A DNA stretch of 64,000 nt from Methylomonas sp. LL1 (GTDB taxonomy: Bacteria; Pseudomonadota; Gammaproteobacteria; Methylococcales; Methylomonadaceae): positions 3,100,001 through 3,164,000 of the forward strand of contig NZ_CP064653.1 of the NCBI RefSeq assembly GCF_015711015.1. The letters are read 5' to 3'. Both the position numbers and the translations under genes were made by a program. How positions within the stretch are numbered: the stretch's first letter is position 1; each line of letters starts with the position of its first letter. Positions 1 to 64,000 of this stretch are shown here, one piece after another. The notes under the pieces are model-generated. The model had not been told where the DNA came from and searched no databases. It saw only the letters and a program-made list of their open reading frames with translations.

Positions 1-236
<236 letters not shown>

Positions 237-288
237 AATAATGCTTTAGGACTGAAACGGTATTTGCTGAAAAGCAAACCCGATATCC

Positions 289-318
289 CCGGAGGGAGCT
301 AACGTTGTCTCCGGCTTT
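289..318 (+). terminator. weak candidate terminator after tgt
   Basis: A 6-bp inverted repeat, CCGGAG (289-294) and CTCCGG (309-314), has a 14-base loop and is followed by CTTTCT. The stem is short and the T-run poor, so this is only a candidate for the end of the tgt transcript. Confidence 0.25.
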
Positions 319-414
319 CTAAAAGGCTCATGCTTGATGCCTACCGTACAAAATCAGGTGGGGCGCATTGGCAAGTAGATCATCCCTTGACCATCCACTT
401 GCCGTCAAAGCTGC

Positions 415-963
415 TTATTCCTTAGGTTCCGGCGGGGTGGCCAATACCTTGGCATCCGGTCCCATCGGGATTGAAAAGTCATTCGAGGAGATGATGTTTT
501 GGCTGGCCAATTCGACTACCCGCAACGATACATAGACGTTTTGACGTCCCGCCGCATAGGTGCCTATCACCAAGGCGCTTGCATGCACATTGTCCAAGGC
601 TTCCCTGGTTTTTTCCGGCAGTTCTAAAATACCTGCTTCATTTTTACTGAAAATTTCAGTCGGCAGTTCCATGCCCATTACCCGATAACCGGCGCGATGC
701 AGCGCCGAAGATACCTGGTCGGAGACGATACGGCCAAACGGCAGGGTTTGCCCCATATCATTGACATTGACCAATGAATTGATGACGATCAGGCTACCTC
801 GGGGCAATGGCTGTTTCAAGTTGAGCAGCAACTGGTTGACAGTCTCGTAACTCACTTCCACCAAATTGTCGTCTTCGATTTCGCTGTGCCGGTAATATGG
901 GCCGCAACCGTTGAGTAGGGTAAGCGCCAACAAAGCGGAAACAAGCGTTCGATTGTTATTCAT
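415..963 (-). CDS. FlgO-domain outer-membrane lipoprotein
   Basis: The product is an exported lipoprotein of 182 residues. After the chosen ATG (963-961, with GGAG about 7 bases upstream) it has a hydrophobic signal ending in a lipobox, LLNGC. The mature part (YETVNQLL..., RGSLIVINSLVNV..., GRIVSDQVSSALHRAGY, ALVIGTYAAGRQNVYVSLRVV) matches the FlgO family pattern, in which an exported protein supports flagellar or surface structures. An in-frame upstream start at 1035 would put 24 extra residues before the signal and is unlikely. No flagellar genes adjoin it, so a flagellar role is not shown by context; FlgO-domain lipoproteins also occur outside flagellar loci. The family call is from sequence pattern only. 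Confidence 0.7.
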   Translation of the reverse strand: MNNNRTLVSALLALTLLNGCGPYYRHSEIEDDNLVEVSYETVNQLLLNLKQPLPRGSLIVINSLVNVNDMGQTLPFGRIVSDQVSSALHRAGYRVMGMELPTEIFSKNEAGILELPEKTREALDNVHASALVIGTYAAGRQNVYVSLRVVELASQNIISSNDFSIPMGPDAKVLATPPEPKE

Positions 964-1088
964 AAGACATCTCCTGTTAATTTTGAGGGTATTAAGTGCT
1001 GAAAATAGCCGGTTAGTCAATGTTACTTGCGCCAAAGCCGATCAAATCCCAATCGTCTCCAGCCGTTATCCCTTGGTAATATACACGG

Positions 1089-1271
1089 ATGAGCACAACA
1101 CCCAAAAAACCGAAAAACCCGTTATTCAAGCCACAAGACCGTTATTTCGTTAACCATCGAGGCTGGTGGTTTTATACCGTGGATAAAATCAGCGGCCCTT
1201 ACCCAACCAAGGCGGATTGTGTCGATGCCTGCCGTTTGTATATTCAACGCCGCGACGGGGTTTTATCCTAA
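1089..1271 (+). CDS. small conserved protein (DUF6316-like)
   Basis: A 60-residue basic protein with the central pattern WWFYTVDKISGPYPTKADC, that is, aromatic residues followed by GPYxTKxDA. This resembles small DUF6316-type proteins of gammaproteobacteria, in which a strand-turn 'W.F.TR.G..GPF.s...A' segment is conserved. It has no signal or membrane segment. Its 3' end overlaps the convergent YcxB-like gene by 9 bases. Function unknown. The family match is from memory of the pattern. Confidence 0.55.
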   Translation: MSTTPKKPKNPLFKPQDRYFVNHRGWWFYTVDKISGPYPTKADCVDACRLYIQRRDGVLS

Positions 1272-1784
1272 ACGTTCGATCATGCTTTCCGCCTGCTTGG
1301 CGAAAGCTTTTAAATCACCGGTTTTGACCGTTTCGCGCGGTATGACGATGGCCGCGTCAATAGCAATGTAAATGTAGACGTAATCCTTGTGTTTCTCGAC
1401 CCGCAGCATATCGCTCCAGAGCGTTTTATGTTTGCCGCCGGGCGACTTTTCCAATAAATGCTCGGGTTCTATCTTCAAGCTATGAATACCGAACATGGCC
1501 TTTTTTTCGGCTTCGGTATATTTATCGAAAAATTGACGGCGTAAGTCGATTTTCATGATGAACGGTGAAGCGATGCCCCAGCCTATCGCCAGCAAGGTAA
1601 TATAGGCGGTGGTCATCATGTCGACATAGTAAACATAATAAAACAAGCCGAAGACCAGCATCACGCCCGGCACCAACATACGGTTTTGACGAAGCTTTTT
1701 TTGCAATACCGGATCGCTTGCCAACCTTAGCTCGTTAAAGTGAATCAGGTCTTTCTCGCGGAATTCGTATTCTATTTCTAACAT
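1263..1784 (-). CDS. YcxB-like membrane protein
   Basis: A 173-residue protein with two adjacent hydrophobic segments at about residues 37-53 and 58-77, followed by a soluble C-terminal part that ends in a strand-rich domain (HSLKIEPEHLLEKSPGG..., TLWSDMLRVEKHKDYVYIYI, AIVIPRE). This order is the YcxB-like pattern: two transmembrane helices followed by a PH-like domain. Function is unknown. It lies 24 bases downstream of ndh on the same strand and is probably co-transcribed, which may link it to the membrane environment of NDH-2, but that is inference. Confidence 0.65.
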   Translation of the reverse strand: MLEIEYEFREKDLIHFNELRLASDPVLQKKLRQNRMLVPGVMLVFGLFYYVYYVDMMTTAYITLLAIGWGIASPFIMKIDLRRQFFDKYTEAEKKAMFGIHSLKIEPEHLLEKSPGGKHKTLWSDMLRVEKHKDYVYIYIAIDAAIVIPRETVKTGDLKAFAKQAESMIERLG

Positions 1785-1808
1785 TCAGATGTCTCGCTGG
1801 GTTTAAAG

Positions 1809-3110
1809 TTAGTGCATTTTGATTTTTGCGTGCGTGCTGCGGCGGAATAAATTCGACAAAGTCAGCATCGTGGTGCGGAAATAACCGTGAATCGCGACTT
1901 GGTGCATTTTGTACAACGACAGATACACCACATAGGCGATGAAACCGCCGACGCTGACCGTGCCCATCAAGCTGCCCATCAGAGAGCCGACCGTGCTGAA
2001 TTTGCCCAGCGACACCAACGAACCATAATCGTGATAAACGAACGGCACCGCCGGTTTGCCTTTCAAACGGTTGACGATGGTTTTCGCCACGGCCGAAGCC
2101 TGTTGGTGCGCGGCTTGAGCGCGTGGCGGCACGTTGCCGGTATGGCCGGCCCAAGCGCAGGCGGCACAGTCGCCGATGGCAAAAATGTCGTCGTCGCTGG
2201 TTTTCAGGGTTTGATCGACCACCAACTGGTTGATATTGTTGGTTTCCAGCCCATCGAGATTTTTCATCCAGTCCGGCGCCTTGATTCCGGCGGCCCAAAC
2301 TTTCAAATCGGCATCGAACACTTCGCCATCGTGAGTGTGAACGGCGGTTTCGGTGACTTCCGTAACTCGCCGGCCCAATTTCAAATGGATGCCCAGCTTG
2401 ACTAGCTGTTCTTGGGTTGCCTGCGATAACCGAGGCGGCAAAGCCGGCAGTAACTGAGTGGCGGCTTCGATGATGGTAATATCGACTTTAATCGAACCTT
2501 CCAAGCCATAGGTCGCCAGCAACTTGGTCACTTCGTGCAATTCGGCCGACAGTTCGACCCCGGTGGCGCCCGCGCCTACGATAACGATAGACAGCGGCTT
2601 GTCTCGTTGGCGATTTTGATTGGCGTACGATTGGATGTAATAAGTTTCCACCAACTGCTTTTGAAACCGATATGCCTGAGTGGTGGTATCGATGAACATG
2701 CAATGCCGGTCGACGCCCTTGATACCAAAGGTGTTGCTGACGCTGCCGACCGACATGACCAAGGTATCGTATTTGAAGACGCGGCTCGGAATCAGTTCGA
2801 CGCCTTGCTTGTTGGTGATGGGGCCGACGACGATTTCCTTGGCCGCCCGATCTAATCCTTCCATTCTGCCGAACAAAAAGCGGAAATTATTGCGGTGGGC
2901 TTGCGCCAGATATTCGATTTCTTCCGCTTCGGCCAGCGTGCCGGACGCGACTTCATGCAGCAAGGGTTTCCAGATATGGGTGGATGCAGCGTCCAGCAGC
3001 GTGACCTCGGCCAGTCCCGGCTTACCGAGTTGCCGGCCTAGATGGGTTGCCAGTTCCAGACCCGCGGCCCCGCCACCGACAATCAGAATTTTATGTATAT
3101 CGTCAGCCAT
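1809..3110 (-). CDS. ndh: type II NADH dehydrogenase (NDH-2)
   Basis: A 433-residue membrane-associated flavoprotein that passes electrons from NADH to quinone without pumping protons. The N-terminal Rossmann motif IVGGGAAGLELATHLG (FAD) is at about residues 9-24. A second dinucleotide motif for NADH, IVIVGAGATGVELSAEL, is at about 175-191. FAIGDCA marks the FAD-contacting segment, and a hydrophobic C-terminal stretch (GSLMGSLMGTVSVGGFIAYV) anchors it to the membrane. Length is normal for NDH-2. The start is supported by AAAGG upstream. It is probably the first gene of a two-gene unit with the YcxB-like gene. It could be another pyridine-nucleotide oxidoreductase of the same fold, but length and C-terminus favour NDH-2. 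Confidence 0.92.
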   Translation of the reverse strand: MADDIHKILIVGGGAAGLELATHLGRQLGKPGLAEVTLLDAASTHIWKPLLHEVASGTLAEAEEIEYLAQAHRNNFRFLFGRMEGLDRAAKEIVVGPITNKQGVELIPSRVFKYDTLVMSVGSVSNTFGIKGVDRHCMFIDTTTQAYRFQKQLVETYYIQSYANQNRQRDKPLSIVIVGAGATGVELSAELHEVTKLLATYGLEGSIKVDITIIEAATQLLPALPPRLSQATQEQLVKLGIHLKLGRRVTEVTETAVHTHDGEVFDADLKVWAAGIKAPDWMKNLDGLETNNINQLVVDQTLKTSDDDIFAIGDCAACAWAGHTGNVPPRAQAAHQQASAVAKTIVNRLKGKPAVPFVYHDYGSLVSLGKFSTVGSLMGSLMGTVSVGGFIAYVVYLSLYKMHQVAIHGYFRTTMLTLSNLFRRSTHAKIKMH

Positions 3111-3192
3111 TATTACCTTTCCCCCGCAATAGATGCCGCATGGCGGCGCGCACGAATGTGTCTGTTGTTATTCTAAATTTAGATCGAGAGTC

Positions 3193-3198
3193 ATTATA
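3193..3198 (-). promoter_or_regulatory. candidate -10 element for ndh
   Basis: On the minus strand this reads TATAAT, a perfect sigma-70 -10 hexamer, about 83 bases before the ndh start. No good -35 hexamer is seen at 16-18 bases, so activation by a regulator is possible. Confidence 0.4.
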
Positions 3199-3504
3199 AC
3201 CAATCCGCTGCTGGCTGGCCGATTTTGACTTCCAAGGAGGTGCGGTTCAATTGGGAGTATCGATACGCCAACAGTTGGCGCCGCGAAGTGCTTGTCGAAC
3301 GCTTTTTGCCTGTTGGCCATAACAACACCGATCTCGCGTGATTGATGGGGTATACGCTGTTCGGCCCGTCCCATGGGCTATTTGAATATACGGTGCAACC
3401 AGGATTGAAAGGATTGTTTCGGGGTGGCGGAATCCATGCAGATGTTTTCGAAATAGTTTGTAACGCATCCCCGCAGCCGTCCGGCCCGAGAAGGCGGCAA
3501 GGAC
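3199..3504. other. intergenic stretch between ndh and lspA, no gene seen
   Basis: About 300 bases lie between the ndh promoter region and the lspA stop. Short open frames on both strands have no ribosome binding site and no recognisable motif. A sequence AAGGAGGTG at 3233-3241 on the plus strand looks like a strong Shine-Dalgarno, but no start codon follows at a usable distance. Confidence 0.5.
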
Positions 3505-3984
3505 CTATTCCAACACATCCGCCGCCTTGCGCCCAATGCCAAAATTTTCCAACAGCATCAAACCCACGCCAATACAAATCGCCGAATCGGCAATATTGAA
3601 GGCCGGCCAGTGCCAAGTTTGATAGTACACATCCAGAAAGTCGATCACATAACCGTAAGCTACCCGGTCGATCAGATTGCCGATCGCGCCGCCCAATACC
3701 AGCGACAAGGCTACCGCCATCAGAGTCTCGTGCTTTTTCAGACGCGCCAACCAGACGCCGATGATAGCGCTCATCACCAGCGCCAAACCGGCGAAAAACC
3801 AGCGCTGCCAGCCCCCTGCCTCGCTGAGCAAGCTGAAGGCCGCGCCGGTATTATGCACATAGGTCAAATTGAAGTAGGGCATCAGCGGAATCGACTCGAA
3901 TAATTGCATGGCATTATCCACCGCCAACTTACTGGCCTGATCCAGCAGCAAGGTCACCAGCGACAGCCACAACCACTTAAGCAT
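3505..3984 (-). CDS. lspA: lipoprotein signal peptidase (signal peptidase II)
   Basis: A 159-residue inner-membrane aspartyl protease with four transmembrane helices. It removes signal peptides from prolipoproteins after lipid modification. The family boxes are present: [11 protein letters not shown] near the start, [25 protein letters not shown] with one catalytic Asp, and FNIADSAI with the second. I chose the internal ATG at 3984, which overlaps the ileS end by 8 bases and gives the usual N-terminus ([10 protein letters not shown]); an upstream ATG at 4002 would add six residues. The ileS-lspA pairing is common in proteobacteria and implies translational coupling. Confidence 0.94.
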
Positions 3985-6808
3985 AACGGCGGGTCTCGCC
4001 ATTGCCGGCCACGTTTTCGACGCAGCGGCCGCATAGTTCCGGATGCTCGGCGTGTTCGCCGATGTCGTAACGTTGATGCCAGCAGCGTACGCATTTCGGG
4101 AATTCGGAAACGGTGACTTTCAGTTTAACCCCCTCCAGCTCGGTGGCAACCGCATCGTCCGGGCAGAATTGCAGACCGGCGACGCCGGCGTTGGAGGTGA
4201 TGAACACAAAATGCAGCTCTTTACCCAATTTGTTGAGTTCATCGGTATAGCTGTCGTCACAAAACAGCTCGACTTCGGCATTCAATGAGGCACCGATCGC
4301 ACCCTTGCCGCGTAGTTGCTCCAATTCCTTGCTGACCACGGTGCGCACCGACATCACCTTGTCCCAAGTGTCGCGGTTGATTGCGGCGCCGGCATCGAGC
4401 GGAAACAGGCCTTCGTACCAGGTTTCCAAAAACACCGATTCGCCTCGTTGGCCGGGAATGGCTTGCCAGATTTCATCGGCGGTATAGCTGATGATGGGCG
4501 CCAGCCAGCGTACCAGGGCTTCAATGACGTGATACATCGCGGTTTGCCCGGAACGCCGCGCCAGGCAATCTTCCTTGGCGGTGTATTGGCGGTCCTTGAT
4601 AATGTCCAGGTAAAACCCGCCCAGATCGATGCTGCAGAAGTTCAGCACTTTTTGATAAATCAGCTGGAATTGATAGGTGTTGTAAGCCGCCTTGATTTCC
4701 TCTTGCAACTGCCAAGCCCTGTCGACTGCCCAACGGTCCAGCGCCAGAAGGTCGTCGTTGCCGACCAGATGTTGGGAGGGATCGAAACCGTCCAGATTCG
4801 ACAACAGGAAGCGGGCGGTGTTGCGCAGCCGGCGATAAGCGTCGGAAGTGCGTTTCAGGATTTCGTCGGATACCGACATTTCGCCGCGATAATCGGTACC
4901 GGCCACCCACAAGCGCAATACGTCCGCGCCCAGCGACTTCATCACCGTTTGCGGCAACACCACGTTGCCCTTGGATTTGGACATTTTCTTGCCCTCGGCA
5001 TCGACGGTGAAACCGTGGGTCAGCACTTCCTTATAAGGCGCCACGTCGTTCATCGCCACCGAGGCCAATAGCGAGGACTGGAACCAGCCGCGATGTTGGT
5101 CCGAACCTTCCAGATACAGGTCGGCCGGGAAGCGCAGTTGCTCGCGCCGTTCCAGTACGGCGGCATGGGTGACGCCGGAGTCGAACCAGACATCCAGTGT
5201 GTCGCTCATTTTTTCATATTGCTCGGCATCGGCGCCTATCAGCTCAGCAGCGTCCAGTTCGAACCAGGCGTCTATGCCTTGCTGCTCGATGCGTTGCGCA
5301 ACCTGTTCGATTAGTTCGGCGGTACGCGGATGCAGTTCGCCGCTTTCCCTGTGCACGAAGAAAGCAATCGGCACGCCCCAGGTGCGTTGGCGGGAGATAC
5401 ACCAATCCGGGCGGTTGTTGAGCATGGCTTCGATGCGGGCTTGCCCCCAATCCGGAATCCAGTCCACCCGTTTGACTTCGTTCAAGGCAGTATCGCGCAG
5501 GCCGTTTTTCTCCATGGCGATAAACCATTGCGGGGTGGCGCGGAAGATGATCGGAGTTTTGTGGCGCCAGCAATGCGGGTAGCTGTGCAAGAGCGCGTGA
5601 TGATGGACCAGCTTGCCGCGCTCGCGCAGCACCTCCAACACTTTGTCGTTGGCGCTGAACACATGCTGGCCGGCGAACAGCTCGGTGCCGGGCAGAAATA
5701 CACCGTTGCCGCCAACCGGATTATCCACCGGCAAATCGTATTTCAGGCCGACCGCGTAGTCTTCCTGGCCGTGGCCTGGAGCGGTATGCACCGCGCCGGT
5801 ACCGGCATCGGTAGTGACGTGGTCACCCAGGATGATGGGCACCTGTCTATCGTAAAAAGGATGTTGCAATAGCTGATGTTCCAGCGCACTGCCCTTGCAG
5901 TAACCAACGATGTGGTGCTCGCCGATGCCGTAACGCAGCACCGCGTCTTTCAGCAAGGCTTCGGCCAATACCAAACGTTCGGTTTGACCGTCGATCTCGC
6001 ATTGCACCACCGCGTATTCCAGCTCGGGATTCAAGGCCACGGCCTGATTGGCCGGCAAGGTCCACGGCGTGGTGGTCCAAATCACTACCGACAACGGTCC
6101 CTTGCCTTCGCGGTCACCGGCGTGATGGCACTTTTCCATGAAAGCGTGCTCATCCACTACCGAGAAACGCACGTCAATGGCCGGCGAATGTTTGTCTTCG
6201 TATTCCACTTCGGCCTCGGCCAGCGCCGAGCCGCAATCGGTACACCAGTGCACCGGTTTAGCGCCCTTGCTCAAATGGCCCTTGACGGCGATCTTGCCCA
6301 GCGCGCGAACGATGTCGGCCTCGAAGGCGAAATCCATGGTCAGATAGGGATTATCCCAATCGCCCAGCACGCCCAAGCGGATGAATTCTTCCTTCTGGAT
6401 GTTGACTTGTTTCTTGGCGTAAGCGCGGCATTCCTTGCGGAATTCGGCCGGACTGACCTTGACGCCGGCCTTGCCGACCGATTTTTCCACCATCAGTTCG
6501 ATCGGCAAACCGTGGCAGTCCCATCCCGGCACATACGGCGCATCGAAGCCGGCCAGGGTTTTGGATTTGATGATGATGTCCTTCAATACCTTGTTGACCG
6601 CATGGCCGATATGAATCGCGCCATTGGCGTAGGGAGGGCCATCGTGCAACACAAACTTGGGACGGCCGGCGCAATGTTCGCGGATTTTTTGATAAAGCTG
6701 GTTTTCGTTCCACTTTTTCAGCATCTCGGGTTCGCGCTGGGCCAGATTGGCCTTCATCGCAAACTCGGTTTTGGGGAGGTTAAGAGTCGTTTTGTAATCC
6801 GTGGTCAT
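3977..6808 (-). CDS. ileS: isoleucyl-tRNA synthetase
   Basis: A 943-residue class I aminoacyl-tRNA synthetase that charges tRNA-Ile and edits mischarged valine. Visible signatures are the HIGH motif ([13 protein letters not shown]) at about residues 59-71, the CP1 editing insert with [12 protein letters not shown], the KMSKS loop ([10 protein letters not shown]), and a C-terminal zinc finger with CVRCWH and CGRC that marks the bacterial form. Length matches the E. coli enzyme (about 938). The gene is followed by lspA with overlap. The upstream neighbour is the divergent DUF4124 gene, not ribF as in enterics. Confidence 0.98.
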
Positions 6809-7152
6809 GATGATGTTGTGAGCGCCGCATGCAATCGTAAGTTAGAGTGATGCCGACTAACCTGACCAACCTTTTCCCTGACAGTTGCGTCGAATAGCCG
6901 TATGATTCTTGAAATTTTGAACAAAGGATTTTAGCATTAACTGGCAAACTCTATAAAGCCGGTAGACATTTACATTGATCAAAACCACTAGCTCCGAATG
7001 CCCTTTGAACTTTATTAAACGGCACGGCAGCCCATAATCCGCGCGGCATGATGCCGCTAGCCGGATGGCATGTCGCCCCGCATTTATTCTGCTTTACAGC
7101 AGCGGCAAGCTAAGTAATAGTTGCATTTTCGCAGTCGACATAAAGGAATGTC
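6809..7152. other. divergent promoter region between ileS and the DUF4124 gene
   Basis: A 344-base spacer that must carry the start signals for ileS (leftward) and the 7153 gene (rightward). AAAGGA at 7142-7147 is the ribosome binding site for the latter. I see no T-box-like leader, no strong hairpin with a T-run and no small gene. Confidence 0.45.
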
Positions 7153-7740
7153 ATGAAAAATAAAATTCTGATTCTCGCCCTTTGCCTTTGTTTCGATGCC
7201 GAGGCTGGGGTCTATAAATGCATAGACGCTTCGGGACACAGTTATTATCAAGCGTCCCCCTGCACCGAAGCAGACAAGGCGGTTCAAATCAACCCCAAAA
7301 CCGGCAATAAAGTCGATCTAAATCAATTGGAAGATCAACAGACCCAAGAAGCGGAACAAAAAAAACAATTGGAACAGCAACACCAAGCCGAAGAACAAGC
7401 CAGACTGGAAGCCATCGCCCAACGCCGCCAATTGACACAAGCACAAAGCGCATTGACTCAGGCATTGGTCAAGCAAAACCCGCAGCAGTTTTCCGCTTAC
7501 GCAATCCCCCCCTATGATCCCGACAAACTGCCGCCGGTAGTTAAGCCGTTTGAAGACCGCTTGCCGGACATCGAAAAATTCCGCCGTCTTGCCGCCCAAA
7601 AAGCCTTGGCCAGCGGCCAATGTCAACGCGTGGAAGCAGACGAACTAACGGCCAAAAGCACTAAAGACATGCTGGTAATTCTGGTCAACTGCAGTTCCGG
7701 AGCCGGCTTGTATTTCAATGAGGCAGAACTTAAAGAATGA
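7153..7740 (+). CDS. DUF4124-domain exported protein
   Basis: A 195-residue protein with a short N-terminal signal (cleavage near AEA-G). The DUF4124 core follows, GVYKCIDASGHSYYQASPC (about residues 19-37), with the paired cysteines normal for this periplasmic domain. A Gln/Glu-rich helical region, probably coiled coil, spans about 57-100. The C-terminal part (about 120-190) carries two more cysteines and is not recognised. Function unknown; DUF4124 proteins are envelope proteins of proteobacteria. The stop overlaps the next start by 4 bases (ATGA), so it is translationally coupled to the SDR gene. AAAGGA at 7142 supports the start. Confidence 0.8.
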   Translation: MKNKILILALCLCFDAEAGVYKCIDASGHSYYQASPCTEADKAVQINPKTGNKVDLNQLEDQQTQEAEQKKQLEQQHQAEEQARLEAIAQRRQLTQAQSALTQALVKQNPQQFSAYAIPPYDPDKLPPVVKPFEDRLPDIEKFRRLAAQKALASGQCQRVEADELTAKSTKDMLVILVNCSSGAGLYFNEAELKE

Positions 7741-8573
7741 AGCCAATCCCCCAAACTGTTTTTATCACCGGCTGTTCATCCGGCATTGGTCATACCACCG
7801 CCACCAGTCTAAAAAATCGCGGGCATCGGGTAATTTGCTCGGCACGCAAGTCCGACGACGTGAACCGCTTAATTGCGGAAGGCTTCGAATGTTTGCCATT
7901 GGATCTGGCCGACTCGGACAGTATCCGGCAAGCCGTGGCTCAGCTGATAGCCATCACGGACGGCAAAATCGATGCATTATTCAATAACGGCGCTTTTGGC
8001 CAGCCCGGCGCCGTCGAAGACCTGAGTCGAGAGGTACTCAGAAATCAGTTTGAAACCAATTTTTTCGGCACCCACGAACTGACCAACCTATTGATTCCAT
8101 TGATGCGCGCACAGGGTCATGGCCGGATCATTTACAACAGTTCGGTACTGGGATTGGTGGCAATGAAGTTTCGCGGCGCTTATAACGCCAGCAAGTTTGC
8201 GCTGGAAGGTTTAGCGGATACCTTGCGGCTGGAGTTGCGCGGATCGGGCGTTCACATCGTGCTGGTCGAACCGGGCCCAATCGAAAGCCGCTTTCGTCAA
8301 AACGCCTTTGCGATGTACCGGAAAAACATCGATCCCGAGCACAGCGTCCACCGCGAAACTTACAAGGCGATGGAAGCCCGTTTGCAAAAACCCGGACCGG
8401 CGGCGCCATTTACGCTGCCGGCCACGGCGGTAGCGGAAAAAGTGATTCATGCGCTCGAATCCCAACGCCCAAAATCCCGCTATGCGGTCACGGTTCCGAC
8501 CCACCTGTTTGCTTGGCTAAAACGCCTTTTACCGACAACCTGGCTGGACAAAATTTTAGTCAGCGTCGAATGA
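7737..8573 (+). CDS. short-chain dehydrogenase/reductase (SDR)
   Basis: A 278-residue classical SDR oxidoreductase using NAD(P)H. The cofactor motif TGCSSGIG is at about residues 11-18, followed by NNGAFGQPG (the NNAG equivalent, with G in place of A). The catalytic Ser lies in IIYNSSVLGLVAMKFRGAY, and YNASK supplies Tyr and Lys. PGPIESRF follows the active site. The C-terminus (residues 215-278) is longer than the minimal SDR, like the retinol-dehydrogenase-like group. Substrate cannot be deduced. It overlaps the DUF4124 gene by ATGA. Confidence 0.88.
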   Translation: MKPIPQTVFITGCSSGIGHTTATSLKNRGHRVICSARKSDDVNRLIAEGFECLPLDLADSDSIRQAVAQLIAITDGKIDALFNNGAFGQPGAVEDLSREVLRNQFETNFFGTHELTNLLIPLMRAQGHGRIIYNSSVLGLVAMKFRGAYNASKFALEGLADTLRLELRGSGVHIVLVEPGPIESRFRQNAFAMYRKNIDPEHSVHRETYKAMEARLQKPGPAAPFTLPATAVAEKVIHALESQRPKSRYAVTVPTHLFAWLKRLLPTTWLDKILVSVE

Positions 8574-8641
8574 GCGCAAACCGATATTTTAGCGCCCAAA
8601 TCGGGCAACAAACATACTATCAAACCGCACGAACTGTGATA

Positions 8642-8668
8642 TTATCAGTTACAGCATGTAACCGATAA
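8642..8668. promoter_or_regulatory. operator-like inverted repeat
   Basis: TTATCAGTTAC (8642-8652) and GTAACCGATAA (8658-8668) form an 11-bp inverted repeat with one mismatch and a 5-base centre. It lies about 54 bases before the 8722 gene and has no T-run, so a dimeric regulator site is more likely than a terminator. TTATCAG recurs at 8686-8692, suggesting a half-site repeat. Confidence 0.45.
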
Positions 8669-8721
8669 AAACCCATTATCAGCTATATGTTTCTTATAAA
8701 AACAACTGTGAGGTTCCATAC

Positions 8722-9108
8722 ATGAAAATTTTAAAAAGTGCTGTTATTGCTTTCTCTTTGACCACTGCCATGGGCGCTTTCTCGACTGCCGCAGTTGCGG
8801 AATCCGATCCAGGCAGGGTTTCTCATGCTCCTAGTGAAGTGATCAAAGAAGTTTCAGCTCGCATTACTGCTGCTGAAGCAGCGATCGATAACGGTGCTTC
8901 TCCCGACGAAATTAACGGCCTAATCAAAAAAGCCCGTGATTTCACCAAAGAATTGAATGCCAACGACAAAGTGGCAAGAGAAACCGCAAAAGTCAGAGAC
9001 CACATGAAAGCCGCTGAAAAATCCGTCAAGGAAGCCAATTCATCGGAAGCCAAAGCTCACTTGCAAAAAGCCAAGGAAGCAAACGAAGGCCTGAAAAAAC
9101 TGCTGTAA
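8722..9108 (+). CDS. small periplasmic helical protein
   Basis: A 128-residue exported protein. The signal peptide ends near AVA-E at residues 25-27; GAGG 8 bases upstream supports the start. The mature part is almost wholly helical and rich in Ala, Lys and Glu (SEVIKEVSARITAAEAAID, KARDFTKELNAN, EAKAHLQKAKEANEGLKKLL), and looks like a four-helix bundle. It has no cysteine and little histidine, so no obvious metal site. Its organisation resembles the protein at 56331-56699, which shares the SEVI start and the closing leucine-rich helix. Function unknown. It has its own terminator and probably its own promoter. Confidence 0.75.
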   Translation: MKILKSAVIAFSLTTAMGAFSTAAVAESDPGRVSHAPSEVIKEVSARITAAEAAIDNGASPDEINGLIKKARDFTKELNANDKVARETAKVRDHMKAAEKSVKEANSSEAKAHLQKAKEANEGLKKLL

Positions 9109-9117
9109 TTGTTTCGT

Positions 9118-9147
9118 AATCGGGGCGCGGATACGGTGCCCCGATTT
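9118..9147 (+). terminator. intrinsic terminator
   Basis: AATCGGGGC (9118-9126) pairs with GCCCCGATT (9138-9146), an 11-base loop between, ending in TTT. It lies 10 bases after the 8722 gene and ahead of the convergent 9188 gene. Confidence 0.7.
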
Positions 9148-9187
9148 ACACCTCCTTCCCCCGCGGCCCGATAATCCAGGCGGCTGA

Positions 9188-10018
9188 TCAAAGACTGAAT
9201 TTCACTGATTCAAGCTGATTTTCCATCCAAACCAACAATTCTTTTGCGTTTCTAGGATTAGCATCTCGCCAAGCCAATGCCTCGCCGCCCATGACTAACT
9301 CCCAACGCTGCAATAAGGCTTTTAGCCTCAGGTCACTGGTCACGCTAAAATGAAACTGTCCAGCTATTTGCCGATATAGCGGCGAATCTTCCACCACCGG
9401 CATCATTTGCCGCAACCGGTTCAATTCAATCAGCAGCTGCTCGATTGCCGCCAGCCGTTCACCCATCCAGCTTTCCACCAGCGCTTCATTAATATTGGCA
9501 ATGGCATTTTCCGCATTATCGGAAACCACCTTAACCACATGAATCAACTCGCTGGAACTAAATTTAACCGCCATTTCATAAAAGCCGGCCGCCTCCATGT
9601 CGTATAAACAATCATCGGCATAGTCGACACGCGACCTTGCATGGGTCGTCAACGGTAGAGTCGGGCAAAACGTCGCGAACGGCAATTGAGGGAAAAAGCA
9701 CCGGCCCGATTCGCTGTCGGTAATTTTATGCGCCAGGCAGAGCGCCCCCAACGGGTAATCGCGATGCCCGGCAATTCCCAAGTTAATCAGTAGCGGCCAG
9801 CGTCGGTGGTTGGGAAATAGCCCCAAACCGTATCCAACCGCTCCGGCCATTGCCAACTTACCCACGCCGCTAATGATCAAAACCATTTCATCGGCCGCAT
9901 AAACCATAAACGCATGTTCCTTGCCAGGCAATTTCTTCAGCCGCCTAGCCTGAATCAGCGGCCTGGCTTCGCAGGCTAGCGCACAAAACACAAAAACCGA
10001 GGGTGACAATTCAGTCAT
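9188..10018 (-). CDS. nucleoside phosphorylase / nucleosidase family protein
   Basis: A 276-residue protein whose first ~200 residues follow the PNP/UDP superfamily as in 5'-methylthioadenosine/S-adenosylhomocysteine nucleosidase. Visible features are an N-terminal acidic residue (E17 in ALACEARPL), GVGK at 51-54, LGIAG at 80-84, the ribose-contacting MEAAGFYE at 141-148 and the base-binding SDNA at 166-169. The segment between the glycine-rich strand and MEAAG is shorter than in MTAN. A C-terminal helical extension (about 200-276) is not part of the core fold. The probable reaction is nucleoside bond cleavage, but substrate is unknown; hopanoid-linked phosphorylases are another possibility. 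No clear ribosome binding site precedes the start. Confidence 0.7.
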   Translation of the reverse strand: MTELSPSVFVFCALACEARPLIQARRLKKLPGKEHAFMVYAADEMVLIISGVGKLAMAGAVGYGLGLFPNHRRWPLLINLGIAGHRDYPLGALCLAHKITDSESGRCFFPQLPFATFCPTLPLTTHARSRVDYADDCLYDMEAAGFYEMAVKFSSSELIHVVKVVSDNAENAIANINEALVESWMGERLAAIEQLLIELNRLRQMMPVVEDSPLYRQIAGQFHFSVTSDLRLKALLQRWELVMGGEALAWRDANPRNAKELLVWMENQLESVKFSL

Positions 10019-10093
10019 TTAGCAAAATTAGTTGCTGCCATGCGGCGAGATTAATAATTTGACGTCACACTTTATCGGCGCGGCGAAACAGAA

Positions 10094-10122
10094 AAGCCCA
10101 AGGCTCGCAAAACCATGGGCTT
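10094..10122 (-). terminator. intrinsic terminator of the UPF0182 gene
   Basis: On the minus strand a 7-bp stem (AAGCCCA, 10122-10116; TGGGCTT, 10100-10094) is followed by TTTC. It lies about 115 bases after the UPF0182 stop, the only minus-strand gene that could use it. Confidence 0.6.
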
Positions 10123-10237
10123 GCTAGATTGGCTATAGAAAGCTTGATGATCGATTCAAAGCCAATGTTGGACAGTTATTTGCGGCCCAACCAGCCCCAT
10201 CCTTCGCCGGCCCAATTCATATCCGACAAAACATGTA

Positions 10238-12883
10238 TCAGGGCTGACTTTCAGTCGCTCCGGTTATGCCGGAACTCGGGTGTTTCGCCCCCCTGATAAA
10301 CAAGTCTTTCAGGCGATTGAAAGCCGCCAACAAGGTTCTGTCCATTACCACCTGGTTGCCGATAGAGACGATCACTCGCGCCAATTCCGGCATTTTGGTT
10401 TTGGTGGCCAGCATGTAGATCGGTTGCACATAGAGAATCGAATTCCCCATCGGCAAAATCACCATCCGGCCCTTTTTAACCTCAGCGCCTTGCTGATTCC
10501 ACAGTGTAAATTGCGCGGCGATATCCGGATTCTGATCGATCAAGGCATTGACCTGCGCCGGCCCATTGACCTGTACTTCCTTGGGAAATTTAAAAATGGT
10601 GATGCCGGGCTTGTAGCTATTCGGATCGCACAACTGGTGATCCATGGTGCCGGCGATACCGACCATACTCAAATTGTTGCTATTCACCGGGGTCATTGGA
10701 TTAACCATCACAAACTCCTCCATACCGTTGCAACGCTCGAAATTCATGGTAATGAAATACGGCAGTACCGGCTCGCCGCCAACCGAGGCGTATTGCCAGG
10801 TTTCAGCCTGCTCATAAAACGCTTCCGGGGTATTCTGATGATATTTGGCGAAGATTTTCATCTGCATGTAATAAAGATCACGCGGATAGCGCAGATGGGC
10901 TTGCAGATGTTTCGGCATTTCATCCAGCTTGTTAAAAACACCGGGATATGCCCGGCTGTAGGCGGCTATGATCGGATCCTTCGGGTCGGCAATGTAATAA
11001 TCGACATTGCCATTGTATGCATCGACCACCACCTTTACCGAATTACGGATGTAATTGAATTTTTGCGAACCATCCAAAAAGTCATCGGCGGCGGGCTTGG
11101 CCGCCGGGTACATATTGGACAAGGTGTAAGCATCCTGTATCCAGTAAAACCGGTCATTGCCGACGACCAGATACGGGTCTTTATCCAGATGTAAAAAAGG
11201 CGTCAGCGTGGCAATCCGCTCCGCGATATTGCGGCGAATCAATAAGGTACTGTCGGTCGATATATTGGGCGAGAAAAATATCTTTTCGTCCCTGAAATGA
11301 AAGGCAAACAGCAGTTTTCTGAAATAGGATGGAATCGGTACGCCGGTATTGTCCAGATAATCCCGGCTGATCTCCGGCTCTGTACTGCTGATATTCTGCG
11401 TCACCAACTTATTGGGCACAATCGCGTACTTGTAGTCTTCCAATCCGTAATAGATGTCCGGATACTTGACCGAAAAACCCACATTGGAGCTCAAGTTAAG
11501 ATCGCGCAAGTACCAAACGATAGGAATATCGGCGTCCTGGGCGGCGGGGGAAATCACGGCGCCGTAGCCGTGCGTGTAGCGCAAATGGGTGTTCTCCCAG
11601 TTTTGCGCTTCTTTATTCAAGTTGCCGACATTGGCTTCGCGCGCCGCCAGATTGACTTGCTGATAATGGCCGCGAATGAAATAACGGTCTTCATCGACGG
11701 TCGGAAAGGTGTAATAAGGCCGAATACCCTGCAACTGCTTATAGCTATCGATCAAGTACTCTCTATCCCAGACCGGAATATTCTCAAAGTTCTTTTGATT
11801 GGCCCATTGTTCGATGTCTTTGGTGGCATCCAGATTGACGGTAAAGTTAACGGTATCGATGTTATTCAGATCATACGCCGCCATGGTCGCATCGATGTTA
11901 TAGCGCATGGATGGGCCTTCGGTGCGGGTGAAATTAGGCTTGACGATAAACTTGTCGATCAACCGAGGCATAAACTCGACACTTTGTAAACTTTGTATCG
12001 CTAAAAAGCCGACGAAAGCCAAAAACACCTGCAATTTACTGCGGTGTCTCTCGGCGAACACATAAAACACGACCGAACCGGCAAACAGCAAAAATGCCAC
12101 TATAGCCAACCAGATCAGCGGCAGGTTATAGCGCAAATCGATAAAACTGGGGCCGAAAAACACCGGCTCTCGAAGCGAGCCATATAGCAACGAAAAGCGG
12201 TCCAGCAAAAAACCCCAGACCACGAACAACGCCACAAACACAAACAGTACACTCAGATGAATCTTGGCGCCGAGCGGAAACTCCTTACCCTGATTCGGAA
12301 TGAAGACATGCTCCATCCAATACAACATACCGGTTGCAACCAGCCCCACCACCGCGGAGGTTAGCAACTCCTTCTGTATCAACATATAAATGGGGTAGGA
12401 GAACAGATAAAAGCTGATGTCGTTGTTGTAAACCGGATCTTCGATACCCGATGAGCTACCGAAGAAAAACAACAGGGCATCTTCCCATTGCAGGTAAAAC
12501 GGAATCGCGATCGCGATTGCCAACACTAAGGAAATTACACTGTAAACCTTGATGGACCCAGCCAGGAAAACATCGGTAAAACGCTGAAACCGGCGTCTTT
12601 TTCTGTCGTCCAGCAACACCTCGTCCGGCGGATTGAGACCAAGATAATGCGAAGCTATCCAGAAGTGGAACATGAAAATGGCGAAGAAAAATATCGTCAC
12701 CGCGCCGGAAAAAATAAAGCGGTACAAAATTCTCAGCCAAAAATAGGCTTCAAAGTCCAAGGATCTAAACCACCACAAATCCACGAAAAAATCGAGAAAC
12801 ACGAAGTAGAATGCAACATACAGGACGATGGCGCCAATGATCGTAGCGCCAGCCAACGCAGGTAACAGTTTCCGGTTACGCAT
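10238..12883 (-). CDS. UPF0182 family large membrane protein
   Basis: An 881-residue protein of the COG1615/UPF0182 family. The first ~310 residues contain about seven transmembrane helices. The rest is a large domain, probably outside the cytoplasmic membrane, with family segments such as NIPVWDREYLIDSYKQLQGI, YTFPTVDEDRYFI, HLRYTHGYGAV and RRNIAERIATLTPFLHLDKD. Family length is usually 850-1000, so it is complete. AGAGGA precedes the start. Function is unknown in all members; neighbours give no clue. It stands alone between a terminator and the divergent oxidase gene. Confidence 0.93.
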   Translation of the reverse strand: MRNRKLLPALAGATIIGAIVLYVAFYFVFLDFFVDLWWFRSLDFEAYFWLRILYRFIFSGAVTIFFFAIFMFHFWIASHYLGLNPPDEVLLDDRKRRRFQRFTDVFLAGSIKVYSVISLVLAIAIAIPFYLQWEDALLFFFGSSSGIEDPVYNNDISFYLFSYPIYMLIQKELLTSAVVGLVATGMLYWMEHVFIPNQGKEFPLGAKIHLSVLFVFVALFVVWGFLLDRFSLLYGSLREPVFFGPSFIDLRYNLPLIWLAIVAFLLFAGSVVFYVFAERHRSKLQVFLAFVGFLAIQSLQSVEFMPRLIDKFIVKPNFTRTEGPSMRYNIDATMAAYDLNNIDTVNFTVNLDATKDIEQWANQKNFENIPVWDREYLIDSYKQLQGIRPYYTFPTVDEDRYFIRGHYQQVNLAAREANVGNLNKEAQNWENTHLRYTHGYGAVISPAAQDADIPIVWYLRDLNLSSNVGFSVKYPDIYYGLEDYKYAIVPNKLVTQNISSTEPEISRDYLDNTGVPIPSYFRKLLFAFHFRDEKIFFSPNISTDSTLLIRRNIAERIATLTPFLHLDKDPYLVVGNDRFYWIQDAYTLSNMYPAAKPAADDFLDGSQKFNYIRNSVKVVVDAYNGNVDYYIADPKDPIIAAYSRAYPGVFNKLDEMPKHLQAHLRYPRDLYYMQMKIFAKYHQNTPEAFYEQAETWQYASVGGEPVLPYFITMNFERCNGMEEFVMVNPMTPVNSNNLSMVGIAGTMDHQLCDPNSYKPGITIFKFPKEVQVNGPAQVNALIDQNPDIAAQFTLWNQQGAEVKKGRMVILPMGNSILYVQPIYMLATKTKMPELARVIVSIGNQVVMDRTLLAAFNRLKDLFIRGAKHPSSGITGATESQP

Positions 12884-13120
12884 AATTTCCTCTTAAATTT
12901 AGAATTTTGAGCCCGCTTGGAATCGACTCCATGGCCGGCTTTAGATCTCAGCGTCTATCTGGCGCCATTCTATCATCCAAACCCGGAATGTGATTGTCCC
13001 GCGTTTGTAAGGTTGCCCGCCCTTCCCAATTCAGCGTTGTCCGTCCAGCGAAAAAAGAGTATGTTCAAAGCAAAACAAGAAGCTTAGTTCCATAAGACAT
13101 ACTATAAAGGGGGAGTACAT

Positions 13121-14788
13121 ATGACAGCTATCAATACGAGTCGGCGTCGATTTTTACAACAATCCGCGTTAGCCGCGGCCATGGTCAACTTTCCGTCCGT
13201 GCTGTTGGCGGGAACCGGCGGCCTTAAGAGAGCCGCGACGCCGGGCTTTAATCCCGACTTGGAAATTGAGTTTATTGCCCAAACGGCTCAAATTCCGATT
13301 TTGGCGAACGGGCCGACCACACGGGTTCAAAAATTCTCGGCAACCTTGCTGAAAGGCCCGCAACAAGCCTTGCAGCAATTACCGGGCAACTATCTGGGGC
13401 CCATTCTGAATTTTCAGCAAGGGCAAAAAGTCAGGATTTTTTTCAAGAACAGTCTGAATGAAGCGTCCATCATTCATTGGCATGGACTACATGTTCCTCA
13501 ACACAGTGACGGCCACCCGATGTATTCGATCGAACCGGGCCAACAATTCGTTTACGAGTTCGAGGTACTGAATCGGGCCGGTACCAGCTTTTATCACTCA
13601 CATTCTCACAACCTGACCGCCGAGCAGGTTTATCGCGGCTTGGCCGGCTTGATTACCGTCAGCGACGGCGATGAACAAAAGCTGGATTTGCCGAGCGGCG
13701 AATTCGATTTGCCCCTGGTGATCCAAGATCGCAGCTTTAATGAGCAAAACCAACTGCAATATGTACATAAGATGCATGACCGGATGCAGGGATTTTTGGG
13801 CGATACCATTCTGGTCAACGGCAAACCCAATGCCGAGTTTCGAGTTAAATCCCGGGCATATCGATTCAGAGCCGCAAATGGTTCCAACTCCAGGATTTAC
13901 AAACTGGGTTGGGATGACGGCACGCCGCTGACGGTGATCGGCACCGACGCCTGCCTGTTGGGCAAACCGGAAACTCGCCCTTACATCATGCTGGCGCCGG
14001 GCGAGCGCGTCGATTTATGGCTGGATTTCAGCGGCCGGGCAGTCGCCGACAAATTGGTCATGTACAGCCTGCCTTTTTCCGGCACCTTGCCGGGCATGGC
14101 CGAAAACATGCAAAAACGCGGCGGCATGGGCATGATGCATCACGCTTTACCGCAAGGCGGCAAATTTGCCATCGCCACATTCAGCGTCACCGAAAAAGTC
14201 AATGATTCGCCCAAATTGCCTGAAACGCTGGTCCCGTTTCAGCGATTGACCTTGCAGGATGTCGACAATAGCGATAGCCCGCTACCCATTGCCATCTCGA
14301 TGCAACCGATGCGGCCTTTAGTGAATGGCAAGAGTTTTGCGATGGATAAGGTGATGGATTTCGAGCGGGTTGCCTTGGGCTCGATCAAACGGATCAGGAT
14401 TTTCCACGATCACGAAATGCACGGCGGCGGCATGGGCATGATGAAAGGCATGAGGCATCGCAACGCCCAACACGAAGCAGACGATAGTTCATCCGGCAAT
14501 AAAATGGGCATGGGCGGAATGATGATGGACATGGCGCATCCGATTCATTTGCACGGGCAGCAGTATCAAATCCTGCGGCGTGTGACCGATAAAGTTCGCT
14601 CCACGGACTACGCCGGTGTCAAGGATGGCTTCGTCGACAGCGGTTGGAAAGATACCGTGCTGGTGATGCCTGGAGAGGAAGTGGAGATCATCAAGCCTTT
14701 CCAAGATTATAAAGGCCTGTTTTTATACCATTGCCATAATCTGGAACACGAAGACTTCGGCATGATGCGGCAATTCCTGGTGGAATAA
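13121..14788 (+). CDS. multicopper oxidase, CueO/CopA-like, Tat-exported
   Basis: A 555-residue periplasmic three-domain multicopper oxidase. A Tat signal (SRRRFLQQ, residues 7-14) means it is exported folded. All four copper boxes are seen: HWHG (119-122), HSHSH (159-163), HPIHLHG near 470, and HCHNLEHEDFGMM (537-549), which holds the T1 Cys, His and Met plus T2/T3 His. Two Met/His/Gly-rich loops (GGMGMMHH; HGGGMGMMKGMRH and KMGMGGMMMDM) resemble the Met-rich Cu(I)-binding insert of CueO. The likely role is oxidation of Cu(I) in copper tolerance. The ribosome binding site AAGGGGGAG (13107-13115) is strong. It is convergent with a second multicopper oxidase across a shared terminator. Confidence 0.9.
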   Translation: MTAINTSRRRFLQQSALAAAMVNFPSVLLAGTGGLKRAATPGFNPDLEIEFIAQTAQIPILANGPTTRVQKFSATLLKGPQQALQQLPGNYLGPILNFQQGQKVRIFFKNSLNEASIIHWHGLHVPQHSDGHPMYSIEPGQQFVYEFEVLNRAGTSFYHSHSHNLTAEQVYRGLAGLITVSDGDEQKLDLPSGEFDLPLVIQDRSFNEQNQLQYVHKMHDRMQGFLGDTILVNGKPNAEFRVKSRAYRFRAANGSNSRIYKLGWDDGTPLTVIGTDACLLGKPETRPYIMLAPGERVDLWLDFSGRAVADKLVMYSLPFSGTLPGMAENMQKRGGMGMMHHALPQGGKFAIATFSVTEKVNDSPKLPETLVPFQRLTLQDVDNSDSPLPIAISMQPMRPLVNGKSFAMDKVMDFERVALGSIKRIRIFHDHEMHGGGMGMMKGMRHRNAQHEADDSSSGNKMGMGGMMMDMAHPIHLHGQQYQILRRVTDKVRSTDYAGVKDGFVDSGWKDTVLVMPGEEVEIIKPFQDYKGLFLYHCHNLEHEDFGMMRQFLVE

Positions 14789-14816
14789 TCACTCAAACCT
14801 AAGCGGATAACACAAA

Positions 14817-14851
14817 AAAACCCGCGCGGCCTTTCGGTCGGCGCGGGTTTT
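14817..14851. terminator. bidirectional intrinsic terminator
   Basis: AAAACCCGCGC (14817-14827) pairs with GCGCGGGTTTT (14841-14851), with A-run and T-run flanks giving a U-tail on both strands. It sits between the two convergent oxidase genes and can end both transcripts. Confidence 0.85.
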
Positions 14852-14877
14852 AAAAGCGGGATAAAAAATCCCGTGGC

Positions 14878-16608
14878 TTATTTCTTCCCGAACAAGGCCA
14901 TGATTTTTGCTCGTTTGACGAACAACAAATAGCCCAACAAGCCTAGGATAAAGCCGTAAAACAATTGCCCGATGAAAGATGACTCGTTCGCTGCCACTGC
15001 CTGGCTTGCGGCATCACTCGCCGGTTTCGCGGCTGGCGGAGCCGGCACAAAGGCTTTTTCCTTGGTAGTCCGAATTTCCGGCAAGCCCAAGCTTTTCCAA
15101 GCATCGTAATCCTGCCAAGCCGGATATTTGCCTTGCCAGAACTCCTTGGTGAAATAAGGCGCCAGACTCATGCCATGCACTTGCGGAATACCTTTTTCAT
15201 CCGAAAAGCCTTTGTAAACCACCAGACTGATGTCTCCACCCTCGCCGATACCATCGGTGGTGAAGGATTTTTCAACGTGGTCATGAAACATCCACACACC
15301 TTGGCCAAAACTATTCAAACCGTCATCGACACCGCTCAACTCTAAATCCAGCCGTTGCGCCGGCACCATGCCATGCACATCGCGCTTGATGTATGAGGAC
15401 GGGCCGTTATCGACACCATCGTAATGGGTAACCATCGGCTTATGACCATGAATATGCATCGCAAAGGCTTCTTCGTGACCGTTTAAGATCCGTAGTTTTA
15501 CCTTTTTGTTCTCTTCCATCAGAATCAGCGACTCCCTCAATGTATAAGGAAAAGAACGGCCATTCAGCATGAAATAATCGGGCTCGGAGTCGGTGATGTC
15601 GTACTCCTGATTCAAGCGCTTGCCTATCAGACGCGGATCGTTAGCGGAACGCGCCATCAGATGCAGTTCCTTATCCGCCGATTGATAGTGCAGATCGTAT
15701 TCTCCGGAATATTTTTCCTTGACCGCTACCGATGGGTGGCGAACCTGCCCGCCGCCGACATTGAATACCTGCACCCAGTTGTTGGGGCGATTTTCCTCGA
15801 CTACGAAAATACCTTGCAAGCCCATTGGGATATGCACATGCGGTTGCACATGGCAGTGGTAATACATGGTGCCGGGTTGGCGCGGCTTGATCACATAGGT
15901 TTTGCTGCCGCCGGGTAATACGTCCATCTGCCCGGTTTGACCAACTCCGTCGTTACCTTCGCCGCTATGATCCATATAAGGATGATCGATACCGTGCAAA
16001 TGGATGGAGTGCGGCAAATAATGGCTATTTTCCAGCACCAACCAGACGATATCGCCCTGTTCAACCCGAATCACTGGCGAAGGTGCGCGCAGCAATGGAT
16101 TGGCGATAGGCTCATACAGACTCAAAGTCGACATATCGCGGGTTTTTGGGGCATAGACCCAAAAAGTCGGCTGTATGCCAGGCGCAATATCGAACGTGGT
16201 TGTGGGTTCGCGCATATCCGGCGAATGGCCATTCAATTCGGCAATTTCCAGCTTGATGATGTAATGATCGGGATCGCCGTCACCGTCCATGTCATCGCCC
16301 AGGGTGATGGCATCGGCGGCCAACTGCGTTTGCATCAGTGTCGCCATCGAAACATTGTTGGTACCTTTGACGAAAGCGGCAATATCGGCTGGATTGTCAG
16401 GGTTACACATCCTTGATTCTTGAATTTCCACTCCATCGACTACCTGGGCATCCCGCCATTTTGGATCCGTGAATTCGGAACACACTTCCTCCACCGCACC
16501 TAGTTTGACGCTGCTGGTGGGTGGCAGACTATTAGTAACCGCTGCGGCCAAGGGCGACAAGGGTAATAACAGGACTCCACACAAAATGGGAAGAACTTTT
16601 TTATGCAT
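14878..16608 (-). CDS. membrane-anchored multicopper oxidase, T1 site in domain 1
   Basis: A 576-residue protein with a Sec signal and a C-terminal helix plus basic tail (about 545-576) anchoring it in the membrane. I chose the ATG at 16608, preceded by GAGG at 6 bases; the ATG at 16620 has no ribosome binding site. Numbering from it, copper boxes are HSIHLHGIDHP (200-210), HCHVQPHVHIPMGLQG (251-266), HIHGHKP (385-391) and FHDHVEKSFTTDG (441-453). The only HCH with downstream His and Met, which makes a T1 site, is in the first cupredoxin domain; the last domain has HDH. That is the two-domain 'type C' layout, unlike laccases and CueO. A DMDGDGDPD segment near residue 108 looks like a calcium loop. 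Substrate unknown; copper-linked role inferred from the convergent CueO-like gene. Confidence 0.82.
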   Translation of the reverse strand: MHKKVLPILCGVLLLPLSPLAAAVTNSLPPTSSVKLGAVEEVCSEFTDPKWRDAQVVDGVEIQESRMCNPDNPADIAAFVKGTNNVSMATLMQTQLAADAITLGDDMDGDGDPDHYIIKLEIAELNGHSPDMREPTTTFDIAPGIQPTFWVYAPKTRDMSTLSLYEPIANPLLRAPSPVIRVEQGDIVWLVLENSHYLPHSIHLHGIDHPYMDHSGEGNDGVGQTGQMDVLPGGSKTYVIKPRQPGTMYYHCHVQPHVHIPMGLQGIFVVEENRPNNWVQVFNVGGGQVRHPSVAVKEKYSGEYDLHYQSADKELHLMARSANDPRLIGKRLNQEYDITDSEPDYFMLNGRSFPYTLRESLILMEENKKVKLRILNGHEEAFAMHIHGHKPMVTHYDGVDNGPSSYIKRDVHGMVPAQRLDLELSGVDDGLNSFGQGVWMFHDHVEKSFTTDGIGEGGDISLVVYKGFSDEKGIPQVHGMSLAPYFTKEFWQGKYPAWQDYDAWKSLGLPEIRTTKEKAFVPAPPAAKPASDAASQAVAANESSFIGQLFYGFILGLLGYLLFVKRAKIMALFGKK

Positions 16609-16845
16609 AGAAAGCCTCATAAAAATTGACGACGAGCTTATTGGATGACGAAACGTGGGTCCAATATCAGAAAAGCCAGATACTGTAACCAGAACCCATG
16701 GGCAAAGTACAGAAAATATTTCGAAAACTACAGTTTAACAAAGCGATTGGACAGGGCAAAAAGCCTACATGTTGGAAAATCGTTATAATCCCCCCAAAGA
16801 GCCTGTTTACCCAAAACGATTGCCACTCCGATCTCACGACATCTT

Positions 16846-18549
16846 ATGCACCCAGCCAGACTATTGCTTTGTACTTTATTCATTCTTTTAGTTCACGGCG
16901 GTGTTAGCTGGTTTATCAATCAACCACAAAATGCCGGCACCGATGTACCCTCCGGGAAGCTAACCAGCTTATCTTTTGCCCCGTTTCGAGAGGGTTTTAG
17001 CCCACTGGAAGAAGTATTCCCGCCCATTGAGCATATCGATGAAGATATGCGTCTGTTGGCGGACAAAACCCATAGCATTCGCACCTATGCCAGCACGGGC
17101 GGACTCGAAGCCGCGCCCGGTATTGCCCGCAAATACGGTTTGACCATGATCCAGGGCGGCTGGCTCGGATACGGTGTTCTGGATAATAAGAAAGAAATGG
17201 CTGCCTTGATCGAATCCGCCAACAGCAATCCCGACGTAGTCAAACGCGTGATCGTCGGCAACGAAGTGTTGCTGCGCGGCGAAATGGATGCAAACCGCCT
17301 GATCGCGTATATCCGCCAGGTCAAAAGCGCCGTCAAGCAACCGGTCTCGTATGCCGATGTCTGGTCGATGTATATGAAACATCCGGAGTTAATCAAGGAA
17401 GTCGATTTCATCACCATCCATATTCTGCCTTATTGGGAAGACGAGCCGATTTCGGTGGAGCATGCCGGCGAACATCTGGAAAAAATCGTCAAGCAAGTCG
17501 AGGACGAAGCCCGCGGCATCGCACCGGGAAAACCAATTCTGATCGGCGAATCGGGCTGGCCCAGCGCCGGCCGCCAACGCGGCATGGCCATACCCGGCGT
17601 GGTCAATGAGGCCAAGTTTATTCGCGACATGATCCAGGTGGCCAATCGCCACGGCTTTGATTACAACATTGTGGAAGCCTTCAACCAGCCTTGGAAAAGT
17701 AACCTGGAAGGCGTGGTCGGGGCCAATTGGGGTTTGCTGTCGGCCGATAGAAAGCCCGTCTTCCCATTAACCGGGCCGGTCTACGAAAATCCCGATTGGC
17801 CACTGCATTTCGCGGCAGCCACCGTACTTTGGCTACTGATTATCGCGGCTTGTTTCAAGCAACTACGGATTGCATCCGTCGCTCGGCTCGTTGTTTTTCT
17901 GACACTGGCCCAGCTATTTAGTGCGTGCATGGTCACCCTGGCCGATTTCCTTTGGTATACAAGCTACAGCATGCTACAGCGCGGTTATACCTTATTTATA
18001 GTGTTAGCCAACGCGATGCTGGGATATTATTTAATTCGCCGCTACTTAGATATTTTGCACGGCAAGCCCGGCGATGAGCGGCTGGCAAAACGGCTGAGAA
18101 ATATCTATCTGTTTTTTATCGCTTTGGCTTTATATAAAACCTACGGCTTGGCGGTCAATGGCCGCTATTTGAGCTTTCCTCTAGAACAATTTGCCATCCC
18201 CGTACTCGGCATCATCGGCCTGATCGTGTGTCAATGGCTATGCCAAGGCAAACCGAATGGCCAAATGTTAAGACTCGATTCATTAATCGGCGGGAATTTA
18301 GCCAGTCGCCGCGATCGACTGATTGCTTATTTTTTGAGTATTGCCGCAGTTGCCATGGTCTTAGGCGAAACCAAAGCCTTCATGGATGGCCGGGATTTTA
18401 TACAAGCCCATCCAGGCCTATCGGAAGGCCTCCCCGTAGCCTTGAGCTACACGCTCAACAACCAGCAATTAGTCGGCTGGATTGCCTGTCTCTTGGCGTT
18501 ATCCTTGCCTTTCTGGATCAGCAACACGGACCATAAAACCCAGCGTTGA
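16846..18549 (+). CDS. membrane-bound glycoside hydrolase family 17 enzyme
   Basis: A 567-residue protein with an N-terminal membrane anchor or signal (5-23), a GH17 catalytic domain at about 40-315 and several transmembrane helices at about 325-560. GH17 acts on beta-1,3-glucans. The acid/base Glu is E140 in VIVGNEVLLRG and the nucleophile E235 in LIGESGWPS; both contexts are typical. The layout resembles the GH17 plus membrane part of bacterial cyclic or linear beta-glucan enzymes (NdvB-like proteins), but the GT2 glycosyltransferase domain is absent. A transglycosylase working on a periplasmic or surface glucan is plausible. No glucan synthase gene is nearby. Confidence 0.87.
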   Translation: MHPARLLLCTLFILLVHGGVSWFINQPQNAGTDVPSGKLTSLSFAPFREGFSPLEEVFPPIEHIDEDMRLLADKTHSIRTYASTGGLEAAPGIARKYGLTMIQGGWLGYGVLDNKKEMAALIESANSNPDVVKRVIVGNEVLLRGEMDANRLIAYIRQVKSAVKQPVSYADVWSMYMKHPELIKEVDFITIHILPYWEDEPISVEHAGEHLEKIVKQVEDEARGIAPGKPILIGESGWPSAGRQRGMAIPGVVNEAKFIRDMIQVANRHGFDYNIVEAFNQPWKSNLEGVVGANWGLLSADRKPVFPLTGPVYENPDWPLHFAAATVLWLLIIAACFKQLRIASVARLVVFLTLAQLFSACMVTLADFLWYTSYSMLQRGYTLFIVLANAMLGYYLIRRYLDILHGKPGDERLAKRLRNIYLFFIALALYKTYGLAVNGRYLSFPLEQFAIPVLGIIGLIVCQWLCQGKPNGQMLRLDSLIGGNLASRRDRLIAYFLSIAAVAMVLGETKAFMDGRDFIQAHPGLSEGLPVALSYTLNNQQLVGWIACLLALSLPFWISNTDHKTQR

Positions 18550-18722
18550 TACCCCGCACGCGGGCCGGCCTAGCCGACAACCCGCGTAACGATTTACGAA
18601 CATGACAGTTTGCCGCGCGGCAATTTGTCACATTTTCAATGCCACATCAATTATTTAAACTATCTGCAACTCTTGTATGCGCTCCCTCTCCTAAGGGTAA
18701 AGAGTTTTAATATCCTTCCTCA

Positions 18723-18748
18723 ATGCGGCTTAATGCCGCATCTTTTTT
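18723..18748 (+). terminator. intrinsic terminator just before the M41-like gene (possible attenuator)
   Basis: ATGCGGC (18723-18729) pairs with GCCGCAT (18735-18741), 5-base loop, then C and six T. It may end the GH17 transcript, but its T-run stops only 4 bases before the ribosome binding site (GAGG, 18753) of the next gene, so it must lie in or at the start of that gene's leader. Confidence 0.75.
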
Positions 18749-18763
18749 GGACGAGGTCTATGT

Positions 18764-19450
18764 ATGGAAAGAAACTATCAGGTAGCCGCCTCCGCTTTCG
18801 TACATCCCGACGAATTACACTGGCGCACGGCCTTTCATGAAGCGGGCCACGCCGCAGCCATCCATATCCGCAACCAACAAAAACAATTACCCCCGGTATT
18901 TTTTGAAATCCAGGTCAAAAGACCCGCCAAACACACGGATGAATTCTTTGCCAAAGTCATCGATGGTAATTTGATTCAAAACCTACCGATTGCCGTCATC
19001 GAAAGCTTTTCCACGCTATCGAATACGGTGCAACATAGCTGTCAACGCGCCTACGAAGCCGACGTAGTAAATCTGTTAGTCGGCCCCTTGGCGGAAGCCA
19101 AGTACGTATCCATCCGTGACGATGAAATTTTCAATCTGAATTTGATCAATTTGAATGCCTTGCGCAATTACGGAGGACACAGCGATCTGGAAAGGGCAAA
19201 CCATTATCTCGAATATTTCATAACCTCAAAAGCGCACCGCGAACAAAAACTGGCGGAACTGCTTACGCAGGCGTACCAGTTTATTAATACCCCTAATTAT
19301 TGGAAATGTATCCAGTCGCTGGCCCACTTTATTCTGGACAGCCAGCAGGAAGTCATCACATGCGATGAGGCGATCACTATTTTCGACTGCTGCCTATTGG
19401 CGCAGCAACATACGCGTTGGGGTAATTTTATCGAATTCGCCGGACGATAA
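18764..19450 (+). CDS. stand-alone FtsH-type (M41-like) zinc protease domain
   Basis: A 228-residue cytoplasmic protein without signal or membrane helix. H25-E-A-G-H29 in TAFHEAGHAAA is the HExxH zinc motif in the exact FtsH form (HEAGHA). Further on, LLVGPLAEAK (105-113) corresponds to the LLGGRAAEE helix of FtsH, and D141 in YGGHSDLERA matches the third zinc ligand in FtsH's 'GA.NDL..AT' segment. The AAA+ ATPase and membrane part of FtsH are missing, so this is a protease-like domain alone. What it cuts is unknown, and it may need a partner ATPase. The start is set by GAGG 7 bases upstream. It converges with the cyclase gene at 19462, 11 bases away. Confidence 0.75.
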   Translation: MERNYQVAASAFVHPDELHWRTAFHEAGHAAAIHIRNQQKQLPPVFFEIQVKRPAKHTDEFFAKVIDGNLIQNLPIAVIESFSTLSNTVQHSCQRAYEADVVNLLVGPLAEAKYVSIRDDEIFNLNLINLNALRNYGGHSDLERANHYLEYFITSKAHREQKLAELLTQAYQFINTPNYWKCIQSLAHFILDSQQEVITCDEAITIFDCCLLAQQHTRWGNFIEFAGR

Positions 19451-19461
19451 GCCTTAAACAG

Positions 19462-20766
19462 CTACAAGCCCATTTCGTTAATAAAGACCGCGCATTGATT
19501 TCGGCCGGCCTGTTTGGCCTGGTATAAAGCCTGATCGGCCCGCACAAACACATCGTCATGCTGATCGTGGCTGGTAAATTCGCAAATACCGCAGCTGAGC
19601 GTCAGGCTGATACTCTCGCCGTTATAGTTAAAGCCGCAGTGCTCAATCATATCTCTGATGTTTTCAGCCATTTCCAACGCCCTTGGGGCCGGGGTATTTG
19701 GCATCAGCATCACGAACTCCTCGCCGCCATAACGGGCGACAAAGTCAGTGGCCCTGCAGTTATTCAACAACAATTGCCCCACCAAAGCCAAAGTTTTATC
19801 GCCCGCCTTATGCCCATAACTATTGTTGATATTTTTGAAAAAATCGATATCCCAGATAGCCAACGATAGCGGCTCCCGATAGCGTTTCCAACGGTTTGCT
19901 TCCATTTCAACCCTATCTTTGTAAGCAAGCCGATTAGGTAAACCGGTCAACACATCGCACAAAGCCCGATCGTGCTCGATTTTCAGTTTGGTACGCAAGG
20001 TCTCGGTCTCGGTCTCCAGGGCTTGCAGCTTTTCCGTCATCAAGGAAATTTGCTGTTGCGCCTGCCGCTGCCGCTCGTCCTCCATCTGCTTTTGCTCGAC
20101 CAATTGCAACATCAGACGATCCAGGTGCTCGCCGGTCATATTTTTTAATGACGCCAGTTCCTTGGCTTGATGGGTGGAATCCTTGATGTTGCTCAATTCA
20201 AAATTGATTTGAGCATTGAGCTGATCGCGATGATCCAAGGTCAGTCGCGCTGATTGCCCTACGATTTCCGCGTGCTGTTCGATTTCGCCTAATTGATCGG
20301 TTAAATTGGATAAAAATCCGTCTATCCCTTTTTGCTCGGCAACCGCATACTCTTTAATATCCAACAATAGCGCGACAGCCGAATCAATGACCTTATTCAA
20401 TGACTGAGGGTCTGGGTTGGCCTTAACTCTCTGCCTCAGCCGGGCTTTTTGCTGCTGAAATCGCATGGGCACGGCAGTATTCAGCAACAACTCATCAATT
20501 CGCTGCAACAAATAATCATTTTGCTGTTGCGGCGAGTCTTCCGGCCCGACGTTTTGTTCGGATTGTTTCGAGATATGCAGCAAGGTCTTGGAAACGGCCT
20601 GCAACTCGGGCGCCAGCTCGCTCAAACTAGCGCCAGTTTTCAGGCGCTTACCAATTCGAAGCAGATGCGGCTCAAGCAACTTGTGGCTGCCCTGACAAAA
20701 AATCAAAAACTGTATCACCAACTTATAAAGCAGCTTTTCTTGCTCGACGGACGAAGAATTATTCAT
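19462..20766 (-). CDS. diguanylate cyclase (GGDEF), second of a tandem pair
   Basis: A 434-residue soluble protein that makes cyclic di-GMP. The GGDEF domain occupies about 265-430, with the active-site motif GGEEF in DFVARYGGEEFVML and an inhibitory I-site RxxD (RATD) five residues before it. DVLTGLPNRLAYKDR opens the domain. The N-terminal ~260 residues are helical and include coiled coil (KQMEDERQRQAQQQISLM); they resemble the N-terminus of the upstream neighbour, so the two are paralogues. No membrane segment. It lies 16 bases after the 20783 gene and is co-transcribed with it. Confidence 0.92.
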   Translation of the reverse strand: MNNSSSVEQEKLLYKLVIQFLIFCQGSHKLLEPHLLRIGKRLKTGASLSELAPELQAVSKTLLHISKQSEQNVGPEDSPQQQNDYLLQRIDELLLNTAVPMRFQQQKARLRQRVKANPDPQSLNKVIDSAVALLLDIKEYAVAEQKGIDGFLSNLTDQLGEIEQHAEIVGQSARLTLDHRDQLNAQINFELSNIKDSTHQAKELASLKNMTGEHLDRLMLQLVEQKQMEDERQRQAQQQISLMTEKLQALETETETLRTKLKIEHDRALCDVLTGLPNRLAYKDRVEMEANRWKRYREPLSLAIWDIDFFKNINNSYGHKAGDKTLALVGQLLLNNCRATDFVARYGGEEFVMLMPNTPAPRALEMAENIRDMIEHCGFNYNGESISLTLSCGICEFTSHDQHDDVFVRADQALYQAKQAGRNQCAVFINEMGL

Positions 20767-20782
20767 TCAGTTGACCCGCGAC

Positions 20783-22306
20783 CTAAGCCAATACACATTG
20801 ATTACGACCGCTCTGCTTTGCTTGATAGAGTGCCCCATCGGCACGCACGAACAGGGACTCGTTATTGTCGCCGTCGACATATTGGCTTAGACCACAGGAG
20901 AGCGTAATTGAAACCCGGTCGCCATTGGCATTAAACCCGCTCCGCTCCACGATTTCGCGTAGCTTATCCACCATCACCAAGCCATTCCTAGCTTCGGTTT
21001 CCGGCAACAACATCACAAACTCTTCTCCGCCGAAACGCGCCACAAAATCGGCTTCCCGGCAATATCGGGATAACAGCTTGGCGATAATAACCAATGCCTT
21101 GTCTCCGGACTTATGCCCATAGGTATCGTTAATGTTTTTGAAAAAATCGATGTCCCATACGGCTAGGGTCAATGCGGTACCGTATCGGCGGGCTCGGGCC
21201 ACTTCGTCCGCCAACCGCTCTTCGAAAGCCAGCCGATTCGGTAAACCGGTCAATGAGTCACGCGTGGCCCGTCGCTGAGCCAAATCCAGCCGGGATTGCA
21301 ACTCCAGGGTTTCCGACTCCATTTCCCGGAGTTTTTGCATCAAGGCCCTTAACTCGCGCTGTGTTCTATCTCTTTCGACCTGTTCCTGTAGCGTATGCGT
21401 CTGTAGCTGCTGACTGATACTGTGCAAGCGTGTGCTGATTAGCTGCTTCAAGGGTTCCAGCTGGGTGGCGGTGGCGGATTTTTTCTGTAAATCAGCCATT
21501 TGCGCGGCAACATCTCGGTCCAGGTTACTGCGTTTTTTTAGTGTATCTTCATTGGCAATGTTGACACCCGAAGTTTTCAAACCCAGCTCGGCCAACTCTT
21601 CGGTCAACGTTGACAGAAAATCCGCCATTTCCTGCTGTTCGACCTCCATGTGTTTTTTGATCGACAACAACAATGTCACCGCGTCATTAAAGACCGGCCC
21701 CAAAGCCTGCCCATCCTGTAAACGAATTTTTAGCTGCTTGGCATCGTCGGCAAAAAGATCGGGTAGTTCCGCGCTATCCAACAGGCGAATCATATGTTCA
21801 CTGATGGTCTTGCTATCAGCCAGCGCCAATTCGGCGGCAAAACCGTCATTATCTTGGTGTTTTTCGTCAATCAGTTCGGCCAAGGCCAAAAATAAACGCT
21901 GAGGATTGGCAATCTCGCGGCCATCGTATTGCTTTTGAATCGTCTGTAATTCGGTCTGGCAATCCGGGTATTGATAGCCGAGAAAATCGAATAACATGGA
22001 AGTATCGCCCTGACTACCGACGGGCGTCTCTTCAAGCACCATCAAGGCATTGGTGAATACCTGCAACTCCTTTTGCAATCTCTGGCTTTGTACGCCTGTC
22101 TTTAACAGATCGCGAATGCGGTCCAGATGGGGATCGAGTGATTTATTGAAACCCTTGACGGCTAGCGCAAAACGGACAATGGTCTTGCACAGCAAATCTT
22201 CGTTTGCTTGATAATTTTTTTCGGCTTGTTCCTGGCTATCCAACAACTTGAAGTATTTTTCCTTCCAATGCTGGGGACTGCCGTCCTTGATTTTCGAAAA
22301 ACCCAT
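20783..22306 (-). CDS. diguanylate cyclase (GGDEF), DgcP-like N-terminus
   Basis: A 507-residue soluble diguanylate cyclase. The C-terminal GGDEF domain (about 345-505) has DSLTGLPNRLAFEERL, the signature GGEEF in DFVARFGGEEFVML and an I-site RxxD (READ) five residues upstream, so product inhibition is expected. The N-terminus, with WKEKYFKLLDSQEQAEK at about 13-29 followed by long helices, recalls the start of Pseudomonas DgcP, a cyclase placed at the pole by FimV; this is from memory and moderate. First gene of the pair with 19462-20766. No phosphodiesterase (EAL) gene is nearby. Confidence 0.92.
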   Translation of the reverse strand: MGFSKIKDGSPQHWKEKYFKLLDSQEQAEKNYQANEDLLCKTIVRFALAVKGFNKSLDPHLDRIRDLLKTGVQSQRLQKELQVFTNALMVLEETPVGSQGDTSMLFDFLGYQYPDCQTELQTIQKQYDGREIANPQRLFLALAELIDEKHQDNDGFAAELALADSKTISEHMIRLLDSAELPDLFADDAKQLKIRLQDGQALGPVFNDAVTLLLSIKKHMEVEQQEMADFLSTLTEELAELGLKTSGVNIANEDTLKKRSNLDRDVAAQMADLQKKSATATQLEPLKQLISTRLHSISQQLQTHTLQEQVERDRTQRELRALMQKLREMESETLELQSRLDLAQRRATRDSLTGLPNRLAFEERLADEVARARRYGTALTLAVWDIDFFKNINDTYGHKSGDKALVIIAKLLSRYCREADFVARFGGEEFVMLLPETEARNGLVMVDKLREIVERSGFNANGDRVSITLSCGLSQYVDGDNNESLFVRADGALYQAKQSGRNQCVLA

Positions 22307-22589
22307 GAAATCTTGGCGCCTCGAGTAGAGAGTTTACAAACAGGCAATTATAGACCATCGGCCAAGCCATGCTGGCAACGAATCAATAAGCCCAGAAAAA
22401 TCATTTAACCCCCGAGATCACGAAGAACCATCAATGCGTTATTCAATAAAAACACCGACTTGCCATTAACAGCAAAGATAAACCGGGCTCGATCAATAAA
22501 CCATTGAAATTCTTCGCCCCCCTTGGCTTTACTCGGAACGAATTGACGTTACCGAAAGTGAATCCGCCAAATAGCAAAATGCTTCGTGA

Positions 22590-23195
22590 CTATTTTGCCC
22601 CGGTTTCTTGCTGGATCAGCTGATTGGTTACCGCAATCATGTTGTCTTGCGACTTGGCGGTAGTGGCCGTCACCCGGTATTTGCCATTCACGATGATCGC
22701 CGGCACACCGGTGATACCGTAACGCGCGCCCATGGTTTCGGCCTGGCGCATTTTGGCGTCGACCAGAAACGAGCCGTATGCGGCGCGGAAATCTTCATCC
22801 TTAACCCCATGCGCGGCAAAAAATTTCGCCAATTCGTCTTCCGAAGTCAGCTTTTGCTTTTTATTTTGTATGGCGTCGAACAAATCGGCATGGACCTTTT
22901 CAGTGACGCCCAACGCCTCCGCGGTAAAAAAGGCTTTGGCATGCTTGCCCCATAATTCGCTGAATACCGCCGGCTGCCGGATAAACTCGACATTGGCCGG
23001 TTTGGTTTTCAGCCAGGCAGCCATCGAGGGCTCCAGACTATAGCAATGCGGACAGCCATACCAGAAAAATTCGATGACTTCGATCTTGTCCGGATTTTGC
23101 ACCGGCTGCGCGGGTGACACGGCTTCATAGCCGCCCTCGGCTTTTACCAGAGAGGCAAAACAAAACAGGCCTATAAAGGCGATTTTTTTCAACAT
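22590..23195 (-). CDS. dsbA: thiol:disulfide interchange protein DsbA
   Basis: A 201-residue periplasmic oxidase that introduces disulfides into exported proteins. The signal peptide runs to about residue 19 (LVKA-E). The active site C48-P-H-C51 in FFWYGCPHCYSLEP is the DsbA form, and the cis-proline loop is GVPAIIVNG. The start is the ATG at 23195, which overlaps the ccsA stop by one base (TGATG); GGAG precedes it. An open frame extending to 23420 runs back into ccsA in another frame and is not real. Position after resB-ccsA suggests a link to cytochrome c maturation, where thiols must be kept in order. Confidence 0.94.
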   Translation of the reverse strand: MLKKIAFIGLFCFASLVKAEGGYEAVSPAQPVQNPDKIEVIEFFWYGCPHCYSLEPSMAAWLKTKPANVEFIRQPAVFSELWGKHAKAFFTAEALGVTEKVHADLFDAIQNKKQKLTSEDELAKFFAAHGVKDEDFRAAYGSFLVDAKMRQAETMGARYGITGVPAIIVNGKYRVTATTAKSQDNMIAVTNQLIQQETGAK

Positions 23196-24364
23196 CAGAG
23201 TTCTCCGTAAGAATGTAATCCAGATAAAAACATATTCACGCCCAGAAACGCAAACAAGGTGACAAAAAATCCGACCACCGCCCACCAGGCCATCGGTTTG
23301 CCGCTCCAACCCTTGCTCAAACGCATGTGCAACCAAGCCGCATAATTGAGCCAGACGATCAGCGCCCAGGTCTCCTTGGGATCCCAGGACCAATAACCTC
23401 CCCAAGCTTCCGCCGCCCATAATGCACCCAGAATAGTCGCCAACGTAAAAAAGGCAAAGCCCAGTGCAATAGCCTTGTACATCAGATCGTCCAATAAGGC
23501 TAAATCAGGCAACCGCGTCTGCAGCAAGCCGTTTGGATCAGCAGTCCGAGCCTGGCTTTTCAGCACATAAACCAAACCTATCATCGCCGCCAGCGAAAAC
23601 GCGCCATAGCCGACGAAATTGGCCGGCACATGAATTTTCATCCAGTAGCTGTTTAATGCCGGTACCAACGGTTGAATACCGTCGGCGTGCCGATCGAAGG
23701 TATACCATAGCAAGAAACCAACCGCCGCGCTGATCACCAACAGCACAAACGCACCCAATCCACGAGTTTGGTAATGTTGCTCATAATGCAGATACAGTAG
23801 CGCGGTGATGATCGAAAACAGGATGAAGACTTCGTATAAATTGCTGACCGGAATATGGCCGATGTCGGCACCCATCAAATACGACTCACGCCATCTGACT
23901 ATCAATCCGGTCAAACCCATGGCGGTTGCACTCCAGGTTAAACAGGAGGCCACCTTGCCGACAAACTCGCGCCCTGACAATAACAAGCCAAAATAGGTCA
24001 GCGTCGCCATCACATACAAGGCACTCATCCACATGATGGCCGATTGGCTGGCAAACAGATATTTCAATAAAAATGCGCTGTCGGCCCGACCCAAATCACC
24101 GCCATACAACGAAATCGCCAGCAAACTGAATATCGCCACCGTCAGATTAAAGCCTTTTAATGCCGGCCAACTCCAACCCAGCCAAATCAGTAATGGCGCG
24201 GTAGCCAACAGAATAGCCACTTCATAGCCATCCATCAACGCATGATATTGGCCGAATACATAAGCGGCAGCGCTGATTACCAACCCGGCCCACAGCCAGT
24301 CGTGGAGGCTTCTTAATTGAAAATAGGCAAATTGCCGATGGGGGTGTTGCCAGGTGTTATCCAT
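23195..24364 (-). CDS. ccsA: cytochrome c biogenesis protein CcsA/CcsB (System II)
   Basis: A 389-residue polytopic membrane protein that, with ResB, delivers and attaches haem to apocytochromes c on the outer face of the cytoplasmic membrane. The haem-handling WWD motif is seen as AWGGYWSWDPKETWALIVWL. Conserved periplasmic histidines are in NYAAWLHMRL and MKIHVPANFVGYGAFS. I chose the ATG at 24364; a TTG at 24382 overlaps resB and would add six residues. The gene lies directly after resB and before dsbA. Confidence 0.94.
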   Translation of the reverse strand: MDNTWQHPHRQFAYFQLRSLHDWLWAGLVISAAAYVFGQYHALMDGYEVAILLATAPLLIWLGWSWPALKGFNLTVAIFSLLAISLYGGDLGRADSAFLLKYLFASQSAIMWMSALYVMATLTYFGLLLSGREFVGKVASCLTWSATAMGLTGLIVRWRESYLMGADIGHIPVSNLYEVFILFSIITALLYLHYEQHYQTRGLGAFVLLVISAAVGFLLWYTFDRHADGIQPLVPALNSYWMKIHVPANFVGYGAFSLAAMIGLVYVLKSQARTADPNGLLQTRLPDLALLDDLMYKAIALGFAFFTLATILGALWAAEAWGGYWSWDPKETWALIVWLNYAAWLHMRLSKGWSGKPMAWWAVVGFFVTLFAFLGVNMFLSGLHSYGEL

Positions 24365-24374
24365 GAAAGTCTCG

Positions 24375-26330
24375 CTACGCAAAAGTGGCGTTTTGGGTCA
24401 GTTGCTGTTTGATAAGTTCAAATTCCTTGTCAAAATCATAGCGGTTACGTAACGCGCTACCGGCCAGCAACATCGCCGTGCCGGTTCCGCGTGCTTCCAG
24501 CAAAATCCATAAGCGGCGCTGAGGCAGGTAAAACATGCAAAACACCCCCACCACCAACAATAAACAACCGGGGAAGACCAGCCATTTACCTGGCGAACGG
24601 GTGATTTGCAAGCCGGTGGCTTCGATATGCTGGAAGCTTTTCAACTCCAGAAATAGCGGTGCATTATAGAAATGCGCCAGATTGACGGCTTCCACCGCAT
24701 CCGAAAAAAACTGCGTATCGAATTCAGTCAACGATTTGCCGGTATCAATGCCTTCGTCGCGCAAAATCTCCAAATAAAGATTTTTTAGCAGACGCTGCAA
24801 AACCGTGACATAGACTTGCGAAATCTCCTGGCGCCTGCCCTCTTCCAGTGATTGATCAATGCCGGCGGAAATTTTTTCATAACCGCCCTCGACGAACTGG
24901 CCGGCCAGTGACTGCATGAATTGCGCCACGGCCAGCCTTTCTTGATCCGAGGATTGTTTACTGTTTTCCGTGGAAGCGGCGGTTTTCATGGCAATGGTTT
25001 TGATGACTTCCGGATTGCGCAAGGCCTGATAAAACGCCATGAAACGGCTTAACCGCTTTTCGCTATCAGCCGGCATAAACCAGTAATTGAACGGCTCGGA
25101 TACTTTTGCGCGCATGCCGCTCAAATAAAACCAACGACCTTCCTGCAAAATCGGCTGCATGTAGGTCAGATATTCGTTGGCGGTTCCATCCGGACGGCGT
25201 AGTTTGTACTGAAAGCTGGGGCCGAGACTAATAAATTTCTTGTCGCCGCTGGGAGCGGGATTGACGTTGAACGGCCTAAAATCGGAAATCTCTAGTTGCT
25301 GGCCGCCGGCCTGAGTAAATTGCTTCACCGTGGCTTGCAAGTCAGCCACCAGTTGGTTTGCAGACATCGGCCACGCTTTCAGATTCAGTCTCGACCCGCC
25401 ATCGCCAAAGCTATTTTGATAGATCGTGTAGCCTTGATAGGTCAGCGGATGATTCACCGAAATAGTCTGTTTTAAAGGTTCGGACAACGCGGGATCGATA
25501 ATTACCAAATCGCTTTCGAAGGATTTGGGCTGGCCGCTGGGATAATGTTCGATCCGAAAATCATCGACATAAATGGCGAACGGCAGTTTTTGCAGCAAAT
25601 AACCGTTTTTATAATCGATGAAGGCCAGATCGGCTTGCCCGCCCTCGGCGATATCGACATTGGCGCGAAAAGACAGGTTAGCGGCGGATAAGGTACTGAT
25701 GGGCGGAATCTCGCCGGCCGGGATGCGCCGGGTTTCCACCGCGATCTTGCCGCGCCATTCGGCGATTTTCAAGGGCAGATTACCGTCCATCAGGCCGCCG
25801 ATACAAATCACGATAATGGCGGCATGGCTAAAAATATAGCCGAGCCGGCCGCCACTGCCCTTTTTAGCGGCAATCAGCACATCCACGCCATCGCTACGCT
25901 GCCTGAAATTATACCGATGGGCCTTCAACAGTGCCGCTATTACGGTCAAATTATCCCGCACGCTGCCGGCGGTTTCCAGTTGCACCCTATGCTCCAGTTT
26001 CAGCAAGGCATTGCGCTGGCTGTGTTCGCGGTAATCATTCACATCGCGCAAGATACGCGGCAGATTGCGATAGACGCAAACGCTGGTCGACAACACTAGA
26101 AAGCCGAGTATGGTCAAAAACCAAGCCGAGGAATAGACATTGAACAGATCGAGGCTCTTGAACAGTTCGAACCAAAACGGACCGAATTTCAGCACATAGT
26201 CCGGATAAGGCTGGTTTTGCCGCACCACCGTACCGATCACGGCGGCGATGGCAATGGCGACCAGCAGGGTAATCGCCAGGTTCATCGAACCTAAAAACCG
26301 GAACAAGATACGTATTGTCGATTGCGGCAT
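24375..26330 (-). CDS. resB: cytochrome c biogenesis protein ResB (Ccs1)
   Basis: A 651-residue membrane protein, partner of CcsA in System II haem attachment. Three N-terminal transmembrane helices (about 10-37, 63-84, 150-170) are followed by a large extracytoplasmic domain and a C-terminal helix near 565-585 (WLVFPGCLLLVVGVFCMFY). NYPLTYQGYTIYQNSF-like sequence (HPLTYQGYTIYQNSFGDGG) is characteristic. The chosen ATG is at 26330; a TTG at 26345 is also possible. A terminator separates it from cytochrome c4, so it has its own promoter, probably within 26331-26380. Confidence 0.93.
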   Translation of the reverse strand: MPQSTIRILFRFLGSMNLAITLLVAIAIAAVIGTVVRQNQPYPDYVLKFGPFWFELFKSLDLFNVYSSAWFLTILGFLVLSTSVCVYRNLPRILRDVNDYREHSQRNALLKLEHRVQLETAGSVRDNLTVIAALLKAHRYNFRQRSDGVDVLIAAKKGSGGRLGYIFSHAAIIVICIGGLMDGNLPLKIAEWRGKIAVETRRIPAGEIPPISTLSAANLSFRANVDIAEGGQADLAFIDYKNGYLLQKLPFAIYVDDFRIEHYPSGQPKSFESDLVIIDPALSEPLKQTISVNHPLTYQGYTIYQNSFGDGGSRLNLKAWPMSANQLVADLQATVKQFTQAGGQQLEISDFRPFNVNPAPSGDKKFISLGPSFQYKLRRPDGTANEYLTYMQPILQEGRWFYLSGMRAKVSEPFNYWFMPADSEKRLSRFMAFYQALRNPEVIKTIAMKTAASTENSKQSSDQERLAVAQFMQSLAGQFVEGGYEKISAGIDQSLEEGRRQEISQVYVTVLQRLLKNLYLEILRDEGIDTGKSLTEFDTQFFSDAVEAVNLAHFYNAPLFLELKSFQHIEATGLQITRSPGKWLVFPGCLLLVVGVFCMFYLPQRRLWILLEARGTGTAMLLAGSALRNRYDFDKEFELIKQQLTQNATFA

Positions 26331-26377
26331 GAAGAGCGGAGTCAAGAAAGGTCAATCACTGTACAACCGACAGCGAT

Positions 26378-26410
26378 TAAAACAGCTCCGGCGGCAAACA
26401 CTGCCGGAGC
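26378..26410 (-). terminator. intrinsic terminator of the cytochrome c4 gene
   Basis: On the minus strand GCTCCGGC (26410-26403) pairs with GCCGGAGC (26392-26385), 10-base loop, followed by TGTTTTAA. It lies 14 bases after the c4 stop. Confidence 0.75.
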
Positions 26411-26423
26411 CGGAGCAAGCAGA

Positions 26424-27107
26424 TTATTTCATGGTCGAGATGTAATAAGAAACGGCCTTGATATCCTCATCGGTCATTTTTTTCGCAATCATGTACATCA
26501 TATTTTCACGATTATTGGTACGTAAACCGTTTTTGAAATCGGTCAAAGTCTTGATCAAATAATCGGCATGCTGCGAATGCAAGGACGGATAGGCGGCGGG
26601 TTTATTGCCTTCGGCATAAGGGCCATGGCAGGCCACGCAAGCCGACACTTCCCGGCTGATATTACCGTTGCGGTATAAATCACTACCCTGATCGATCAAA
26701 TCAGCCAATTCGGCTTTTTTCTGCTCATCGGTTTTTGCCGGCGCATCGTCATCCTCGTCGCTAGCGGGCAGTACCGGTGCCGGATTGGGTGAAATTCTAT
26801 TGGCTGAATAATAAGCCGCAATCTCCTCCATGCTCTTGTCGTCAAGCGACATGGCTAACGGCGCCATCATCGCCGAATTGCGCAAACCGCCCTTGAAGGC
26901 TTGTAATTGCTTAACCAGATAAGCTTGGTGCTGACCCGCAAGCTTTGGAAAGCCGGGCATCATGCTATTGCCATCTTCGCCGTGGCAACCGGCGCAAGAG
27001 GCTGCTTTTTCCTTGCCCACGCTGGACGACTTACCTTGTGCGTAAGCAAAACCGGTGCTGGTGACGAGCGCCAAGGAAATGGAAACAGTCAGCAGTTTTT
27101 TTATCAT
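26424..27107 (-). CDS. dihaem cytochrome c4
   Basis: A 227-residue periplasmic electron carrier with two haem c domains. The signal ends at AYAQ (residue 24). The haem sites are CAGCH (38-42) and CVACH (157-161); each is followed by the PGFPKLAGQH or PAAYPSLHSQHADY segment and a later Met ligand region (NSAMMAPLA; NREN-MMYMIA). An acidic linker (SDEDDDAPAKTDEQKK) joins the halves. Cytochrome c4 donates electrons to terminal oxidases. It is divergent from engB and next to the System II genes that would mature it, a conserved order in several beta- and gammaproteobacteria. Confidence 0.93.
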   Translation of the reverse strand: MIKKLLTVSISLALVTSTGFAYAQGKSSSVGKEKAASCAGCHGEDGNSMMPGFPKLAGQHQAYLVKQLQAFKGGLRNSAMMAPLAMSLDDKSMEEIAAYYSANRISPNPAPVLPASDEDDDAPAKTDEQKKAELADLIDQGSDLYRNGNISREVSACVACHGPYAEGNKPAAYPSLHSQHADYLIKTLTDFKNGLRTNNRENMMYMIAKKMTDEDIKAVSYYISTMK

Positions 27108-27217
27108 TATTGGCCCCTGTTCAGGAAGGTTAATCGACGTAAAGCAGCCTGTAATACGCCGCCAGACGCTATAATGCTCGGATTCTAACCGATTTATAAG
27201 CCTTAAGCGAGATAGCG

Positions 27218-27832
27218 ATGAATCCAGTGTACCATCAGGCCCAGTTCATCAACAGCGCCCCCCGATTGCAGGACGCCCCCCCGGATCAAGGCATGGAAAT
27301 CGCTTTTGCCGGGCGCTCCAATGCCGGCAAGTCCAGCGCCATCAACACGCTGGTACAACAAAACGCGTTGGCCAGAGTCAGCAAAACTCCCGGCCGCACC
27401 CAGTTGCTGAATTTTTTTGCGATAGACGACCAGCGCAAACTGGTGGACTTACCGGGCTACGGCTATGCCAAAGTACCGGAAGCGATTAAAAAAGACTGGC
27501 AACAAATGATGGAAAATTATCTGAAAAACCGCAAAGCGCTGTGCGGCATCGTATTGGTGATGGACATCCGCCACCCCCTGACCGAATTCGACTGGCAAAT
27601 GATCAATTGGTGCGAGCACTCCAATCTGCCCCTGCACATCTTGCTGACCAAATCCGACAAACTGAAATTCGGCGCGGCGAAAAACACCCTGTTGAAAGTC
27701 CAAAGAGATTTGAGCCAGGTCAGCGTCGTGGTGACGTTGCAATTGTTTTCCGCACTCAACAAAATTGGGATTGATGATGTTCATCAGGTTTTGGATGAGT
27801 GGTTCCAGTATTCGCAAACGGCAATCGAATGA
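27218..27832 (+). CDS. engB: ribosome biogenesis GTPase EngB/YsxC (YihA)
   Basis: A 204-residue GTPase needed for assembly of the large ribosomal subunit. G1 is [10 protein letters not shown]2 KTPGRT, G3 DLPGYG, G4 TKSD (in LLTKSDKL) and G5 [28 protein letters not shown] is typical. Length is normal. It is transcribed away from cytochrome c4, with about 110 bases between the starts for both promoters. Confidence 0.97.
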
Positions 27833-27910
27833 TCGAGTTCAATCCGTAAAAATCGGCCAACAGTCCTTTAACGGTTGGCGTATCCCTTGAGCAAAGACTG
27901 CCCTGCGCCC

Positions 27911-28438
27911 TTAGCGCTCGAGCCATTCGGCTTGGTTTAGCGCGATCTTCATGCCGCGCCAGCATTGCAGCTTTTGCTGATAAGACAGGGCGGCATGGGC
28001 CGGACTAGTCGATGGCAGGCGTTGTAAGTTGAGCGAGCGCTCAACCAATTCCGGCAATACCAATCGCCGAAAAGCCTGTTCGGCGGTAGCGCCGTTGAAA
28101 AATACCGTATCAACGCCTGGATGATCGGCCAAGAAGCCGTTGAAGTTGTTCGCCACAATCGAGTGTTTAGCGATAGCCGCATCCAGACTGCCGGGGCGGT
28201 AGCAAGATTTCATTACGTCCCACAACGCAATATCCGCCTCGATTAGCGCCTGGGTTCTCGTGGCATAGTCAGACAGCGGGTCGAACCCCACTATGTCGCC
28301 AAGTATCCGCCAAAATTGGTTGCGGGGATGAGCGTAATATTGGCCGGCATCCAGCGATGCCTTGCCCGGCATGCTGCCCAGAATCAACAACCGGGCGCTG
28401 GAGCCGGCAATCGGCGGAAAGCTCTGTATATTCGACAT
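27911..28438 (-). CDS. hypoxanthine-DNA glycosylase (DNA-deoxyinosine glycosylase)
   Basis: A 175-residue base-excision repair enzyme of the uracil-DNA glycosylase fold, family 6. The motif LILGSMPGKASLDAGQYYAH then PRNQFW is characteristic; the Asn there is the catalytic residue of the hypoxanthine-specific family, in contrast to Mug (NPG). FNGATAEQAFRR follows and LPSTSPAHA is the C-terminal motif that enters the DNA groove. It removes deaminated adenine from DNA. It lies 18 bases after the smr gene and is probably co-transcribed. Confidence 0.88.
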   Translation of the reverse strand: MSNIQSFPPIAGSSARLLILGSMPGKASLDAGQYYAHPRNQFWRILGDIVGFDPLSDYATRTQALIEADIALWDVMKSCYRPGSLDAAIAKHSIVANNFNGFLADHPGVDTVFFNGATAEQAFRRLVLPELVERSLNLQRLPSTSPAHAALSYQQKLQCWRGMKIALNQAEWLER

Positions 28439-28456
28439 GATCTTGATTAAGCCGGC

Positions 28457-29026
28457 CTATTCCAACCCATCTTCCGCCGAACCAAACTTGTCGGATAATT
28501 TTAACAGCACATACAACGCGCCGGTGCCGCCGGCCCTCGGCGGGGTGGAGCAAAAAGCCAGCACATCCTGGTGTTGGCGCAACCACAGATTGATGTCGTT
28601 TTTCAGTACCGGTTGATTATCCGGCGAGTTATACCCCTTACCGTGGATAATTTGCACGCAACGGCAGCCGTCTTCCACGCAAAAATGTAAAAACCGCAAT
28701 AACTGGCGTTGGGCTTCGCGACTGGTCAATCCATGCAGGTCTATATCCGCATCCAAGCCGAAATAACCCTTGCGTAATTTTTTCAACACATTTTTCTGCA
28801 AGCCGGGAGCGATGAAACCGACCTTGTCTTCCTGGAACAAGGTTTCCAGTTCGTCTTGCACCTCGTTTTGCAAGGGATCGACCTGTTCCAGCGGCTTAAA
28901 CGTAGGGACCGGGCGCGGTTTCTTGTCGGGTTTTAGAACCACCGTATTGGTATCGATACGCCGGACGTTGCCGACGGCGTTTCTGAATAAATCGCCGTCT
29001 TCTGTAAAAGTGGTTTTTTTTGTCAC
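28457..29026 (-). CDS. Smr-domain protein (SmrA/YdaL-like)
   Basis: A soluble protein of about 190 residues with a C-terminal Smr nuclease domain. DIDLHGLTSREAQRQLLRFL is the first core motif and QIIHGKGYNS the HGKG-type motif; the closing CSTPPRAGGTGALYVLLK is normal for free-standing Smr proteins. The N-terminal part (FTEDGDLFRNAVGNVRRI) also matches the family. The start is uncertain: I use GTG at 29026, which gives the usual N-terminus; a TTG at 29068 adds 14 residues and neither has a good ribosome binding site. Smr proteins of this type cut DNA or RNA in repair or rescue roles. Confidence 0.85.
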   Translation of the reverse strand: MTKKTTFTEDGDLFRNAVGNVRRIDTNTVVLKPDKKPRPVPTFKPLEQVDPLQNEVQDELETLFQEDKVGFIAPGLQKNVLKKLRKGYFGLDADIDLHGLTSREAQRQLLRFLHFCVEDGCRCVQIIHGKGYNSPDNQPVLKNDINLWLRQHQDVLAFCSTPPRAGGTGALYVLLKLSDKFGSAEDGLE

Positions 29027-29090
29027 GTAAGCTGCTGGTTTTGCGGTTTTTTTGCTAATATGGGCCAATTCTAAAGCGTTTCATAGCCGC

Positions 29091-29846
29091 ATGCACATTC
29101 TGATTAGCAACGACGACGGGTATCTGGCTCAGGGCATCAATACCCTGGCGGCTACCTTACAGCAATACGCGGAAGTATCCGTGGTTGCTCCCGATAGAAA
29201 CCGCAGCGCGGCCAGCAACTCATTGACGCTGGATATGCCCTTGCGCGCCACGCCTTGCGACAACGGTTTCGTCAGGGTCGACGGCACACCTACCGATTGC
29301 GTGCATCTGGCGGTCACCGGCTTACTGGAGAGCGAGCCGGACATGGTATTCGCGGGGATTAATCATGGCGCCAATCTGGGAGATGACGTGCTGTATTCAG
29401 GCACAGTGGCGGCGGCGACCGAAGGCCGCTTTCTGGGCTTGCCGGCCGTGGCGATTTCACTGGTCGGTAGCGACCCCAAGCATTTCGATACCGCCGCCCA
29501 GGTCGCGGTAACCTTGTTGCGCAAAATTCAAGCGCATCCCTTGCCGGAGGATACCTTGTTGAATGTGAACGTCCCCGACTTGCCGCTGGATCAGCTCAAG
29601 GGTTACCAATCGACCCGCCTGGGCCAGCGGCATAAAGCCGAAGCTGTCATACGCGGCAACGATCCGCGCGGCCATACCATCTACTGGGTAGGCCCGCCGG
29701 GTAGCGAGCAGGATGCCGGCCCCGGCACCGATTTCGATGCTATTCGCAACGGCTACGTTTCAATCACGCCCTTACAACTGGATTTGACTCGCTACGACCG
29801 CCTGGAAGGCTTGCGTGATTGGCTGGCATTGGAGACTACGGCATGA
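29091..29846 (+). CDS. surE: 5'/3'-nucleotidase SurE
   Basis: A 251-residue metal-dependent phosphatase acting on nucleoside monophosphates and short polyphosphate, linked to stationary-phase survival. The metal site [11 protein letters not shown] starts the protein, [10 protein letters not shown] and [12 protein letters not shown] follow, and the [20 protein letters not shown] motif is complete. I chose the ATG at 29091; an upstream in-frame start at 29052 lacks support. The stop overlaps the pcm start (ATGA). The surE-pcm pair is widely conserved. Confidence 0.97.
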
Positions 29847-30505
29847 AGCATCGTTTGCAAGGCATGGGCATGACCTCGCGCCGCACCCGCGACCGCATGG
29901 TGTCACGGCTTAGACAACAAGGCATTAGCGATCCCAAGGTGTTGGCGGTGATGGCTGACATTCCTCGCCATGTGTTTGTCGACGAGGCACTGGAAAGCCG
30001 TGCCTACGAAGACACAGCCCTACCCATAGGCCATAACCAAACCATATCCCAACCCTATATCGTAGCAAAAATGACCGAGCTGTTGCTGGAAAAACGCTCC
30101 TTGGGTCGAGTGTTGGAAATCGGCACCGGCTGCGGCTACCAAACCGCCATTCTGGCCAGGTTAGCCGAGCAAGTCTATACCGTGGAACGCATTGCGCCAT
30201 TGATGAAAAAAGCCCGAGACTTGCTATGGGAATTGGATATTAAAACCGTTGGATTCAAGCATAGCGACGGCGGTTGGGGCTGGCCCGAACATGCGCCTTA
30301 TGACAGCATTCTGGCGGCGGCGGCACCGGCCGAAATCCCGGAAGCCTTATTACAGCAAATGGCTGTCGGCGCTGTAATGGTAATTCCGGTCGGACGGGAA
30401 GGCATGCAGGAACTACACCGCGTTACCCGTGCCGAAGACGGCTTCATTGACGAAGTGATAGAACGGGTGACCTTCGTGCCGTTTCTATCCGGCGTGAGCC
30501 AGTAG
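29843..30505 (+). CDS. pcm: protein-L-isoaspartate O-methyltransferase
   Basis: A 220-residue repair enzyme that uses S-adenosylmethionine to methylate isoaspartyl residues in aged proteins. The family segment [19 protein letters not shown] and the SAM motif [18 protein letters not shown] are clear, with YTVERI (motif post-I) and [17 protein letters not shown]. The ATG at 29843 overlaps surE by 4 bases, with GGAGA about 7 bases upstream. In enterics nlpD and rpoS follow; here the next gene is on the other strand. Confidence 0.96.
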
Positions 30506-30553
30506 TCCCTCAACAATTCCAATCTTATTCCGACCCGACTGATACCGGCCCAT

Positions 30554-31345
30554 CTAACCCAGCTCAATCATGGAGGCCGGCGCTTGCTGGTCGAGATCTT
30601 CCGCCTGTTTTTGCCATCTGACCAACTCAAGGCTGCCATCGTGATGTTCGACGATAGCGGTACAACTTTCGACGAAATCGCCGGTATTCACATACAAAAA
30701 ACCTTCAATTTCCTTGATTTCGGCATGATGGATATGCCCACAAATCACGCCGTCGACGCCCTCGTTTTTCAGAGTCTTGACGATGGTTTGCTCATAATCC
30801 GACATAAACTGCACCACGTTTTTGACCTTAAACTTGATGAAGGCTGCCAGGGAAAAATGCGATTGCACCCCGAACATGCGCCGGCACAAGCGCAAGAAAC
30901 GATTGATTTCGATCAGCCAGTCGTAGCCAACACTACCCAGCTTAGCCATCCAGCGATGATGTTGGGCAATGGTGTCGTACTCGTCACCATGCACCACCAA
31001 GAAGCGCTTACCTAGCCCGGTGGTATGAATATCCGACTTTTTGACCACGATGTCGCCGAAGATGTAATCGTCGTAATCCCTGACATTTTCGTCGTGGTTA
31101 CCGGGAATATAGATAATTTGGGTGCCGTGCCTGGCCTTGCGTAAAATTTTCTGGATGATGGTGTTGTGATCGCGGGGCCAATACATTTTTTTGGATAGCG
31201 CCCAAAAATCGATGATGTCCCCGACCAGATATAGCTTGTGGCTATCGTTGTGCTTTAAAAAATCCAGCAGGGCGTCGGCCTGGCACTGGGTTGAGCCGAT
31301 ATGAAGATCGGATATCCAGATGGTTCTATATAACGCGGTAGTCAT
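30554..31345 (-). CDS. LpxH-like UDP-2,3-diacylglucosamine diphosphatase family phosphoesterase
   Basis: A 263-residue calcineurin-type metallophosphoesterase (COG2908). The metal motifs are present: SDLHIG, GDIIDFW, GNHDEN, VHGDEYD and GHIHHAE. LpxH hydrolyses UDP-2,3-diacylglucosamine to lipid X in lipid A synthesis, but this form, with long inserts (KKMYWPRDHNTIIQKILRKA; RRMFGVQSHFSLA), belongs to the longer LpxH2-like group whose role is less certain. It stands alone between convergent and divergent neighbours. Confidence 0.8.
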   Translation of the reverse strand: MTTALYRTIWISDLHIGSTQCQADALLDFLKHNDSHKLYLVGDIIDFWALSKKMYWPRDHNTIIQKILRKARHGTQIIYIPGNHDENVRDYDDYIFGDIVVKKSDIHTTGLGKRFLVVHGDEYDTIAQHHRWMAKLGSVGYDWLIEINRFLRLCRRMFGVQSHFSLAAFIKFKVKNVVQFMSDYEQTIVKTLKNEGVDGVICGHIHHAEIKEIEGFLYVNTGDFVESCTAIVEHHDGSLELVRWQKQAEDLDQQAPASMIELG

Positions 31346-31514
31346 CGTTTAAATCTAAGTGGTCTCATGTTTAAAACGGATGTTCTATTTGTTCAAAGAC
31401 CTTGTTCCAGTGATTCATTAACCGCTCGGAGATCCCTTGGCGAACGAAGCCGCGCAATCAGGTCTGGCGCCAATTGTAGGCAATCCAGGTTACGCTAATA
31501 TGACAGACAGCGGT

Positions 31515-31886
31515 TCAGGTCAAATCCGACAGGCCGGTCAATTCCTGCAATGCCTGACCGGACCTGGCATGCAAATGGCTAAATGCCTTATGCAAAACTT
31601 CCCATCCTTCGAAAGCGATAAGTACCCAACGGCCGGTTTTGCGATCCCATTCGTTATCAAACAGCGCACCCAGCTTTACCAGGCGAATAAACGATTCATC
31701 GCTGGGCGAATCGATATAAGCCTGCGCAGCCTCCAGTTGGTCGGTTGAAATCAAGCGCGCCGCCGGTCGTCCGTTGCTGGCATGGTGGTTGGTATACATC
31801 ACAAAACCGGGGTCGATTCCCACTCTTTTCAGGCCATGGCAGTGGCTTTCGAAGTTTTCAATTTGAAACGGCAGCAGCGAGGGCAT
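31515..31886 (-). CDS. hypothetical protein
   Basis: A 123-residue soluble protein I do not recognise. It contains HCHGLKRVGIDPGFVMYTNH, a mixed helical middle (STDQLEAAQAYIDSPSDESF) and WEVLHKAFSHLHA near the end, with several histidines. No signal or membrane segment. I chose the ATG at 31886 since GGAG lies 7 bases upstream; the ATG at 31892 would be too close to it. It is between the LpxH-like gene and clpB, all on the minus strand but far apart. Confidence 0.6.
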   Translation of the reverse strand: MPSLLPFQIENFESHCHGLKRVGIDPGFVMYTNHHASNGRPAARLISTDQLEAAQAYIDSPSDESFIRLVKLGALFDNEWDRKTGRWVLIAFEGWEVLHKAFSHLHARSGQALQELTGLSDLT

Positions 31887-32131
31887 GGTCATTCTCCAGT
31901 CAGGTGTTGAGCTATTATGCAGAATAACCTACAAGCCAATACCATTCCAGTCGATACATGATCCAAGGAGATTCCCACGGCCGAAATCGGGTAAGGTAAA
32001 ATTCGGACTTATTTTCCATCATGCGCTTCCAGGGGTGAATAAGGCGTCGAAGCCTTCGTCATACACTGCTTTCAGGCACCGGCAGTCCATACTGGGACGC
32101 CAACGACTAATGCGAAATAACCATAAATTTC

Positions 32132-32159
32132 ATTAAAGGGCTAAGCATTAACTTAGCCC
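32132..32159 (-). terminator. intrinsic terminator of clpB
   Basis: On the minus strand GGGCTAAG (32159-32152) pairs perfectly with CTTAGCCC (32145-32138), 6-base loop, then TTTAATG. It lies 25 bases after the clpB stop. Confidence 0.7.
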
Positions 32160-32183
32160 GACATGGTATTGTGCGAAATCGAT

Positions 32184-34757
32184 TTATTTACTAAACGTCA
32201 ATCCATCCGTAGCGGTCTCCACCTTGATCACATCCCCCGGCACAAACCGGCCGGACAGGATTTCGTTGGCCAGCGGATTTTCCAGTTGGCGTTGGATGGC
32301 CCGTTTCAAGGGCCGCGCGCCGTAAACAGGATCGAAACCGACTTCGCCGAGCAAATCCAGCGCGGACTCGCTGATCTCGAAACCGATGTCGCGTTCCTGC
32401 AGGCGGCGGTGCAATAGCTCGATTTGGATTTTACAGATCGCTCTAATTTGGCCTTGGCCGAGCGGATGGAACACCACGGCTTCGTCGATGCGATTGATAA
32501 ATTCGGGGCGAAAATGCTGGCCAACGATCTCCATCACCGCGTCTTTCATCGTATTGTAGTTTTCTTCACCCGCCAATTCCTGTATCAAGCTGGAACCAAG
32601 ATTGGAAGTCATCACGATCACGCAGTTTCTAAAATCAACGGTACGGCCCTGGCCGTCGGTCAGCCGGCCGTCGTCCAACACTTGCAGCAGCACATTGAAC
32701 ACGTCGGCATGCGCTTTTTCGATCTCGTCCAGCAAAATCACTGAATAAGGTTTGCGGCGTATCGCCTCGGTCAGATGGCCGCCTTCCTCGTAGCCGACGT
32801 AGCCCGGAGGCGCGCCAATCAAGCGGGCCACCGAATGCTTCTCCATGAACTCGGACATATCGATCCGCACCATGGCTTCTTCGGTATCGAACATGAATTC
32901 GGCCAAGGCTTTGCACAACTCGGTCTTGCCCACGCCAGTCGGACCGAGAAACAGGAATGAACCATTGGGCCGGTTGGGGTCGGACAGCCCCGCGCGGGAG
33001 CGGCGGATCGCGTTGCTGACGGCTTTCAGGGCTTCGGTTTGGCCTATTACCCGTTTGGCTAGCTCATCCTCCATCCGCAGCAGCTTTTCGCGTTCGCCTT
33101 CCATCATTTTCGAAACCGGAATGCCGGTCCATTTGGAGACGACTTCGGCGATTTCTTCCTCGGTAACCTTGCTGCGCAGCAACGTGGTTTCCTGCATCTC
33201 GGCTTGCGAAGCCAAATCCAGCTCCTTTTCCAGCTTGGGAATTTCGCCGTATTGCAGCTCGGACATGCGGGTGTAATCCTGAACACGGCGGGCAGCTTCC
33301 AATTCAAGCCGAGCGTGCTCCAGATGCTCCTTGATGGTGGCCGTGCCTTGTAATGCGGCCTTTTCAGCCTTCCAGATTTCGTCCAAATCGGAATATTCCT
33401 TTTCCAGTTCGGCGATGTCGGCTTGCAATATTTCCAGGCGTTTTTTCGACGCGGCGTCGGATTCGTTTTTCATCGCTTCGCGTTCGATCTTCAGCTGGAT
33501 CAACCGTCGGTCGAGCTTGTCCATGGCTTCCGGTTTGGAATCCATTTCCATCCGTATCCGGCTGGCGGCTTCGTCAATCAAGTCGATGGCTTTGTCCGGC
33601 AACTGCCGATCGGAAATGTACCGATGAGATAGCATTGCCGCAGCTACGATCGCAGGATCAGTAATATCGACGCTGTGGTGAATTTCGTAGCGTTCCTTCA
33701 AGCCCCGCAGAATGGCGACAGTGTCTTCCACGCTGGGTTCGTCAACCAACACTTTCTGGAAACGGCGCTCCAAGGCGGCGTCTTTTTCAATGTATTGGCG
33801 ATATTCGTCCAAGGTTGTCGCGCCGACGCAATGCAGTTCGCCGCGCGCCAGGGCCGGCTTCAACATGTTGCCGGCGTCCATCGCACCTTCGGCTTTGCCG
33901 GCGCCGACCATGGTGTGTAGCTCATCAATGAACAAAATCACCTGACCTTCCAGCTTGGCGATATCGTTCAACACGGCTTTCAGGCGTTCTTCGAATTCGC
34001 CGCGAAATTTGGCACCGGCAATCAAGGCCGCCATGTCCAGCGACAATAATTGTTTGCCCTTTATTCCCTCGGGCACTTCGCCGTTAATGATGCGCTGTGC
34101 CAGGCCTTCGACAATCGCGGTTTTACCGACGCCGGGTTCGCCAATCAGCACCGGGTTATTTTTGGTACGGCGCTGCAGGACCTGAATGGTGCGGCGGATT
34201 TCGTCGTCGCGGCCGATGACCGGATCCAACTTACCTTGTTCCGCGCGCTCGGTCAGGTTGATCGTGTATTTTTTCAAGGCCTGCCTCTGATCTTCCGCAT
34301 TTTGATCGTTGACGTTTTGGCCGCCGCGCATGTTGTCGATAGCTTTGTCTACCGCGGAAGCAGTGACGCCGGCGCGTTTCAGAATGTTCTGCAAAGTACC
34401 GCTGGTTTCCAATGCGGCCAGTACAAACAATTCACTGGAGATAAAGGCGTCCTTGCGCTTTTGCGCCAGTTTGTCGGTCAGATTCAGCATACGCGACAAT
34501 TCGTTGGAAAGCTGCACGTCACCGCCGGCACCGGATACGCTGGCTAGCCTATCGATGTCCTTAACAAGATCGCTACGCAAGGCATTGACCTGAATACCGA
34601 CTTGTTGCAGCAAGGGTTTGATGCTACCGCCTTCCTGATCCAATAGGGCCAGCATGACATGTAGCGGTTCGATGAATTGATGGTCCTTGCCCAAGGCCAT
34701 ACTTTGAGCATCGCCGAGTGCCTGCTGAAATTTGCTGGTGAGTTTGTCCATTCGCAT
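32184..34757 (-). CDS. clpB: ATP-dependent disaggregase ClpB
   Basis: An 857-residue Hsp100 AAA+ protein that, with DnaK, pulls proteins out of aggregates. In order: N-domain ([14 protein letters not shown] to about 145), AAA-1 with Walker A GEPGVGKT near 205, the ClpB middle coiled-coil domain (about 405-530, with [23 protein letters not shown]), AAA-2 with GPTGVGKT near 605, and arginine-finger motifs. No ClpP-binding IGF loop is seen, as expected for ClpB. Length equals the E. coli protein. SD AGAGGT is 7 bases upstream. A sigma-32-type promoter lies at 34792-34820. Confidence 0.98.
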
Positions 34758-34791
34758 GCTGTGTACCTCTAAAAAATGGGATGTTGCCGCT

Positions 34792-34820
34792 TAGATGAGG
34801 CCCCATTGGTTTTTTTCAAG
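34792..34820 (-). promoter_or_regulatory. sigma-32 (RpoH) heat-shock promoter of clpB
   Basis: Read on the minus strand, CTTGAAA (34820-34814) is a perfect sigma-32 -35 element, followed after 13 bases by CCTCATCTA (34800-34792), close to the consensus -10 CCCCATNT. Transcription should start near 34785, giving a leader of about 28 bases before the clpB ATG. Confidence 0.85.
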
Positions 34821-35050
34821 TTGCTTCGGTCGTATTCAAGTATATATTTCATCCGCCAATATACCTGTACTGTTCAGCATGCAGTAAAGCTGATTCGGCA
34901 GTTAGTGCTGGAGGTAGCCTTGATAAATAAATCACAGTACAATTGCTAAGCTCGGATAAAGATATTGAGTTGAGCCTTGACCATTACGGAATGGGGTAAC
35001 AACATGTTTTTTCCGGGTAACTATCAGTTTAAATTTGTAGGAGTTTTAAA

Positions 35051-35254
35051 ATGGCAATAGGCACAGTCAAGTGGTTCAACAATACCAAGGGTTTTGGATT
35101 TATCGAGCCATCCGAAGGTAAGGAAGATGTTTTTGTTCACCACTCGGTGATTTTGGGTGATGGATTCAAAACCTTATCTCCCGGCCAATCGGTTCAATTC
35201 GACATCGAGTCGGGTCCAAAAGGTTTGACTGCTGCAAATGTTCAGCCTAAATAA
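35051..35254 (+). CDS. cold-shock protein, CspA family
   Basis: A 67-residue single cold-shock domain that binds single-stranded RNA and DNA. RNP1 is KGFGFIE (14-20) and RNP2 VFVHHSVI (27-34); KWFNNTKG is typical. The ribosome binding site TAGGAG is 8-9 bases before the ATG. The 293-base spacer to clpB could hold a long 5' leader as in cold-inducible csp genes, but which of the paralogues this is cannot be told. A strong terminator follows. Confidence 0.96.
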
Positions 35255-35275
35255 TCCATAAAGGCTCCGTCATAA

Positions 35276-35305
35276 AAGGCTCTTGAAATCAAGAGCCTTT
35301 TTTTT
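35276..35305 (+). terminator. strong intrinsic terminator of the csp gene
   Basis: GGCTCTT (35278-35284) pairs with AAGAGCC (35291-35297), 6-base loop, followed by eight T. It lies 24 bases after the csp stop. Confidence 0.92.
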
Positions 35306-35342
35306 GTCTGTCAAAAATGGCATGCTTATCAAGCAGGCAGGC

Positions 35343-35348
35343 TATAAT
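35343..35348 (+). promoter_or_regulatory. candidate -10 element for the membrane haem protein
   Basis: TATAAT lies 34 bases before the ATG at 35383 and immediately after the csp terminator. No strong -35 hexamer is seen. Its position supports 35383 rather than 35317 as the translation start, because the earlier ATG would be upstream of the transcript start. Confidence 0.5.
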
Positions 35349-35382
35349 CGAAATACCCTTTCAAACTACCTTTCTTGCAACT

Positions 35383-36315
35383 ATGGCCCGCGACTTTTCA
35401 TCGTTAAAAAATCTGGATATTCCGGTCAAGGTTCTGTTTACAGGCTATCTCACCACGGTTGCCGTGGGTTATTTGTTCGCCTTGATTCAGATTCTGTTCA
35501 CTCATGGCATGGCCGACGGTAAGTTTGGTTTATCGATAGACGATATTGTCTACAGCTATTACGGCAACCGCTCCGGTACCATGCTGGAAACCAAGCTGAA
35601 TGGTTCGATGAAGGAAAATGCGTCGGAACAGGAGCGCTTCGTAATCATGCAATGGGTTCGAGATGGTGCCGATCAGGATGATTATGCCGACTCGGGCGCG
35701 GAAAAAGTCATACAAGAACGCTGCGTGATGTGCCACGGCAAGGATGCGCCAGTCCCCGATTTCACCAATTTCGAGGTACTAAAAGAGCTGACCCGTGAAG
35801 ACGAAGGGGCTACTTTTAGTTCCTTGACCCGCGTGTCACATATTCATTTGTTTGGCATCAGCTTTATCTTCATGTTTGTCGGCTTGATTTTCAGCTTTGC
35901 CGAAACCAGTACCACCAAATACAAATCCATCGCCATTGGTATGCCGTACCTGTTTTTATTAGTGGATATTTTGTCTTGGTGGTTGACCAAATTGCATCCG
36001 ATGTTTGCGATCTTGGTGATCCTGGCGGGTGCCGGCATGGCGTTGTCGTTTATGTTTATGTGGACGGTTTCCGTGTTGGAAATGTGGTTATTCGACAAAG
36101 TATTTCTGGATGTCAACGGCCAGCCGCGCCCCCAGTGGAGCACCCTGGTTGAAGCCAAACTGCAACAGGTCGGCTGTGATCATGCTCTGACGCTGGGAAA
36201 CCAGCTATGTTGCATGACAAAATCCACGGCTATGCAATTGTGGCAACAATGGCTTGTTCGGGGCTTGCCATGGATCAGGCAATGGCTGCAAGAACGTTTG
36301 GGGAAGAAAAATTAG
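35383..36315 (+). CDS. membrane-bound mono-haem c-type cytochrome-like protein
   Basis: A 310-residue membrane protein. An N-terminal transmembrane helix (VKVLFTGYLTTVAVGYLFALI, about 15-40) precedes an extracytoplasmic stretch with one haem c site, CVMCH (114-118) in ERCVMCHGKDAPVPDF. About four more transmembrane helices follow (from residue 150 on: IHLFGISFIFMFVGLIFSFA and others), then a hydrophilic tail with CDH and CC cysteines. HIHLFG could supply membrane histidines for b-type haem, but this is speculation. I do not recognise a named family. A role in electron transfer is inferred from the haem site. Its haem would be attached by the ResB-CcsA system in this window. Confidence 0.7.
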   Translation: MARDFSSLKNLDIPVKVLFTGYLTTVAVGYLFALIQILFTHGMADGKFGLSIDDIVYSYYGNRSGTMLETKLNGSMKENASEQERFVIMQWVRDGADQDDYADSGAEKVIQERCVMCHGKDAPVPDFTNFEVLKELTREDEGATFSSLTRVSHIHLFGISFIFMFVGLIFSFAETSTTKYKSIAIGMPYLFLLVDILSWWLTKLHPMFAILVILAGAGMALSFMFMWTVSVLEMWLFDKVFLDVNGQPRPQWSTLVEAKLQQVGCDHALTLGNQLCCMTKSTAMQLWQQWLVRGLPWIRQWLQERLGKKN

Positions 36316-36422
36316 CCGACAATGTGATACGGCTTGCAAATGCGTAAACAGTTTTCAACTTATGACTATCCTTGCCGATAGCCATAGCATTAAGATTGAT
36401 ACTCAAACACGGGAGGTGTGAT

Positions 36423-36677
36423 ATGAACATAAACCCATTATCCAGCGCAACCAACCTAATTAGCTCCGCTCAGCAAAAAGCCGGTAACGCAGCGCAGACA
36501 ATTGCCAGCATTCCGGTTCAAAGTCAAGAGGTCGGAGGCAACGAAGCGTTTAAATCCACCGATCTGTTCAAACCGGTTTTGAGTTTAAAAGAAGCCGAAT
36601 TCGAGACTTCCGCCGCGACCAAAGTCATAAAAGCTCAAAACGAAATGCTGGGCAGCTTACTTGACATCAATGCCTAG
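36423..36677 (+). CDS. small protein with flagellar-rod-like C-terminus
   Basis: An 84-residue protein with a strong ribosome binding site (GGGAGGTG) before the ATG at 36423. The N-terminus MNINPLSSATNLISSAQQKA and C-terminus SAATKVIKAQNEMLGSLLDI resemble the end segments of flagellar rod and hook proteins (FlgC/FlgG pattern '..K.ADEMLGTLLDI'), but the middle is too short for one. No signal or membrane segment. It may be a small accessory or unrelated helical protein. No flagellar genes are near. Confidence 0.6.
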   Translation: MNINPLSSATNLISSAQQKAGNAAQTIASIPVQSQEVGGNEAFKSTDLFKPVLSLKEAEFETSAATKVIKAQNEMLGSLLDINA

Positions 36678-36732
36678 GATTGCGCCAAAAGATAACGTCC
36701 CCAAATTAGTCGCCCTCGGCAAGAAGCCGGTA

Positions 36733-36798
36733 ATTTCAGCAAACAACCAAAATGCTCCGCGTGTTTTCAATGAACTCCGCGGGGCATTTCGCTGAAAT
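36733..36798 (+). terminator. large nested hairpin, probable terminator
   Basis: An inner stem AAATGCTCCGCG (36750-36761) with CGCGGGGCATTT (36778-36789), one G-U pair, is enclosed by an outer stem ATTTCAGC (36733-36740) and GCTGAAAT (36791-36798). The inner stem ends in TTT. It lies after the 84-residue gene. The outer stem is more than a terminator needs. Confidence 0.6.
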
Positions 36799-37056
36799 CA
36801 TAAATGCATTCCCCTGGATGTTTCTTCCTCGCTATTGATTCTGGCAAGACCATGCATCAAAGAGGTTGGCGAGGTTTAATCGAGCATGCCGAGCATCAGG
36901 ATGGATAACGCAAAATCCGTCCCTTCCAACGCCAATCAATCGCCGAAGGTTTCAATCTGAACAAACCAGACTAAGCATCATCTAACCTTGCCGCGCTTCA
37001 AATAATAGCCTAGGCCGTCCCCCTGTAGCGATGAGTCTGTTTGATGAATCATAGGC
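36799..37056. other. intergenic stretch, nothing recognised
   Basis: About 260 bases between the nested hairpin and the 37057 gene, with stop codons in all frames and no clear promoter or small gene. Confidence 0.4.
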
Positions 37057-37482
37057 TTACAACATAAATAACGCCAAGAAATACACCACGGGATCGGCCC
37101 GTCTTGGCAACGAGGCATTCCAGCCTAAAAGCAATGAGTGTTCCAGTCGAAAATAACGGATCATTGGGCTATTGGGCGGTTGCGCCGGATTAGGCGCTAT
37201 CACAACCCGGAATACCATACGATCAGGTTTACCTCTTGCTTCCACCGACAAAAAATCAATCGTTTGCGATTGAGTTAGGCGTTCGGCCTTTTCAGCTAGA
37301 GTGATATCTTGGCGATCAACATGGTAACGAGTGTATTCAGCTGAAATCCATCTTTTCAAGACATCCGTGGCTTCAGGGTCAATACTCAAATGTGCAAAAA
37401 ACAATCTGAATACTAAAAAACACAAAGCGAATATGCCTAACGACGACGGCTTTAATACTAGTTTCAACAAGGGTATAAACAA
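37057..37482 (-). CDS. hypothetical membrane-anchored protein
   Basis: A protein of up to 141 residues with an N-terminal hydrophobic segment (SLGIFALCFLVFRLFFA, about 14-30) and a C-terminal hydrophobic end (DPVVYFLALFML). The middle (AEKAERLTQSQTIDFLSVEA, MVFRVVIAPNPAQPP) looks like an extracytoplasmic beta-rich domain. The only available early start is TTG at 37482, without a ribosome binding site, so the start is uncertain. It is 71 bases downstream of mltB on the same strand. I do not recognise a family. Confidence 0.5.
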   Translation of the reverse strand: MFIPLLKLVLKPSSLGIFALCFLVFRLFFAHLSIDPEATDVLKRWISAEYTRYHVDRQDITLAEKAERLTQSQTIDFLSVEARGKPDRMVFRVVIAPNPAQPPNSPMIRYFRLEHSLLLGWNASLPRRADPVVYFLALFML

Positions 37483-37553
37483 TTTATCTATAAATCAGCA
37501 ATGCCAGTTAGTTATCTCTGACTCCCTCAAGCGCCCCTGCAATTTCACCTGTT

Positions 37554-38711
37554 TTATCTACTTGCTTGAGATAGGTAACCACTCTTGATCGCCCGCGCCA
37601 GTTCATGCACGGCCATCGCGTAGTGAGTGCTCTGGTTATAACGAGTAATCACGTAAAAATTTGGGTGGCCCAGCAAATATTCATCGGTGTCTTGATGCCG
37701 GAGCTGTAGCAAACGCAACGGATAATCACATTGGCAATTGTCGGCTGGCGATAGACCTATTTGTTTGAGGACAGTCAGCGGATACTGATTATCCAGTCCC
37801 GGCTCCAGGCTGCCTGCCGCGGCCAGATTACCGCGAATAGGGGAAACCACGGGTTGTCCCGATTTCCAGCCATGCTGGGCAAAGTAATTGGCAACACTGC
37901 CTATACAGTCTTCAGGGTCCCACAAATCGCGGCGACCATCGCCGTTAAAATCCACGGCCCATTCCAAAAAACTACTAGGCATGAATTGACCCAACCCCAT
38001 GGCGCCCGCGAACGAACCAACAGGCTTGGCGGGATCGATGCCTTCACCGCGCGACATCACTAGAAAATTCTCCAATTCCCCCCGAAAGTAATCGCCGCGC
38101 CGCTGATAATCGAAAGCCAAGGTAGTCAGGGCGTCGATCACCCGGTGATTGCCGACATAACTGCCAAAGGTGGTTTCTACCGCCATGATGCCAAGGATAT
38201 ATTCAGCCGGCACCCCGTATTGCTGACTGGCGCGTTGCAAGGCGGTTCGATGCTTTTGCCAAAAATCGACACCACTATTGATATGCCTGTCATCCAGAAA
38301 TTTGGCCCGGTAACGCGACCAGCTACCCTTCCCCGGTTTGGCCTTTAAGCTTTGATCCGATTTTACCAGGTAATCCAAGGTCCACTGCTTGCGCTTGGCT
38401 TGCGAAAACAGGCCGTTCAAGTAAGCCCGGTCAAACCCATGTTTTTGCGCCATGAAATCGATAAACTGATTTAAAGTGGAATAACCGGCATAATCGCCGG
38501 AAATCGACGCCGCCCGGTATCCACCGACGGCCGCTAGAGGGCGTAAGTCGGGCGTCGCCGTCCTGGATTGGCTGGGGACGGGTTGTTGCGTGAGAGCGCG
38601 CACGGGTTGCACAACGGCTTGAACTTTCTCGGCTTGATTCGCGCAACCGGCAAAAAATAATAGGGTCAAGCCCAGGCTGAAGCGTTTTGTAAAAGATACT
38701 GCAAGATTCAT
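37554..38711 (-). CDS. mltB: lytic murein transglycosylase B
   Basis: A 385-residue outer-membrane lipoprotein (lipobox LLFFAGC) that cleaves peptidoglycan glycan strands to 1,6-anhydro products. The catalytic Glu is in GIMAVETTFGSYVGNH, followed by ALTTLAFDYQRRGDYFRGEL, GAMGLGQFMPSSF and the calcium-loop-like VDFNGDGRRDLWDPEDCIGS, all typical of MltB. The start follows pilU by 13 bases, so it ends a pilT-pilU-mltB unit; the wall enzyme may open space for pilus machinery, which is inference. Confidence 0.94.
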   Translation of the reverse strand: MNLAVSFTKRFSLGLTLLFFAGCANQAEKVQAVVQPVRALTQQPVPSQSRTATPDLRPLAAVGGYRAASISGDYAGYSTLNQFIDFMAQKHGFDRAYLNGLFSQAKRKQWTLDYLVKSDQSLKAKPGKGSWSRYRAKFLDDRHINSGVDFWQKHRTALQRASQQYGVPAEYILGIMAVETTFGSYVGNHRVIDALTTLAFDYQRRGDYFRGELENFLVMSRGEGIDPAKPVGSFAGAMGLGQFMPSSFLEWAVDFNGDGRRDLWDPEDCIGSVANYFAQHGWKSGQPVVSPIRGNLAAAGSLEPGLDNQYPLTVLKQIGLSPADNCQCDYPLRLLQLRHQDTDEYLLGHPNFYVITRYNQSTHYAMAVHELARAIKSGYLSQASR

Positions 38712-38724
38712 GTTTTAGGGGTAT

Positions 38725-39858
38725 TTAGCGATACAGGCTGCCATTGTTTTCATCGGTCTCGGTCAAATGCATCTCGTCGTTGTCGAAATTGGCGTTTTCG
38801 GCTCCCAGTTTGATCATCAACCGGACTTCGTTTCTGGAGTCGGCCGAATTCAGTGCATCTTCGTAGCTGATTTTACCAGCTGTATACAGATCGTATAGGG
38901 CCTGATCGAAGGTTTGCATGCCATGTTCGCGGGAGTTTTTCATCAATTCCTTCAGTTTATGCACCTCGCCCTTGCGAATTAAATCCGATACCAACGGGGT
39001 GTTCAGCAAAATCTCAATGGCCGGATAACGTCCCTTGCCATCGGCACGCTTGACCAATTGCTGGGCGACGATGCCGCGTAAATTCAATGACAAATCCATG
39101 AATATTTGCCCATGCATCTCTTCCGGGAAGAAATGCAAAATCCGGTCCAGCGCCTGGTTGGCATTATTCGCATGCAGCGTGCACAAGCACAAATGTCCTG
39201 TTTCGGCAAAAGTAATAGCATGCTGCATGGTTTCCTTGGTCCTGACCTCACCGATTAGAATCACATCCGGCGCTTGCCGTAGTGTGTTTTTCAGCGCCAC
39301 TTCGTAAGATTCGGTATCCAGCCCGACCTCGCGCTGAGTGATGATGCAGCCTTTATGTGGATGCACGAACTCGATCGGATCTTCGATGGTGATGATATGG
39401 CCGTTACTGTTTTCGTTGCGGTGCCGAATCAAAGCCGCCAACGAAGTCGATTTACCGGTACCGGTAGCGCCCACGAACATCACCAGACCGCGCTTGTACA
39501 TGATCAGATCTTTCAAAACCGGCGGCAAATGCAACTCTTCCGAAGACGGAATATTGGTTTCGATGCGGCGTAACACCATGCCTGCGGCATCGCGCTGGGT
39601 AAAGGCGCTGACCCGGAATCGGCCCAAACCTTCGACGCCCATCGCAAACTGGCATTCCTTGGTATGTTCGAATTCGTCTTTCTGACGTTGCTCCATAATG
39701 CTCAAAACGATTTTCAGCGCCTGGTCGGCGGTCAAAATGTTTTTGGAAATTTCCACCACCTTACCGTCGATTTTCATACAGGGCGGCTTGCCGGCGGTAA
39801 TAAATAAATCCGATGCCTTTTTTTCAACCATCAAGGCTAATAGTGCTTTGAAATCCAT
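38725..39858 (-). CDS. pilU: type IV pilus retraction ATPase PilU
   Basis: A 377-residue hexameric ATPase that assists PilT in pilus retraction. MDFKALLALMVEKKASDLFI is a PilU-type N-terminus. Walker A is FVGATGTGKSTSLA, Walker B ILIGEVRT, and the Asp and His boxes (ITIEDPIEFVH; GHLCLCTLHANN) are present. The hydrophilic C-terminal tail after residue 350 is characteristic of PilU and absent from PilT. GGGAGG precedes the ATG. It is 14 bases after pilT. Confidence 0.96.
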   Translation of the reverse strand: MDFKALLALMVEKKASDLFITAGKPPCMKIDGKVVEISKNILTADQALKIVLSIMEQRQKDEFEHTKECQFAMGVEGLGRFRVSAFTQRDAAGMVLRRIETNIPSSEELHLPPVLKDLIMYKRGLVMFVGATGTGKSTSLAALIRHRNENSNGHIITIEDPIEFVHPHKGCIITQREVGLDTESYEVALKNTLRQAPDVILIGEVRTKETMQHAITFAETGHLCLCTLHANNANQALDRILHFFPEEMHGQIFMDLSLNLRGIVAQQLVKRADGKGRYPAIEILLNTPLVSDLIRKGEVHKLKELMKNSREHGMQTFDQALYDLYTAGKISYEDALNSADSRNEVRLMIKLGAENANFDNDEMHLTETDENNGSLYR

Positions 39859-39872
39859 AGTGCCTCCCGATA

Positions 39873-40910
39873 TTAGCGGAACATGTCTTTATTGACGGCT
39901 TTCACCATCGCGGCTTTGGCGGTAATCAAACCTTTGTCAACCAGTTCCTTGAGGTTTTGATCGAGAGTCTGCATGCCTTCCTTACGTCCGGTTTGAATCG
40001 CCGAATACATCTGCGCCACTTTCGCTTCGCGGATCAGGTTACGAATGGCGGCGGTGCCGACCATGATTTCATGCGCGGCGATCCGGCCACCACCAACTTT
40101 CTTCAACAGGGTTTGCGAAATAACCGCCTGTAGCGATTCCGACAGCATGGAACGAATCATGTCTTTTTCCGCCGCCGGAAATACGTCGATGATACGGTCT
40201 ATGGTTTTGGCGGCCGAGGTGGTATGCAAGGTGCCGAACACCAAATGGCCGGTTTCGGCGGCGGTCAGTGCCAAACGAATGGTTTCCAAATCCCGCATCT
40301 CACCCACCAGAATGATGTCGGGGTCTTCCCGCAACGCGGAACGCAAGGCTTCGTTAAAGCCCAGGGTGTCGCGATGCACCTCACGCTGGTTGATCAGACA
40401 TTTTTGGCTCTCATGCACAAACTCGATAGGGTCTTCCACGGTCAAAATATGCGAGTAATCATTGCAGTTGATGTGATTGATCATAGCCGCCAGCGTGGTG
40501 GATTTACCGGAGCCGGTCGGGCCGGTCACCAGAATCAAGCCACGCGGTTTAGTACAGACTTCCTCGAAAAATTTCGGCGCGCCCAACTCTTCCAGCGTCA
40601 ACACCTTGGATGGAATGGTCCTAAATACCGCACCGGCGCCTCTATCCTGGTTAAAAGCGTTAACCCTGAAACGAGCCACGCCGGGCAACGCAAACGAAAA
40701 ATCGGTTTCCAGAAACTCTTCGTAATCTCGCCGCTGCTTATCGTTCATGATGTCGTAAATCAGCGCATGTACTTCCTTATGATCCAAAGCCGGGATATTG
40801 ATACGGCGGATGTCGCCGTCCACCCGGATCATCGGTGGTAGGCCGGCGGAAAGATGTAAATCCGAAGCTTTGTTTTTAACGGAAAAGGTCAATAATTCGG
40901 CGATGTCCAT
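39873..40910 (-). CDS. pilT: type IV pilus retraction ATPase PilT
   Basis: A 345-residue motor that depolymerises pili for twitching motility and DNA uptake. MDIAELLTFSVKNKASDLHLSA starts the protein; Walker A is VTGPTGSGKSTT, the Asp box LTVEDPIEFVH, Walker B ILVGEMRD and the His box GHLVFGTLHT. AIRNLIRE is the AIRNLIR signature unique to PilT. First gene of the pilT-pilU-mltB unit. Confidence 0.97.
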   Translation of the reverse strand: MDIAELLTFSVKNKASDLHLSAGLPPMIRVDGDIRRINIPALDHKEVHALIYDIMNDKQRRDYEEFLETDFSFALPGVARFRVNAFNQDRGAGAVFRTIPSKVLTLEELGAPKFFEEVCTKPRGLILVTGPTGSGKSTTLAAMINHINCNDYSHILTVEDPIEFVHESQKCLINQREVHRDTLGFNEALRSALREDPDIILVGEMRDLETIRLALTAAETGHLVFGTLHTTSAAKTIDRIIDVFPAAEKDMIRSMLSESLQAVISQTLLKKVGGGRIAAHEIMVGTAAIRNLIREAKVAQMYSAIQTGRKEGMQTLDQNLKELVDKGLITAKAAMVKAVNKDMFR

Positions 40911-40963
40911 GGTTTATATCCCGGCTAGGTGGATGCAATAAATTGATAATAGAATAGTATAGA

Positions 40964-41185
40964 TTAAGCGGTTTCCGGCAAGGCTAGCCTGCGCTCGCGA
41001 GGCCAGCCGGCAATATCGGGAACCAGAATGCGGGATTGCGAAAGCAATTCCGGTTCGGCCAAGGCGCGCCTAGCCGCCGGATACGGATGAATAATCAATT
41101 GGCCGTGAATGATCTCGCCGACGATATTGTCCGGCAGATCACCTAAATCTTCATATTGGGCAAACCGAGCCGTCGAGCTGTTCAT
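40964..41185 (-). pseudogene. remnant of an Uma2-family (DUF820) nuclease gene
   Basis: A 73-residue frame that reads like two joined pieces of an Uma2-family protein. The N-terminal piece (YEDLGDLPDNIVGEIIHGQL, IIHPYPAARRALA) matches the family start with 'NxVGEIIxGxL'. It then jumps at AEPELL to RILVPDIAGWPRERRLALPE, which matches the segment 'VLVPDLAGWRRER' normally about 40 residues further on. The usual GGWWIxDEPE stretch and roughly 90 C-terminal residues with catalytic residues are gone. It is therefore a decayed gene with an in-frame deletion. It starts 2 bases after the DksA-like stop. Confidence 0.7.
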
Positions 41186-41187
41186 GC

Positions 41188-41529
41188 TTACTTTCGCTCG
41201 CTACGTTCCGCGCAGCGAATGCATTGATTGGCATAGGGCAACACCGCCAAACGCTCCTTCTTGATCGGCTCGCCGCAAATCAGACAAATACCGTAGGTAC
41301 CGGCGTCGATTCTGGAAATTGCCTGCTTGATTTTTTCCACTTCATCGCGGGCAGTGTTACCCAAGGCATCCAGCACTTCATCGTTTTCAGCTTCCACGGC
41401 CTGCTCGGAAAAGTCCTGGTCCAACGGTTTATCGACATGTCTGACATCATCGGTAATTTTGCTCAACCGGTCGTCAAGCTCTTCCAACATGTCGAGTAAA
41501 TGGGTACGCACTTCTTGGTATTCTTTCAT
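41188..41529 (-). CDS. DksA/TraR-type zinc-finger protein
   Basis: A 113-residue protein with an N-terminal coiled coil (about 1-75, rich in Asp and Glu) and a C4 zinc finger C82-x2-C85 ... C103-x2-C106 (GICLICGEPIKKERL, ANQCIRCAE). DksA and TraR proteins reach into the RNA polymerase secondary channel. This one is shorter than DksA (about 150) and lacks the DxxDxA tip motif in its exact form (DAGTYG precedes the finger), so it may be a relative with another role. ATG at 41529 follows GGAGAA; an upstream in-frame extension to 41622 is not supported. Confidence 0.85.
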   Translation of the reverse strand: MKEYQEVRTHLLDMLEELDDRLSKITDDVRHVDKPLDQDFSEQAVEAENDEVLDALGNTARDEVEKIKQAISRIDAGTYGICLICGEPIKKERLAVLPYANQCIRCAERSERK

Positions 41530-41712
41530 GATGTTCTCCGCAGCTAAGCTGCCATGGTGGCTGCCATTATAACGGCGTGCCGGGCGTCGGGTTCTTATAC
41601 AATGAACCGAGAAGCGGTGCAATAATGCTTATCGATAGCCAGCAACAAACCGGAGCCGTTGGGCCGGGCGGCTCGCAATACTGGGATTTATGACTCACTT
41701 TCGGAGCATGGC

Positions 41713-42942
41713 ATGACAAAAATACGCGTATTAAAGCCGGTGGTTGAAATCGATGGCGACGAAATGACTCGCATCATCTGGCATTTCATCAAGGACAAAC
41801 TGATTTTGCCGTATCTGGATTTAACTATCGATTATTACGATCTGAGCATCGAACACCGCGATGCCACCGACGACCAAGTCACGATAGACGCCGCCAACGC
41901 CATCAAAAAATACGGAGTCGGCATTAAATGCGCCACCATCACCCCGGACGAAGCACGGGTCGAGGAGTTCGGCCTAAAAAAAATGTACAAGTCCCCCAAC
42001 GGCACGATCCGTAACATCCTAGACGGCACCGTGTTCCGCGAACCGATCATTTGCAGAAACGTGCCTCGTCTAGTCCCGAACTGGACTCAACCAATCTGCA
42101 TCGGCCGTCACGCCTTCGGCGACCAATACCGTGCCACCGACTTTATCACCCAAGGCAAAGGGAAACTCAAAATTACTTTCACGCCAGACGACGGCAGCGC
42201 CGAACAGTCCCACGAAGTCTACCACTTCGACGGCGACGGCGTGGCTCTGGCGATGTACAACACCGACGCCTCCATCGCCGGCTTCGCTCGCAGTTGTTTC
42301 AACGTAGCGCTGGATCGCGGCTGGCCACTGTACCTGTCCACCAAAAACACCATCCTGAAAAAATACGACGGCCGTTTCAAGGACATCTTCGAACAGATTT
42401 ACCAGGCCGAATACAAAGACTTGTATAAAGCCAAAGGCATCATCTACGAACACAAACTGATCGACGACATGGTGGCTTCGGCCTTGAAATGGAACGGCGC
42501 CTTTGTCTGGGCCTGCAAGAATTACGACGGTGACGTGCAATCCGACACCGTCGCCCAGGGCTTCGGCTCGCTGGGATTGATGACATCGACGCTGGTCACG
42601 CCGGACGGCAAGGTCATGGAAGCCGAAGCTGCCCACGGCACGGTCACCCGCCATTACCGGATGCACCAACAGGGCAAGCAAACCTCGACTAACCCGATCG
42701 CCTCGATTTTCGCCTGGACTCGCGGACTGGCTTTTCGCGGCAAGCTGGACGGCAACGCCGAGTTAGTCAAATTTTGCGAAACCCTGGAAAAAGTCTGCGT
42801 CGATAGCGTGGAAGCCGGACAGATGACCAAGGACTTGGCTCTATGCATCCACGACGACGATCTCAACGACTCGCATTATTTGACGACCGAGAAGTTTCTC
42901 GAAACTTTACGAGAAAATTTGGAGCGAAGTCTGGCTCTTTAA
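41713..42942 (+). CDS. icd: NADP-dependent isocitrate dehydrogenase (eukaryote-like type II)
   Basis: A 409-residue homodimeric enzyme converting isocitrate to 2-oxoglutarate. The start [20 protein letters not shown] is the form found in cytosolic/mitochondrial NADP-IDH rather than E. coli Icd. Further motifs are [39 protein letters not shown] (metal-binding aspartates) and [12 protein letters not shown], where the residues after AAHG determine NADP use. I chose the ATG at 41713, preceded by GGAG at 6 bases. A frame extending to 41659 lacks support. Confidence 0.95.
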
Positions 42943-43036
42943 TACCTTAAAATAACCGAAGAAAGCGGCCGAAAGAGCGCCCAGCCATCATTGGCGGCCC
43001 CCTAGGATTTAATCCTCATAAACGTGAACGGCAAAG

Positions 43037-44092
43037 CTAGCGAGGCAGCAACCGAATCGAGTGAAAACTAACCAATCTTTGCCGTTGTTCATCCCACAGG
43101 TTCAACCATAACGATTTAAGACTATTGCGCAAGGTTAACGGCCTCACTGTCTGCAATAACGGTACTTCATCGAGGCAGCGCTGCAAATTGTAGTTGGGAA
43201 TATTGGCCCTAACATGATGAATATGATGCAGACCGATGTTACCCACTATCCATTGCAACACTTTTGGCAACTTATAATAGGAGCTGCCGGCCAGCCCCGA
43301 ATTAATCAGATCCCAATTTTGCTGGCGTGCCCAATACACATCTTCATACTGATGTTGAACATAGAACAACCACATCCCGGCAACAGACGCCATCAGGATA
43401 ATCGGCAGTTGAATCAACAAATAATTTTTAAACCCCAAAGTCAAACTCATCAAAACAATAACCGCAACGATAGCCAAATTAGTGAACATCACACTGTTTC
43501 GTTCGCGTTTTTTGGCTCCGCGACTGGGGAAACGCTGAAGGATCAAAAACAACACCAACGGGACGACACCGAACAACACCAGCGGATTGCGAAACAACCG
43601 ATAAGCCAGGCGCTTAGCTCGCGAAGCCGACAGATATTCGTCGACGGTTAGGGTCCAAATATCGCCCACGCCGCGCCGGTCCAGGTTTCCCGAAGCCGCA
43701 TGATGAAGAATATGAGTGCGCTGCCAATCTTCGAAAGGCGTGAAAGTCAAAATACCGGCGACATATCCCAACACCCTGTTCGCCGCGCGCGACGGAAAGA
43801 AAGCACCATGGCAACAGTCGTGAAAAAGGATGAACAGGCGAACCAAAAAACCGGCGGCAGGCAGGCTTAATAATAAGGTTGCCCAATAAGGAAAATCATA
43901 TAGCACGGTAACAATCATCAATACCCATAGCCCGAGATATGGAGAAAGGGTATTGGCGACTTGCCAAAACGCCTGACGATAATCTGGTTGCGCATACTTC
44001 GATACCGCCTGGATCAATTCTTGCCGAAAAGCCTGGGTATGTTGGTTAAAGATGGATGACTGGGGTTCGAGGTGAATAATTGGCTGCGGCAT
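43037..44092 (-). CDS. membrane fatty acid desaturase
   Basis: A 350-residue di-iron membrane desaturase. The three histidine boxes are HDCCH (91-95), HILHH (127-131) and HHIHH (289-293), in the spacing of acyl-lipid delta-12/omega-6 type enzymes. Transmembrane pairs flank the boxes (WVLMIVTVLYDFPYWATLLL; VMFTNLAIVAVIVLMSL). It introduces a double bond into membrane fatty acids. I use the ATG at 44092; the frame stays open to a TTG at 44224, but those residues are not family-like. No ribosome binding site is clear. Confidence 0.9.
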   Translation of the reverse strand: MPQPIIHLEPQSSIFNQHTQAFRQELIQAVSKYAQPDYRQAFWQVANTLSPYLGLWVLMIVTVLYDFPYWATLLLSLPAAGFLVRLFILFHDCCHGAFFPSRAANRVLGYVAGILTFTPFEDWQRTHILHHAASGNLDRRGVGDIWTLTVDEYLSASRAKRLAYRLFRNPLVLFGVVPLVLFLILQRFPSRGAKKRERNSVMFTNLAIVAVIVLMSLTLGFKNYLLIQLPIILMASVAGMWLFYVQHQYEDVYWARQQNWDLINSGLAGSSYYKLPKVLQWIVGNIGLHHIHHVRANIPNYNLQRCLDEVPLLQTVRPLTLRNSLKSLWLNLWDEQRQRLVSFHSIRLLPR

Positions 44093-45034
44093 AAGTAAAA
44101 AAGGGAATGAGGGGACAAAGCCGGCAATGGGCTGACGGTTAATGAAGCGGCGGGAAATAGATTGAGGATTTCGAGCGGAAACAAACTGACTATTGGCGCA
44201 TTGCAAGACATCTATTACACGCAAACTTCGGAGTCTTCACCCCACCCTATCCGACCGGACGCCTGCAGTGGTGCGGACAGGAAAGTGGCCTGGATCAGCT
44301 GGGGAAGAAGAGTTAAAAACCGAAGCTTAAATTGCAAAAAGTTATGTCGGCAATTTCTTACTAAATCGCTGTCTTTTTCAATAACTGGTCTTTAGTGATA
44401 AAAGCCATGTGGGAAGTTCAACAAAGATGAGAAAAAATATCCGCCCCCGGCGTAATTGCCGAATAGGTTGTGAACGTAGTCTTCTGTACCGCAAATAGAC
44501 TCGTATTGTTTCTTCCTATTGCTTTGGTTGGGTCGCCAGCTAGAAGGCATAGAGAAATTTGTATTACCTTTCCAAGTATTTATTAGTTCAGGAATGGTTG
44601 TGGGAAAACAAAAATTCTTACACCCTCTCTATTGGCGGTTGGCACTGGCGGTATTTTTTCGCACCTGTCTTAATGGTTCGCTTAACGTAATGAATGCGAC
44701 TGATACGCCTAGCGCCTTGGCGGCAAACTATGGCTCCTCCGTTCTTGCCAAGACCATAAGATGGCTGCAATAGCAAGGAGGCGTTTGCGCCGCGAGGAAT
44801 CGTTTGACATTCGGCGCAATACCTATCGGCTTCCTGAGCGAGATGTATACCGGACCCCGTCTACCTACGCGCCTAAACAATTTAACTGACAAGAATTATC
44901 AAATTCGCAGCATGTCAAACCACACATTTAACAAGGAAATATGAGCGATTTCACTCGCTCTCTCAGCCCTCAAACTCCGCAACCAACATCATTCAATTCC
45001 ATAACATATTGTTTTTTTAATTACAAACATCGTT
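44093..45034. other. long gene-poor stretch upstream of the PEP-CTERM genes
   Basis: Nearly 950 bases between the desaturase start and the candidate sigma-54 site. An open frame at 44519-44773 starts with TTG, has no ribosome binding site and no recognisable motif. A 54-codon frame from ATG 44941 has AAGGA upstream but low-complexity, basic sequence. A perfect 6-bp hairpin GAGCGA/TCGCTC spans 44943-44960. The AT-rich block at 44990-45035 could be a regulator-binding region. Confidence 0.4.
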
Positions 45035-45050
45035 TGGCATGCCATCCGCT
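45035..45050 (+). promoter_or_regulatory. candidate sigma-54 (RpoN) promoter for the PEP-CTERM pair
   Basis: TGGCATGCCATCCGCT keeps the GG (45036-45037) and GC (45048-45049) at exactly 10 bases apart and matches the -24 box TGGCA-G; the -12 box is weaker (CCGC for TTGC). It would give a leader of about 210 bases before 45270. PEP-CTERM genes are often controlled by RpoN with PrsK/PrsR, which makes this worth noting. Confidence 0.4.
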
Positions 45051-45269
45051 ATTTAGTGGGAGAGTGCGGCTTTTTCAAGACCGCGGCTCGCAAGGGGCCT
45101 TGTAGGGAGTTTCGCCTGGAACAAATTGGAAGGCTTTGAATTTCATCGGGGCCGGCCGATTGAGGCGGAAAGGGAACGAAATTTCTCCCGATGTCAATTG
45201 CGCTTGGGTTTGACGCGTCCGGTTATGAAAGGAGCGTCGGTTTCGATTTACGGACAACATAAGGTCTAT

Positions 45270-45950
45270 ATGAAATATCAAACAATTTCAGCCGCGCTTG
45301 CCTTGCTGGTGAACGTATCTTCCGCATCGGCGAGTTTAATTGCCGGCGATCTTCCCGCGCGTGCGGGCGAGGATGGCCTAGGCATCGACTACGCCTTTCA
45401 AATGTATCTCGATCCCTCTTCCGGATTGGTAACAGAAAACCAGGCCGGGCCAGTAGGTTCGAAAGCTTGGTCAGACCCCTCCAATATCAACGGGTCCAAC
45501 GGCATACCGTTGGGCTGGACCCATACCTCGGTTTGGGGATACATCCGTTTGCAAACCGATGCCAATGTTCAAATCAGCTTGTCTCCAAACGGCGGCGACC
45601 TAGTGCCGGCCTGGTCCTTATGGCGCGGCGCCGAGAACGATGGCGGAAACTTCCATACCTATTATCAAGACGCCGTGCCGGCATGGGTAGACGCCGCCGG
45701 CTTTGCTCACATTGACCACGTCACTACCGGACCCGGACCTTATTCCGGACAAGCCGCGACATTATCGTTGTTCCTCACGGCTGGCGAATACACCATCGCA
45801 ATCGGCGGAAACGACAACAACAGCGCCGGACATCAAGCCAATTATTCGTTTTCGGTGAACGCATCTCCGGTCCCCGTGCCTAGCGCAATTTACCTATTCG
45901 CCAGCACGTTAGCCGGTTTTCTCGCGGTCCGCCGTAAACACGCCATCTAA
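45270..45950 (+). CDS. PEP-CTERM-type exported protein
   Basis: A 226-residue secreted protein. The signal is MKYQTISAALALLVNVSSASA. The C-terminus is a sorting tail: VPVPSAIYLFAST, a hydrophobic helix (ASTLAGFLAV) and basic RRKHAI, the exosortase target form with VP-P in place of PEP. The body is beta-rich with Gly, Asn and Tyr (GEYTIAIGGNDNNSAGHQAN is like a C-terminal pre-peptidase or DVUA0089-type fold) and contains WSLWRGAENDGG. Likely a surface or matrix protein. AAGG is 5 bases before the ATG. It is followed after 24 bases by another PEP-CTERM gene. Confidence 0.82.
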   Translation: MKYQTISAALALLVNVSSASASLIAGDLPARAGEDGLGIDYAFQMYLDPSSGLVTENQAGPVGSKAWSDPSNINGSNGIPLGWTHTSVWGYIRLQTDANVQISLSPNGGDLVPAWSLWRGAENDGGNFHTYYQDAVPAWVDAAGFAHIDHVTTGPGPYSGQAATLSLFLTAGEYTIAIGGNDNNSAGHQANYSFSVNASPVPVPSAIYLFASTLAGFLAVRRKHAI

Positions 45951-45974
45951 ATTTGGAATTCGAGAATCAACATC

Positions 45975-47138
45975 ATGAAAAATAACAAAAAGGCTATTCG
46001 CGGTTTACTGATGGTATCCGTCTCTGCGGTATTTCTAGGCGCTGGCCAAGCAAACTCGGCCACATTTTCCGGATTAGGCGCTTTCGCCAGCAACGCTACC
46101 GGCATTTCCGCTGACGGTTCAACCGTGATCGGTTACGGACCCAACGCCCTCGGCACCGAGGCGTTCCGATGGACTCAAAGTGGCGGTTTACAATCCCTCG
46201 GCGTCATTAGCAATGGCGTAGACCATAACAGTTACGCCGGCGCCGTGTCTGCCGACGGTTCGGTGATTGCAGGTTACAGCACGACAACGTCGGGAGCCTT
46301 TAACGCTTTCCGGTGGACTCAGGCGACCGGCATGGTTTCGCTGGGAGGCGTTGGCGGCAACGATGGGTTTACGCGAGCCGACGACATGAGTGACGACGGC
46401 TCCACTATCGTCGGCTACAGCCAAACAGCGGCCGCGCCGAACGGTGCCGGTTATCGATGGAATCAAGCTAACGGAATCGAGAATATCGGAACGTTGTCCG
46501 CGCCTTACAACGTTTGGAGCTGGGCGCGCGGTATCAGCACCGATGGCTCTACCATCGTCGGACAAAGCAATAGCTTTAGCAGCGGCCATGCGTTTCGCTG
46601 GTCAGAATCCGGCGGTTTTGTCGACTTAGGTGTTGCGGCTGGAGCAAGCAGTTCCGGCGCAACGGATATCGCCAACAACGGTACGATTGTCGGTGGCGGC
46701 AAGGTCGGTACTTCCAACCTAGCCATGATCCGGACCGAGGTCGGCGGCTGGGAAATTCTTGGAACCTTGGCCGGCTACAACAATAGCAGCGAAGCAGGCA
46801 TTTCCGCCGATGGCTCTCTTGTTTACGGAATGGTATTCAATCTACCGACCACGTCCACGCCGTTTACGCAAGAGGGCATGGTATGGGATAGTAACCACGG
46901 CATGCGTTTTGCTGATGACTGGCTGACCCAAGACCATGGTCTCGATTTGTCTGATTGGACGATTCAATACGTCAGCGGCATCTCAGACGACGGCTTAGTA
47001 GCCGTCGGTTATGGTTTACATAACGGTAACGTGGAGGCATGGGTTGCCGATCTAAGACCGGTTCCGATTCCAGGCGCAGTTTGGTTATTCGGTTCAGCAA
47101 TAGCCGGTTTAAGCGTTGTCGGCAGAAAGCGCAAATAG
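45975..47138 (+). CDS. HAF-repeat PEP-CTERM exported protein
   Basis: A 387-residue secreted protein made of about seven repeats of roughly 45 residues, each with a turn such as ISADGSTVIGYG, VSADGSVIAGYS, MSDDGSTIVGYS, ISTDGSTIVGQS or ISADGSLVYGM, followed by AFRWTQxxG. This is the HAF extracellular repeat pattern, expected to form a beta-propeller-like domain. A signal peptide ends near ANSA. The C-terminal tail VPIPGAVWLFGSAIAGL plus RKRK is an exosortase target. It is co-transcribed with the 45270 gene and shares its sorting route. Exosortase itself is outside the window. Confidence 0.88.
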   Translation: MKNNKKAIRGLLMVSVSAVFLGAGQANSATFSGLGAFASNATGISADGSTVIGYGPNALGTEAFRWTQSGGLQSLGVISNGVDHNSYAGAVSADGSVIAGYSTTTSGAFNAFRWTQATGMVSLGGVGGNDGFTRADDMSDDGSTIVGYSQTAAAPNGAGYRWNQANGIENIGTLSAPYNVWSWARGISTDGSTIVGQSNSFSSGHAFRWSESGGFVDLGVAAGASSSGATDIANNGTIVGGGKVGTSNLAMIRTEVGGWEILGTLAGYNNSSEAGISADGSLVYGMVFNLPTTSTPFTQEGMVWDSNHGMRFADDWLTQDHGLDLSDWTIQYVSGISDDGLVAVGYGLHNGNVEAWVADLRPVPIPGAVWLFGSAIAGLSVVGRKRK

Positions 47139-47303
47139 CCACCTACCCGTTCGCGCGGTGCCGAGTTCGCCATCGCGCGGTATTGTTTGTCGAATTATCG
47201 GGGAATTTGCTACGAGACAGACCGATATTTTCCGGCATCTGCCGCTTGTTGCCATGTTGTGGTAAGCAAACGGCTGCATGAAAAAGTTGGGCCGACTTAC
47301 GAC

Positions 47304-47345
47304 CGTTCAGGACGGGGATTATCACCCCCGTCCTGAACGTTTAAA
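47304..47345 (+). terminator. strong terminator hairpin after the PEP-CTERM pair
   Basis: CGTTCAGGACGGGG (47304-47317) pairs perfectly over 14 bp with CCCCGTCCTGAACG (47326-47339), 8-base loop, then TTTAAAA. It can end transcripts at 47138. Confidence 0.75.
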
Positions 47346-47469
47346 ACCAGCGTGAATCCATTCTACGCGGAAATTTTTGAATGTCTCCGATTGGCCAAGC
47401 TAAAGAATTCAAAATTTGGCCTGATATGTTTTTGGACAGTCGGCAATTTTCAGCGGAATACGCATTTAT

Positions 47470-47904
47470 TCACCGAAACAGCGATTTGCGATAGAGATAT
47501 AAATGCAGGCCCAGATTGACGACAAATAAGTAGCCAGTCATGGCATGTAAGCGTCTCCAGCGTTTCTTGCGTGCCGTGGCGAGGGCTAAAGAAGCCGCCA
47601 AACTGCCCATCATGACTATTTTGTTATAGCGGTTGATGCGTTTTTTCGTCAATAACGGCGGCGTTAGCGGTTCGGCTAAGACCTTGTCGACGGCTGTATC
47701 AAGTTTTGTTTCCAACACTGCTATTTCAATGACGTTGGGATCAAAATTCACCACAACGCTACCGGTGCGGGCATTGCCTTGCAATTCGGTGATGGCCGTA
47801 ATGTTCAACAGCTGTTTGCTAAGTTCATTTAATCGCGCCTGGTCACGCAGGCGTTTGTCGCGGATTCTGATACGCCCCGGCAACGAAGATACTATTCTGC
47901 TCAT
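47470..47904 (-). CDS. HMA2-type heavy-metal-associated domain protein
   Basis: A 144-residue protein that starts MSRIVSSLPGRIRIRDKRLR, the pattern of HMA2-like domains ('..SIPGRIRLR'), and has a ferredoxin-like alpha-beta fold to about residue 80. The CxxC metal site of classical HMA domains is absent. A hydrophobic helix follows (IVMMGSLAASLALATA, about 98-113), then a second hydrophobic segment near LFVVNLGLHLYLY. It may be a membrane-tethered adaptor; related domains sit in P-type ATPase-like proteins and encapsulin-linked systems. The start could also be the ATG at 47919. Confidence 0.65.
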   Translation of the reverse strand: MSRIVSSLPGRIRIRDKRLRDQARLNELSKQLLNITAITELQGNARTGSVVVNFDPNVIEIAVLETKLDTAVDKVLAEPLTPPLLTKKRINRYNKIVMMGSLAASLALATARKKRWRRLHAMTGYLFVVNLGLHLYLYRKSLFR

Positions 47905-48186
47905 TCTCCACTCGTCCATATTGGATAGATAAATTGATATGCCTTGTTTCGGCGTAGCATATGCTACAGCAGTTTGGGGCTTATTGGATCGGTCCGCTGG
48001 CCGCGAAGCCACGGACCATGGCAAGCGGTATAGTTGCAAGAGGTATTACTCGAACCGACAATCGAGCATACCTCTAGGGTAAGACGTGCTGCGCGCGGAA
48101 ACGAGGCCAATCGTTAGCCGCGAAATGATTTTTACTCATCCTGTACTCGCCAGACCGACGCTGCCGAAACCAGCCTGCGCGCCGCA

Positions 48187-49056
48187 TCAAAAAATCGATG
48201 AGGCCGATGGATGAATAATATTCAGAATCTCCAACGGATAGAGCAACGCTTCCGACGTCGCTGACTGGATAACGTCCGGCGATAATTGCAAAAACTCTAA
48301 AACGCCCTGGTTGAATTCCGCAGCCTGGGCATTGATGTCGTAAGCCTGATGATGGCAAGGTTGGATGTTATTGGATATTTTTGCCGCCACATGCAGTATG
48401 CAAGCTTCCCCTTGCGGTGCATTTTCGTTCAACGGATCGAACTGGTACAAAACCAGCCGGGAAATTTCATCGGGCAACTTCCATTCTTGCAGCAATGCCG
48501 CGCCCAATTCCGCATAATCAAAGCCGAATAACTCCTTTTCCAACTGCAATATCGCGGCATCGCTTTGATCGGGATGACTCAATATCCGCGCCGACTGTTG
48601 CGGATATTGGCTAAACAGAATCAATTGTCCAAGACTGCTCAATAAACCGGCTATATAAAATCGCTCGGGATTATTGAGTTTAAAATGCTTGGCCAGAATT
48701 TTCGCCAGTACGCCCTTGACGACACTGTGATACCAAAAGGTATTCATATCGACCAGAGTCTCCGAAATGCTATCGAACTGGGCCGTGACGGCAACCCCCA
48801 ACACCAGATTTTTCAACTCCTGCAAGCCCAGCATTGCCACGGCACGGGAAACGCTATCGATTTTATTGGTGAAACCGTAATACGGGCTGTTAACCAATTT
48901 CAGCAGTTTCACTGTCAATGCAGGATCATGCAGAATCACCTCTTCCAGCTCGGTGAAATTCGGCTCCGCCGAGTTCAATATTTGATTGATCGTCACCACG
49001 ATTTCGGGTAACGAAAAAACATTCCGCACTTGTCGGGCTAAGGTTTGGGCATTCAT
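48187..49056 (-). CDS. HDOD-domain signalling protein
   Basis: A 289-residue soluble protein with one HDOD domain (about 12-210), a metal-free relative of HD phosphohydrolases. The family signatures are ILHDPALTVKLLKLVNSPYYG, SVSRAVAMLGLQELKNLVLG and FYIAGLLSSLGQLIL, where the HD pair of true HD domains is replaced. HDOD proteins act as scaffolds in c-di-GMP and chemotaxis pathways. A second HDOD gene is at 62305. No receiver or GGDEF domain is attached. Confidence 0.9.
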   Translation of the reverse strand: MNAQTLARQVRNVFSLPEIVVTINQILNSAEPNFTELEEVILHDPALTVKLLKLVNSPYYGFTNKIDSVSRAVAMLGLQELKNLVLGVAVTAQFDSISETLVDMNTFWYHSVVKGVLAKILAKHFKLNNPERFYIAGLLSSLGQLILFSQYPQQSARILSHPDQSDAAILQLEKELFGFDYAELGAALLQEWKLPDEISRLVLYQFDPLNENAPQGEACILHVAAKISNNIQPCHHQAYDINAQAAEFNQGVLEFLQLSPDVIQSATSEALLYPLEILNIIHPSASSIF

Positions 49057-49371
49057 CTAGTAACCTTTTCGGCAATTGATTCGCTCATATCGAATCGGGA
49101 TAAACCGTTGAATTTTGCTTAAATATCCAGAAAAACACTTAGTGTGCAATCGAGCGGCATGCGAGCCGATGACGCGGGGCTATTACAACGCAATTTATGC
49201 TAAAAGCCTATTAAAAATCATGAACAATTGCCCTTCACCCGCTGGAGAGAACATATTGTGCCTCGCGCTGAATCGTTACGAAAATCGCCATAAATCCACT
49301 TTGCTTTGAAAATCGCCGGTCTGGATGTAGTCTAATCAAAATAATCCACTCGCTTCTATTCAACACCCGCC
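49057..49371. other. divergent intergenic region, nothing recognised
   Basis: 315 bases between the divergent HDOD and adaptor genes. A short plus-strand frame at 49115-49309 lacks a ribosome binding site and family motifs. No tRNA-like fold or terminator is seen. Confidence 0.4.
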
Positions 49372-50508
49372 ATGAACAGCAAAACTCTCATTTTCGTTGT
49401 CGTGTTGACGATAGCCGGTGCCGTATTTTTTTATAGCAAACGCCCCCAACCGATTGAAGTGGAGGCTTATACCCTATCCGAGGGTGAGGTGCAGTCCACA
49501 GTGGCCAATACCAGAGTCGGCACCATCAAGGCATGCCGCAGAGCTTATCTGGCGCCGGCCACCGGCGGCCAGATTGCCGCTTTGCATGTAAAAGAAGGTG
49601 ACAAAGTCAAGCAGGGTCAATTGCTGCTTGAAGTTTGGAATCAGGACCTGAAAGCGCAAGTTGTCTTGCAGAAAGCGCAAATAGGAGCCCACCGCGCCAG
49701 TGCCGAACAGGCATGCCAATTGGCCGGTGGTGCCGAGCGGGAAGCGGCGCGACTGTCAGAATTGCAGAAACGCAATAACGTAGTATCCGAGGAACAGGTC
49801 GATAAGTCAGTGACCGGCGGCAAGTCGCAACGCGCCGCCTGCCGGGCCGCGCAGCAAACTATCGAAGTCGCTCAAGCCCAGTTGGCCGTCGCCGAGGCGG
49901 CAGTACGCCGAACGTTGGTGTTGGCGCCGTTCGACGGTACCGTCGCCGAAGTTAATGCCGAGCTTGGCGAATTCGTCACGCCATCACCACCCGGCATCCC
50001 TACCCTACCGCCGATCGATTTACTGGATCTCAGTTGCCTGACCGTATCAGCACCGATAGATGAAGTCGACGCGGCCGCGATCAAAACCGGCATGAGCGCT
50101 TGCGTGTCGCTGGATGCCTTTGCCGACAAACGTTGCTCCGGCATTGTCACGCGGGTAGCGCCTTATGTATTGGAAAAGGAGAAACAGGCACGTACCGTGG
50201 AAGTGGAAGTTACGCTACGCGACCCGAAGGATCTGGCGGAACTGATGCCCGGTTACAGCGCCGACATCGAAGTGCTGTTGTCGAAAAAAGACCGGACTTT
50301 GCGCCTGCCGGCCGAAGCGATCTTGGAAAATAACCGGGTGCTGTTGATCGACGAACAGCAGGTGTTGCACGAACAACATTTTCAGGCTGGATTATCCAAC
50401 TGGAGTTATACCGAGGTATTGTCCGGACTGAAGGTCGGCGATCGCGTTGTGCTGTCGGTGGGTAAGGAGGGTGTGGCCGATGGTACTAAGGTCGACATCA
50501 AGCCATGA
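49372..50508 (+). CDS. HlyD/MacA-type periplasmic adaptor of an efflux pump
   Basis: A 378-residue membrane-fusion protein with an N-terminal transmembrane anchor (LIFVVVLTIAGAVFFYSK). The biotinyl-lipoyl part is LAPATGGQIAALHVKEGDKVKQGQLLLEV, an alpha-helical hairpin spans about 95-180 (with RAACRAAQQTIEVAQAQLAV) and the second lipoyl half is TLVLAPFDGTVAEVNAELGEFV. The C-terminal beta-barrel and membrane-proximal domains are present. Extra cysteines (KACRRA, AEQACQL, RAACRAA) are unusual for this family. It overlaps the ATPase start by 4 bases (ATGA). Confidence 0.9.
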   Translation: MNSKTLIFVVVLTIAGAVFFYSKRPQPIEVEAYTLSEGEVQSTVANTRVGTIKACRRAYLAPATGGQIAALHVKEGDKVKQGQLLLEVWNQDLKAQVVLQKAQIGAHRASAEQACQLAGGAEREAARLSELQKRNNVVSEEQVDKSVTGGKSQRAACRAAQQTIEVAQAQLAVAEAAVRRTLVLAPFDGTVAEVNAELGEFVTPSPPGIPTLPPIDLLDLSCLTVSAPIDEVDAAAIKTGMSACVSLDAFADKRCSGIVTRVAPYVLEKEKQARTVEVEVTLRDPKDLAELMPGYSADIEVLLSKKDRTLRLPAEAILENNRVLLIDEQQVLHEQHFQAGLSNWSYTEVLSGLKVGDRVVLSVGKEGVADGTKVDIKP

Positions 50509-51167
50509 TTCAACTGAGTAATATTCATCGCTATTTTCAGGTGGGCGAGCAGACCGTACATGCGCTGAACGGTGTGGATTTATCGGTTGAGCGCGGCGAA
50601 TATGTGTCGGTAATGGGGCCGTCCGGCTCAGGTAAATCGACGTTGCTGAATATCATCGCCCTATTGGACCAACCGAGTTCCGGTGGTTATATATTGAATG
50701 GGCATGATGTTACCCGGCAAACCGACGATGAACTCGCCAAAATCCGCCGTGACAACATCGGTTTCGTGTTTCAGTTTTTTCATTTGATTCCCCGCTTAAC
50801 CGCGGCCGAGAATATCGAAATGCCAATGATCCTGGCTGGCATCGATAGCAAGCAGCGTAAGGAGAAGGTACGGCAGTCCTTGATTTCGGTGAATTTACTC
50901 GACCGCGCCGAGCACAAACCCAATCAGTTATCCGGCGGCCAATTGCAGCGTATCGCTATCGCCAGGGCCATGATCATGCAGCCGGCCATTCTGTTAGCCG
51001 ATGAACCCACCGGCAATCTCGACAGCAAGTCCGGGCTGGAAATCATCGACTTATTGGAAGCCCTGAATCGTCAGGGCGTGACCTTGATGATCATTACCCA
51101 TGACAACAACATCGGCGAACGGGCCAAGCGTCGGATCAAAATTGTGGACGGTATTATCGCTGATTGA
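50505..51167 (+). CDS. ABC transporter ATPase, LolD/MacB-type
   Basis: A 220-residue ATP-binding subunit. Walker A is MGPSGSGKSTLL, the Q-loop NIGFVFQFFHLIPRLTAAEN, the signature LSGGQLQRIAIARA, Walker B ILLADEPTGNLD and the switch His in IITHDNN. This is the subfamily that drives MacB-like mechanotransmission or LolCDE lipoprotein release. It should be followed by a FtsX-like permease gene, but the next gene is convergent and no permease is in the window. It is coupled to the adaptor gene by ATGA. Confidence 0.92.
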   Translation: MIQLSNIHRYFQVGEQTVHALNGVDLSVERGEYVSVMGPSGSGKSTLLNIIALLDQPSSGGYILNGHDVTRQTDDELAKIRRDNIGFVFQFFHLIPRLTAAENIEMPMILAGIDSKQRKEKVRQSLISVNLLDRAEHKPNQLSGGQLQRIAIARAMIMQPAILLADEPTGNLDSKSGLEIIDLLEALNRQGVTLMIITHDNNIGERAKRRIKIVDGIIAD

Positions 51168-51354
51168 CCATGCCCGGCTGTATTACGGTGAATACGTGTT
51201 TCAACACATCGAGCTTATGCCGCCGGATTTGTAGGGACTCATGCTGCATATGGCTGCACAAGGCGCAGGTGGTGCCGGATAGCAGCTTCAATTCATCCGC
51301 CGAAATTTCATCGCCACAGCGGGAACAATAGACATTTTTGTGTACCTTTTTCAT
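51154..51354 (-). CDS. small zinc-ribbon protein
   Basis: A 66-residue protein with two CxxC knuckles, YCSRCGDEI (C9, C12) and TTCALCSH, 16 residues apart, forming a probable zinc ribbon, then a basic helical tail (LQIRRHKLDVLKHV). The ribosome binding site GGGAGGGG before the ATG at 51354 is strong; a longer in-frame extension to 51426 is not needed. Its 3' end overlaps the convergent ATPase gene by 14 bases. Function unknown; a nucleic-acid or protein contact is typical of such ribbons. Confidence 0.65.
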   Translation of the reverse strand: MKKVHKNVYCSRCGDEISADELKLLSGTTCALCSHMQHESLQIRRHKLDVLKHVFTVIQPGMVNQR

Positions 51355-51580
51355 TTCCCCTCCCATTGAATAACAGGCTGACAGAATAAGTACAAATATC
51401 CGGAAGATCCGTGGAGCTGTCGGCACTTCTTCCGCGTTGATGCTTTGGTAATGTGATCTGGATAAAGTTCTGGCTCGATAAATTAAATGGGCGCCATTCA
51501 GGCAAACCGTCGATGGAACGGCTTGCTCTGAGTAAATGACCGTGGTCGGCGGAATATTGTATCAACGAGGCTAAGCGCCG

Positions 51581-51895
51581 CTATTGCTTGATGGTTTTAT
51601 AACCTTCCTCGCTTTCGCGCATAACTTTCTGGCCTTCTTCAACTAGAGCCTGACCTTGTTCAATTTTAGCCTGGCCATCGCGTTGCATAGCCTGTCCCTT
51701 CTCAACCATTTTTTTGCCTTCTTGCCAGCGACTACCCAATTGCGCAATACCTTGGCTATCGCGCAACATTTGTTCGCCGGACAGAATTTTTTCTTGCGTG
51801 GTCGGCGGCGCGACTGGCTCGCTGGCGCAACCCGCCAATAGTAAGGCCAAACCCATGCCTTGCATATTGAGTAGGAAACGGTTTGTTTTCCGCAT
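51581..51895 (-). CDS. small helical lipoprotein
   Basis: A 104-residue lipoprotein with lipobox LLAGC (residues 19-23). The mature part is a long amphipathic helix with 7-residue-like repeats, for example VEKGQAMQRDGQAKIEQGQAL then VEEGQKVMRES, so an extended coiled coil is expected, in the manner of Lpp-like spacer proteins. GAGGG is 8 bases before the ATG. It lies about 90 bases after lptG on the same strand, with no clear terminator between. Function unknown. Confidence 0.75.
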   Translation of the reverse strand: MRKTNRFLLNMQGMGLALLLAGCASEPVAPPTTQEKILSGEQMLRDSQGIAQLGSRWQEGKKMVEKGQAMQRDGQAKIEQGQALVEEGQKVMRESEEGYKTIKQ

Positions 51896-51986
51896 TGTAA
51901 TACCCTCTTAATTTTGCTGATCAAAAATCGAAAAAAATAATGCTAACGGCCACCTTATCGCCATTGCTATCCGATGGACGAATATC

Positions 51987-53054
51987 CTAGCTTACCCGCC
52001 ATACCGCGTATAGGGCAATACAGAAAACCAAGGTACTGGGAATTACCGCCATCAGCATGGGATTCATCTCGTACACCAAACCAAGATGGCCGGTTATTCT
52101 ATCCATGATGTTAAAACTCATGCCGATCAACACCCCCATCATGATTCTGCCGCCGGTACCAATACCTCGGCCAATGCCGATCACGAACGGGACCGAGACC
52201 ATCAGCATCACGAAGGTAACCAAGGGGTTGATCAAGCGACTCCAGAAGGCTAATTCATAGCTTTGTGATTTCTGGTTGTTGCTTTTCAGGAAGTCGATGT
52301 AATTGAACAGATCATACAGCGACAGGTTGTCGGAATTGACCACGGCCACCTTTAACAAATCCGAGTCGATCGAAGACTGCCACTGCATACTAGGCTGGCT
52401 ATCGGCGTTTACCCGTTGCGGACTGATGAACGATTGCGCGACATTGCTCAATTGCCATTGTTTGTTACCCAGAAATTTCCCATGCTCGGCCTGGGTCACT
52501 TGACTAAGTTTATGCTGCCCATCAATTTCATAAACCCGAATATCACCCAGCGAACCGTCATCCAGAATTCTACGCACATTGATAAAGCGGTTACCTTCAC
52601 GCAACCACATGCCGTATTGCGTGCGCATCACCACCCCATTGTTTTGAGCCGTGGTTTTTAATAACTGGGCGGAGCGCTCGCTGGAAGGGGCGACGAACTC
52701 GCCGACAAACACCGCCACCATCACCAGTAACAGACCGGCCAACATAATGCTGCGTATGATCCAGGCGGTCGATAAACCGGCGGCCCGCATCGCCACGATC
52801 TCGCGGTTGTTGGCCATGGCCCCGACCACAAACAAGCTACCCAGTAATGCCGCGGATGGCACCAATTCATAAAAAACCCGAGGCGACGTCAGCGCCAGAA
52901 ACATCAGGATTTGCTTCAAGCCATAGCCGCCATGCCCCAGTTCCTTTAGTTCGTCACTGAAGGTAAACAGGTTGAACAGCGTCAACAGCAACAGCAAGGC
53001 TAGCAAAGAACCCTTGACGACTTCTCTGATGATATAGAAAGTCAGAACATTCAT
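51987..53054 (-). CDS. lptG: LPS export permease LptG
   Basis: A 355-residue permease that, with LptF and the ATPase LptB, extracts lipopolysaccharide from the cytoplasmic membrane. Six transmembrane helices surround a periplasmic beta-jellyroll domain (about 125-255). Typical segments are TFYIIREVVKGSLLALLLLL at the N-terminus, ELVPSAALLGSLF with the coupling helix REIVAMRAAGLS, and SRLINPLVTFVMLMVSVPF. It overlaps lptF by 4 bases. Confidence 0.95.
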   Translation of the reverse strand: MNVLTFYIIREVVKGSLLALLLLLTLFNLFTFSDELKELGHGGYGLKQILMFLALTSPRVFYELVPSAALLGSLFVVGAMANNREIVAMRAAGLSTAWIIRSIMLAGLLLVMVAVFVGEFVAPSSERSAQLLKTTAQNNGVVMRTQYGMWLREGNRFINVRRILDDGSLGDIRVYEIDGQHKLSQVTQAEHGKFLGNKQWQLSNVAQSFISPQRVNADSQPSMQWQSSIDSDLLKVAVVNSDNLSLYDLFNYIDFLKSNNQKSQSYELAFWSRLINPLVTFVMLMVSVPFVIGIGRGIGTGGRIMMGVLIGMSFNIMDRITGHLGLVYEMNPMLMAVIPSTLVFCIALYAVWRVS

Positions 53055-54121
53055 ACCGTCACCTTGCCGGTCAATTTAAGTGCCACCCATTTCCAGCTGT
53101 ATAAACGTACCAGCATGAATAAACCAACGATGAGCAACAAGGCTTCCACCCAAAAATAACCCAGCCAACTCGGCACAATGCCGCTGACGACCCAGCTATG
53201 GTTGATACGCTGTAAATTTCCGTAGGAAAAATAAATCCCGAATGCGATCAATACGCTGCCGTAAACGCCGCCGCGAGGCGAGGATTTGGCCAACGGTACC
53301 GCCAGAAATGCCAAAATTAGCACGCCCAACGGCACATTCAATCTGTCCTGCATCAGGGCAATCTCGGTAACGGTAGTCGATTTCCAGATTTTTTCGGTCG
53401 GCAAGGCTTCGATACGCGGCACAAAAGCGATGGCTTTTTTCTCCACCAATACCGCATATTCCCTAAAAGTTTCGATGGTGTAATCTTTTTGGCCGGGTAT
53501 GCCTTGAACGCGCTCGCCCTGCTCCAGAATCAAATACAAGCCGCCGGGCAAGTACTCCAGTTTGCCGAACTCGGCATTCACCACGCCCAGCTTATCGCCT
53601 TGTTTGTTTTGGACAAACACATTATGCATTCGACCGTTGACATCGACATTTTCGGTATAAAAAATCAATTCGCCACTGCTATATTCGCTAAAACGGCCGG
53701 CGGAAATACCGCGGATATCGGAATTTTCCCTATCCTGATGCATCAGCAATTCGGTTTGCGCTTCCGCCCATGGCGCGGCAACCATCGATAAACCCGAAGC
53801 ACAGACGCTTAGAGGCACCACCAGCCAGAATACCGCGCGATAAATGGTGGATACACCGCCTCCCGCCGAGGCGATCGCCGCGATTTCCTGCTCTCTATGC
53901 ATGCGTCCCAGCACCATTAAGACCGCCATGAACAATGAGGCCGGCAAAAAGGTGGTAGCGGCAATCACGATTTTCAATCCAAGTAGCGCCAGCACGGTTT
54001 CACTGGCGATATTGCCTTCAATCGCCTGCGCCAAGACTTTAATGAATTTGCGGCTGACGATGATTACCACCAGCACGGTCAGAACCGACACGACGGTTTT
54101 AAACAGGTCCTTAATGATCAT
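53051..54121 (-). CDS. lptF: LPS export permease LptF
   Basis: A 356-residue partner of LptG. MIIKDLFKTVVSVLTVLVV corresponds to the E. coli LptF start. The coupling helix has HREQEIAAIASAGGG, and the periplasmic jellyroll covers about 120-245. The ATG at 54121 gives the conserved N-terminus but lacks a strong ribosome binding site. TTG codons at 54190 and 54187, behind CTGGAGA, would add 22-23 residues and cannot be excluded. It is divergent from pepA, the usual arrangement. Confidence 0.93.
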   Translation of the reverse strand: MIIKDLFKTVVSVLTVLVVIIVSRKFIKVLAQAIEGNIASETVLALLGLKIVIAATTFLPASLFMAVLMVLGRMHREQEIAAIASAGGGVSTIYRAVFWLVVPLSVCASGLSMVAAPWAEAQTELLMHQDRENSDIRGISAGRFSEYSSGELIFYTENVDVNGRMHNVFVQNKQGDKLGVVNAEFGKLEYLPGGLYLILEQGERVQGIPGQKDYTIETFREYAVLVEKKAIAFVPRIEALPTEKIWKSTTVTEIALMQDRLNVPLGVLILAFLAVPLAKSSPRGGVYGSVLIAFGIYFSYGNLQRINHSWVVSGIVPSWLGYFWVEALLLIVGLFMLVRLYSWKWVALKLTGKVTV

Positions 54122-54287
54122 TTTGTCCAACACCGTCAACAGCCGGAAAGGCCTGCTAGCGCCGGGGATTGCTCGATCTATGCTCAACAATATTCTCCAG
54201 GTTTCAAATCGGCATTTGCCGTTATTTTAGATGGGCTGCATTAACCGTCGGCTTAAGTCCGGCCTCATGCTTGCCCGCGCTGTCATG

Positions 54288-54293
54288 TATAAT
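54288..54293 (+). promoter_or_regulatory. candidate -10 element for pepA
   Basis: A perfect TATAAT, directly preceded by TG, lies 56 bases before the pepA ATG. No good -35 hexamer is present at normal spacing. Confidence 0.45.
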
Positions 54294-54348
54294 TTATCTA
54301 ACCCCCGCATCGGGAACTCTTTACTTTACGACAATCACAGACACTGAC

Positions 54349-55833
54349 ATGGACTATTCTATAGAAAGCGTAACCTTAGACAAACTGCAAAGCGACTGTC
54401 TGTTGGTTGGCATATACGAAAATCAGCAACTCAGCCCTTCCGCCACTCATCTGGATAGCCTTTGCAACGGTCTGGTCAGCAAACTGATTGCCCGTGGCGA
54501 CATTAAGGGTAAAAATGCCGAAACGTTATTGATCAACAATTTGCCCGATACCGCTATCGACCGGGTGGTATTGGTGGGTTTTGGCGAACGCGGCAAGCTC
54601 ACCCGCAAACAATTCCGTAAAGCATTGGCGGCGGCGACTAAAGTCGTCAAGTCGGGCAAGATTCAAACCGTCGGTTGCGCATTGCTGGATATGGAGGTCG
54701 AAAAATCCGATGCGCAGTGGTTGGCTAGACAAATCGTCGAAGTTTTCAATGACGGTCTGTATCAATATACCTTTACCAAGCAATGCGACGACAAAATATC
54801 GTTGCAACACTTAAGCATTATTGTCAACGATGCCAATAAACAGCTGGCCGAAATCGGCTTGCAACAAGGCATCGCCATCGCTCAGGGTATGGCGCTGACC
54901 AAACAATTGGCCGATTTGCCGGGCAATATCTGCACCCCGACTTATTTAGCCGAGCAGGCATTGGTTTTGGCCGGACAACACGACAAACTGACTTGCGATA
55001 TTCTGGAAGAAAGCGATATGGAAGCCTTGGGCATGGGAGCCTTTCTGTCGGTGTCGCGCGGCAGCCGGCAACCGGCAAAGCTAATTTGCCTGGAATATCA
55101 TGGCAACGATACACATGCCAAGCCGATTGTGTTGGTCGGTAAGGGTCTGACTTTCGACGCCGGCGGCATCTCGTTGAAACCCGGCCAAGGCATGGACGAA
55201 ATGAAATACGACATGTGCGGCGGCGCCAGCGTGTTGGGTATTTTACGCGCCGCTAGTCTGATGAATTTAAAACTTAACATCATCGGCCTGATTCCGTCAT
55301 CGGAAAATTTGCCGGACGGCAATGCCAACAAACCCGGCGACATCCTGACCAGCATGGCCGGCAAAACCATCGAGGTATTGAATACCGACGCCGAAGGCCG
55401 TTTGATCCTGTGCGACACCCTGACCTATGCCAAAAAATACGATCCCGAAGTGGTGATCGACATGGCCACGCTGACCGGCGCCTGCATCGTCGCCCTGGGC
55501 CGCGTGCCCAGCGGCTTGTTCGGCAACGACGACAAATTATGTGACGACCTGCTCGGCGCCAGTGAAACCGCTTGCGATTTACTGTGGCGGATGCCGATTT
55601 GGGAAGAGTATCAGGAGCAACTGAAATCCAATTTTGCCGATCTGGCCAACATTGGCGGTCCGGATGGCGGCAGTATCACTGCTGCGGTATTTTTATCCAA
55701 ATTCGCCGAGGAATACCGTTGGGCGCATATCGACATTGCCGGCACTGCTTGGCGCACCGGCGCGGCCAAGGGCGCCACCGGCCGGCCGGTGGCCTTGTTG
55801 AGCCAGTATTTGATCAACCGTGCGGCGGCCTGA
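54349..55833 (+). CDS. pepA: leucyl aminopeptidase PepA
   Basis: A 494-residue M17 aminopeptidase with two metal ions. The catalytic C-terminal half has [17 protein letters not shown] (metal Lys and Asp), [10 protein letters not shown] and the signature [10 protein letters not shown]; the N-terminal half is the macro-like domain. PepA removes N-terminal residues and in some species binds DNA as a regulator. I use the ATG at 54349. The divergent lptF and the downstream holC give the conserved lptFG/pepA-holC order. Confidence 0.97.
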
Positions 55834-56290
55834 AGTCGTATTTTATGTCCTGGCGTCCACGTCTCAGCCTGAGCGCCAGGATTTTGCCTGCAAGCTGATC
55901 GAAAAAATTTATCGTAGTGGACAGTTTTGCTATGTATTGACCGACCATGACCAACAAGCCAGCGAAATCGATAAACTGCTGTGGACTTTTCGCGCCGGCA
56001 GTTTCGTCCCGCACCAGTTATATCGGGGCCAACTACCAACTTATCAAAACACCGTCTTGATCGGCGGCGGTAACATTCCGGAAAACTGGCAAAAAGTGAT
56101 CGTCAATTTGTCCACTCACTTTCCTCCCACCGTCGCCCCTACCGAGCGCATCGTGGAAATTCTGGATAATAGCGAGGAATGCAAGCAAGCGGGTCGGCAG
56201 CGTTACCGGCACTATCTCGAAGCAGGACTGGAGATCACCACGCACAAAAACGAAGGCGGCATCTGGTTGGAAACGCGCACCCAACGCTAA
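55820..56290 (+). CDS. holC: DNA polymerase III chi subunit
   Basis: A 156-residue subunit of the clamp loader that binds [24 protein letters not shown] opens the family fold, with [20 protein letters not shown] and VPHQL, then [14 protein letters not shown]. The GTG start at 55820 overlaps the pepA 3' end by 14 bases, so it is translationally coupled. In many gammaproteobacteria valS follows; here a convergent small gene does. Confidence 0.9.
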
Positions 56291-56292
56291 GA

Positions 56293-56319
56293 GGCTGGGC
56301 GCGTGATGCAAACCCAGCC
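56293..56319 (+). terminator. candidate terminator after holC
   Basis: GGCTGGG (56293-56299) pairs with CCCAGCC (56313-56319), 13-base loop, followed by AATTGTTAACTTT. The T-run is weak. It sits between convergent genes. Confidence 0.45.
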
Positions 56320-56330
56320 AATTGTTAACT

Positions 56331-56699
56331 TTATAGAGATTTATAAAGCGCTAATGCCTTATTCAATTCTTCGGTCGCCCTACTGACGTTTCCGTTTTTC
56401 GAAAGAATCTGGCCTTGGATCAGTATGGAATGAGCTTTTTTCGCAACATCCGAATTTCCAGCAATCAATTCAGAAGCCGTTCTGGCGGCTTTCAAATGAA
56501 CTTGGGCGGCGGAGAAATCGCTTTTACTAACTTCAACCAAGGCTTTCTCGATATGCGAAATAACTTCACTTGTGCTAGAGGTTGATGAAGTCGCCGCCGC
56601 CGGAGCTTGAGCTTCTTCTTCCGCAAATACGCTAACGCTTGCCAAACTGAAGGACATGGCCAGGGACACTGTAAACGCTGCTTTTGTAAAAATATTCAT
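56331..56699 (-). CDS. small periplasmic helical protein, relative of the 8722 gene product
   Basis: A 122-residue exported protein. The signal peptide ends near VFA-E (residue 26), then an Ala/Ser/Thr linker (APAAATSSTSSTSEV) and a helical body (SEVISHIEKALVEVSKSDF, AAQVHLKAARTASELIAG, ATEELNKALALYKSL). Body layout, SEVI start and closing leucine-rich helix resemble the protein at 8722-9108, about 47 kb away, so the two are probably related. No cysteine or metal site. Function unknown; the helix pattern recalls TPR-like or four-helix bundles. Confidence 0.72.
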   Translation of the reverse strand: MNIFTKAAFTVSLAMSFSLASVSVFAEEEAQAPAAATSSTSSTSEVISHIEKALVEVSKSDFSAAQVHLKAARTASELIAGNSDVAKKAHSILIQGQILSKNGNVSRATEELNKALALYKSL

Positions 56700-56884
56700 G
56701 AAGTAAATTTTGTGTGATGGTTGATAAGGACCAATGCCCTAAAAAACACGTCATCACAGTATAGATTTCTTGAGCCAGAACGGCATATGGCTAGTATCAC
56801 CATCCCTGCAGACTGGAACAAGACCCTCGAAAGGGCTTGACGCAAATCCATGCTGATTAAAGGTATCGTTTTTGCTATTGGTTT

Positions 56885-56912
56885 AGCTGAAAAGCACGAT
56901 CGCTTTTCAGCT
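56885..56912. repeat. perfect 11-bp inverted repeat
   Basis: AGCTGAAAAGC (56885-56895) and GCTTTTCAGCT (56902-56912) with a 6-base loop. No T-run on either strand. It lies in the 304-base spacer (56700-57003) between the small helical gene and the Fic/zeta-like gene, which otherwise shows nothing. It may still stop transcription from the right, or be a regulator site. Confidence 0.5.
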
Positions 56913-57003
56913 CCCATCATATCGGATATGGCGGCTTGCCAATGGCTTAATTGATGCGACAAGTTGTCGCGTGGCCGCAGACCATCCGCGCATTTTTCAG
57001 AAC

Positions 57004-59172
57004 TTACTCCACCGTCCCCTGTAAACGGGTAATCCAGGCATGTTTGGCCAACGGATCGACATTAAACGCCAATGCCCAAGGCTTGTGCAACAAGCCTTCC
57101 TCGCCGGAAGCATTTGGATTGAGCTGGCGTTTCTGCACAAAATCCACCATGCGCTTCAGATTATAAATCAGCAAAACCCGATTGCACTCTCCGCCGCGAT
57201 AGATCAGATAGCCAACGTTGTCTTCAGCCAGCGCCGGATTTCTGTCGATCAGCGCCGTCAACGCACTATCGCCGTCTTGAGCCAGACTTTTCAACACCGA
57301 ATCCTTATGCCGGGTCATCATGGTTTTATAATGTCGCGCCAGGCCGCCGCCAATTTGCTGTTGCTGCAGATATTCGATGTCTTCGTCGTACAACAAAAAA
57401 CTTTCCGCAACCAGATAATGTTGGTCGCGTTCGCCGTCGTTGGCAAACAACGACAACTTGGCCAGCGCACTATCTTGCAGGGCTAGTAGGAAGGAGTGCG
57501 GCGAGCGGATGTGTTTATCGATAGTCACCACCCAAGGCAGGGCGCGGCCGGTAGCGGCAAAACGCGACTTGACGCTACCGATGACGCCGGAACGCGATAA
57601 TTCCTGTTCCCGGCCGGCTGGCTTGACTAAAAACGCGTCGACGGCGGTTATCTGGGTGTGGAAGCCGGCCGCCCGAAATTGATTGATCACGGTGGAATAG
57701 CGTGGTTGATAAGGAATCCCGGTACCGTCGTACAAAATATTGATCCGGCTTTCCCGTGCATGCTCGGCCACCAGATCGCGCAAACGGTTGGCAAAGGGTT
57801 CCACATAGACGTAATCGTCGCTATGGTGATCGGCCGCGGTCAGCAGGCAATACAAATCGCTCAGTTTGCGGAATTCATCCAGCGAGGCTATCACAAAATT
57901 ATCACCGCATTGGGCTTGGGCGATTTCCTCCACTGCGGTTTTGCCGGCCCCCGCGCCGCCCATGCACATAAAGAGCTTGGGTTGCTCGACCGGCGTTTTG
58001 CCGTTAAAAATCTTGTCCAACGCAACTTGCAAGGCGCGATTAATCTTGGCCAGACGTTGGTAGGCAATTTCCACCGTACGCCGCAAACGCGGCTCGCTCC
58101 GGGTGGCCGCCAGCATTTTCCTCTTTAAAGACGGATTATCGGCCAAGGCAAATACATTGGCTTGTTCGCCGACGAATTGCTTGATCAAGTCCAGTAATTC
58201 GGCATGACTTGGCGGACGCAGGCTGGTCAAAATATTGATATCCAGGCAAAACAACGGCGCCACGCCATCTTCTCGTATCGGAATCGCATCGATCGCTGTT
58301 TTACCGGGCAAACGCAAATCCTCGGTACCCGGCAGGAAGCCGATGACCTGTTCGGACACGCTCAGCGGATTATCGACGAAATGTTGGCCGGTGATGAATT
58401 GATCGACCTGAATAGTTTGCAGCGGCACCAAGCCACCATTCACGGTGACCAGACACTCGATACCGTCGGCGGTGGTATGCGACAAAAACGGGATGCCTTG
58501 TAAAAAACGTTTGTTTTCCGGCCATTTGCCATAGCCATTGGCCTTGTTCGCCAGATTTTTGCTACGGGTCGGATCCAGCGCATGCCTGAATGCCTTACCG
58601 AGAGCGGCATGGGTACTGGCCGGATCATGCAGTGCCACGGCATCCGCCGGCGCCAGACGGCGAAAGTCGATGCCTTGTTCATAGACCGCTTTAAAAGCCG
58701 GCAAATTGCCCAGCGCCGTGATAAAAAAATCCAGCGTGATGCGATTGCCATAAGAGTAAGGCCGAATACAGCGTAACTCTTGATAGAAGCCGGCCAAGCG
58801 TTCGGCAATATCCTGGCTTTGAATCACGAAACCGTTATTGTCGAAGATCGCGCTATCTTGATTGCTGTCGCCATTCAACACCAGCCGCTCGATGGCAATC
58901 CGGAACCGCTTGCGCTGCTCCTTATCCAACATGGTTCCCGGCCTATGGTTGACGGTAATCTGTTCTCTCCAGTCGTTGAACATCTCTCTGTGTATGCGCG
59001 AAAACAGACCGGTCATATAGGTAACGCGCTTGGTTTGGTCGTGGGAGACCGTGGCCTCCAATTCCTGTAATAATTTTGACAGAAGCCGGCTACCTTGGGC
59101 GATCGCCAGAGCGGTGCGCAACCGCTTCAATTGCCGGTAAGCCGGGATGTTGCGGTGGGGATTTTGCTGCAT
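57004..59172 (-). CDS. large protein with Fic-like region and zeta-toxin-like kinase
   Basis: A 722-residue soluble protein. Residues about 85-180 look like a Fic fold: ERLAGFYQELRCIRPYSYGN then R144 ITLDFF and GIDFRRL correspond to 'l..lh..l..iHPF.eGNgR...f' and 'IDW..l', but the catalytic His of HPFxxGNxR is Arg (RPYSYGNR, 137-144). Residues about 398-560 match zeta-toxin kinases: Walker A GGAGAGKT (405-412), ASLDEFRKL with the base Asp (D432), YVEPFANRL and ILYDGTGIPY. Zeta toxins phosphorylate UDP-N-acetylglucosamine. The middle (180-395) and C-terminus (560-722) are unassigned. GGAAGG precedes the ATG. No antitoxin (epsilon-like) or Fic inhibitor gene adjoins. Toxin activity is unproven. 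Confidence 0.75.
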   Translation of the reverse strand: MQQNPHRNIPAYRQLKRLRTALAIAQGSRLLSKLLQELEATVSHDQTKRVTYMTGLFSRIHREMFNDWREQITVNHRPGTMLDKEQRKRFRIAIERLVLNGDSNQDSAIFDNNGFVIQSQDIAERLAGFYQELRCIRPYSYGNRITLDFFITALGNLPAFKAVYEQGIDFRRLAPADAVALHDPASTHAALGKAFRHALDPTRSKNLANKANGYGKWPENKRFLQGIPFLSHTTADGIECLVTVNGGLVPLQTIQVDQFITGQHFVDNPLSVSEQVIGFLPGTEDLRLPGKTAIDAIPIREDGVAPLFCLDINILTSLRPPSHAELLDLIKQFVGEQANVFALADNPSLKRKMLAATRSEPRLRRTVEIAYQRLAKINRALQVALDKIFNGKTPVEQPKLFMCMGGAGAGKTAVEEIAQAQCGDNFVIASLDEFRKLSDLYCLLTAADHHSDDYVYVEPFANRLRDLVAEHARESRINILYDGTGIPYQPRYSTVINQFRAAGFHTQITAVDAFLVKPAGREQELSRSGVIGSVKSRFAATGRALPWVVTIDKHIRSPHSFLLALQDSALAKLSLFANDGERDQHYLVAESFLLYDEDIEYLQQQQIGGGLARHYKTMMTRHKDSVLKSLAQDGDSALTALIDRNPALAEDNVGYLIYRGGECNRVLLIYNLKRMVDFVQKRQLNPNASGEEGLLHKPWALAFNVDPLAKHAWITRLQGTVE

Positions 59173-59518
59173 ATCTAGCCTTCCTATTGCTGGCCCGGCT
59201 CTTGATTGGCGGGCTCCGCGTTGTTTTAATAATTGTTATGGTGGCCGTCCTTTGCTGGGTGGGGATAGAATCGATGCCGGACATCTCATCATCAAGCTCG
59301 AAGGTTGTTGCCGATCCACGGAAACAGTATTCCCCCGCATCAGATTAACGTGCGACAGGATTTTTTCCAAGCAAAGCACATCGGCAATAATCGCATCGAG
59401 ACAAATCAACCGCACCGCCAGCTTCCAAGGGACTCTGGACAGCTTGACATTCTTTGCTTGCAGCCGCTCAATCCGGGCTGTATCGTTGCCGATTTGATTA
59501 TTTAGCCGCAGCCCAAGC
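59173..59518. other. divergent spacer between the Fic/zeta-like gene and polA
   Basis: 346 bases holding the start signals of two divergent genes. TTGACA at 59445-59450 is a perfect -35 hexamer for polA direction, but no clear -10 follows at 17 bases. Open frames on both strands here lack ribosome binding sites and family features. Confidence 0.4.
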
Positions 59519-62287
59519 ATGTCCGACATTTCCGCAAACAAACTGATTCTGGTCGACGGCTCGTCGTTTTTATTCCGCGCCTTTCATGCCGTTCCGCCAC
59601 TAAGCAATGCCCAGGGCCAGCCTACCAATGCGATTTACGGCGTGTCCAACATGCTGCGAAAGTTGATCAACGATTACGACACACCTTATGTCACGGTGGT
59701 GTTCGACGCGCCGGGCAAGACCTTTCGGCATGATTTATACGATCAGTACAAAGCACATCGGCCGCCGATGCCGGACGATTTGCGGGTACAAATTCAGCCG
59801 CTGCATGAATTGATCAAATCATTGGGTTTGCCTTTGATCATCGAACATGGCGTCGAAGCCGACGATGTATTGGGCAGCCTGGCGCAAAATGCCGCCCGGC
59901 AAGGCTTTGACGTGGTCATTTCCACCGGCGACAAGGACATGGCACAACTGGTGACCGAGCGGATCACGCTGGAAAACTCGATGACCAATACTCGGATGGA
60001 TATTGCCGGCGTCGAGGAGAAGTTCGGCGTCAAGCCCGAGCAGATCATCGATTACCTGGCCTTGATGGGCGATGCGGTGGACAACATCCCCGGCGTGCCG
60101 AAAGTCGGTCCGAAAACCGCAGCCAAATGGCTGCAACAATATGGCACATTGGACAATCTGATCGCGCATGCCGGCGAGATCAAGGGCAAGATCGGCGATA
60201 ACCTGCGTGAAGCTTTGCCGCAATTGCCGTTATCGCGGGAATTGACCACCATCAAATGCGACGTGGCCTTGCATTACAGCCTGGAGGAGTTGAAGCGCAA
60301 GCAGCCGGATATGGCCGCCTTGAAACAGCAACTGGGCACACTGGGCTTCAGCAGCTGGCTGAAGACCTTGAACGGCGAGCAAGCATCAACACTTTCTCCC
60401 ACCGAGGAACAAAGTAAAGCGGCGGCGAGCAAACAGGAAACGGAGCAACGTAGGCATCAAGAGCCGATTGCTTGGTTAGCCCGTGACTATCAAACCCTTC
60501 TCGACCAGGCCGATTTCGATCGCTGGCTGGACAAACTAAGACAAGCCGAGCTATTCGCTTTCGATACCGAAACCACCAGCCTGAATTACAGCAATGCCGA
60601 AATCGTCGGCGTTTCGTTCGCGGTGGCAGCCGGACAAGCAGCTTATCTGCCGCTGGCTCACGACTATCCGGATGCACCGGCGCAACTCGATCGGCAAAGC
60701 GTGCTGGACGCGTTAAAGCCGCTGCTGGAAGATGCCGAAAAACCCAAACTGGGCCAGAATCTGAAATACGATGCCCATATTCTGGCCAATCACGGCATCA
60801 AACTGCGCGGCATTCAACACGACACCATGCTGGAATCCTATGTGTTGAACAGCACGGCGACCAAACACAACATGGACGACCTGGCCAAGCATTATCTGGG
60901 CGCCGACACCATACATTTCGAGGACGTGGCCGGCAAGGGCGCCAAGCAGATCGGTTTCCAGGAAGTGGCTGTCGAACAAGCCGCGGAATATGCCGCCGAG
61001 GATGCCGATATTACGCTACGCTTGCATCAGACCCTGTCGGAACAATTGAGGCAACATCCGCGCCTGTGGGCCTTGTATAACGAGATCGAAGTGCCGCTGA
61101 TCGATGTGTTGGTACGAATCGAGGAAAATGGCGTACTGATCGACAGCGCGATGCTGGACCAGCAAAGTCTTGAGCTGGCCAATCGCATGATAGGCATAGA
61201 GCAGCAGGCGCATGATCTGGCCGGCTCGGCTTTCAATCTGGGTTCGCCCAAACAGATACAGGAGATTTTATACGACAGGCTGAATCTGCCGGTGCTGAAG
61301 AAAACCCCCAAGGGCCAGCCCTCCACCGACGAATCGGTATTACAGGAGCTGGCGCTGGATTATGCCTTGCCTAGGCTGATCCTGGAATTTCGAGGCATGA
61401 GCAAGCTGAAATCCACCTACACCGACAAACTGCCGCAGCAAATCAATCCCAAAACCGGCCGGGTGCATACCTCCTATCATCAGGCGGTGGCGGCCACCGG
61501 CCGCTTATCCTCGTCCGACCCTAACCTACAGAACATCCCGATCCGTAGCGAGGAAGGCCGCAAGATACGTCAAGCCTTTATCGCTCCGCCCGGCTACAAA
61601 ATTGTTGCCGCCGACTATTCGCAGATCGAACTGCGCATCATGGCTCATTTATCCGGCGATGCCGGTTTATTGGCGGCATTTTCGCAGGGTCTGGATGTAC
61701 ACAGCGCCACTGCGGCGGAAGTGTTCGAAGTGGAGGTTGGCCAAGTTACTCACGAACTGCGCCGTTCGGCCAAGGCCATTAATTTCGGTTTGATTTACGG
61801 CATGTCGGCCTTTGGCTTGGCCCAACAATTGGGCTTGTCGCGTAACCAGGCACAAGCCTATATTGATCTATACTTTAGCCGCTACCCCGGCGTGAAACAA
61901 TATATGGATAACATCCGCGAACAAGCCAAACAACTTGGATACGTTGAAACGCTTTTCGGCCGGCGCCTATATTTGCCGGAGATTAATGCCCGCAATCCCG
62001 CCATGCGCCAGTATGCCGAACGCACCGCGATCAACGCGCCGATGCAGGGCACGGCGGCCGACATCATCAAGCGAGCGATGATAGGCTGCGACGCCTGGAT
62101 TCGGAACAGCGGCGCCGATGTCAAGATGATCATGCAAGTGCATGACGAGTTAGTGTTCGAGGTGGCGGAGCCGCAATTACAGGACAACACGGAAACGATA
62201 CGTGACATTATGTCCGGCGCAGCCGAGTTGCGGGTGCCTCTGCTGGTGGAAGCCGGTTGCGGCGAGAATTGGGATCAAGCGCATTAA
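59519..62287 (+). CDS. polA: DNA polymerase I
   Basis: A 922-residue repair polymerase with three domains. The 5'-3' nuclease (about 1-290) has LVDGSSFLFRAFHA and GVEADDVLG. The 3'-5' proofreading domain (about 320-510) keeps FDTETTSL with both acidic residues, so proofreading is likely active. The polymerase domain has motif A DYSQIELR, motif B RRSAKAINFGLIYG and motif C QVHDELVFEV. A linker of Ser, Lys and Gln (about 285-310) separates the first two domains. Length matches E. coli (928). Confidence 0.98.
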   Translation: MSDISANKLILVDGSSFLFRAFHAVPPLSNAQGQPTNAIYGVSNMLRKLINDYDTPYVTVVFDAPGKTFRHDLYDQYKAHRPPMPDDLRVQIQPLHELIKSLGLPLIIEHGVEADDVLGSLAQNAARQGFDVVISTGDKDMAQLVTERITLENSMTNTRMDIAGVEEKFGVKPEQIIDYLALMGDAVDNIPGVPKVGPKTAAKWLQQYGTLDNLIAHAGEIKGKIGDNLREALPQLPLSRELTTIKCDVALHYSLEELKRKQPDMAALKQQLGTLGFSSWLKTLNGEQASTLSPTEEQSKAAASKQETEQRRHQEPIAWLARDYQTLLDQADFDRWLDKLRQAELFAFDTETTSLNYSNAEIVGVSFAVAAGQAAYLPLAHDYPDAPAQLDRQSVLDALKPLLEDAEKPKLGQNLKYDAHILANHGIKLRGIQHDTMLESYVLNSTATKHNMDDLAKHYLGADTIHFEDVAGKGAKQIGFQEVAVEQAAEYAAEDADITLRLHQTLSEQLRQHPRLWALYNEIEVPLIDVLVRIEENGVLIDSAMLDQQSLELANRMIGIEQQAHDLAGSAFNLGSPKQIQEILYDRLNLPVLKKTPKGQPSTDESVLQELALDYALPRLILEFRGMSKLKSTYTDKLPQQINPKTGRVHTSYHQAVAATGRLSSSDPNLQNIPIRSEEGRKIRQAFIAPPGYKIVAADYSQIELRIMAHLSGDAGLLAAFSQGLDVHSATAAEVFEVEVGQVTHELRRSAKAINFGLIYGMSAFGLAQQLGLSRNQAQAYIDLYFSRYPGVKQYMDNIREQAKQLGYVETLFGRRLYLPEINARNPAMRQYAERTAINAPMQGTAADIIKRAMIGCDAWIRNSGADVKMIMQVHDELVFEVAEPQLQDNTETIRDIMSGAAELRVPLLVEAGCGENWDQAH

Positions 62288-62304
62288 TTGAGGAATAGAG
62301 CCTT

Positions 62305-63147
62305 GTGACGACTATAAACGACGACCAATTGCTGACCTTTGTCGACAAAATGCCGGCTTTTCGCGGCAGTGTTCAACGATTGTTGCAGTTGGCGGCGGAT
62401 ATCAATGCCGACAGTCGCGAAATTGTACAGGTGATCGAAACCGACCCGATCATGACGGTAAAAGTCCTGAAAGTGATCAATTCGCCATTTTATGGGCTGG
62501 CGCAAAAAATTAGTTCCGTGCAACGAGCAGTGGTGCATCTGGGAATCAACACCGTAAAAAACATGGCATTGTCGGTAGCCGTAATGGGCGTACTGCCGGC
62601 GCAAAATCAGGCCGGCTTCGATAATCGGGCCTTTTTGTTGCATTCCTTAACCAGCGCGGCAATCTGTAAATTATTGGCGGAACGGTTGAAAGTGGCTCCG
62701 ATTCAAGGTAGCGATTATTTCGTCGCCGGTTTATTGCATGATTTCGGCAAAATCGTGTTTGCCGAATTTGTCCCGGCCACCTATAAAACCGTACTCCAAA
62801 CCGCCAGTGAGCAAGGCATGGCACTGAATCAAGTAGAAATCGATATATTGGGGGTTGACCACAGCCAGGCCGGCAAATTGCTGGCGGAACATTGGGGGCT
62901 GGGGCCGGGATTGATAGAGGCAATAGACCACCACCACAGCGACCATCAACGCTCGGCGCTGAGCGATTGCTTGTTTGCCGCCAACCAAATCAGTAAAAAA
63001 CTCGAATTTGGTTTTGCCGGCAATTCGGTGATAGAGGAGTTGCCGCCCGAGACCGAGCAATGCTTTGGCATGGGCCTGGATGGGCTGATTGCCGATTTGG
63101 GCGATATAAGCCGAGTAAAATCAGAAGCCATGGCGTTTATTGACTAG
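62305..63147 (+). CDS. HDOD-domain signalling protein
   Basis: A 280-residue single-domain HDOD protein. ETDPIMTVKVLKVINSPFYG and SVQRAVVHLGINTVKNMALS are the family signatures, with YFVAGLLHDFGKIVF retaining an HD pair in this copy (unlike the 48187 paralogue), and VDHSQAGKLLAEHWGL, EAIDHHHS following as in HD phosphohydrolases. It could therefore keep some metal binding. The start is GTG at 62305, 17 bases after polA, so it may be co-transcribed with polA and the next MBL-fold gene. Confidence 0.88.
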   Translation: MTTINDDQLLTFVDKMPAFRGSVQRLLQLAADINADSREIVQVIETDPIMTVKVLKVINSPFYGLAQKISSVQRAVVHLGINTVKNMALSVAVMGVLPAQNQAGFDNRAFLLHSLTSAAICKLLAERLKVAPIQGSDYFVAGLLHDFGKIVFAEFVPATYKTVLQTASEQGMALNQVEIDILGVDHSQAGKLLAEHWGLGPGLIEAIDHHHSDHQRSALSDCLFAANQISKKLEFGFAGNSVIEELPPETEQCFGMGLDGLIADLGDISRVKSEAMAFID

Positions 63148-63159
63148 GGATATGCGGCA

Positions 63160-64000
63160 ATGAAATTCAAATTTTGGGGCGTAAGAGGTTCAATTCCCAC
63201 ACCGGGCGCCAGTACAGTCAAATACGGCGGCAATACCACCTGCATTGAAATTCGAACGGTAGACAATGATTTATTGATTTTGGACGCCGGCACCGGCATC
63301 CACGCCTTGGCGCAAAGCCTGCTTGGCCAGGCGCCGCTGGTCGCGCATATCTTGATTACCCACACCCACTGGGACCACATACAAGGCTTGCCGTTTTTCC
63401 TGCCCTTTTTCGCGCCCGATAGCCATGTGCATGTTTATGGCGGACTGGACCCCGTTACCCAGCAAGGCATAGAGCGAGCCTTAAGCGTACAGTTACAATA
63501 CAGTTACTTCCCGATCAGCGAAGCCCAACTCAAGGCACGGGTTCACTACCATACCCTGATGCCGGGGGAAACCGTGCGGATAGGCAGCGCCAAGGTTACT
63601 CCGACGGTGCTGAGCCACCCGGTCCTGAATTTCGGCTATCGGGTGGAGGATAGCGATGGACGCTCGCTGTTTTTCACCGGGGACTACGAAATGACGCAAA
63701 ACCCCTATCGGACCGATGACCCCGACTTCGCCTCCAACCAGCAATTTATCGATGACAAACGGCTTGAAGTGCAGGCCGCGATGCGGAACGTCGACGTGCT
63801 GATAGCCGATTCGTCTTACACCGACGCCGAATACGCCGCCAAAAAAGGCTGGGGGCATAGCACTTACGGCGCGGCCATGCAGTTAGCCGAACAAGCCAAG
63901 GTTAAAAAACTGTTTTTTACCCATCATGAACCGACCCGTAGCGACAGCCAACTGGAAACTATTTTTCAAGATGTGTGTTTACACGCCGCGAATCCGGATT
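63160..64000 (+). CDS. MBL-fold metallohydrolase, partial
   Basis: The first 280 residues of a metallo-beta-lactamase-fold protein that runs off the window. MKFKFWGVRGSIPTPG and YGGNTTCIEI start a subgroup like cyclic-phosphodiesterase/RNase-Z-like hydrolases. The metal motif THTHWDHIQG is complete, then LSHPVLNFGYRV, FFTGDYEM and FFTHHEP. An insert around DDPDFASNQQFIDDKRLEV is seen. In related proteins this fold works with HD/HDOD or GGDEF regulators. Co-transcription with the HDOD gene (12-base gap) is likely. Substrate unknown. Confidence 0.85.
   Translation, partial: MKFKFWGVRGSIPTPGASTVKYGGNTTCIEIRTVDNDLLILDAGTGIHALAQSLLGQAPLVAHILITHTHWDHIQGLPFFLPFFAPDSHVHVYGGLDPVTQQGIERALSVQLQYSYFPISEAQLKARVHYHTLMPGETVRIGSAKVTPTVLSHPVLNFGYRVEDSDGRSLFFTGDYEMTQNPYRTDDPDFASNQQFIDDKRLEVQAAMRNVDVLIADSSYTDAEYAAKKGWGHSTYGAAMQLAEQAKVKKLFFTHHEPTRSDSQLETIFQDVCLHAANPD

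Follow-up and report, generated by a model that had tools for sequence, protein, structure and literature searches.

A protein of Methylococcales that joins a zeta-like kinase to a putatively non-catalytic Fic domain

An open reading frame of 722 aa at positions 57004 to 59172 on the minus strand of the window (the whole stretch of 64,000 nucleotides of Methylomonas sp. LL1 DNA analysed here) encodes a predicted Fic-fold domain with a rewritten motif fused to a zeta-like kinase, and in the order Methylococcales 142 of 251 genomes carry the same fusion gene. Our best explanation, to which we give an even chance, is that of a chromosomal, free-standing protein inherited within this order in which a non-catalytic Fic domain gates a zeta-type small-molecule kinase in cis. 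The C-terminal kinase would most likely phosphorylate a nucleotide sugar or similar metabolite, while the Fic domain would most likely bind a ligand or partner via a conserved RP(F/Y)xYGNRxTLD surface and gate or aim the kinase; such control in cis would render a separate antitoxin gene unnecessary, and a search for a widely conserved partner gene gave none. Both folds are already known and it is their combination that is the candidate for novelty: neither the fusion nor the uniform rewriting of its Fic site nor its spread in the order turned up in literature searches of open-licence papers, and the titles and abstract openings of such papers that pair Fic with zeta toxin, or zeta toxin with Methylococcales, hold no such fusion. 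If so, the protein would exemplify a toxin fold taken over as the internal regulator of a second toxin-type enzyme, and its family offers a tractable way to study the role of solitary zeta kinases outside of toxin-antitoxin operons.

The initial annotation had placed the gene correctly, though with the strand unstated, and its landmarks RPYSYGNR (residues 137 to 144), GGAGAGKT (405 to 412) and D432 are all present in the translation at coordinates that we checked. The gene has an ATG start preceded six bases upstream by AGGAAGG, a good ribosome site, and all of its features given below lie on its own strand. Its zeta-like kinase core (residues 391 to 558; 57499 to 58002) matches the Pfam zeta toxin family PF06414 well above the cut-off (60.5 bits vs 22.3), and 30 of 30 members match it with E values of no more than 1 (best 2.2e-20). 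We aligned the best 120 of 660 matching proteins with 80 related loci and removed 8 identical sequences to obtain 192 rows, some of which are the same protein with a different start. In keeping with the proposal of an intact kinase site, the equivalents of zeta K46 and D67, whose roles are described in PMC6356619, are present in all 192 rows as K411 of the Walker A motif (57937 to 57960) and D432 (57877 to 57879). The zeta substrate residues could be followed in part: D482, G483 and T484 (57721 to 57729) align with E116, G117 and T118, with a conservative change to Asp in 192 of 192 rows at the first position and T484 in 190, and the alignments to zeta end before R158 and R171, for which the near-invariant R521, R527, R537 and R543 are candidates. 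The fusion protein shares with zeta and PezT toxins (PF06414; 1gvn, 2p5t) the kinase fold, the Walker A motif and the equivalents of D67 and T118 but differs in having D482 for E116 and mostly D466 for E100, in its length and in lacking a conserved antitoxin gene. Zeta homologues of more than 500 aa are known but uncharacterised, and Fic domains do occur within multi-domain proteins (PMC4803016, PMC4826407 and PMC7842960 as a set); the passages on this make no mention of the present fusion.

Among 7996 candidates scored, 660 proteins matched at E 0.001, and the best 120 of these cover 98% to 100% of the query at 66% to 100% identity; the organisms named among them are Methylomonas, Methylomarinum, Methylovulum, other Methylococcaceae or Methylococcales and one "Gammaproteobacteria bacterium". 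The source names of these and other relatives range from "zeta toxin family protein", "toxin" and "fido" to "hypothetical protein" and, for one fragment, "phage pi2 protein 07", and none conveys the presence of both parts. Two deposited proteins, P0177 (420 aa, Methylomarinum sp. Ch1-1) and P0197 (448 aa), consist of the kinase part with most of the N-terminal part missing and may represent split genes or shortened records. A scan of GTDB species genomes gave 141 relatives, of which the 80 kept as our set of loci come from Methylococcales and its genera, a methane-oxidising endosymbiont and bins titled "proteobacterium" or "Gammaproteobacteria". Across the order, matches occur in 125 of 217 good genomes and 30 of 48 genera. 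A single match was found in 135 of the 142 matching genomes, including the one studied here, and the two rows seen in each of the other seven are gene pieces or, in G248, one complete copy plus a short piece; internal stops flagged in some of these matches were each the normal final stop in the three cases checked. Class-wide, only 2 of 369 genomes matched (the present one and another of its family), also when repeated with a more diverse N-terminal profile, and phylum-wide only the present one among 398. No match was detected in 72,556 plasmid records, and a viral origin was rejected after viral contigs gave 27 and 16 pattern matches of which none could be confirmed. The wide chromosomal presence and the absence from plasmid and viral collections incline us toward a resident kinase and away from a mobile toxin.

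The neighbourhood of the gene is similarly devoid of a constant companion. As had been noted, it lies next to polA, a divergent upstream neighbour named from its sequence (59519 to 62287, plus strand), and on the opposite side a 122-aa open reading frame (56331 to 56699, minus strand) follows at a distance of 304 bases. That no antitoxin gene is recognisable locally agrees with the set of 80 loci, in which no widely conserved partner accompanies the fusion gene and no recurrent adjacent antitoxin gene of the kind known from type II toxin-antitoxin operons (epsilon/zeta, PezAT) was found. The commonest other family among neighbouring open reading frames of at least 80 aa occurs in 10 of 80 loci only, and no family of small ones (30 to 150 aa) lying up to 600 bases away is shared by more than 8 loci, or by more than 6 when counted on the strand of the gene. 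The commonest upstream neighbour is seen in 10 of 78 loci and the commonest downstream neighbour in 5 of 72, with a same-strand neighbour within 60 bases at three loci upstream and seven downstream. On the upstream side only four Methylomonas loci have similar flanking DNA, and on the downstream side none do.

These observations are also what a housekeeping kinase would produce that is neither toxic nor inhibited and, like BepC, uses its Fic fold only as a scaffold or as an arm that recruits substrates. The broad presence in the order, mostly as a single match, the want of plasmid or viral copies and of a recurrent partner, and a GC content of 0.538 vs 0.514 for the window all agree with it, as does a solitary zeta homologue whose overexpression is reportedly not lethal (cited in PMC4803016). 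However, 92 of 217 good genomes in the order have no match, nor do G078 and G115, two genomes of the same genus that are 99% to 100% complete in one contig each, so the gene can be lost and is dispensable, and the surface of the Fic motif appears more uniform than a plain scaffold would require. We consider this alternative possible but less likely than not.

The N-terminal part (residues 1 to 204; 58561 to 59172) is predicted to adopt a Fic fold (PF02661 / Fido fold), which bears out the domain assignment of the initial annotation in a fold check on the model that had been set beforehand. The modelled domain shares this fold with the Fic domains of FicT, VbhT and Bep proteins (5jff, 3shg, 4py3), including a motif loop directly ahead of a helix (residues 143 to 155 in the model). 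For the N-terminal model, Foldseek alone had no match that reached E 0.001, with 4m16 coming closest (E 0.034). No Fic match reached the Pfam cut-off for the window protein, and 1 of 30 members matched at E 0.1. An hmmsearch of the PDB with a profile of 380 N-terminal residues retrieved no Fic protein and a single chain that is unrelated (E 0.22), and a profile of 156 residues, searched up to E 10, gave four chains with an unrelated one first (E 0.21) and three Fic chains (E 0.39, 0.44 and 0.94) in register with the motif, which is suggestive only. With hhalign, the motif alone aligned to 30 Fic stretches taken from PF02661 loci (P 0.079). A comparison of the same type with 18 Fic rows that derive from PDC-S04 loci (one of them a spurious reverse-frame reading frame, with 3 of 20 loci giving none with the motif) scored 33.1, above the maximum of 22.1 among 100 column-shuffled controls, to which we give little weight because a single reversed control scored 28.6. 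PHROGs gave no match for the N-terminal part of the window protein and weak ones in no more than 5 of 80 members for any family; ATPase-Toprim_I-B matches in 10 of 80 members (best E 0.0067) were taken as chance, and the JGI name "fido" on some relatives was discarded as evidence for Fic after Pfam gave none for three fragments tested. The genome itself carries three other Fic loci above the Pfam cut-off (G000:C2, positions 600233, 2591138 and 3322321), of which the first and last have an intact HPFxDGNGR motif.

The PADLOC profile PDC-S04, a candidate defence model of Fic type, matches the N-terminal part (best E 1.9e-5 among 80 members) and could thus speak for a self-restrained toxin that serves as a stress or phage-defence switch, with an N-terminal antitoxin acting in cis until damage frees the kinase. 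A precedent is EzeT of E. coli, a solitary zeta toxin whose N-terminal domain is described as an antitoxin acting in cis (Rocker and Meinhart 2015; PMC4803016, PMC4826407), with which the fusion protein shares a single chromosomal chain, a C-terminal zeta kinase, an extra N-terminal domain and the lack of a separate antitoxin gene. Yet PDC-S04 matches ordinary Fic proteins generally and therefore indicates Fic, not defence; run on whole genomes at E 0.001, its sole place in the present genome is an ordinary Fic gene instead of the fusion gene. Moreover, no mobile copies were found, and the antitoxin part of EzeT comprises only ca. 82 residues (PMC4803016), compared to more than 300 that are partly of Fic fold here. 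Restraint by the N-terminal part, which has been shown for EzeT, would be hypothetical here, and we judge such a switch to be unlikely.

The Fic motif has been rewritten (RPYSYGNRITLD, residues 137 to 148; 58729 to 58764). Of the canonical HxFx(D/E)GNGRxxR, in which the His, the Asp or Glu and both Arg are described as essential (PMC7842960), an ungapped overlay on R137-P-Y-S-Y141-G142-N143-R144-I145-T-L-D148 retains the Gly-Asn pair (G142, N143), with R137 in place of His, Y141 in place of Asp or Glu, and I145 and D148 in place of the first and second Arg. The suspected loss of the catalytic His holds throughout the 192 rows: position 137 is Arg in 186, Lys in 5, Gly in 1 and never His. Position 141 is Tyr in 187 and Phe in 5, position 145 is mostly aliphatic (Ile 100, Leu 81, Met 5, Val 3, and Thr, Ser and Phe once each) and position 148 is Asp in 190 and Asn in 2, while G142, N143 and R144 are found in 192, 191 and 187 rows, respectively. 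Judged from this alignment, the four residues on which the known transfer chemistry depends are all missing from the Fic part, none being kept in any row, and we therefore regard it as a Fic-fold relative and not as a Fic AMP-transferase; in this change of all four positions, and in the fused kinase, it departs from FicT, VbhT and Bep proteins. An intact HPFxxGNGR is also absent from P0166 (266 aa, marked partial) and P0172 (268 aa), two fragments distantly related to the Fic part at ca. 40% and 35% identity, so that there are distant relatives, if rare ones. Both show a less pronounced rewriting, with E at position 137 and S at 144 in P0166 and with A, S, H and E at positions 142, 143, 144 and 148 in P0172.

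The near-fixation of R137, Y141, N143, R144 and D148 could reflect a new active site for a new reaction, but with every residue of the known mechanism gone except Gly-Asn, and the set not retained in P0166 and P0172, we hold this to be very unlikely. That the Fic part is a relic decaying since the fusion, as the lost catalytic residues might suggest, is hardly conceivable in view of the strong constraint observed, with a mean conservation of 0.786 over residues 41 to 200 vs 0.839 over residues 391 to 560 and a pN/pS of 0.11 to 0.28 against ten loci, well below 1 though measured close to the saturation of synonymous changes. Purifying selection acts on the Fic part, and since the replacements are also nearly fixed, its site is rewritten and not decaying.

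Overall, the reading proposed in the initial annotation is supported in part. With an intact kinase core and the Fic chemistry gone, a division of labour between a kinase and a non-catalytic regulator is likely, which brings us back to gating in cis by a Fic domain. BepC and AvrB likewise use a Fic fold without Fic chemistry, as we infer for the fusion protein, but are host-targeted effectors, and BepC retains the His and both Arg that are missing here (PMC7842960); restraint in cis as in EzeT and non-catalytic Fic action as in BepC would be extrapolations from these likenesses. More tentatively, and rather improbably, the Fic fold may have been rebuilt as a conserved sensor of nucleotide or phosphate that gates the zeta kinase, an order-wide metabolic switch of methane oxidisers; if true, one toxin fold would be the built-in regulator of another. 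The regulatory element of the protein could also be the middle region of predicted beta strands (residues 205 to 320; 58213 to 58560), with a mean conservation of 0.77 over residues 201 to 320, or helices 322 to 356 instead of the Fic part. The latter belong to a helical stretch (residues 321 to 390; 58003 to 58212) with a mean conservation of 0.664 over the 192 rows that, together with residues 561 to 640, is the least conserved part of the protein. In all ten comparisons made, the pN/pS of this stretch lies above that of the core of the kinase.

Elsewhere in the window, two adjacent open reading frames at 45126 to 47138 have tails (VPVPSAIYLFASTLAGFLAVRRK... and VPIPGAVWLFGSAIAGLSVVGRK...) that by eye resemble sorting signals, perhaps of the PEP-CTERM type, and the second of the pair contains repeated "ADGST"-like units.
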